36,549 bases of DNA from Cyclobacteriaceae bacterium (GCA_013140555.1 JABFSO010000454.1:1-36549); one strand, 5' to 3'. Shown: positions 1-36,549, counted from the first letter of the stretch. Made by a program: numbers and translations. Notes: generated by a model from the sequence alone, not told the origin.

Positions 1-1764
1 CTCCTTATACGTTACATTAAACTGTAAAGCTTCGGGGTTTTTTAATTGATAGCCTTCCGGAATTTGGATAACAATTACCCTGTCATAACCTCGATTGAAA
101 TCATTCTCTACATCCAGCGTCCGTTTATCATCTTGATATAATTCTGATTGCGGCCCAATGAGCAATCCGGCTTTAAATAAAATCTTAGAGCCTGCCATTT
201 CCAGAAAGTGGGAGGAAACAAAATCTACATCAATTAAAAATTTTTGTGTACTGTCTTTACCGAGTGGTTTCGCTTCCCAGCGCTTGATCTCAGGATCAGG
301 AGCTGTTTGCTTAGTTAATTCCTCTACTATTGAATGCAATTGCTCCTTATTGATCAAATGAAAATAAGGTGTAATGAACGATGCATTGTATCCACTGAAT
401 GTACGCTTCATCGCGATTGTATTTTTCGAGATATCCTGATCAAATGTCACCTGAATATTCAGGTTGTCGGTATTCATTAAGTACGATGCTGCCGGAATAT
501 CCTTTACTGCGCCCAAACCGGATTTAATTCCTCCAATTTCCAACGGTTCAATGAACAAACCTTTATTACCCATAAACTGTGGAGGCAACATGGGATAACG
601 CGTCTTGTCATCATAAGGAGCGAGGAAACCACCGGTAGAAGGAAAATATAATTGAAAGTCATCGAGGTAATTCCAAGTATCAAAGGAACCATCAAATCGG
701 GCTGCTTCGCGGTTGCAGGTAAGCACAATATCGCAAGGGATTTGAAGTTTCGAATAGATTCCGTAAAACAAGCGTACCATACCAACTGTAGACGCCACTT
801 TGGTTTTCAATACTGTTTGCAGATCCTTCAGGCCGTCATCTCTTGACTCCGTATTAATAACTATTGTCGACTTTAAAACATCTTCAACTTGACGAATACG
901 AGTTGCCGTTGATGCTGAGCGATTATCTTTTAGCGTTCCAACAAATTTACTCAGCGCCTTCTCTTCATCTTTGTTCAAGGTGGATACCGTTTCATAAAAA
1001 GTTTTGGCAGCATCATCCCACGTATAAAGCCGCGCATTGTTCCTCTCCTTATTATACGCTAACTTAAATTCAATTCGCTTACGATTTACTTCCAACAACG
1101 CAAATGGTTCTTCTTTAAGACCCGGCACATTTGCTTCTTCAAACAAGTATGTATTTAATTCATCGTTGCTATCTTTCTTTTCATTTGCTATACCATTATA
1201 TATTTTGAAAGCAAACTCCAGATGTTTGGGGGATGTCAATTTGAAAGTAGCCAACTTAATATCCGCATCCAGCTGCATGTTGACGCGTTCAAAAAGGTTG
1301 GCCTGCATTTTCCGCACGTAATAGTATTCTATTTCGCTTCCCAACTCTACACCTTCCATGGCAAAAATTCGGTAAGAGTTGTCTGTTGTTTCGTCCTTCA
1401 ACTCTTTTAAGTTGTTCTTATCAAAGTAAATTACTTTCCCATCTTTTGAAATAGCTCTTGCCTTCAAATCTACCAATGCCAATGTACTCCGCATAGGAAC
1501 AACAATTCGATTGTATTTTTGAATTGCTTCACTGTTGTTTACATAAATGATCCGATGAACCACTGTTTGCATCAAAAACTGATCGTTCTCAAAACCATAA
1601 TCATATTGCACATGATGTTTCAATACAAGTTGCGTTGCTTCACTCTCCGTTGGAGTTAATTTATAACGAGCACGTTCTTTCTCCCATTCGTATCCCTGAA
1701 AACCGGAGGAGTGGCTCGTCAAAGCAGCTAAAACAAAACCAAGTGAAAACCAAAATCGCATCAT
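1..1764 (-). CDS. DUF3857-type protein with transglutaminase-like region, 3' end truncated by window edge
   Basis: Not in the ORF track because it is open at position 1. Reverse-strand translation from ATG at 1764 gives MMRFWFSLGFVLAALTSHSSGFQGYEWEKERARYKLTPTESEATQLVLKHHVQYDY..., a signal-like N-terminus and DUF3857-like layout; open through position 1 (...YQLKNPEALQFNVTYKE). Confidence 0.75.
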   Translation of the reverse strand, partial: MMRFWFSLGFVLAALTSHSSGFQGYEWEKERARYKLTPTESEATQLVLKHHVQYDYGFENDQFLMQTVVHRIIYVNNSEAIQKYNRIVVPMRSTLALVDLKARAISKDGKVIYFDKNNLKELKDETTDNSYRIFAMEGVELGSEIEYYYVRKMQANLFERVNMQLDADIKLATFKLTSPKHLEFAFKIYNGIANEKKDSNDELNTYLFEEANVPGLKEEPFALLEVNRKRIEFKLAYNKERNNARLYTWDDAAKTFYETVSTLNKDEEKALSKFVGTLKDNRSASTATRIRQVEDVLKSTIVINTESRDDGLKDLQTVLKTKVASTVGMVRLFYGIYSKLQIPCDIVLTCNREAARFDGSFDTWNYLDDFQLYFPSTGGFLAPYDDKTRYPMLPPQFMGNKGLFIEPLEIGGIKSGLGAVKDIPAASYLMNTDNLNIQVTFDQDISKNTIAMKRTFSGYNASFITPYFHLINKEQLHSIVEELTKQTAPDPEIKRWEAKPLGKDSTQKFLIDVDFVSSHFLEMAGSKILFKAGLLIGPQSELYQDDKRTLDVENDFNRGYDRVIVIQIPEGYQLKNPEALQFNVTYKE

Positions 1765-1765
1765 G

Positions 1766-3694
1766 TTACTTCTTTTTAAATATGATAGATTGCTTATAAA
1801 CTTCTGAAATCTTTTTTACTTCGTCATTCCACGTGTCAAATTGATTAGTCTGGAGCAACAGGTAGTTGACTCCAATTTCTTTGACGAAGTGAATTTTGTT
1901 ATCCTTCACCTTATAAGAAGCGGAAAGTGAAAGATACTTCCCTTTTACATTTGCATTCTCCGGAATGTACTCAACTTCATAACCTGCTGGTATTTCCAAT
2001 TCTACCACATCTCGCTTCAGGTATTTATACGTATTCTCGCGAGGCGTTTTTCTGGTGCTCTTATTAATGTTGCTGTTGAAATACTCCTTGTTTAAATGGA
2101 GGTTAAAGTAAATCTCATTTCCAACCTGTTGGTAATAATTACTGATTTTAAAATCGTATTGAATCAGGGTAGGCTGATCGCGCAGTAACTGATTGGCCAA
2201 TTGATATTTTCCAACCAGATACTTATTATTTCCCTTGTTGGTAATTCGTGTTACACTTTCTTTTATATCTTTTTCATGTGCACGATCCAATTCATAACCG
2301 CCATATATTTTGGTGTAGCCATTTAGCACCACGGTGCCGGTGCCCACTACTTCTTTATTATCTAAACGAATGGAAACTGAATCGACCATCAAACTGCGAT
2401 TTGTTTCAATCTCTGGCACATTTCGAATGAGGTAATCTTTTTCGGACTTTACAATAAATGCTTCTTTTCCCTGAATCATGGAAGAGGGATAGCCCATTGG
2501 TGTGTAGTTGCTGGTGGCATCTAAAAATGTGTACTTTCCATCTGGGGAAATGTAGGTGGCAATCATGTGATTGTCTACAATGGGTGTTGGAAATTGAGAA
2601 TACTTGTAGGGAATATCACGCGTGCCAATCCAAGTATGGTACACGGGCAACCCTGCCATCTTACTCATATCGACAATCAGATTGGCCATGTCTTTGCAAT
2701 CGCCATAGCGTTTGTCGCACGTATAAGAACCGCTATTTGGAATAAATCCACGCATACCTTGCTCAAATGCAATGTACTTGACGTTATCCTGCACCCAATA
2801 AAAAATATTCTTCACCAACTCTTCTTCCGTTTTGCTCTTCGCTTTCAATTGCTCCACTTGTGCTTGCAATTGTTCGGAGGGGTTTGCATTTACATTGCTT
2901 ACATGGCCGAAGTACCATTTACTCAAGCTGCTGATATCATTTAACACTTCTCGTTTCGTGGAATTGTATGTGTATGATTTAATGTAGCAAACGATATGTG
3001 GAGTGTAATAACTGACGGGTGGGCTGTTATCCTCTGCTTTCAAAGCTGGCGTGTTTTCAGCGGTCCACTCATACTGCACATTCTTGCCTTTCTCCGTTTT
3101 AGAAAATTTTACTTGTCCTGTACTATCATTCAACACTTGAAAGAAAAGATCCACCTCTTTTGGGGCCTTGATGATGAAGGTTGTTCGCACTTGTGGTAAA
3201 TACGATGTAAACGTAAAACCATGCATGAAGCGAATATCCTTCATGATTTCGCGATACTGTAGTGTGGTGCGATTGCGTATAGCGGCAGCCGGATAGTCAA
3301 AAGTATAGTAATAAGAATCGTCATAAAATATACCACGATCCTGATCACTGTTCTTCTTAAAGCTGGTAACCGGTATGGCCTTGTATTTATTTTTTTCCCA
3401 CACCCAGGTTTTTGCCTTCAAATCTGTAACTTCTAAAAAGTGCGATCCATAAACTCGTCTGTCGGAGAATAAGTCGGTTTGCTCCTTTAATGAAAGCATG
3501 TCGCTGGATGTTTCGGTGTACATACGCAGCGAATCTTTTTCAAAATACAAATTGATCGCGTAGGTGCGATTTAGATAAATAGCCGCATCGTCTGGAAATT
3601 TTTTCTTCAATGCTTCCCAATCTGCATCGTCTTGCGCGCATAGCCCAAACGCTACTATGCAAAAGATTGAACTCAATATTAATTTTTTCATCAT
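1766..3694 (-). CDS. DUF3857 / transglutaminase-like (TGc) domain protein, exported
   Basis: Signal peptide MMKKLILSSIFCIVAFGLCAQ; transglutaminase-like triad motifs YGDCKDMANLIV (Cys), VDNHMIATY (His), TFLDAT (Asp). Confidence 0.85.
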   Translation of the reverse strand: MMKKLILSSIFCIVAFGLCAQDDADWEALKKKFPDDAAIYLNRTYAINLYFEKDSLRMYTETSSDMLSLKEQTDLFSDRRVYGSHFLEVTDLKAKTWVWEKNKYKAIPVTSFKKNSDQDRGIFYDDSYYYTFDYPAAAIRNRTTLQYREIMKDIRFMHGFTFTSYLPQVRTTFIIKAPKEVDLFFQVLNDSTGQVKFSKTEKGKNVQYEWTAENTPALKAEDNSPPVSYYTPHIVCYIKSYTYNSTKREVLNDISSLSKWYFGHVSNVNANPSEQLQAQVEQLKAKSKTEEELVKNIFYWVQDNVKYIAFEQGMRGFIPNSGSYTCDKRYGDCKDMANLIVDMSKMAGLPVYHTWIGTRDIPYKYSQFPTPIVDNHMIATYISPDGKYTFLDATSNYTPMGYPSSMIQGKEAFIVKSEKDYLIRNVPEIETNRSLMVDSVSIRLDNKEVVGTGTVVLNGYTKIYGGYELDRAHEKDIKESVTRITNKGNNKYLVGKYQLANQLLRDQPTLIQYDFKISNYYQQVGNEIYFNLHLNKEYFNSNINKSTRKTPRENTYKYLKRDVVELEIPAGYEVEYIPENANVKGKYLSLSASYKVKDNKIHFVKEIGVNYLLLQTNQFDTWNDEVKKISEVYKQSIIFKKK

Positions 3695-6600
3695 TATTCT
3701 TCTATTATGCCATCTCTGAAGTTATACTCTTTCTTCTTTACCCCTTTCTCAAATAAAGTTGCTTTTCCATTTCGAATTCCAAAATGAAAGTCAACCACTT
3801 GAATCAATGATCCGTCTTCAGCGTAGACTTCTGACTTTCCTTCCAATTCATCCCATTCGTAGAACCTCTTCATCCAAACTTTTCCACTGGGGTAATAGAT
3901 TGTAGTTGGCCCCTGAAAATTCCCTTTTTCATAACTATACTCAGAAAACAAAGTTCCATTTTCATAAAACAACTTTTGCTTTCCTTGTCGAACGCCATCC
4001 TTCCATTCTTCCATCCACTGCACAACACCATTCTTGTTTTTAAACTCAAGCTTTGCACTGCCGGTAAATGGCTTCCACTCCGCATTCTCATTTTCAACAA
4101 TTGATCGGTAGGCCAACATGACACCCTCATCCAGTTTCTTTTCAAACAAAGGGTTGCCCTCGGGCGAATAGTAGCGCGTTATGCCTTGTCGCTCATCATC
4201 AAGAAAAACTCCGACTGATTCCAGTTTTCCATTCTCATGGTAATAGGTCCAAATGCTATCCATTGAACCGTCTCGATAGTTTCCTTCGCTAGAAAGTTTT
4301 CCATTATAATAATAGTAGCGCCATGTCCCTTCGGCTAAGTCATTCTCGTAATATCCATCAGTGGATTGTTGTCCATTAATTCCAACGTATACATACTTAC
4401 CATTGCGTTTGTCATTCGTGTATGTGTTTTTATACATCAAAGAACCGTCCGGAAAATATCGGGTGAAGTCGTTAATATAACTTCCGCAAGAAATGGTATA
4501 CTTTGATTTTACCTTTCCGGAAGAAAATAAATCTTCAATGGTAATGGCAGCTCCTTCTGTTTTCCGGGTAGATTCAACAGTTCCATCTTTCAAAAATCGG
4601 TTCACATCTGCTATTCCGTTTTCATCGTAAATGGAAACTAAGTCTACTTTACCATCCATTGCATAGTCTAAGTTATCACTCATAAGCTTTCCATTCCGAT
4701 AATAGTAATCGCTCTGAATTGTGCCATCCGGATAATAACTCAACCATTGCTGCTCTTGTTCTCCATTTTGATACCAGCCTTCTTGCATTTTCTTTCCATT
4801 CTGATAATACTTCATATAATAGCCATGCAATTCTCCGTCTTTATATTCTTTTTCAATTTTGATTTCACCGGTAGAATAGTAATCTCTCACTATTCCTTGC
4901 AATTTGGCATCTTCAAAAAAAGCTCGCTCTGTTAACTTGCCATAGCGATTATAATATTTCCACTCACCGTGGTTGTTTCCTTTTTTGTAGCCGCCTTCCG
5001 ACATGAGCTGACCTGTGGCAAAATAATACTTCGCAGAATAGTTTCCATCATTGGCGCCTGAAGCAAAAATTACTTTCCCGTCTTTCGCATAAGAAGTTGT
5101 TTTGACAGCTACTCCTTTTTTATAGGCAATGGCATACTGTTTTACGCCATCATTGAAAATTGTATTTTCACCCGTGTATCTTCCCTCTTCATCAAAAATC
5201 CTACTTTCAGTTAATTGGCCCAACACATTATAGTACAACCACTCACCTATACCCACACCTTCAGGCGAATAGGAGCCGCTACGCTTCATTTTTCCGTTAG
5301 TGTGGTAATATTTCCATGTTCCGGTTTCATTGCCATTCACGTAATTACCTTCTGTTGATTTTTTTCCATTACGATGATACTCCACATAACTACCGTTAAG
5401 CTTTCCGTCTGAGTAGGTCATTTGGTAATGTTGTTTTCCGTCTTCATAATAGGTATCAACGGGGCCGTGAAACTTGCCGTCTTTATATGCATACTTTTGA
5501 TGGATCTTTCCAGAAGCATAAAAAATTTGTGTAGGACCATTGCGCTTGCCTTTATCATAGGTCGATTTTTCACGTATCACACCACACGGGTAGTATAAAA
5601 TTACCTCTCCATGTATTTCATCATCTTTCAGAAAGAAATACTCGCTTTTGTTTCCTTCGGTAGAATAAACGGTGACTTCGCCCGTATCATAGTTCTCGAT
5701 ACTCTTTATTGTTCCCAAATCATAATAATATTTCCAAGTGCCAATCTTCTCTCCTTTATCATTATATGTTCCTTCTGCCTGCAGTTCACTGTTGTTATGA
5801 AAAAAAATCCACTGTCCCACCCGTATATCATTTTTCTTTTCGCCCAATGCATCAATGAAGCCGGAATCATCTCGCCACAACGTTAGTGGTGTGTTTACAT
5901 TGAATTTGGGAGCTGCCATTTTCTGGGTTTTGGCCGAAATAGCTTTATTTACATTTTGGTAAAGTTCGGTTAGCAGTTTTTCATTTTTATTACGCCACTT
6001 GGTAGCAATTTCGTTACTCGAAGAAGTGAGGAGATGATAAATGAAAGGTTGCACCTGTTGCTGATCTTTAATGGCTTTATAGATGGGTAGGTAAAAGTTC
6101 ACCCACTCATCGTTGTTATTTGCATCTAACATCGCCAATTGATCAAATAGCAGTTCATATTGTTTTACAACAGCCGCTTCAATCGGAATTTGTGATTTGA
6201 ATTTTTTATCCAGAGAAATCTTCGCGCGAATAATCTGATCTAATTTATCGCTGGCATTCACACCAAAAGCCGGGATGGTGCCTTCATCCTGCAATTGATT
6301 ATCAAGGAATTTATTGATGAAAACCAGTCGCGAGTTATCTTTTGTTTGGATCGCTAAATACATACCCATCGAAAGCATGGCATGTGCCTTGCGGCCTTGC
6401 CCCATAGAAAGTAATGCTAAATTCAAATGTGCATTCATGTTAAATGGGTTCATGGATAAAATCTGAAAATAAATCTGCTTTGCCTTCTCGTATTTCTTCT
6501 CATCATAGTATTGAGCAGCCCTACTTGTGAGCAGTCCCTGATCAACCGGATATTGGCGTAAGGCTTCATCAAAAGCAGCAATACCCTGGTCAAATTGGCC

Positions 6601-6927
6601 ACTGTTGGTAATACAATTTGCTTGTGCGCGAATCACACGTGCGCGGAAATCGATGGGGTGAGATAATACTTGTTTAAACAGATTTAATGCGCTGTCATAT
6701 TTCTTATGGGCAGAATACGCCAAGCCCATTCTATACAACATGGTCACATAATTCGTATCCCGCTTCGGGATCTTTTTATACTCCTGAATGGCTTCTTCAT
6801 ATTTGGCAGAATCATACAATTCATTTCCTTTCGCCAAAACTTCTCCCGATCTAACCAGCGGAATCTTTTGAGCGATGGATTGCAAGGTTAGAAGACAGAG
6901 AATACACAAAACACAACTGCGCATCAT
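3694..6927 (-). CDS. TPR + MORN/YwqK-type repeat protein, exported (1077 aa)
   Basis: Signal peptide, N-terminal TPR-like helices (GNELYDSAKYEEAIQEYKKI), then many copies of YYxNGKxxxEGxYxxGxxxGxWxYY. Stop overlaps the start of the 1766..3694 gene (TAATG). Confidence 0.9.
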   Translation of the reverse strand: MMRSCVLCILCLLTLQSIAQKIPLVRSGEVLAKGNELYDSAKYEEAIQEYKKIPKRDTNYVTMLYRMGLAYSAHKKYDSALNLFKQVLSHPIDFRARVIRAQANCITNSGQFDQGIAAFDEALRQYPVDQGLLTSRAAQYYDEKKYEKAKQIYFQILSMNPFNMNAHLNLALLSMGQGRKAHAMLSMGMYLAIQTKDNSRLVFINKFLDNQLQDEGTIPAFGVNASDKLDQIIRAKISLDKKFKSQIPIEAAVVKQYELLFDQLAMLDANNNDEWVNFYLPIYKAIKDQQQVQPFIYHLLTSSSNEIATKWRNKNEKLLTELYQNVNKAISAKTQKMAAPKFNVNTPLTLWRDDSGFIDALGEKKNDIRVGQWIFFHNNSELQAEGTYNDKGEKIGTWKYYYDLGTIKSIENYDTGEVTVYSTEGNKSEYFFLKDDEIHGEVILYYPCGVIREKSTYDKGKRNGPTQIFYASGKIHQKYAYKDGKFHGPVDTYYEDGKQHYQMTYSDGKLNGSYVEYHRNGKKSTEGNYVNGNETGTWKYYHTNGKMKRSGSYSPEGVGIGEWLYYNVLGQLTESRIFDEEGRYTGENTIFNDGVKQYAIAYKKGVAVKTTSYAKDGKVIFASGANDGNYSAKYYFATGQLMSEGGYKKGNNHGEWKYYNRYGKLTERAFFEDAKLQGIVRDYYSTGEIKIEKEYKDGELHGYYMKYYQNGKKMQEGWYQNGEQEQQWLSYYPDGTIQSDYYYRNGKLMSDNLDYAMDGKVDLVSIYDENGIADVNRFLKDGTVESTRKTEGAAITIEDLFSSGKVKSKYTISCGSYINDFTRYFPDGSLMYKNTYTNDKRNGKYVYVGINGQQSTDGYYENDLAEGTWRYYYYNGKLSSEGNYRDGSMDSIWTYYHENGKLESVGVFLDDERQGITRYYSPEGNPLFEKKLDEGVMLAYRSIVENENAEWKPFTGSAKLEFKNKNGVVQWMEEWKDGVRQGKQKLFYENGTLFSEYSYEKGNFQGPTTIYYPSGKVWMKRFYEWDELEGKSEVYAEDGSLIQVVDFHFGIRNGKATLFEKGVKKKEYNFRDGIIEE

Positions 6928-7006
6928 AGATTAAACATTTGGTAGCAAAATAATAAACAAGGCTCTGTTGTAATCGAACCTCTCCATAAATATTTTCTCA
7001 TGAGGG

Positions 7007-7417
7007 CTATGATAACTTGCGGATTTTAGTCGGGTTGCTCAACTTATAATCACTCCGCTTATCTGAAATCTTCAAGGCCTTATTCACATAGCCTTTGGTA
7101 TACGCTTTACTGCGGGCTTCAAATTCAATGTTATCTCCAGGATGTAGCTGTGCCTTTACAAAACCTTGGGTATAGCTAAACCAGATATGATCGGCCACCC
7201 GAGTAGTGGTTTCTATATCCACTACATTCTTTAATAGAATGGTTTCCTCGCTGTATCCTTTATAATTGATTTTTTTGCCGATACGCTCAAACTGCGCCTT
7301 GTATTTCTTACGTACGCCTTCGAGCTTTTCCAATTCTTTCCGCATTTTCAAAGGTACTAACAGATCTTGCAATGTAGATCGGTTCCGTTTTCTATCTTTA
7401 TCCAATGAAAAAGACAA
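7007..7417 (-). CDS. conserved-looking hypothetical protein, basic
   Basis: 136 aa ORF, lysine/arginine rich, compact alpha/beta pattern; the listed start codon is TTG (7415-7417), so the start is uncertain. Confidence 0.6.
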   Translation of the reverse strand: MSFSLDKDRKRNRSTLQDLLVPLKMRKELEKLEGVRKKYKAQFERIGKKINYKGYSEETILLKNVVDIETTTRVADHIWFSYTQGFVKAQLHPGDNIEFEARSKAYTKGYVNKALKISDKRSDYKLSNPTKIRKLS

Positions 7418-7863
7418 TTGTACTCCTACTAATGGTTTGTGGCGTGGTTACTGTCAACGCTCAAACATCCGATTACGAAAAACAGAAAAGCGAAAAGTTA
7501 AAGGTTCCTTCACCTTTCGAGGCCATCATTAGCCGGCAAGACAATCGAGAAATTGTTTATCAGGATGATTATGTGGTAGCCTTTGTGCCCATTCGCAAAC
7601 AAGCGCCTGTCCATTTACTCATCGTGCCTAAGAAAAGAGTTTACTCCATCAATGAGGTTGAAGATACCGATGCGGCCATGCTCAGCAGCATGATGCTGGC
7701 GGCCAAAAAGTTAGCCAAACAATATCAAGTCGATAAAACCGGCTACCGCTTGGTAATCAACACCAATGAAAACGCCAATCAAACGGTGTTTCACCTACAT
7801 ATGCATCTATTAGGTGGCATGCCGCTTGGCCCGGCAGTTACGCAAACATATTCGGAAAAATAA
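7405..7863 (+). CDS. HIT-family protein with predicted signal peptide
   Basis: HIT core FHLHMHLLGG (HxHxH), upstream VAFVPIRKQAPVHLLIVPKKRV; N-terminus MKKTIVLLLMVCGVVTVNAQT looks like a Sec signal peptide. Confidence 0.88.
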   Translation: MKKTIVLLLMVCGVVTVNAQTSDYEKQKSEKLKVPSPFEAIISRQDNREIVYQDDYVVAFVPIRKQAPVHLLIVPKKRVYSINEVEDTDAAMLSSMMLAAKKLAKQYQVDKTGYRLVINTNENANQTVFHLHMHLLGGMPLGPAVTQTYSEK

Positions 7864-7924
7864 TTTCTGTAGCCTGTAATTATTGCCTTCGTTGTCCGAC
7901 ATATAGGCAATTGAATCTGGCAAA

Positions 7925-9103
7925 ATGGCTATACAAAAAAAGACGATCCGCAGTTTCGCAACGGTAATAATCTTAATGATTGCCGGGGGTGTAATCGGCT
8001 TCTTAGGTGCTCAGTTTGGAATGAGCGCCTCCAAAACAATGCCGGGCTTACATGTGGCTATTCTACTTGTATCACTGATTCCAGTTTATTTTATAGTAGT
8101 AGGGTTTCACGAAGGCGGACATGTGGCTGCCGGAATTTTAATGGGGTTCGAATTTAGGATGTTTGTGATCGGACCCTTTCTGTGGGAAAAGCAGAATGGT
8201 CGTATCGTATTTAAGTGGAATACCAATGTGAACGTCTCAGGTGGAATGGCTATTTGTCTTCCGAAGGATTCAGAAAATCTAAGCAATCGATTTTCAATTT
8301 ATGCGGCTGGTGGACCTATTGCAAGTTTGATTTTTAGTGGATTCACATTCTTACTCTATATCATTGCTGGGATATGGGCCGAAACGAGTGGATGGCTTAC
8401 CATCACCAAGGAGCTCCTCTCCATGACTTCATTTCTATCGCTCTTAATTTTTGGGCTCACCGCGCTACCCTTTCACACCGGAGGATTTTATTCGGATGGA
8501 GCACGCGTAATTCGATTTATGCGTGGTGGTGATGTAGCGCGTTTTGATTTGTTGTTGTTGAAAATTATCACTGGCAGCGCGAGTGGCACACGGCCGCGCG
8601 ATTTGTCATTGGCTGAAATAATGGAAGCCAAAGAACTTGCTCAAAAACTGCAAGCACCTATGGAGGTTTACATTCATTCGTATCACTATCAAGTTGAATT
8701 AGACAGCAATAACATTGAACAAGCCGAAGTGCATTTGCAAAATTATGTGAAGCTAGCCGATGAAGTGCCGGGGGGAATACGAAATGCAGTATGGCTGGAT
8801 GCTGCATTCTTTTATGCTGCGATGAAACAAGATGCTGAAAGAGCTGAATTCTATTGGAAGCAGTTTGCGCCTTCTGCGCTAATTCCTAAGGCGATGGTGT
8901 TTGCCACTGAAGCTGCTTTTCTATGGTTGAAAAATGATAAACCTGCATTTGAAGAAAAGCATCAAGCCGCTTTGCGCGAATTGCCCAACATGCTCGACAA
9001 AGGTATGAGCATTGCATTAAAAGATAAATTGGAAGCACTACAAAAAAGTGAGCCACAAAATTTAGCTACTCATTTTGATCAACCAATCGGCCAGGCGGTT
9101 TGA
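7925..9103 (+). CDS. M50-like membrane metalloprotease
   Basis: Hydrophobic segments; HExxH motif in VGFHEGGHVAAG; second-motif-like LPFHTGGFYSDGARV. Confidence 0.75.
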   Translation: MAIQKKTIRSFATVIILMIAGGVIGFLGAQFGMSASKTMPGLHVAILLVSLIPVYFIVVGFHEGGHVAAGILMGFEFRMFVIGPFLWEKQNGRIVFKWNTNVNVSGGMAICLPKDSENLSNRFSIYAAGGPIASLIFSGFTFLLYIIAGIWAETSGWLTITKELLSMTSFLSLLIFGLTALPFHTGGFYSDGARVIRFMRGGDVARFDLLLLKIITGSASGTRPRDLSLAEIMEAKELAQKLQAPMEVYIHSYHYQVELDSNNIEQAEVHLQNYVKLADEVPGGIRNAVWLDAAFFYAAMKQDAERAEFYWKQFAPSALIPKAMVFATEAAFLWLKNDKPAFEEKHQAALRELPNMLDKGMSIALKDKLEALQKSEPQNLATHFDQPIGQAV

Positions 9104-10054
9104 GTAGCCCCACTCATTATCAAACCACGCCAGAAGTTTGGCGTGTGTGCCATTGGTAACTTTCGTGAGCGTGCCATCCACCAACGAAGAGTGTGGATTA
9201 CTGAGCACGTCCGATGACACAATCGGATCAAACGTAATGGCTATTGTATTTTTCATTTCAGCTTTTGCTTTGTGGAGGATCAGTTCGTTCAAAGCATCAG
9301 CACTGAAATTATTCTTTAACACCAACGAAATATCTGCCAACGCCCCACAAGGAATGGGCACACGCGTGGACATGGTTTCTATTTTTCCGCTCAAAGCGGG
9401 AAAGATCGTTTCAAGTACAGGCCGGATGTTCACTTCAAAGGGAATGATTGAATGTGCGGCTGCTCTGCCTCTGCGCAATCCTTTATAAGGTGCATCGATT
9501 AATTGTTGTCGTGTAGTGTAGCCCTGAATGACGTTAATGTGCACTGACTCAATGCCGATGGCCTGCTGAACAATATGCAAAAGAGGAGCCACGCAATTAA
9601 TGGTGCAATCGCCCGGAGAAACCAATGTTGAAGGCTGCTGATCATTCACACTCCAAATGGTAGAAGGCAAATCTTTCGAATAGGTAGTGAGTAGAACTTT
9701 CTTTGCTCCCACCTCAACATGTTGCTGCATTTCAGAAGAGTGTGTGAACAGGCCGGTTGCTTCAATCACTATATCAATAGTAAGCTGTTGCCACTTCAGT
9801 TTAGAAATATCCGGTTGCTGGGTGTAGATGATCTCATGCCCATCAATTAAAAATCCATTGGGTGTAGGTTCAATATCGGTGGTGAAAGTGCCGTGGATGG
9901 AATCGTACTTAATCAAATAAATTAAATTTTCTTTGGGCATCAAGTCGTTGACGGCAATCAAATGATGTAGCTGACCGCGCTGGTGTAACACCCGAAAGAG
10001 CGTGCGGCCAATTCGTCCCATTCCATTAATAGCATATCGGGTCATAGCTTCCAT
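9062..10054 (-). CDS. Glyceraldehyde-3-phosphate/erythrose-4-phosphate dehydrogenase-like protein (divergent active site)
   Basis: MTRYAINGMGRIGRTLFRVL Rossmann start; CTINCVAPLL; RAAAHSIIP; DNEWGYSNR. Start may be the ATG at 10045. Confidence 0.9.
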   Translation of the reverse strand: MEAMTRYAINGMGRIGRTLFRVLHQRGQLHHLIAVNDLMPKENLIYLIKYDSIHGTFTTDIEPTPNGFLIDGHEIIYTQQPDISKLKWQQLTIDIVIEATGLFTHSSEMQQHVEVGAKKVLLTTYSKDLPSTIWSVNDQQPSTLVSPGDCTINCVAPLLHIVQQAIGIESVHINVIQGYTTRQQLIDAPYKGLRRGRAAAHSIIPFEVNIRPVLETIFPALSGKIETMSTRVPIPCGALADISLVLKNNFSADALNELILHKAKAEMKNTIAITFDPIVSSDVLSNPHSSLVDGTLTKVTNGTHAKLLAWFDNEWGYSNRLADWLIKMSS

Positions 10055-10197
10055 TTAGTCAGTGCAATTTTACTAAGAATACTGATCGAACGCGCTACCC
10101 ATTTAAATGTTCGTGTTCGTTACTCATAAAAACGGTTAATTACTCATTATCCATTGCATTCGGCTCAAAATCGTCTAACCACAAAAGTATGCTGCCG

Positions 10198-10205
10198 TAT
10201 GTTTG
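10198..10205 (+). promoter_or_regulatory. possible Bacteroidetes -7 element (TAnnTTTG)
   Basis: TATGTTTG 27 nt upstream of the ATG at 10232; no clear -33 TTG seen. Confidence 0.3.
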
Positions 10206-10231
10206 CATAACAAAACAAAAAAAACTCCCTC

Positions 10232-10816
10232 ATGAAAAACTGGATCATCCTCACCATTTGTTCGTTCGCTATCATCAGCTGTAGCAAAGACGAAACCGTA
10301 ACACCCACTATTGTTGAATCGCCTCTCAGCACATTTTTATCATCTAAAACAGGTTTGACATTCGACACTTTCAAATCTGACTCCTACTCGCTGGGTTACG
10401 AATTTAAAACCACAGCCGATGGCTCGGTAACAGCTTTAGGTTGCTCTTCAACGGAAGCCGGAACTTTTGCCTTGCAACTGTACCAGGTAGACAGCGTGAA
10501 TAATACCGGAACCTTGGTTGCTTCTGCGTCTATTGATTTAACCGCGAGTGATATTGCCAATCGCAAATTCAATTACAAAACATTGGCGCAAAAAGTAGCG
10601 ATTAGTAAAGGTGTCTATTATCGTGTAACCTATTCTGTAGAAAACAAAACATTTGAGCGTCTTCAGGCATCGAATAATCCATCGATGACTTTTCCCATCA
10701 CATCTGCCAATAAAAAGGTGTTGATCAAAAGAGGTGTGTATGGAGGTGTCAGTTCATTTCCAAATCAGTATTGGGATGTACTGTACATGGCTGATGCGAA
10801 ATTAGAATTTAAATAG
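10232..10816 (+). CDS. predicted lipoprotein
   Basis: Lipobox-like N-terminus MKNWIILTICSFAIISCSKDE; beta-rich remainder. Confidence 0.8.
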   Translation: MKNWIILTICSFAIISCSKDETVTPTIVESPLSTFLSSKTGLTFDTFKSDSYSLGYEFKTTADGSVTALGCSSTEAGTFALQLYQVDSVNNTGTLVASASIDLTASDIANRKFNYKTLAQKVAISKGVYYRVTYSVENKTFERLQASNNPSMTFPITSANKKVLIKRGVYGGVSSFPNQYWDVLYMADAKLEFK

Positions 10817-10839
10817 AGATTTACCATCGCTAACAAAAG

Positions 10840-10867
10840 ACCGAAGGCAACCCCTTCGGTTTTTTTT
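10840..10867 (+). terminator. rho-independent terminator
   Basis: Perfect 8-bp stem accgaagg-caacc-ccttcggt followed by a T run, just downstream of the lipoprotein gene. Confidence 0.85.
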
Positions 10868-10942
10868 ATGCCTTCAAAAAAAAGAGCTATCGCAATTTTT
10901 CAATTATTTTTTATCTTGAAGACTTAACCCCAAAACCTACCT

Positions 10943-11926
10943 ATGCAAAAAATTTTATCGTATGTACTTTTTGCCATTGGCTTTGTCATTGTGACCGTGG
11001 CCGGATTATTCTTCTATGTAAAATTCGCCTTGCCCAATGTGGGCGAAGCGGAAAACATTACCATTCCTGCAACATCCGAACAGATTGAGCGCGGAAAATA
11101 TTTAGCGAATGCGGTGGCCGTTTGTATGGATTGCCACTCTACCCGCGATTGGTCAAAATTTTCCGGGCCGCTTACTCCCGGCACACTTGGTCAGGGAGGC
11201 GAGCGCTTTGATCACAGCATGGGCCTGCCCGGAATTTTTTATTCTAAAAACATTACGCCTTCCGCTATCAGCCGCTATACCGATGGTGAGCTGTATCGGG
11301 TAATCACCACCGGTGTTACCAAAGAAGGAAGAGCGATGTTTCCATTGATGCCCTATTTGTATTATGGAAAAATGGATAAAGAAGACATTTACGCCATCAT
11401 TGCTTACTTACGCACCATTCCTTCGCTTCAACATGAAGTACCTTCTTCCAATGCAGATTTTCCGGTGAACGTAATCATGAATACCATTCCTACCAAAGCA
11501 CAACCCCAAACAAAGCCTGCTCCCAGTGATATGCTTGCCTATGGCGCATATATGACCAATGCGGCAGCCTGCATGGAGTGTCATACCAAAGTAAATGATC
11601 AGGGGCAAGTAATTCCGGAAGTTGCCTTTGGTGGTGGCCGGGCATTTCAATATCCGGATGGCTCGGTAGTAACATCCTCTAACATTACATCCGATGCTGA
11701 AACAGGTATTGGCAATTGGAGCGAAGAAGCTTTTGTGCAGCGATTCAAAACCTATGCCGATAGTTCATATGTAACTCCGGCTGTTGCAAAAGGAGAATTT
11801 CAAACCGTTATGCCCTGGACAATGTATGCGCAGATGAAACGCGAAGACTTAGTAGCGATTTATAACTATCTAAAAACCGTTAAGCCTATCAACCAAAAGA
11901 TCGTAAAGTTTACTGCTTCGCGCTAA
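10943..11926 (+). CDS. membrane-anchored diheme cytochrome c
   Basis: N-terminal TM segment; two CxxCH motifs (CMDCHS, CMECHT). Confidence 0.92.
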   Translation: MQKILSYVLFAIGFVIVTVAGLFFYVKFALPNVGEAENITIPATSEQIERGKYLANAVAVCMDCHSTRDWSKFSGPLTPGTLGQGGERFDHSMGLPGIFYSKNITPSAISRYTDGELYRVITTGVTKEGRAMFPLMPYLYYGKMDKEDIYAIIAYLRTIPSLQHEVPSSNADFPVNVIMNTIPTKAQPQTKPAPSDMLAYGAYMTNAAACMECHTKVNDQGQVIPEVAFGGGRAFQYPDGSVVTSSNITSDAETGIGNWSEEAFVQRFKTYADSSYVTPAVAKGEFQTVMPWTMYAQMKREDLVAIYNYLKTVKPINQKIVKFTASR

Positions 11927-11936
11927 ATTCTTCTAT

Positions 11937-11980
11937 CCCTCTGTGCACCAATAGCAAATGACGCACAGGGGTTATTTCTT
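11937..11980 (+). terminator. possible terminator hairpin
   Basis: ccctctgtgc ... gcacagggg inverted repeat (one bulge) followed by a T-rich stretch after the cytochrome stop. Confidence 0.45.
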
Positions 11981-12044
11981 TCGCACGAACTTTTTTTGGT
12001 GCAGGGGAAATTACAATGTAGCTTGCGCCCGAATTATCCAACCT

Positions 12045-12269
12045 ATGAGCGCAACAAAGATTATCATCAACAACAACGGTTCTATTAAAGTAGAGGGCGA
12101 TTTTGAAATTGTAGATAGCCAGGGCAATGCCTATGGCCTACAGGGCAGAACAGTCATTGGTCTTTGCCGGTGTGGCCTTTCTGCCAACAAACCTTTTTGC
12201 GATGGCTCGCATAAAGAGAAATTTACACATCAAGCCACGGCTTTCGAATTGCCTCCTCGTAAAGTCTAA
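12045..12269 (+). CDS. CDGSH iron-sulfur domain protein
   Basis: CRCGLSANKPFCDGSHKEKF. ORF opens at 11958, but MSATKIII... at 12045 is the plausible start. Confidence 0.85.
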   Translation: MSATKIIINNNGSIKVEGDFEIVDSQGNAYGLQGRTVIGLCRCGLSANKPFCDGSHKEKFTHQATAFELPPRKV

Positions 12270-12304
12270 TAATCTAAGCCAAACGATTTAATTTAAAATT
12301 AAGA

Positions 12305-12751
12305 ATGAAAAAAATTGTAGAAGCCCGCAAACTGCTGGGTGTAGATAAAGATATTGACCTGAAAGAACTAAAATCGATCTATCGCACATTCATGAAAGAT
12401 TGGCATCCGGATAAGTTTCATGATAATCCTCAAGGGAAATTGGAAGCCGAAGAGAAAAGCAAAAATTTTATAGAAGCGTATCACCTACTGGTGAGCGTAG
12501 CGCCAGAAACCCATGAGTTGCAGTTGGAGCAATATACCAATGTGATTACTACCTCGCGCATTGCCGACTTTCAATACAAATCGCAAACCTTGCAAGTGAA
12601 TTTTGTGGATGGCAGTTGTTACGAATACTTCGGGCTACCCAAAAACATTTATCAAAAGTTGGTTAACTCCGATACACCCGATCGGTTTGCCCGCAGGCAC
12701 ATCTATCATTCATACATTTATCGCAAAACCAGTAAGGCAAACGAAGCATAA
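12305..12751 (+). CDS. J-domain + KTSC-domain fusion protein
   Basis: N-terminal J-domain with HPD (WHPDKF); C-terminal FVDGSCYEYFGLPKNIYQKLVNSDTPDRFARRHIYHSYIYRK matches KTSC layout. Confidence 0.8.
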   Translation: MKKIVEARKLLGVDKDIDLKELKSIYRTFMKDWHPDKFHDNPQGKLEAEEKSKNFIEAYHLLVSVAPETHELQLEQYTNVITTSRIADFQYKSQTLQVNFVDGSCYEYFGLPKNIYQKLVNSDTPDRFARRHIYHSYIYRKTSKANEA

Positions 12752-12824
12752 TTGATCGGCTCGCGTTCAAATTAGAATTACTGCCCACATTCACGATTCA
12801 TCGAATTTCTGAGGTTCGTGCAAG

Positions 12825-12848
12825 TTTATTCGCAAGAAGGCGAATAAA
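12825..12848. repeat. perfect 9-bp inverted repeat (hairpin)
   Basis: tttattcgc-aagaag-gcgaataaa between the J/KTSC gene and the next gene. Confidence 0.7.
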
Positions 12849-12903
12849 ATATTTCCAAAAATCATTACTATTGGTCATTGTTAACCCCAAAAACGTTTAT
12901 ACC

Positions 12904-13269
12904 ATGGCTAAAAAAAAGAAAAAGTTATTGCGCTTCCGCGGGAATGAAGGGAGTGCAATGGATGAAAAAGTAGTGAAGAAGTGGATTCAGCAACACGAAG
13001 ATCACCACGTAACAAAGGCCCATTTCTTTGGTCGCGAGATCATTGAAAAAATATTGCGCCAACCAGACTGTGTGGGTATTCGAATTTATTATGCGCTCGA
13101 TGACGAAGGACAGAAGCAGTTGATTTTAGTTGGAGCCGATGAAAAAGGAAACAACCTATGGCCTAGCACCAAAACCAATCGTAAAAAAGGATTGATGGGT
13201 GATGGTGGCGGAAATACTGTAGCTGATGGATCAACTCCATGCCCACCTAATTGCCCACCAAAAGGCTAA
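12904..13269 (+). CDS. small conserved-looking protein with Cys/Pro tail
   Basis: ORF opens at 12871; MAKKKKKLLRFRG at 12904 is the likely start. Body ...GIRIYYALDDEGQKQLILVGADEKGNN..., tail DGSTPCPPNCPPKG. Confidence 0.7.
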   Translation: MAKKKKKLLRFRGNEGSAMDEKVVKKWIQQHEDHHVTKAHFFGREIIEKILRQPDCVGIRIYYALDDEGQKQLILVGADEKGNNLWPSTKTNRKKGLMGDGGGNTVADGSTPCPPNCPPKG

Positions 13270-13273
13270 AAGC

Positions 13274-13927
13274 ATGGCAGCGGACTATAGACTATTCTGG
13301 ATAGTTGCATGGATCTCAATTTTATCTGCATTGGTTCGATTTTTTATTGGAATAAAAGGATATAATGTTCGAATCATTGGCCTTAAAGTAATATGTGCTT
13401 TTTGCCTTATAGCTTTTTGTTTCGATACATTTTCAACAATGTATCCTCGCTATGCAAATACATCGAATAATATCTATCGATTATTTGAGTTCATCACCCT
13501 GTTGTATGTCTATTACATTATTTGGAAAAATGACAAAAACAGAATAGTCTATCTAATATTAGGATTAGCATATTTACTTTTCTTCGTTGCGGAGTTATTG
13601 CTTTTCTCATCAAAGCAACTTAACGCTTATAGTATTACACTAACGTCTTTTGTTTTTATCGTTTTTGCGGTGCGGTATTTTTATTTGCTAATGCGCGATT
13701 TACCAACCGATCAGATTCAAAGGCTACCCATGTTTTGGATCAATACTGGTGTATTAATCTACTTCGCGGGTAGTCTTTTTTTATTCGCTATGCGCAATTA
13801 TCTTATTTCCGCTTTTCACGATAATCAAACTATTTATTGGAGTGTCCACAATTTTTTGAATATAGTTAAAAACTTACTCTTTGCTGTTGCCTTATGGCAG
13901 GACCTACGGAAACCCAAGCCTATCTAA
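13274..13927 (+). CDS. multi-pass (about 7 TM) membrane protein
   Basis: Serial hydrophobic helices; likely start MAADYRLFW at 13274 (ORF opens at 13226). Confidence 0.8.
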   Translation: MAADYRLFWIVAWISILSALVRFFIGIKGYNVRIIGLKVICAFCLIAFCFDTFSTMYPRYANTSNNIYRLFEFITLLYVYYIIWKNDKNRIVYLILGLAYLLFFVAELLLFSSKQLNAYSITLTSFVFIVFAVRYFYLLMRDLPTDQIQRLPMFWINTGVLIYFAGSLFLFAMRNYLISAFHDNQTIYWSVHNFLNIVKNLLFAVALWQDLRKPKPI

Positions 13928-14688
13928 TTTTTGCCGTTGGCTCATTGGCCATGCTATTCATGGCTGGAGCCATCATCATCTTTGTTGCTTTTTATCAAAA
14001 ACGGATGCTCAATGAACAGCTCCGCAGGCAATCCATGGAGGCCGAATACCAACGTAAGTTGCTCGAAGCCCAACTAGAATCGCAGGAGCGGGAGCGCGCC
14101 CGCGTGTCAAAAGATCTACACGATGATGTTGGACTGATGCTACAAGCGCTTCGCACCACTACCTTGGCGGTAATTCATCAGGCGCCCGAAGAAGACCGTC
14201 AAGAAGTACAACAAATGGTTTCGGAAATTACCGAGTCGGTACGCAGAATTTCCTGGGATTTGATGCCCTCCAGCCTGGAGCGCTTTGGCCTCACAGAAAC
14301 CATTGATGAACTTTGCATGCGCCTTCACAAAAGAGGGTTACCTGTGCATTTCGAATTAGAAGGTGTTGCTATATCTCTAACTAAACGAAACGAAGTGCTG
14401 CTCTATCGGATGACGCAAGAGATGGTGAACAATGCTTTGAAACACGCCAAAGCTTCCTCCATTGATGTGAAATTGCAATGGCATACCGACAAGCTGATGT
14501 TGCAAGTAAAGGATAACGGGGTTGGGTTTGAATTACCCACCAGCGTCAACTACTCCCCCATAGGCAGTGGCCTAGGTTTACTTAGTTTAAAAAGTCGTGC
14601 TGATTTATTGTACGCACAGCTTACCTTTGAAAAAAATTCACCATCCGGCACCGTTATATCCGTAACCCTCCCTCTTCTCCATGGCTAA
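13894..14688 (+). CDS. membrane sensor histidine kinase, HisKA_3/NarX type
   Basis: N-terminal TM; H-box ERARVSKDLHDDVGLMLQALR; ATPase motifs NNALKHAKA, VKDNGVGFE, GSGLGLLSLKSRA. Confidence 0.93.
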   Translation: MAGPTETQAYLIFAVGSLAMLFMAGAIIIFVAFYQKRMLNEQLRRQSMEAEYQRKLLEAQLESQERERARVSKDLHDDVGLMLQALRTTTLAVIHQAPEEDRQEVQQMVSEITESVRRISWDLMPSSLERFGLTETIDELCMRLHKRGLPVHFELEGVAISLTKRNEVLLYRMTQEMVNNALKHAKASSIDVKLQWHTDKLMLQVKDNGVGFELPTSVNYSPIGSGLGLLSLKSRADLLYAQLTFEKNSPSGTVISVTLPLLHG

Positions 14689-15343
14689 AATTGATGTTTG
14701 TGTTGTTGATGATCACCAAATTTTCCGCAAGGCCATGATGCGGTTGCTCAAAACCTTTAAGCGGGTTAATGAGGTAACGGAAGCTGAAAACGGACAAGCC
14801 TGTCTTCAATTTTTAAAACAACAGGCGCAACTTCCACAAGTATTGCTACTCGATTTGGAGATGCCTGTAATGAATGGCGTTGATTGTGCCGAAGCTGTTC
14901 TAAAGAAATATCCCGACATCAAGATCATCATTCTCACCATGCACGATAGTGAAAAGTACATGCTCTACTTGATGGAAATGGGTGTGCATTCTTTTCTCTT
15001 AAAAAATACCGGTCCTGAAGAATTGGAGTTAGCCATTCAGCATGTGGTGGACAATGATTTTTACCACAACGAATTATTGAACAGCGTGCTGCGCAAAGGC
15101 ATTCATCAGAATGGCAAGAAAATGGAGAAACCTGCTTTTGCAAAACTGGCCGACCTCACTGATCGTGAACAAGAAGTGCTACGCATGATCTGTCAGGAAA
15201 TGAGTGTGAAAGATATGGCGCTCAATCTGGGTGTGGCGCCTAGTTCTGTGCAAACCTATAAGACTCGGATTATGGCCAAGCTTGGCATCAAAAATACCAT
15301 TGGGTTGCTGCGCTTTGCCCTCGAAACCGGGCTAATTTTGTAA
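14681..15343 (+). CDS. NarL/LuxR-family response regulator
   Basis: Receiver VVDDHQIFRKAM...LLLDLEMPVMNG; LuxR HTH LTDREQEVLRMICQEMSVKDMALNLGVAPSSVQTYKTRIMAKL. Confidence 0.95.
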   Translation: MAKIDVCVVDDHQIFRKAMMRLLKTFKRVNEVTEAENGQACLQFLKQQAQLPQVLLLDLEMPVMNGVDCAEAVLKKYPDIKIIILTMHDSEKYMLYLMEMGVHSFLLKNTGPEELELAIQHVVDNDFYHNELLNSVLRKGIHQNGKKMEKPAFAKLADLTDREQEVLRMICQEMSVKDMALNLGVAPSSVQTYKTRIMAKLGIKNTIGLLRFALETGLIL

Positions 15344-15349
15344 AACCCG

Positions 15350-15392
15350 CTTGTCGTTTTTTCGCTACAAACTTGTCGTTTTTTCGCTACAA
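15350..15392. repeat. two tandem 21-bp direct repeats
   Basis: cttgtcgttttttcgctacaa at 15350-15370 and 15372-15392, identical, one base apart. Confidence 0.95.
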
Positions 15393-15531
15393 GCATTTTT
15401 TCAAAACCGCTTAAACGCTTCAAATTCGCGCTTTTCAGAGCGAGCGTTTTTTCAGCTCTTCAAAAATCAAAATTCCTTTTTTTAATAGTCTGCATCTTCG
15501 GTACGGTTTAGGGTTTTTTAATCACGTACAG

Positions 15532-15873
15532 ATGAAGGTATTGGTAGTTCACCGGCAAGAAGCAGTTCTCGACAGCATCACACAGCAGTTGGCGAAGTGG
15601 CATGTAGAAATTTACAACAACGGACTAGATGCTCTGTTGGCAGCGCGTATTGAAGCATTTGATTTGATCTTATGCGGCAAAGACTTGCCGGTGGTTACCG
15701 GTATCGAAATGGTTCGATCGCTACGAAACTTCGGACTCAACAAATTAACACCTGTCATACTTCTGGCCGATGGCACCGAAAGTGAAGAGCACGCTCGCAT
15801 TTACCAAATGCTGAATGTGAACCTGCTAACCATGACAGAGATTGAAGAAATGAAAAACCTAAATATAGAATGA
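15532..15873 (+). CDS. stand-alone receiver-like (CheY-like) domain lacking phosphorylation residues
   Basis: MKVLVVHRQEAVLDSITQQL... DLILCGKDLPVVTGIEMVRSLR ... TPVILLADGTES follows a receiver fold, with Gly at the phospho-Asp position. Confidence 0.8.
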   Translation: MKVLVVHRQEAVLDSITQQLAKWHVEIYNNGLDALLAARIEAFDLILCGKDLPVVTGIEMVRSLRNFGLNKLTPVILLADGTESEEHARIYQMLNVNLLTMTEIEEMKNLNIE

Positions 15874-16274
15874 GTACAATAGCCCCCCCTGTTAACTCAG
15901 CTTATCAACTTGGTTTACTCCATTTTGTACACGTGCTAATGGCTGCCGATGGCATCATTCATCAGCGCGAACAAATGGTATTAGAAGAAATCAAACGCGA
16001 AGAAAATATATCACCCGACTTGTTTAATGAATTCTGCTATTCAATTGTAGGCAAAAATGAATTGCAGGTTTTCAGAGAAGGCGTTGAATTACTCAACAGT
16101 GTGAGTGATCAAGACAGGCTGTGTGCACTGGTTCAATTATACCGGCTTTCAGAAGCAGACGAAAATATTCATGAAGAAGAAGTTCGCTTTTTATTCAACT
16201 CGCTCAAGCATACAAAAGTAGATTTTGAGGATGTGGTGCTGGCTTCTCGTTTGGCTAAAAGCAAAAATATATAG
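15870..16274 (+). CDS. TerB-like domain protein
   Basis: HVLMAADGIIHQREQMVLEEIKREE and ADENIHEEEVRFLFNSL show TerB-like repeats; start overlaps the upstream stop (ATGA). Confidence 0.7.
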   Translation: MSTIAPPVNSAYQLGLLHFVHVLMAADGIIHQREQMVLEEIKREENISPDLFNEFCYSIVGKNELQVFREGVELLNSVSDQDRLCALVQLYRLSEADENIHEEEVRFLFNSLKHTKVDFEDVVLASRLAKSKNI

Positions 16275-16345
16275 CAGCCGAAGCTAGGGTGAGATTAGTG
16301 TAAGAGGTCGGCTGATAGAATTCGTAAAGGCATACTGAATATACT

Positions 16346-17107
16346 ATGTTACACACCACTCCCCGTGGTTGGGTACCCGATTTACCTGACCACCGCGATC
16401 AGCGTTATGACGCGCCAAATAAAGTTTTGCGCAAGCTCCCTTCCAGCGTAAACCTGACTAAACTTTGTCCTCCTGTTTATAACCAAGGCGATCTGAACAG
16501 TTGCACCGCTCATGCCATTGGTGCAGCCTATCAATTTGAGTTGCTTCGCCAAAATCGGGAAGAGGTGTTTATGCCTTCGCGCTTGTTCATTTACTACAAC
16601 GAACGGGCCATGGAAGGCAACATCAAAAGTGATAGTGGCGCCATGATTCGCAACGGCATTAAGAGTGTGAATAAGCAAGGTGTTTGTCCGGAGGATATGT
16701 GGCCCTACAACTTTGCACTATTTGCCAGCAAGCCCACCACTGCCTGTTATGCCAGAGCATTGAGTCATCAGGTGTTATCGTATCAACGTGTGAAGCGCTC
16801 GCTCACTCAAATGAAAAGTTGCCTAGCCGAAGGCTATCCATTTGTATTTGGCTTTACTGTATTCAATTCTTTCAACAGCAAAGAAGTAAAGCGCAGCGGC
16901 AAACTAAACATGCCCAAGAAAACTGAAAAAGACGATGGCGGCCACGCGGTGCTGGCGGTAGGCTATAGCGACAGCGCGAAACGATTTATTGTGCGCAACA
17001 GCTACGGGACTAAGTGGGGCAAGCAAGGATATTTCACCATGCCCTATAATTACTTATTGGATGAAGATCTGGCTGACGACTTCTGGACACTGCGCGTAAT
17101 TGAATAA
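16346..17107 (+). CDS. papain-like (C1A) cysteine protease
   Basis: Catalytic Cys region YNQGDLNSCTAHAIGAAYQFE; His region DGGHAVLAVGYSD; Asn region IVRNSYGTKWGKQGYF. No signal peptide seen. Confidence 0.92.
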   Translation: MLHTTPRGWVPDLPDHRDQRYDAPNKVLRKLPSSVNLTKLCPPVYNQGDLNSCTAHAIGAAYQFELLRQNREEVFMPSRLFIYYNERAMEGNIKSDSGAMIRNGIKSVNKQGVCPEDMWPYNFALFASKPTTACYARALSHQVLSYQRVKRSLTQMKSCLAEGYPFVFGFTVFNSFNSKEVKRSGKLNMPKKTEKDDGGHAVLAVGYSDSAKRFIVRNSYGTKWGKQGYFTMPYNYLLDEDLADDFWTLRVIE

Positions 17108-17129
17108 AATGTTTTGAAATCAAAAAACT

Positions 17130-17909
17130 ATGCCAAATTATACCCCACAACTAGCACAGGAATATCAACAGCTGTTTGATACCTGTCAGATCAAAGAGGC
17201 TAAATACAATGAAATCGATGGCTTGCTAAATAAAATTGTTGCTGGCAAGTCGCGCTACGAATCCATTACACGTTCCATTGGCGTGCCGTGGTACTTCACC
17301 GGAATCATTCATTGCATGGAATGCAACAGTAAGTTTACCACCCATCTTCATAATGGCGATCCGCTCACGGCCCGCACGGTACGAGTACCTGCGGGTGATC
17401 CCAAGACGGGCAGTCCTCCATTTACATGGGAAGCCAGCGCGATTGATGCCCTCAAGTTGAAATCACTAGAGAAGTGGACCGACTGGAGTTTGCCGGGTAT
17501 TCTATTTCAATTTGAGCGGTACAACGGATTTGGCTATCGTCCAAAAGGGATTCAATCTCCTTACCTCTGGAGTTACTCCAACCACTACACAAAAGGAAAA
17601 TATGTGGCGGATGGCGCTTACGATGACAAAGCTGTTTCAAGGCAATGCGGAGCTGCCGTGCTATTGCGAAGGATGAGTGAAAAGCAAATTGCCGTAGTCG
17701 GAGAACTGGACATGATCACACAAATCAAAGTAATAGGCGCCACTGTGAATTACGCTCCCAACACCGTTGCGATCAATGCGGAGCAGTTACAAAAATTATT
17801 AAATCGGGTAGGGCTGCATGTGCGCATTGATGGTAAAGCAGGCAAGATAACATCCGATGCCTATTTCAGCATTTCAGGAAAATATTTAAAAGGAGACACA
17901 CGCAGATAA
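17130..17909 (+). CDS. lysozyme-like protein with C-terminal peptidoglycan-binding-like domain
   Basis: GVPWYFTGIIHCMECNSKFTTHLHNGDPLTARTVRVPAG glycosidase-like block; C-terminal LQKLLNRVGLHVRIDGKAGKITSDAYFSISGKYLKGD. Confidence 0.7.
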   Translation: MPNYTPQLAQEYQQLFDTCQIKEAKYNEIDGLLNKIVAGKSRYESITRSIGVPWYFTGIIHCMECNSKFTTHLHNGDPLTARTVRVPAGDPKTGSPPFTWEASAIDALKLKSLEKWTDWSLPGILFQFERYNGFGYRPKGIQSPYLWSYSNHYTKGKYVADGAYDDKAVSRQCGAAVLLRRMSEKQIAVVGELDMITQIKVIGATVNYAPNTVAINAEQLQKLLNRVGLHVRIDGKAGKITSDAYFSISGKYLKGDTRR

Positions 17910-17942
17910 ACAGTATTAATAGATATGGAAGTAGTACAGATG

Positions 17943-18242
17943 AAACAAATAGAAAATCAATCACTCTTTAATTGGAAGACACTGGAAGAGCAACATAAAA
18001 ACACTTTTAAAAGAGAGTATGTGGCCTGTCATGAACCACACGAATTCAAATGGATAACTGAAAATGTGCAGGCTGTATTTCCGCAATTCAGAAAAAGCCT
18101 GGTAGAGCGCGCGATAGAAGAAGTATGCCACGAGATGAAGCACACCCCCCGCAAGCGCCACGAATTTTTTGAACGGTTACAAGTGGCATTAGAAACACAG
18201 AAGCTCACCACCAAAGAAGCGTTGAAAAAAGTGAGCAAGTAA
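17943..18242 (+). CDS. small hypothetical protein
   Basis: ORF 17925..18242 in a tight co-directional gene run; ATG at 17943 (MKQIENQ) or 17925. No recognisable motif. Confidence 0.6.
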   Translation, partial: KQIENQSLFNWKTLEEQHKNTFKREYVACHEPHEFKWITENVQAVFPQFRKSLVERAIEEVCHEMKHTPRKRHEFFERLQVALETQKLTTKEALKKVSK

Positions 18243-18307
18243 GTATTCGCATAAGCAGAGAAAATTGTTATGATAAAAAATGAATATAGCCGAAATTAAA
18301 AAAACTC

Positions 18308-19117
18308 ATGAAAATAATCCATACACTTCGAGCACTCTCGCGCATCAAATCTGTGAAGCACTTAATGGTTGTAATATTCTTGTTATTCGTTGCGGTGGTC
18401 GTTCAATCGTTTACCTATAATCAAGGTTATATAAAAGCAAACCAAAAGATGACGCGTGCTTTAAAATATGCAGCTATTTTTCCAGACAGCATACTTAAAG
18501 TGAAAACTGATTTTAGGGAGATATTAATTGAAAAAACAATCATTCAAGGAGAACGAAAAATACATTATATCTCCTTACTACTTCCTCCAGTAGCTAATTG
18601 TAAAGTAGCTCGTATTCATCAACAACTCACAGATGTTGCGTTAAAAGCGCACCATCATCTAACCGTTACAAAAGAGTTCATGGTGCAATCTTTTGTATGT
18701 AACTCTGCCGCAACATTCTTTTTCATTCTCGGCAGTGCCAGTTTAGCTTTTATTACCAAATCCGGTTTTGCACAGGCGAATCCATATCTTCTTAACATTC
18801 TTATTTGTTCAATTGCGATTGGTTCATTTTTTGTTGGGCTTTCAAATGTATTCAAACAAGAACAGAATGCGAATGACAATTTAAACATGTATATAAAATG
18901 TATTGATCTTGAACAAAAGATCAGAACAGAATTATCAACCAACAATTACATTCTGCAAAAAGCTTCCCAACCATGCGATACAACATCCACATTAAACAAA
19001 ACAATTGAGGCTTTTGATGCTCAGATAGCTAACCTTAATGGTGTAAAACTTGGTTTTAATATCGATGCGCTTAAAACATTAAGCACCCAAGTCTTAGACT
19101 CCAATTTCAAACCCTAA
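18308..19117 (+). CDS. hypothetical membrane protein
   Basis: Hydrophobic N-terminal segment VVIFLLFVAVVVQSF and central TM-like segments; no recognised domain. Confidence 0.7.
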   Translation: MKIIHTLRALSRIKSVKHLMVVIFLLFVAVVVQSFTYNQGYIKANQKMTRALKYAAIFPDSILKVKTDFREILIEKTIIQGERKIHYISLLLPPVANCKVARIHQQLTDVALKAHHHLTVTKEFMVQSFVCNSAATFFFILGSASLAFITKSGFAQANPYLLNILICSIAIGSFFVGLSNVFKQEQNANDNLNMYIKCIDLEQKIRTELSTNNYILQKASQPCDTTSTLNKTIEAFDAQIANLNGVKLGFNIDALKTLSTQVLDSNFKP

Positions 19118-19127
19118 CTTTTTTGTC

Positions 19128-21317
19128 ATGTCACTATTCAAACATATTCGCTATACCTTGCTTTCAGTATGGTTTTACGCCCCAGGTGTAATCACCATCT
19201 TCATTGGCTATTTTCTTCTCACAAAACTCACACAAGGTCAAGATGTGGTAATGTTGGTAGGCGAAGCCAAGTTACCCGTACTCTTCACTGCGGTTGGAGT
19301 AATTCTATGGGCCTTCTTTGTTTGGTACTGCAGTCGATTGATTGGCTATGAGAAAAGATTTAATGACGTTAACTGGCCACTCGATTACTTATCATTATTC
19401 CCCCGACTATTAGCCTACAACACATTTGTTGTTGTACAAACGGCCATTATTGCTTTGCCTACAGTAGGCAGTGATAACAGTTATTTGTTATGGGCATTTG
19501 TCTTTCTTCAAAATGCCTATTATTTTATCTTACAAAAGGCAATTAAAACAAAAGATAAAGTGGCTACCATAGCAGCGCTTTTCATTGCTGCCTTATATAC
19601 CGGGTATCTGGTATTTCTTTATCTCCGAAATCAAGATGGAGAGGCACATGAATATCATTTGCCATGGATGGCACTTCTTTTATTTGGCTTGCAAATCCTA
19701 GTGCTTTATTTTTTCATTCTACGCAGAGTTAAAATAGATCAAAATGCCGGGCACGGTTATCCAGATGATGCCATCGACTATGTATCCATTGGCTCCATTA
19801 AAGTAATAAAAGTACCAGCATGGCTTAAAGCGCAAGAAAAAAACACCTTCCTCATCTTCAATATAATTTCGGGCCTAGCCATCGCCTTGTATTTTGTGGT
19901 GCTTAACAGTGTTTGGGTAGCGTCTCAATTAGGACCATTGCCTGTGGTGCTATTGGCCTTTGGAATTTTAGCCGGATTAGCCACCATCATCACATACCTC
20001 TCGATGCGAGTAAAATTCAACCTCTTCTTTGTATTACTGGTAATCGCCATTGTTGTAGGGAATTTATTTGATCCTTATTCAGTAAAGCTTACCAAAGCTA
20101 AGAAACCATTTGTGCATCAACAACGGCCTTCCTTAGAAGCCTACCTCGCAAAATGGATACAACATCGAAAAGCAAAAATGATAAACAATGATTCGTTAAA
20201 CCCCTATCGTGTTTATCTGGTGCTGGCAGATGGAGGCGCTTCGCGTTCAGGCTATTGGGCAGCCAGCGTCTTAGCCGCCATTCAACAACAGTCATTGAGC
20301 GATTCGGCTACCAATGAAACATTCAACGATCATTTACTGGCACTCTCGGGTGCTTCCGGTGGCAGCGTGGGCAATGCAGTGTTCTACAGTTTGCTGAAAA
20401 AAGAGCAGCACGATCCTAACATCCTCCAACACGCTCGTGAATTCTTAGGCCACGATTTTCTTACCTATACCATTGCGCATTATCTCGGCTCTGATTTAGC
20501 AGGCCATTTTATACCCGGCTTGCGCGACCGCGCTACTGCCCTTAGCAACAGCATGGATTACTGGTCTACCGGTGCGAGCGATGTATTTAAAAAAGAGGTA
20601 GATGAAGCCTTCGACCAGAGCGGCCGCCTGCCCATACTTTTTATCAATACCACTCGAGTGCAAGAAGGCACTCCGGCTGTGGTGAGTTCGATAAGACTCG
20701 ATAGTGTAAGCAATCGTCTGGACGTGCTCAGCTTAATCGATTCAACGTACGCCCAAGGTAAGGGAAACATACAGCTAAGCACGGCTGCTGTATTGGGTGC
20801 ACGCTTCCCATACGTATCGCCTGCAGGAGGTATATCATATGAAGCAAAAGAAAAAGAGCCAAATCATTCTTTTGTGGATGGTGGCTATTTCGATAACAGT
20901 GGTGGTGGCATTATCCATGAGATGATGCAACGAATCGAGAAAATTCAAAACGATACTACAAATAGTCTTTCAAAGGATTTGAAAAGAATGAGGTTCTACC
21001 TGATTCATCTTACCAACACTCCGGATAGCGATGGCAATCTCAATCCAATTCACCCGCTTACCAACGATTTGGCAGCACCACTGTTAACGGTGTTCAATAC
21101 CTACGGCTCGCAAACAACGGTAAACGACAAACGACTGGAAACTTTCATGACACGATTTTGCAACTGCACCACTGCCAACAAAGAAATAAATCTCTATCGC
21201 ACCAAAAAAAATGAAAGCTATCCAATGAATTGGGTAATCAGTCAATACCGCAAAGATTTGATGGATGCACGGGTAGATGAGGTGATTCAAGAAGAGTTAA
21301 AGAACGGTTTAAAATAA
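19128..21317 (+). CDS. integral-membrane patatin-like phospholipase
   Basis: Multiple N-terminal TM segments; patatin motifs DGGASRSGYWAA, LSGASGGSVGNAV (GxSxG), VDGGYFDNSGGG (Asp). Confidence 0.85.
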   Translation: MSLFKHIRYTLLSVWFYAPGVITIFIGYFLLTKLTQGQDVVMLVGEAKLPVLFTAVGVILWAFFVWYCSRLIGYEKRFNDVNWPLDYLSLFPRLLAYNTFVVVQTAIIALPTVGSDNSYLLWAFVFLQNAYYFILQKAIKTKDKVATIAALFIAALYTGYLVFLYLRNQDGEAHEYHLPWMALLLFGLQILVLYFFILRRVKIDQNAGHGYPDDAIDYVSIGSIKVIKVPAWLKAQEKNTFLIFNIISGLAIALYFVVLNSVWVASQLGPLPVVLLAFGILAGLATIITYLSMRVKFNLFFVLLVIAIVVGNLFDPYSVKLTKAKKPFVHQQRPSLEAYLAKWIQHRKAKMINNDSLNPYRVYLVLADGGASRSGYWAASVLAAIQQQSLSDSATNETFNDHLLALSGASGGSVGNAVFYSLLKKEQHDPNILQHAREFLGHDFLTYTIAHYLGSDLAGHFIPGLRDRATALSNSMDYWSTGASDVFKKEVDEAFDQSGRLPILFINTTRVQEGTPAVVSSIRLDSVSNRLDVLSLIDSTYAQGKGNIQLSTAAVLGARFPYVSPAGGISYEAKEKEPNHSFVDGGYFDNSGGGIIHEMMQRIEKIQNDTTNSLSKDLKRMRFYLIHLTNTPDSDGNLNPIHPLTNDLAAPLLTVFNTYGSQTTVNDKRLETFMTRFCNCTTANKEINLYRTKKNESYPMNWVISQYRKDLMDARVDEVIQEELKNGLK

Positions 21318-21371
21318 TAGACGGAGTAAGCCGAAAATCCGCAGAAGAGTAGGCGAAAGATATTAATACCC

Positions 21372-22412
21372 ATGGCATACTACCCATCTCTACGCGACTA
21401 CCAAACAAAAAGCGAACGTGTTCGCATCATTGAAAACATCCAACGCCTCAAGCAAGCCCTTACGGAGCAAGTGCCAAAGAAAAATCTGGAAGAAAATCTT
21501 TTGATCGCCACGTGGAATATTCGGGAGTTGGGCAAAAACGATAAAGCTGTTCGATTGCGCGAAACGCTTTTTTACATGGCCGAGATTATCTCTTCGTACG
21601 ATTTAGTAGCGATACAGGAAGTGGGCGAAGACTTGAAAGATCTGAAAGATCTCGTCAAGATTTTGGGACCGGAATGGGATTACCTCGTTACAGACATCAC
21701 CGAAGGAGCATCGGGCAATGGCGAGCGACTGGCCTTTGTCTTTGATTCGCGAAAAGTAATCTTCAGAAAAGTAGTAGGTGAAATTGTGCTCCCGGATGCA
21801 AAGGGAGAGTCCTCAAAGCAAATCGCGCGCACACCTTTCATTGTGGCGTTTCAATCCGGATGGTTCAAGTTTTACATTACTACCGTGCATATCTATTACG
21901 GTAAGGAAAGCAAGTCGTCCCCAGAATACAAAAGACGCGTAAAGGAAATCAGCAATGTCGCTTCCTTTCTTAAAAAGCGCACACTCAAAGAAAAGGAGAA
22001 TCACATTATTCTTGGTGACTTCAACATCACAGGCCGTGATACAAATGACGCTACATTCCAGGCGCTTGTTAAAGGCGGATTCAAAATACCACCTACACTA
22101 CTCGCATTAGGTGCTGCGAATACCAATGCCGATGGCACGATGCCGTATGACCAAATTGCCTACATCGATCAACCCGGCTACATGGAGTTTCACAATAGCT
22201 CCAACAGCGTAGGCGTATTCGACTTTTTCAAATACATTTTTCGAAAAGAAGATGAAGCTGCCTTTGAAAGCGAGCAGAAGAAATCAAAACTGACTTACAA
22301 GCAATGGAAAACCTTCCAGATGTCCGACCACCTTCCTCTATGGATTGAATTCAAAGTCGATTTCTCTGAGGCATATCTCAATAAGCTTAAAACAGAAGAG
22401 TATAAAAAATAA
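21372..22412 (+). CDS. endonuclease/exonuclease/phosphatase (EEP, DNase I-like) family protein
   Basis: ATWNIRELG, DLVAIQEVGED, HIILGDFNITGRD, QMSDHLPLWIEF. Confidence 0.88.
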   Translation: MAYYPSLRDYQTKSERVRIIENIQRLKQALTEQVPKKNLEENLLIATWNIRELGKNDKAVRLRETLFYMAEIISSYDLVAIQEVGEDLKDLKDLVKILGPEWDYLVTDITEGASGNGERLAFVFDSRKVIFRKVVGEIVLPDAKGESSKQIARTPFIVAFQSGWFKFYITTVHIYYGKESKSSPEYKRRVKEISNVASFLKKRTLKEKENHIILGDFNITGRDTNDATFQALVKGGFKIPPTLLALGAANTNADGTMPYDQIAYIDQPGYMEFHNSSNSVGVFDFFKYIFRKEDEAAFESEQKKSKLTYKQWKTFQMSDHLPLWIEFKVDFSEAYLNKLKTEEYKK

Positions 22413-22420
22413 AAAGGAAC

Positions 22421-24655
22421 ATGGATCCAAAAAACTTATTAAAACATCTGGGCGACAAAACGCTTCCCACCAAACTGGGTGAATACAAGTTTGAACAGAA
22501 GTTAATCGATGTTCCTTCTGGTGAAGACAAAGTGCAGTTTGCCTTTGGCATAGAAGCCAAGCCCGAAGCGTTTCTGTTCAATGACGCCAATGACTTTGAC
22601 CCCAAGAATCCGGACGATGTGCTCGGTCCCAGCTCCCTCATCGCTTTTACTCCCGGCAGTGCCTGGCTGAAATATTCTGCGTTGGCAGGAATCAAAACAG
22701 AATCCGGAATAGAAGTAGAGCAACTCGGATTCAACTTTGGTGGAAAAGGTTCTGTGATCTCCACAAGCTATAGCAAACATGGCCTCACCGAAACCGTAAA
22801 AGCTGCCATTGCTCATGATGTTACACACTTCAAATCTATTTTTGATCGCGATCAGATCAAGTCACTGGAAGCTGATGAAGCCGTTACATTCACTCTTAAG
22901 GGAAAGCTGGAAGCGTCCGTCAAACTAAAATGGTCGGATACATTTTCAGGCAGTCTTTCTGCGCTGGGTGAGTTGATCAATCAAAATCAATTATTCAAAA
23001 TAGAAGTAGGAGCCGAAGCATTTGCTTCCTATAAGATTACCGTTACCGATGATTTCACTGCCAAAATTATATGCAAACAAAAAGGCCAATACGGCATTTA
23101 CATCTCGAAAAGTATTTGCACCAATCAGGTAGGCTCAGTGGGCGCCAAAGTAGGTGCCGAATTTGAGAACAAAGCAGATATCGCCAAAGCCGTAGGCCAT
23201 TTGATCGAAGGATATTTTGGCATGGCTGAAAACGAAATTGAAGCTTTAGTAGCGAAAGCGGAAGACGCCATCACGGATACAGAGAAAAAAGCGCTGCAAG
23301 CAATAGGAGAAAATTTAGGCTGGGTAGAAGAAAAATTTGACTTGGTCAAGAAACTCAAGAAAGAATATGAAAACCTAAAAAAGAAAATTGGCGAAAAGAT
23401 TGAAGAATGGGCAACCATCAAAGTATCCGTTGCATTTACCTACGACTATAACCGCATCAGCACACGCGCTACTTTATTGGAAGCCGAAACCAATGACGCT
23501 GGCATCGATCGCTTTCACGTTCCAATTCTAAAGATGAATGCTGATGAACTCATCAAATCGTACCAGGCGGGTGAAAAAATATTATCCAGTGTAAAATATA
23601 ACAAAACCGATGTGAACGAAGTGATACGCTCCACCGGTTTTTCCATTGGCATCGGCAAATGGACTGCCGGCAGCAGCAAAAAAATTGCTGTCGAAACAGA
23701 AGAGCAAGAAGATCAATTCGGCTACAAGAAAATCAGCTACCAAGGGAATCGGTACTATGGCGAAGAGGCGTTCGGAGATGGTGTCAACTGGAAGATTGAC
23801 TTAAACGCACAAATGAGTGCCTTCTCACAAAACAAAGTTCCGTTTGCCAACGAATTTGACTACGGATTTTACGTGGGCTACGAATGGAAAGAGAACAAAC
23901 TCAATTTCAATGAGTGTGCGCACTTCACCGATCTGGTTGCCATTTGGGGAATTATTCCTATAGAAAAAATAGAGAGCGAAGCACAACGCCTGGCAGACGA
24001 GTTAAAAACGCGGAGAGACATAAAACTCTCTTGCGAAATAAAAGTGAAGTCCGAAGCTTTCGAAATGATTTTACCTGCGCTGGCAAAAAGCAGCAAGCGA
24101 CAAGATATTATTGCGTTGGCCCTTGGCAAATCCATGCCACGGTGGGGCGACTACAAAACACGGAAAGACATCGCGCTGCGGACGCAGGTGTATGCAGCTT
24201 TGTGGAAGTCGTACCTCTCCGAGCTTGACGATCCGCATCCTACTACGCAGCTCTATGCAGATGAAGCGTATCGTACGCTGCGCTCGAGTGATAAAGAATT
24301 GGCCGAAGCAGAATTGAATTATAAAGAAGGTGTATTTAAACCGTACTCGTTCGGCTCGACAATTAACGTAAACAAAAACACCTATTTGGCTGCGCAAAAG
24401 TTAGGCGATGGGTTTTCTCTCTTGGCATCGGGCAACGATTCGCGCTCATCGCTGGCGCATAACAAAGTGATCCCTTCGGCATTTGACAACATTGAAGATT
24501 TCTGGCGGTTTCCGCATCATATCAAAACACTGGGCACATTGCTCGCGCTCGTGCTAGATGGCTACCCTACTTTAAAACCTTTTGTAGATCGCACCGCCAG
24601 CATTCAATACAAAAATGAACAAGGAAAAGAAATGGTGATAGTTATTGGGAGGTGA
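22421..24655 (+). CDS. large hypothetical protein (744 aa), no recognised domain
   Basis: Long ORF 9 nt after the EEP gene; beta-rich halves around a central coiled-coil-like KKLKKEYENLKKKIGEKIEEW. Confidence 0.8.
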   Translation: MDPKNLLKHLGDKTLPTKLGEYKFEQKLIDVPSGEDKVQFAFGIEAKPEAFLFNDANDFDPKNPDDVLGPSSLIAFTPGSAWLKYSALAGIKTESGIEVEQLGFNFGGKGSVISTSYSKHGLTETVKAAIAHDVTHFKSIFDRDQIKSLEADEAVTFTLKGKLEASVKLKWSDTFSGSLSALGELINQNQLFKIEVGAEAFASYKITVTDDFTAKIICKQKGQYGIYISKSICTNQVGSVGAKVGAEFENKADIAKAVGHLIEGYFGMAENEIEALVAKAEDAITDTEKKALQAIGENLGWVEEKFDLVKKLKKEYENLKKKIGEKIEEWATIKVSVAFTYDYNRISTRATLLEAETNDAGIDRFHVPILKMNADELIKSYQAGEKILSSVKYNKTDVNEVIRSTGFSIGIGKWTAGSSKKIAVETEEQEDQFGYKKISYQGNRYYGEEAFGDGVNWKIDLNAQMSAFSQNKVPFANEFDYGFYVGYEWKENKLNFNECAHFTDLVAIWGIIPIEKIESEAQRLADELKTRRDIKLSCEIKVKSEAFEMILPALAKSSKRQDIIALALGKSMPRWGDYKTRKDIALRTQVYAALWKSYLSELDDPHPTTQLYADEAYRTLRSSDKELAEAELNYKEGVFKPYSFGSTINVNKNTYLAAQKLGDGFSLLASGNDSRSSLAHNKVIPSAFDNIEDFWRFPHHIKTLGTLLALVLDGYPTLKPFVDRTASIQYKNEQGKEMVIVIGR

Positions 24656-24807
24656 TTGTAAAAATGATGAGAATAACATAAACCGTAAGAAGGTATGCTA
24701 TCGGAATTGACAGAGATGGAGAAGGTATTATCTGCGCCAATCATTGCGTGAAAATATTTAATCTGATACAACTGAAAAACCAAATACCACCAATATAATT
24801 AACCCCC

Positions 24808-26208
24808 ATGCCCTTCCCCATCATTGACATACACGTTCACTCTACCCTCAAGCCATACGGACACAGCTTCTATCCGAATGAAGATTTGAAAGATGCGGCC
24901 AGCGAAGCGTGCATCTGGTACAACGATCCACCTTCGGTGGGCGATCAACTGCTTGAAAATACCATCGGCTTTCCACGCTTTCGTCAATCGGATTTTACTT
25001 CGCTCGCGAAAGGCGGAGCCAACGTAGCCATTGTGTCGCTGTACCCGATTGAAGTGAGTTTTGTGAAACCGCATGTGTCACCGCTGGTTGCCAATTGGCT
25101 GGTGAATTTAATTTCACTCTTCGGACGAAAACGAATTGAACACATTAAAGAGCCTTCCTTCAATTATTTCCAAGACTTACAAAAAGAATACAATTTTCTA
25201 TTGGCGCTGCACAACCAGCAGCCGGTCAACGGCACACGCAAGTACCAACTCATCGGTCATGCGGATGAGTTGACAGACGAAGCCAAAAACACCTTGCTCA
25301 TCATCACGTCCATCGAAGGTGCGCATGTATTTTGCGATGGCAACAATGTGGAAGACAATGCCGCTTGGCAAAACCTCGCTGCCAATGTAGCGCGCGTCAA
25401 ACAATGGCAGCATCCTCCCTTCTTCATCACACTCAATCATCACTTCTACAACGGCCTTGCCTCGCACGCCAAAAGTTTGTACGACATCGTAGCGAAACTG
25501 CTCGACCAAAGGTATAAGATGGATCAGACCGTAGCGGGCGACATGTACATCACTTCGCGCGGATACCAACTGATCGACTTGTTATACAGTCCGCTGAATG
25601 GCCGAAGAATTTTAATTGACATCAAACACATGGCCAAGGCTACGCGAAAAGAATTTTATGCGTACCGCAAATTACACTATCCCGAGGCGCCCATCATCTG
25701 CAGCCACACGGGCGTGCAAAAATATTATGGCGAGAAGATCAACATGGACGATGACGACATCCGCGAGATTTTTACTTCCGGTGGACTGATTGGCATTGAG
25801 TTAGATCAACGCATTTTGGGTTACAATTCCATTGGCCATCGTTTTGTGAATTGGTTTAAAAATATTTTCCGCAGCAAGCGCCAGAAAGAATACGTGTGGG
25901 CCGAGTGCTTTTGGAAAAACATTTTGTGCGTGGCCGAGCAGTGCTACACGCTCGACCCGCAACAAAATCCGTGGAAGATCATTTGCCTCGGCAGCGACCT
26001 GGATGGTGTGATCAATCCCCTCAACCAATTCCGCACCGCCACCGACTACCAGCGGCTGGCCGATGCACTACTCCTACACGTGCAAGACTATTGGAGCTCC
26101 AGCTCCAGTAAAATACCGAAAGGCCACTTGAACCTGGATGCACACAATGTGGTGTATCAGGTTATGTATAGCAATGCGCTGTATTTTATAAGGGAGAATT
26201 ATAGGTAG
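24808..26208 (+). CDS. M19 (renal dipeptidase)-like metallohydrolase
   Basis: IIDIHVHS, SIEGAHVF, LIDIKHMAKATRKEF, PIICSHTGVQ, CLGSDLDGVINPL in M19/amidohydrolase order. Confidence 0.78.
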   Translation: MPFPIIDIHVHSTLKPYGHSFYPNEDLKDAASEACIWYNDPPSVGDQLLENTIGFPRFRQSDFTSLAKGGANVAIVSLYPIEVSFVKPHVSPLVANWLVNLISLFGRKRIEHIKEPSFNYFQDLQKEYNFLLALHNQQPVNGTRKYQLIGHADELTDEAKNTLLIITSIEGAHVFCDGNNVEDNAAWQNLAANVARVKQWQHPPFFITLNHHFYNGLASHAKSLYDIVAKLLDQRYKMDQTVAGDMYITSRGYQLIDLLYSPLNGRRILIDIKHMAKATRKEFYAYRKLHYPEAPIICSHTGVQKYYGEKINMDDDDIREIFTSGGLIGIELDQRILGYNSIGHRFVNWFKNIFRSKRQKEYVWAECFWKNILCVAEQCYTLDPQQNPWKIICLGSDLDGVINPLNQFRTATDYQRLADALLLHVQDYWSSSSSKIPKGHLNLDAHNVVYQVMYSNALYFIRENYR

Positions 26209-26296
26209 GTATTTTGATGGCAACACAAGTAATTATTTTAATAAATGTATTGAACTTTCTAAACATAAATCACTTCTAATTTTTATCTCGTAACAC

Positions 26297-27619
26297 ATGA
26301 AAGTAACATTTACGCTTCTCTTATTAACTCTATCGCTTGCTTCTGCTGCACAAGATTCCGATCCGCGCATACAAACTTTGATTAATCAATTAGATAGTGT
26401 GAAGATCAAAGCAGACACAGCCAAAAAACAAATAATCTCTAACCGTGCTTTCAACATTTTCTTTGCAAAGAAGATAAACAGCTATCTGTCAGGAACCAAT
26501 GACCTCTCTCTCTATAAGAATTATGCCATTGTAGATGCCGGTGATTCTCGACTTTCATTTGGGTATAACTTTACTAACAAAGTTGATAAAAGTGATGGCT
26601 TCGTAAGGGCCATTTATACAATAGGAGCCGAAGTAAACACAAAAAGCAAACTCTCAACTATTTTTGGTGATGGCGACTTCTCAGAAGATTTAGGTATAAC
26701 CGCAAAATTTACCCTGCTGGGCAAAGGTTTTGTAAAGTTCTATGAAGGTAAACAGACACAAAAAGAATTTGTAGCAAAAAGACAAAAGCCTATTGTAATT
26801 GAAAAGCGTAATATTTTGCTCTGTTGGCTAGAAGCAAAAATAAAAGCAGATGAAAAAAGATTTAAAGACTCTATACACGCTTATGTATCAGATACTGAGC
26901 TTTTACAGGAAGCCCGAAATGAATACTATGGAAAAACAATTGCCAAGTACAAAGACATTTATGCCTCACGCGAATCTGAATTCTTAGAACTTAAAAAGAC
27001 CTATAATTTATTATTCGATCATTGGCTATCAGTCAATGCCTATATACCTATTACGCCTACAACTTATAATGTATTTCCTACCCTCAATAGCAAAAAAAGC
27101 GCAATGAAGTCCTGGCCGTATAGAATCGGCCTGCAATGGTCATTCATTTTTGAAAGTCGATTCGGCAAGCTGTTTGGTAATGCCAGCGTAAATTTTGCTG
27201 GTTTTAATTCCGTAAAAGCAGACACATTAAAAAAGCTCGACTACGATTCATTTAAAAAGCTTGGAGGGACTGATTCGCTTCAATTTCTTATGCTCGTAAA
27301 CAACGATGCCGGCTACTATGGTGTATATAATAACTTCAACACGATTAAGTATCGGTTACAGTTAATATACTTTACGCCTTGGACAGACATTGTTGGGCTA
27401 TCGATAGTATATGAAGATGTTGAAAGTGATATTTATAGACCAAAGAGTTATGAAATAGGTCTTCCTGTTAAAATCGCTGGTAAAGAAAAACCCATTAATA
27501 TTCAACCCTTTGTAAGAGTCTTTGATTTTAAAAATGAAGTCAAGCCAAACAAATCACTAGAAGAAAAAATGACTATTGGGGTAACCATTGGTTTGCCCTT
27601 TAGCAGTATTCTATATTGA
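26297..27619 (+). CDS. exported hypothetical protein, possibly outer-membrane
   Basis: Signal peptide MKVTFTLLLLTLSLASAAQ; C-terminal beta-strand-like pattern ending ...MTIGVTIGLPFSSILY. Confidence 0.7.
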   Translation: MKVTFTLLLLTLSLASAAQDSDPRIQTLINQLDSVKIKADTAKKQIISNRAFNIFFAKKINSYLSGTNDLSLYKNYAIVDAGDSRLSFGYNFTNKVDKSDGFVRAIYTIGAEVNTKSKLSTIFGDGDFSEDLGITAKFTLLGKGFVKFYEGKQTQKEFVAKRQKPIVIEKRNILLCWLEAKIKADEKRFKDSIHAYVSDTELLQEARNEYYGKTIAKYKDIYASRESEFLELKKTYNLLFDHWLSVNAYIPITPTTYNVFPTLNSKKSAMKSWPYRIGLQWSFIFESRFGKLFGNASVNFAGFNSVKADTLKKLDYDSFKKLGGTDSLQFLMLVNNDAGYYGVYNNFNTIKYRLQLIYFTPWTDIVGLSIVYEDVESDIYRPKSYEIGLPVKIAGKEKPINIQPFVRVFDFKNEVKPNKSLEEKMTIGVTIGLPFSSILY

Positions 27620-27715
27620 GTCAATTTTATTAATCGTTTTTGGGCTATCAAAAAAATGGTATTCAGCAAAACTCACTATCTTTAATCGGACTACCTAAAT
27701 CACTTTCATCCCTCT

Positions 27716-30481
27716 ATGAACGATAGCCCCAGTCAGTTCAACGAAGCGCAAACCCGCTACAACCTCATCGATCCGGTGTTGGCCAAAGCGGGCTGGAATC
27801 TATCCGACCGCACACAAGTATGGTTTGAGGTTCCCGTGGACGGATATGATGCATCACCCCAAAATGGCATTACCGATTATTGTTTGTACCGAACCAATGG
27901 AGAGGTGCTCGCTGTCATTGAAGCTAAGAAAACCAAACGCGATGCCCGTGTAGGGAAGGAGCAGGTGCTTCAATATGTAACACGCATCGAAAAAAAGCAA
28001 AGCTTTCGGCCGTTCGCCTTCATGGCTAACGGTGAAGATATTTTCTTTTGGGACACCGAACAATATCCGGAACGATTGGTGGCCGGGTTCTTCACACGCG
28101 CTGATTTAGAGCGTCTCCTGCATCTCAAGCTAAACAAACTACCACTCAATGAAATTAAAATCAATGAAAAGATCGTAAACCGATCGTATCAAACAGAAGC
28201 CATTCGAAGAATCGGTGAGACCATTGAGAAAAGAAAAAAACGCAAGGCACTTTTGGTGATGGCCACAGGCACCGGAAAAACGCGTACCACCATGGCTCTC
28301 ATTGATGTATTCCTTCGCGCACGGCAAGCTCAAAAAGTATTATTCCTGGCAGATCGCGATAGCCTGGTAGATCAGGCTCTCACCGATGGCTTCAAAGTTT
28401 TTCTTCCCAACGAAGCGCGCACGCGCATTCGCAGTTATGAAATTGACAAGACAGCCCGCGTATATGTGAGTACATTGCAAACACTCGAGATTTGTTACAA
28501 CCAGTTTTCACCCGCTGAGTTTGATTTGATTGTGACAGACGAATGTCATCGCAGCATTTACAACAAGTTTACCGATGTGCTGGCATACTTCGATGCCGTG
28601 CAAATCGGTCTCACCGCCACACCCGCCCATTTTATCGATCGCGATACCTTCAAGTTTTTTGAAACCGATGGCACTGCACCTTCCTTTTTATACACCTACG
28701 ATCAGGCCGTAAAAGAAGGATATCTGGCCGATTACAATGTGTATGCGGCACAAACCAAATTTCAACGCAAGGGTATCAGAGGCATCGACCTCAGTGAAGA
28801 AGATCAGGAGCGCCTGCGCGAACGCGGTATCGATCCGGAATCGATCAACTTTGAAGGCACAGATCTCGAAAGAAAAGTAACTAATCAGGATACCCTCTTT
28901 AAGCAGTGGGACGAACTCATGGGCATGTTGCACCGCGATGCCTCCGGGCAGTTGCCGGCCAAAACCATTGTATTTGCCATCACCCAAAAACATGCGTTGC
29001 GACTCGAAGAAGCCTTTAATGAAATGTATCCCGAACACCGGGGCCAGATGGCGCGCGTAATTACTTCCGGTGTAGAGCGATCCAAAGACTTGCTAACTAA
29101 ATTTAAGAAAGAAGATTTGCCACGCATTGCCATCTCGGTAGATATGCTCGATACAGGTGTGGATGTTCCCGAAATCATGAACCTAGCGTTTATGAAACCC
29201 GTGGGCTCGCAAATCAAATTCTGGCAGATGATTGGCCGCGGCACCCGCCCGCTGGAAGCCTGTACGCATCTAGATTGGTTACCCGACAAAAAGAAAGACA
29301 ATTTTCTGATTGTAGACTTCTGGGAAAACTTTGAGCACTTCAACATGATGCCCAAAGAAGAAAATGGCGCTCGCCAAATACCTGTGTTGGTAACGATTTT
29401 TAATACACGGTTAGCTAAACTCGAACTATTAATTCACGATCAAACTGCAGCCGACTTTCAAGCCATTATTCAAAACTGCCGCGATGCCATTGCACGCATC
29501 CCCATGGATTCTTTTACAGTGAAGAAAAATCTGAAAGACATCCGTGAAGTGTGGACAGATGATTTCTGGCAATACCTCACTCCGCAAAAAATTGAACTGC
29601 TGCGAATGAAAGTAGCACCCTTACTCCGTTTTGTGACTGATGTAAATCTGGATGAAGCCTTCTTCACCAGCAAGATGGAGCGCGTGAGTCTCGCCCTCTT
29701 GCAAAAGAAAGATACAACCGCATTGATTGCATCGATCCGAGAAGATGTAAGCCTTTTGCCCTCGAACATTGCACAAGTGCAGGAAAACATGCTGCTAAAA
29801 GAGGCCGTACTGGCGAATAAATTTTGGGAAGAAACTTCCCTACCTAAAATTGAAGCAGCACGTGCAGCACTGGCGCCACTGATGAAGTACAAGCGTGAGA
29901 AACCTTCGATGGTTGTTGAGCTTGGGTTAGACGATGTGATTGAATCGCGCAAGTGGGTGGTGGTGCGCAAGGACGGGCAAAAAATAATGGTAGAAGAATA
30001 CCGTAAGAGAATTGAAGAAAAGATAGAACAACTGGCCGCACAACACCCTACCATCAAACGACTGCAACAAGGCGAAGCCGTAAAGATGGAAGATTTACTG
30101 CAACTGGAACAAACCTTAGAAACCGAATTGAACAGCGATGCACTCAATCTGAATGACGACAACATGCTGAAGGCATTTGGTGTGCGGGTAGGTAGCCTTA
30201 CCGACTTCCTAAAACATGTGCTCAACTTGGAAGCTCTACCTAGTTACGAACAAATAGTGCGCAAAGCATTTGACGCATTTATCCTCGAGCATAACTACAA
30301 TGCCGACCAAACTCGTTTCTTGCGCACCGTGCAAAATGTTTTCTTACAAAAGCGTAGATTGGAAGAAGCGGATTTGTATGAAGCTCCATTTACGAATTTT
30401 GGTAGTAATGCGGTGGAGAAATATTTTACGCAAGAGGAAGTAGAGGAATTGATTGAGTTGACAAGAAAATTAGCAGCTTAA
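27716..30481 (+). CDS. hsdR: Type I restriction endonuclease R subunit
   Basis: Nuclease-like GITDYCLY...VLAVIEAKK; helicase motifs VMATGTGKTRTT, VTDECHRS, GLTATP, QMIGRGTRP; type I context with hsdM and hsdS. Confidence 0.95.
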   Translation: MNDSPSQFNEAQTRYNLIDPVLAKAGWNLSDRTQVWFEVPVDGYDASPQNGITDYCLYRTNGEVLAVIEAKKTKRDARVGKEQVLQYVTRIEKKQSFRPFAFMANGEDIFFWDTEQYPERLVAGFFTRADLERLLHLKLNKLPLNEIKINEKIVNRSYQTEAIRRIGETIEKRKKRKALLVMATGTGKTRTTMALIDVFLRARQAQKVLFLADRDSLVDQALTDGFKVFLPNEARTRIRSYEIDKTARVYVSTLQTLEICYNQFSPAEFDLIVTDECHRSIYNKFTDVLAYFDAVQIGLTATPAHFIDRDTFKFFETDGTAPSFLYTYDQAVKEGYLADYNVYAAQTKFQRKGIRGIDLSEEDQERLRERGIDPESINFEGTDLERKVTNQDTLFKQWDELMGMLHRDASGQLPAKTIVFAITQKHALRLEEAFNEMYPEHRGQMARVITSGVERSKDLLTKFKKEDLPRIAISVDMLDTGVDVPEIMNLAFMKPVGSQIKFWQMIGRGTRPLEACTHLDWLPDKKKDNFLIVDFWENFEHFNMMPKEENGARQIPVLVTIFNTRLAKLELLIHDQTAADFQAIIQNCRDAIARIPMDSFTVKKNLKDIREVWTDDFWQYLTPQKIELLRMKVAPLLRFVTDVNLDEAFFTSKMERVSLALLQKKDTTALIASIREDVSLLPSNIAQVQENMLLKEAVLANKFWEETSLPKIEAARAALAPLMKYKREKPSMVVELGLDDVIESRKWVVVRKDGQKIMVEEYRKRIEEKIEQLAAQHPTIKRLQQGEAVKMEDLLQLEQTLETELNSDALNLNDDNMLKAFGVRVGSLTDFLKHVLNLEALPSYEQIVRKAFDAFILEHNYNADQTRFLRTVQNVFLQKRRLEEADLYEAPFTNFGSNAVEKYFTQEEVEELIELTRKLAA

Positions 30482-30499
30482 TATTAAACTTAATTTGTC

Positions 30500-31942
30500 A
30501 TGGATGTAAAAGATTATGTCGTGAATATTGGACCTCAAGGAACTTTCAAACCTTCAGGCTCCTATCAATCAACTCCAGTTGATATTGATGAAATGTTTCA
30601 AAAGTTTGACGCAGAAAATATCAGGCGAATTACACTCTATTTTCATGGTGGACTTGTAAACGAAAAGGTTGGTACGGAAACTGCCATTAAAATGGAAAAG
30701 CATTTAAGTAGCATCAACCAACGACCAATATGTTTTGTTTGGGAAACAGGTTTAATGGAAACCGTTTCTTCAAACCTTGGAAAAATTTCTGAAACAAAAC
30801 TCTTTGAAAAATTGATAAAAATTTTGACGAAGAAACTTGCTTCAAAATTAGGTTTTGATATTGCGGAAGGCAGAGGTGCTGGAGTTTCATTGTCGGATGT
30901 CCAAGTAGATATTGAATTAAGCAAAAGGATTCCTTTTGAAAACTACACACAAAACATTCTTGAATCAAAAGGACGAGGAGCAGATGCAACTTTAAGCCTT
31001 CCTTCAAAACCAGAAGATTTAGAAGGTGAATTTAAGTTTGAAATTGAAGCCGATTTTGAGCTTATATCGATTCTTGCTGAGTCAAAAATTACTATTTCAA
31101 ATACATCTGTTGGACAGTCAAGAGGAATAATTGATACTGCTTTACTAATTAAGAGTGTTGCAAAAATTGCATTTCGGGTAATAAAAAGATTTGTCATTAA
31201 ACGAGATCATGATTTCTATCCAACAATCATCGAAGAGCTATTGAGGGAACTATATATTGCTGAGTTGGGCGCCTGGGTATGGAACAATATGAAAACAAAA
31301 TCAAATGATATGTGGAGTGATAATTCCGGCCTATCAGGAGTTAATCAATTTGCAGGCAGATATTTGTTTGATAAATTGGTTAGTTATCACAAAAAGTATC
31401 CTGAGATACAAGTTAATCTAGTGGGGCATAGCGCAGGCTCTATTGCAATCTGTAATTTACTTAAAATGAGCGCTGAGACCTATCCGCAACTAGTTTTTGA
31501 AAACATCATTTTTATGGCTCCGGCTTGCAGAATTGATCTATTCAGGAATGAAATGGTTTCACACCAAAATAGATTTAAAAGTTTTAGAATGTTTACAATG
31601 ACTGATGAAAATGAGAAGCACGATATACTTGTTCCTTATCTTTATACTCATTCATTATTGTATTTAATATCAGGCGTTTTAGAAGATGAGGGGAAAGATT
31701 ATGACTCATATATTTTAGGACTAGAAAGACACATTAAAGCTTCACCGCCTTACGATCACGTGCGGGAAATCATAGAAACAAATAAATTTATCTACGAAGC
31801 CGGTAAGAACAGAGTGGCGTTTTCCCAAACAGGTAGTAATGCACAGATCGGGTTAAGAACGCAATCGTTATCGCATGGTCGTTTTGACGATGACGATGAA
31901 TCTGGTGGAACAATTGAAAGTATAAAACATATGCTCAAATAA
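30500..31942 (+). CDS. alpha/beta-hydrolase-like protein
   Basis: ITLYFHGGLVNEK oxyanion-type loop; nucleophile elbow VNLVGHSAGSIAICNLL. Confidence 0.75.
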   Translation: MDVKDYVVNIGPQGTFKPSGSYQSTPVDIDEMFQKFDAENIRRITLYFHGGLVNEKVGTETAIKMEKHLSSINQRPICFVWETGLMETVSSNLGKISETKLFEKLIKILTKKLASKLGFDIAEGRGAGVSLSDVQVDIELSKRIPFENYTQNILESKGRGADATLSLPSKPEDLEGEFKFEIEADFELISILAESKITISNTSVGQSRGIIDTALLIKSVAKIAFRVIKRFVIKRDHDFYPTIIEELLRELYIAELGAWVWNNMKTKSNDMWSDNSGLSGVNQFAGRYLFDKLVSYHKKYPEIQVNLVGHSAGSIAICNLLKMSAETYPQLVFENIIFMAPACRIDLFRNEMVSHQNRFKSFRMFTMTDENEKHDILVPYLYTHSLLYLISGVLEDEGKDYDSYILGLERHIKASPPYDHVREIIETNKFIYEAGKNRVAFSQTGSNAQIGLRTQSLSHGRFDDDDESGGTIESIKHMLK

Positions 31943-32956
31943 ATGAAAGAAGATTTTGCAATAATTATTGGTATTAACGACTACACCCCACCTAATCAAT
32001 TAGGTTTAAAAACTCTGCAAGGTGCTGTCAATGACGCAAATCAAGTTGAAGCTTGGGTTTCAAGTCCTACTGGAGGAAATGTGCCAGCGGCTAACATCAA
32101 AAAAATTATCTCAACTCCAGCCCCACTAAAGCCTGTGCAAGACGAAATTGATGAGGCCTTTCTTGGAATTCGAGCATTAATACTTTCAAAAGGTGGTTTT
32201 GCAAGACGATTATATTTTTATTTCGCTGGTCATGGACTCGGCATTATTAACAGTACAGTTGACACCGCTCTTTGCCTTGCTAAATGGTCGGAAGAGAGAA
32301 GACAATCTGCATTATCTTCTGAATTGTATAAAGATTACATAAAACAATATGGCTACTTTGAGGAAATTATTTTCATTGCCGATTGTTGCCGCAATACCAA
32401 AATTAGCATAACTCCTCAGCCACCAACATTTAGAAGCCCCATCCCTGGTCAAGGAGCTGGGCAAACTAAAATGTTCGTGGCTTACGCAACTCAATATCAA
32501 GATCAATCTTTTGAAGTTGAATCAATTCATTCGGAAATGAGAGGGGCATTTACATCTGTATTACTTGATGGACTAAAAGGTGCGGCAGCTAATAACGGGT
32601 CAATAGGTGCAGACGATTTGCGGGACTATCTATACAAGAAAACTCCTGAGATAGCGATTATTCAGGGGTATAAGCAAATACCCGATATTTCGCACTCTTT
32701 TGCAAATAACTTTTCATTAGTTACAGTCCCAATAAGTAATACCAATGTGACTTTCACATTTAGCGCTACAAGAAATAACCTTATAGAGTTAAGCGATGGA
32801 AATTTAAATGTTCTTGAAACATTTGATGGCAGTAAAAACAAAAGCTTTTCAAAGCAACTATCAAAAGGACTTTATATGTTAAGTGATACAATTACAGGAG
32901 ACACTATATCGTTCCCGGTTTCACCAACTCAAAACAATACTCATGTCAACTTCTGA
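31943..32956 (+). CDS. caspase-like (C14/metacaspase family) protease with C-terminal beta-rich domain
   Basis: FAIIIGINDYTP, LKTLQGAVNDANQVEAW, His motif YFYFAGHGLG, Cys motif IFIADCCRN. Confidence 0.88.
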   Translation: MKEDFAIIIGINDYTPPNQLGLKTLQGAVNDANQVEAWVSSPTGGNVPAANIKKIISTPAPLKPVQDEIDEAFLGIRALILSKGGFARRLYFYFAGHGLGIINSTVDTALCLAKWSEERRQSALSSELYKDYIKQYGYFEEIIFIADCCRNTKISITPQPPTFRSPIPGQGAGQTKMFVAYATQYQDQSFEVESIHSEMRGAFTSVLLDGLKGAAANNGSIGADDLRDYLYKKTPEIAIIQGYKQIPDISHSFANNFSLVTVPISNTNVTFTFSATRNNLIELSDGNLNVLETFDGSKNKSFSKQLSKGLYMLSDTITGDTISFPVSPTQNNTHVNF

Positions 32957-34577
32957 CTCACCAACAAAATTTATACTCAGAGCAATGGTTGCGAATGAGT
33001 ATAAATATCTCGTAAGCATTTTTCTTTTTGATTCAACTAACAGAATTATTTCGCCAATTGAAAAATCAAGAGATCAATACAAGTATCAATTAAAAAAAGG
33101 GCTTTACACATTAAGGGTTGAAATGAACGCTGGAATCACCGACAAGGTAATAACAGTTAACACAAACAAAGCCTATTGGATAACAAGTGATTTGTCTCAA
33201 GCTCCTCTATCAGATATAATTCAACCGCCACAACAGTTTTCTTCTGCTTTATTGAGTGGTGCCAGAACTGAAACCTATCTTTCTTCGCATGAGTACTACA
33301 CCCATCCTGCAATAAAGTTAAGTAAAAGGAATACTTTTATTTACAATCAAGTTCAAACCAAGAAGCTTAATTCTTCTCTGTTCATTTTCCTGCGTTTTCC
33401 TTCAATTGATAAATATAATAGCTTAAGAAGTAAATGGGCTAAATCCTTTTATAAGTACTTTGAAATAGTAAACGAATATGGAGAACTCTTGCTTTCATTT
33501 GATTCAAAAAGTGGACTTCAGGTAAATGAAAATGACGGTTGGTTAGCGTTTAATGCCCAGTTGCCGCATGGAATCTATTATTTGATCTATCGTGGAAGTG
33601 AACCAAGGCAAATTCCCATCTATGTTTTTAATAATTGGCACACTCAATTTTTTATGACATTGGGTGAAGTTCCGCTTTTTGGAACTACAAGGATTTTTAT
33701 GTCTGCTAAGAGGGAGTTCAATCCAAAAGCTGAGGCGAATAAATATATTGACATTTTGTTAGACAAACTTCAAAATGGAGATTACTCTGTTGATGAAGAA
33801 CTTATTGAAATAGCTGCTTACGGAAAGTATAGGTCACCAATGCTAGGGCTAATTTGTTCGTATGTTTATTTTAAAAGCCGTCAAACAAAAAGTGACGATC
33901 TATTTAGAATCATAACTCAAAATATGCAGCGTGTTATACTAAAGGACAATGATGAATCCCCCGACCTAAGAGCATTAAGCATTCTTGCGGCTGAACATTT
34001 TGACAAAACAAATTATAGAAAGACAGCCATTAAGGGAACACCTATGTTGCGAATAGGTCTTGAAGCAATTAAAAACGCGTCTCTCAAAAACCGAGCGCTA
34101 ATTCCAAAAAACAGTATTAATGATTTTATTTCGGAAACACTTTACTATGACTCTCCTTTTAACACGTTCAAGCCAATTCCTGTTTATAAAAGGCCAAAAA
34201 GCAGTTTGGCGTCAGAGAAAAATATGAATGAAATTGCATTCGACATTCATTCTGAATCCCGATTTTTGATAGATATGAACGAAGGAGGAGTAGAAAAAGA
34301 ACCTAAAGAGTTAGAACCGAAGATTGATAAATTTTCACTTAACATTAATGGTTATTTAGAACCGAATCTTATAAGCTTTATTAAAAGTTCTGAAACAAAT
34401 TCCGAAGCGGAAAGAAATTGGGTTCGGACTTCTATCTCTGGTTTACTAAGCAAAAATGAAAATCTTAGTATCAATGATATTTCAAACCAATTGAATTTAT
34501 CTGGTAACACAATTACAAGAATATTTGATGATTGGGGTAAGAAAATCAAAATAGAAAAGAAAAAAAAGGGAAGGTAA
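32943..34577 (+). CDS. hypothetical protein with N-terminal beta-sandwich-like repeats and C-terminal HTH-like segment
   Basis: ORF opens at 32883; ATG at 32943 (MSTSDSPTKF) overlaps the caspase stop by 14 nt. C-terminal SKNENLSINDISNQLNLSGNTITRIFDDWGKKIKIEKKKKG resembles a helix-turn-helix. Confidence 0.75.
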   Translation: MSTSDSPTKFILRAMVANEYKYLVSIFLFDSTNRIISPIEKSRDQYKYQLKKGLYTLRVEMNAGITDKVITVNTNKAYWITSDLSQAPLSDIIQPPQQFSSALLSGARTETYLSSHEYYTHPAIKLSKRNTFIYNQVQTKKLNSSLFIFLRFPSIDKYNSLRSKWAKSFYKYFEIVNEYGELLLSFDSKSGLQVNENDGWLAFNAQLPHGIYYLIYRGSEPRQIPIYVFNNWHTQFFMTLGEVPLFGTTRIFMSAKREFNPKAEANKYIDILLDKLQNGDYSVDEELIEIAAYGKYRSPMLGLICSYVYFKSRQTKSDDLFRIITQNMQRVILKDNDESPDLRALSILAAEHFDKTNYRKTAIKGTPMLRIGLEAIKNASLKNRALIPKNSINDFISETLYYDSPFNTFKPIPVYKRPKSSLASEKNMNEIAFDIHSESRFLIDMNEGGVEKEPKELEPKIDKFSLNINGYLEPNLISFIKSSETNSEAERNWVRTSISGLLSKNENLSINDISNQLNLSGNTITRIFDDWGKKIKIEKKKKGR

Positions 34578-34658
34578 CACCAACTACAAAAGGGAAATAC
34601 TCATTATTATATTTCAATATTGGGATTTAAAATTATTGTAGGAAGAAAAAAAATAAAA

Positions 34659-34772
34659 ATGCTCACCTCCACCTCTCCAAAATCCCAAGTCGATTCTCTC
34701 TGGTCACGTTTTTGGCTTGCCAGCCGAAGCGTGAGCGAAGAATATAAAAATAAATTTATCTATGCTTACTGA
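34659..34772 (+). pseudogene. truncated duplicate of the hsdM 5' end (37-codon ORF)
   Basis: MLTSTSPKSQVDSLWSRFWLASRSVSEEYKNKFIYAY* versus HsdM MLTDASLKSKVDSLWSRFW...; 19-nt identical block at 34687-34705 and 34790-34808; stop lies inside the hsdM start region. Confidence 0.85.
34721..34740. repeat. copy 1 of short imperfect-palindrome repeat
   Basis: cagccgaagcgtgagcgaag, 18/20 identical to the copy at 34943. Confidence 0.7.
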
Positions 34773-36318
34773 TGCTAGTCTCAAGTCAAAAGTCGATTCT
34801 CTCTGGTCCAGATTCTGGTCCGGTGGCATCAGCAATCCCCTCACCGCCATCGAGCAGATGAGTTACCTTATCTTCCTTAAGCGATTGGAAGATATTGATA
34901 ATGCCAAAGCGGCAGCTGTGAAAAGAAGGAAAGCAAGCTCGTCAGCCGAAGCTTCAGCGAAGGCTGAATTCAAATCATTGTTCAGCGGCAAAATGGATGT
35001 GGGTGGTCGCAAGATCGACAAAGAAAAATGCCGCTGGAGTTACTGGAGTCAGCTGTCGGGTGATGAGATGCTGCGCCACGTGCGCGATGTGGTTTTTGAA
35101 TTTCTGCGCAACCTCGGCAGCGAAACCAGCTCGTTCACCCAACACATGGAAGATGCCATGTTCAGCATCCCCAAGGCTTCGCTCTTACAAGAAGCGGTGA
35201 AGATCATTGACGATATGCACATCAGCGAACAGAACATCGATGTGCAGGGCGATCTCTACGAATATTTATTAGGTCAACTGAGCACAGCCGGCAAGAACGG
35301 CCAGTTCCGCACTCCGCGCCACATCATCCGCATGTTGGCGAAGCTGATGGACCCACAACCGCGTGAGCGCGTCTGCGATCCCGCAGCAGGCACGGCCGGT
35401 TTTCTGGTGGCTGCCTATGAACACATGCTGGAGACCAACACCTCCAAAGACATTCTCACCTACGATGAGGAAGGCAAAGCCCACAACCTGATTGGCGACA
35501 AGATTGATCCGAAGCTGCACAAGTTTTTAAAGAGCCAGGCGCTCTCCGGCTATGACTTCGATGCCACCATGGTGCGCATGGGTGCCATGAACCTGATGCT
35601 GCACGGAGTAGACAACCCCAACTTCCGCTATGCCGATGCGCTGAGCAAACAGTTTAACGAGCGGCAATGCTACGATGTGATTCTCGCCAACCCGCCCTTC
35701 AAAGGCAGCATAGACGAGAGCGACATCAACCCGCGCTTTGGCGTGAAAACCAAAAAGACTGAGCTCCTTTTTATCGAACTCATTTACGGTTTGCTCGAAA
35801 GCGGTGGCCGCGCTGCCGTGATTGTACCCGATGGCGTTTTGTTTGGCACCAGCAACGCCCACCAGGATGTGCGCAAAATTCTCGTGGACAAATGTACGCT
35901 CGATGGCATTGTGTCCATGCCCTCGGGTGTGTTCAAACCGTATGCAGGGGTGAGCACAGCCGTGCTGCTCTTTACCAAAGCTGTGCCGGAGAAAGAGTAT
36001 GATGTATGGTTTTACGACATGCAGGCCGATGGCTTCTCGCTAGACGACAAACGCCAGAAGATTGCCGACAACGACATACCCGATGTGTTGAAAGAGTGGA
36101 CGGCACGCAAGACCAAACAGAAAAGCAAGAGCAAGAAAGTAGTGTGGGTAAACACCAAAGACATCCGCGCCAACAAATACGATCTAAGCATCTCGCGCTA
36201 CAAACCGGTAGAGCACAAAGCCGTGAACTATGAAAAGCCCGAAGTGCTTATGGATAAAGTGATGATGTTGGAAGAGGAGATTGTGGAGTATATGAAGAAT
36301 ATCAAGAAAAAGATTTGA
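34762..36318 (+). CDS. hsdM: Type I restriction-modification N6-adenine methyltransferase M subunit
   Basis: DPAAGTAGFLVAAYEHM, VILANPPFKGS, N-terminal helical domain SLWSRFWSGGISNPLTAIEQMSYLIFLKRLED. Confidence 0.96.
   Translation: MLTDASLKSKVDSLWSRFWSGGISNPLTAIEQMSYLIFLKRLEDIDNAKAAAVKRRKASSSAEASAKAEFKSLFSGKMDVGGRKIDKEKCRWSYWSQLSGDEMLRHVRDVVFEFLRNLGSETSSFTQHMEDAMFSIPKASLLQEAVKIIDDMHISEQNIDVQGDLYEYLLGQLSTAGKNGQFRTPRHIIRMLAKLMDPQPRERVCDPAAGTAGFLVAAYEHMLETNTSKDILTYDEEGKAHNLIGDKIDPKLHKFLKSQALSGYDFDATMVRMGAMNLMLHGVDNPNFRYADALSKQFNERQCYDVILANPPFKGSIDESDINPRFGVKTKKTELLFIELIYGLLESGGRAAVIVPDGVLFGTSNAHQDVRKILVDKCTLDGIVSMPSGVFKPYAGVSTAVLLFTKAVPEKEYDVWFYDMQADGFSLDDKRQKIADNDIPDVLKEWTARKTKQKSKSKKVVWVNTKDIRANKYDLSISRYKPVEHKAVNYEKPEVLMDKVMMLEEEIVEYMKNIKKKI
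34943..34966. repeat. copy 2 of short imperfect-palindrome repeat, in frame inside hsdM
   Basis: cagccgaagcttcagcgaaggctg: terminal cagcc/ggctg inverted ends, internal gaagcttc palindrome; encodes SAEASAKAE. Confidence 0.7.
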
Positions 36319-36319
36319 T

Positions 36320-36549
36320 ATGACTTCGATTGAAGAAATTGCAACTGCACTCACTGGATATCCTTTTGATTCCAAGCTATTTAATGATTCAAATGGATTT
36401 CCTTTGATACGGATTAGAAATCTCAAAGAGGGTAAGACCGATACTTATTATGATGGTGACTATGATGACTCTTTCGTGGTTAAAAGGGGAGATTTGCTTA
36501 TTGGTATGGACGGTGAGTTTAACTTGGTTGAGTGGCAGGCTGGAGACGC
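36320..36549 (+). CDS. hsdS: Type I restriction specificity subunit, truncated by window end
   Basis: Directly after the hsdM stop: MTSIEEIATALTGYPFDSKLFNDSNGFPLIRIRNLKEGKTDTYYDGDYDDSFVVKRGDLLIGMDGEFNLVEWQAGD, typical HsdS target-recognition-domain start. Confidence 0.9.
   Translation, partial: MTSIEEIATALTGYPFDSKLFNDSNGFPLIRIRNLKEGKTDTYYDGDYDDSFVVKRGDLLIGMDGEFNLVEWQAGD

Follow-up and report, generated by a model that had tools for sequence, protein, structure and literature searches.

Type I restriction-modification (RM) operons can carry embedded effectors, for example PrrC. The locus studied here, from a Cyclobacteriaceae bacterium, has three genes between hsdR and hsdM, and raises the question of whether these guard the RM system, as the initial annotation had proposed, or form a system of their own. 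The window, that is, the whole 36,549-nucleotide stretch that was analysed, corresponds to the full length of C371, one of the 498 contigs in the assembly. The first of the three genes, HYD (30500-31942, + strand), encodes an alpha/beta hydrolase of 480 aa with a sub-threshold match to the Pfam family DUF900. Its stop directly adjoins the start of CASP (31943-32956, + strand), which encodes a metacaspase/paracaspase-like peptidase of clan CD, C14 (337 aa; Pfam Peptidase_C14, 1.9e-11) and is the sole CASP relative in the source genome. THIRD (32943-34577, + strand) encodes a beta-sandwich/HTH protein of 544 aa whose HTH is weak in Pfam; it starts at the ATG at 32943, giving a 14-nt overlap with CASP. 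A longer GTG open reading frame from 32883 is mechanical. The strict succession hsdR, HYD, CASP, THIRD, hsdM was confirmed at all of the coordinates first assigned, and the motifs described as kept are present: GHSAGS with Ser311 in HYD, and AGHG with His97 and DCC with Cys149 in CASP.

The flanking genes belong to the host operon. hsdR (27716-30481, + strand) encodes an EcoAI/EcoEI-like R subunit (Pfam ResIII 5.2e-38, EcoEI_R_C 5.3e-19; PADLOC REase_I 5e-148) and lies outside the trio. hsdM (34762-36318, + strand) encodes the methyltransferase (Pfam N6_Mtase 3.2e-62, HsdM_N 4.3e-17), and is followed from about 36320 by the start of hsdS, which is cut by the contig end. All of these genes are on the same strand, and the HYD ATG lies 18 nt after the hsdR stop, so that co-transcription is likely. 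This arrangement favours a guarding role, in which the caspase would be released once the type I enzyme was lost or inhibited. Against such a role, a decayed remnant of the hsdM 5' end (34659-34773, + strand; MLTSTSPKSQVDSLWSRFW... and then a stop) follows THIRD and overlaps the beginning of the intact hsdM, and has the look of an insertion scar. The trio is also foreign in composition, with a GC content of 34-38% compared with 46% for hsdR and 51% for hsdM. Among six relatives with a similar hsdR, the hsdR-hsdM junction is closed in four and interrupted in the other two, each time by a single unrelated gene. A six-frame search of the fetched trio loci (the viral contig L192 excepted) detected hsdR/hsdM relatives in the window only. 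Given the AT-rich composition, the hsdM remnant, the closed junctions and the absence of hsd genes from the other trio loci searched, the nesting can be understood as an insertion. The locus thus resembles RM operons with PrrC-like effectors in having genes nested in an hsd operon, and differs from them in that the trio lacks hsd genes at the other loci searched. The position between hsdR and hsdM is best read as a landing site outside the mechanism, and the guarding role is highly improbable.

To what extent the three genes belong together was evident from their recurrence. With an alignment of HYD as the query, 84,980 genomes yielded 80 HYD loci. The trio stood together in 71 of these, of which 70 show the order HYD-CASP-THIRD; at locus L098 the order is CASP-THIRD-HYD. 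The nine remaining loci comprise five caspase orphans, two early contig ends, one locus with a CASP fragment, and L107, in which CASP is interrupted soon after its start and gives way to a transposase-like ORF. A further locus, L094, is broken by frameshifts. Going by record titles, the hosts span about a dozen phyla, among them Bacteroidota, Pseudomonadota, Acidobacteriota, Verrucomicrobiota, Planctomycetota and Armatimonadota, with Streptomyces, Chlorobi, Chloroflexota, Deinococcota and Calditrichota as further hosts. The gap between HYD and CASP is at most 15 nt in 57 of 73 members. CASP and THIRD overlap in 63/70 loci, by exactly 14 nt in 26/70, where single values may be off since start codons in other genomes were in some cases assigned automatically for CASP and THIRD. 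The two are fused into one gene in Runella, Stenotrophomonas and a Chlorobiales MAG. Distances on the three protein trees agree closely (Mantel r 0.92, 0.89 and 0.86, inflated by shared vertical descent; permutations ≤0.18). The trio also occurs on rhizobial plasmids and, in the viral contig, beside two phage integrases; the phage and E. coli collections that were searched gave no match. HYD-CASP-THIRD is best read as a stand-alone, horizontally moving three-gene unit. The co-occurrence in other genomes by which the initial annotation had proposed to judge the trio is that of the same ordered genes in dozens of genomes, which is not chance. Its suicide-module reading holds as regards one functional unit, through recurrence, gene overlap, tree agreement and the CASP-THIRD fusions, and finds no support as regards RM guarding; of the parts that it assigned, the caspase probably activates the hydrolase and the third protein is probably a scaffold or sensor.

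The genomic neighbourhood was examined in a sample of 78 neighbours, which were picked by a simple ORF rule that is error-prone in GC-rich genomes. Most are housekeeping genes. Ten PADLOC matches were looked at more closely and included UvrB, Pif1 and OmpA lookalikes, while the JetA, PD-T7-1 and PD-T7-5 neighbours looked real by E-value. Only about 3 of the 78 seem to be genuine defence genes, which makes for a weak defence-island signal. The trio appears to be a protease-triggered suicide or defence switch.

The catalytic residues of HYD are predicted to be H49-G-G (oxyanion hole), S311 within GHSAGS, the acid D369 or E372, and H459. Conservation across the 73 trio members is near-complete: 72/73 for S311, 73/73 for H459, 73/73 for E372 and 71/73 for H49. 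The AlphaFold2 model is of high quality (mean pLDDT 90.4, pTM 0.91), and it shows a weak fold resemblance to lipases and to the DDHD/NirD domain of Nir2, with no PDB match at E≤0.001. A sequence search for solved relatives of HYD or CASP singly found none. Lipid hydrolysis by HYD is accordingly a guess with some support, drawn from the lipase and Nir2 resemblances.

The trio hydrolases carry an insert of about 150 aa that is lacking in their papain- and amidase-fused cousins, where the matches skip profile positions of about 95 to about 269, or query positions of about 113 to 245. The HYD model has few disordered places, and two loops of this insert belong to them: residues 121-130 have a mean pLDDT of 59 and residues 202-209 fall below 50, with a further such place, 156-164, between them. 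Each of the two holds a basic residue as a candidate cleavage site. R125 (codon 30872-30874, + strand) is the predicted P1 of site 1, EGR|GAG, and R208 (codon 31121-31123, + strand) that of site 2, QSR|GII. The segment between the two predicted sites, residues 126-208, is encoded at 30875-31123 (+ strand) and lies inside the branch-specific insert.

Across the trio members, position 125 is basic in 71 of 73 hydrolases (55 R, 16 K) and position 208 in all 73 (54 R, 19 K). The residue that follows is G, A or S, or T in three cases at site 1; the residues before both sites are mostly small, and the surroundings are poorly conserved. Site 1 has changed nine times on the tree, and site 2 shows eight R/K changes. 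Out of 421 columns, these two are the sole charged ones with at least 8 tree changes and at most 4 residue types, and hydrophobic residues occupy most of the other columns of that kind, small or hydroxyl residues a few. When the alignment at site 2 was left out of use, the site-2 motif was still found at the expected distance from the invariant R230 in 71/73 members, compared with a mean of 15 and a maximum of 30 in shuffles that ignore relatedness. The signal is seen in every broad taxon. Four out-of-sample hydrolases with a CASP gene (L098, L155, L192, and L107 with its interrupted CASP) all have both sites, as does the HYD of L102, whose contig ends early. None of the five caspase-orphan hydrolases, which are partly related, keeps both canonical sites: L089 has lost site 2, and lookalikes occur as KG near site 2 in L111 and as G-x-K-A near site 1 in L113. 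The genomes of these orphans gave no CASP profile match, and a search of 449 genomes for more orphans returned none beyond those already known.

The CASP dyad, H97 and C149, is kept in 73/73 members for both residues, and profile matches include metacaspases (2.9e-7) and MALT1 (2.4e-4). Of the two acids of the putative S1 pocket, D147 is present in 73/73 and D31 in 72/73, the remaining member having a gap. They align with Asp211 and Asp95 of TbMCA2, respectively, the D147 match resting on its position two residues before the catalytic Cys. In TbMCA2, Asp95 and Asp211 line the proposed S1 pocket of an enzyme that cuts after Arg/Lys, and the metacaspase Asp pair of CASP fits the Arg/Lys at the predicted P1. 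A conserved basic site mixing R and K was also sought in CASP and THIRD as a sign of autocleavage, and no such site was found. As far as the model and the alignment indicate, two basic sites in disordered loops match the expected appearance of a pro-enzyme that is cut twice. Taking cutting alone, CASP probably cleaves HYD after R125 and R208.

The strict R/K could have a structural cause. Both residues might serve the fold or bind a ligand, with the CASP substrates lying elsewhere; R230 and R249 of HYD, which are conserved and yet are not candidate cut sites, lend this some weight, as do the few orphan data. It accords poorly with the placement of both sites in loops predicted to be disordered, the tolerance of K, the small P1' residue and the similarity of the two motifs, and we regard it as improbable. 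A second alternative concerns the outcome of cleavage by CASP, which might switch HYD off or release the inter-site segment as a signal, the killer then being CASP or an effector fused to THIRD. The sites alone give no direction, and some THIRD proteins carry nuclease domains of their own. The cousins without the insert, however, keep the hydrolase core, which suggests that the core works without it, and the catalytic residues of HYD are near-invariant, so that an inactivating or signalling cut is unlikely. Activation of HYD by the two cuts is the reading retained for the caspase and hydrolase.

The AlphaFold2 model of THIRD (mean pLDDT 87.6) has two N-terminal beta-sandwiches, a helical domain, a disordered linker at about 420-460 and a short HTH-like helical C-terminus. 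The protein resembles Ig-like/gingipain domains, and its alignment contains no conserved catalytic set. Some of the phyla in which the trio occurs lack a type IX secretion system. The gingipain C-terminal-domain match was for this reason taken as a fold resemblance and rejected as a type IX secretion signal. The HTH matches of the tail are weak, and a role in DNA binding is at most tentative. CASP ends in a beta-sandwich as well (about 265-328), and this last domain resembles the first sandwich of THIRD (hhalign E 1.6e-4, probability 50%, moderate evidence). In some bacteria THIRD has C-terminal extensions, namely trypsin+PLD, trypsin+Endonuclease_NS, pYEATS, or amidase+papain+second HYD-like core, which would suit an effector-carrying scaffold.

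Taken as a pathway, the proposed mechanism would begin with THIRD, the predicted partner of CASP, binding the caspase and keeping it off until a trigger arrives. Active CASP, of the Arg/Lys-specific metacaspase type, would then cut HYD, the predicted pro-enzyme, after R125 and R208. This double cut in the insert loops would free the hydrolase core, which would most likely attack membrane lipids, and the infected or stressed cell would be arrested or killed, a possibly antiviral outcome. The odds lie slightly in favour of this whole chain, from THIRD-controlled CASP through cleavage at both sites to an activated, membrane-directed hydrolase. The broader proposal takes the trio as an undescribed system of immunity or cell death that is widespread: controlled by an Ig/HTH scaffold, a metacaspase would cut at two Arg/Lys sites and so remove a gating segment from a lipase-like pro-enzyme. 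It is more tentative and falls a little short of an even chance.

The trio was finally compared with known systems. A literature search that covered few subscription papers found none on HYD-CASP-THIRD. The statement in the initial annotation that no such system is described was nonetheless too strong, because a hydrolase-caspase pairing is reported by Kaur et al. (2020; PMC7159879), in whose VMAP conflict systems the caspase domains are always accompanied by a neighbouring alpha/beta-hydrolase gene. The trio shares with the VMAP ternary and GAP1-N1 systems a caspase with an adjoining alpha/beta-hydrolase and modular effector fusions. It differs in having a stand-alone third protein, in lacking VMAP-C, MoxR and vWA, and in occurring also in many bacteria without a known multicellular habit. 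The trio could conceivably be a satellite of this NTPase conflict network, dependent on an NTPase switch of the MoxR-vWA, STAND or GTPase type at another locus: a hydrolase stands beside every caspase-bearing VMAP system and a related one occurs in GAP1-N1 (PMC7159879), and, like those systems, THIRD acquires effector domains at its C-terminus. VMAP-C, MoxR and vWA are absent, however, from the window genes scanned and from the best-represented families of the 78 neighbours, 7 of 15 trio records have no VMAP-C match, and 17 VMAP (PF20028) loci from trio-bearing genomes contain neither HYD nor CASP. Membership of the VMAP ternary systems was accordingly rejected, and we consider a satellite role unlikely. 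The EACC1-caspase systems (Kaur et al., 2020) are alike in combining a caspase with variable C-terminal domains; membership was likewise rejected, the NF047832 score being 46.5 bits against a cut-off of 140 and the 5' EACC1 membrane gene being absent from the neighbourhood.

The preferred reading of a self-contained, caspase-activated hydrolase has its nearest parallel in Canu (caspase-nuclease, KaeCanABC), whose caspase turns on a pro-nuclease that has dual insertions (Tuck et al., 2025; PMC12799240). Both have three genes, a caspase with a C-terminal Ig-like domain (the trio sandwich on moderate evidence), a known or predicted caspase partner (CanB complexes the caspase, as THIRD is predicted to do), and an effector with two insertions or loops that hold the predicted sites. 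The effector is an alpha/beta hydrolase in the trio and an MBL-fold nuclease in Canu; no MBL-fold domain was present among the window genes scanned, and the hydrolase takes its place. The predicted P1 is Arg/Lys, whereas conserved glycines are found in CanC, and a defence role of the trio is putative. Further classes of gated enzymes may exist, as Tuck et al. (2025; PMC12799240) suggested, with co-evolution and insertions that block the active site as the means of finding them; the trio displays co-evolution and has an insertion that carries predicted sites. Activation of a dormant killer enzyme by proteolysis is central to animal immunity; its demonstration in bacteria is recent and concerns nucleases. 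Here, a single alignment points to the protease, its likely specificity, its substrate and both candidate bonds. The hydrolase-caspase pairing, a genomic observation since 2020, thereby gains a concrete proposed role, and the pair is placed in a compact, transferable unit of three genes, which occurs in about a dozen phyla, on plasmids and in a viral contig that carries integrases. If the proposal is true, it would be the first bacterial caspase-activated lipase partnership, one of the other, non-nuclease classes whose possible existence Tuck et al. had raised, and the lipase counterpart of the gated nuclease of Canu. The pairing of caspase and hydrolase and the caspase-gated nuclease were already known, and what is new is the HYD insert with its two near-invariant basic sites.

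Between the gene for the beta-sandwich/HTH protein and the intact hsdM, a second, decayed hsdM start was observed (34659-34773 of the window; MLTSTSPKSQVDSLWSRFW), which resembles a scar left when the hydrolase-caspase-third protein trio was inserted. In two relatives with a similar hsdR, the hsdR-hsdM junction holds one unrelated gene each (L185, 4281-4628; L187, 4286-5772), and the junction may therefore be a general landing site. Elsewhere in the window, three protein genes follow one another (19128-24655): the products are a 729-aa, weakly patatin-like protein, a member of the Exo_endo_phos family, and a protein of 744 aa that has no Pfam match.

An IMG/VR contig (L192, 4331-14850) presented two phage integrases, followed directly by the trio and then by a YqaJ recombinase; because of these flanking genes, this trio is probably prophage- or island-borne cargo. 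In another locus (L107, 9839-11948), the caspase gene runs into a transposase-like ORF soon after its start, and this is an apparent natural caspase knock-out. Despite the interruption, the hydrolase reading frame is intact and keeps both predicted caspase cleavage sites (the R/K positions corresponding to R125 and R208). Many frameshifts disrupt the trio of Chitinophaga pinensis (L094, 1383-4743), probably reflecting either assembly errors or a decayed copy.

Hydrolases lacking the ~150-aa insert were found within single-protein fusions, either amidase-hydrolase-caspase or papain-hydrolase, in Hymenobacter-type loci (L024-L026), L008 and planctomycete loci; a hydrolase core is often coupled to a cysteine peptidase. 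The third protein was fused to trypsin and a PLD nuclease in Mesorhizobium (L031, 10525-15905), where an additional trypsin gene follows, and to trypsin and Endonuclease_NS in Rhizobium gallicum (L032, 10469-14224); in these fusions, the scaffold itself bears protease and nuclease.
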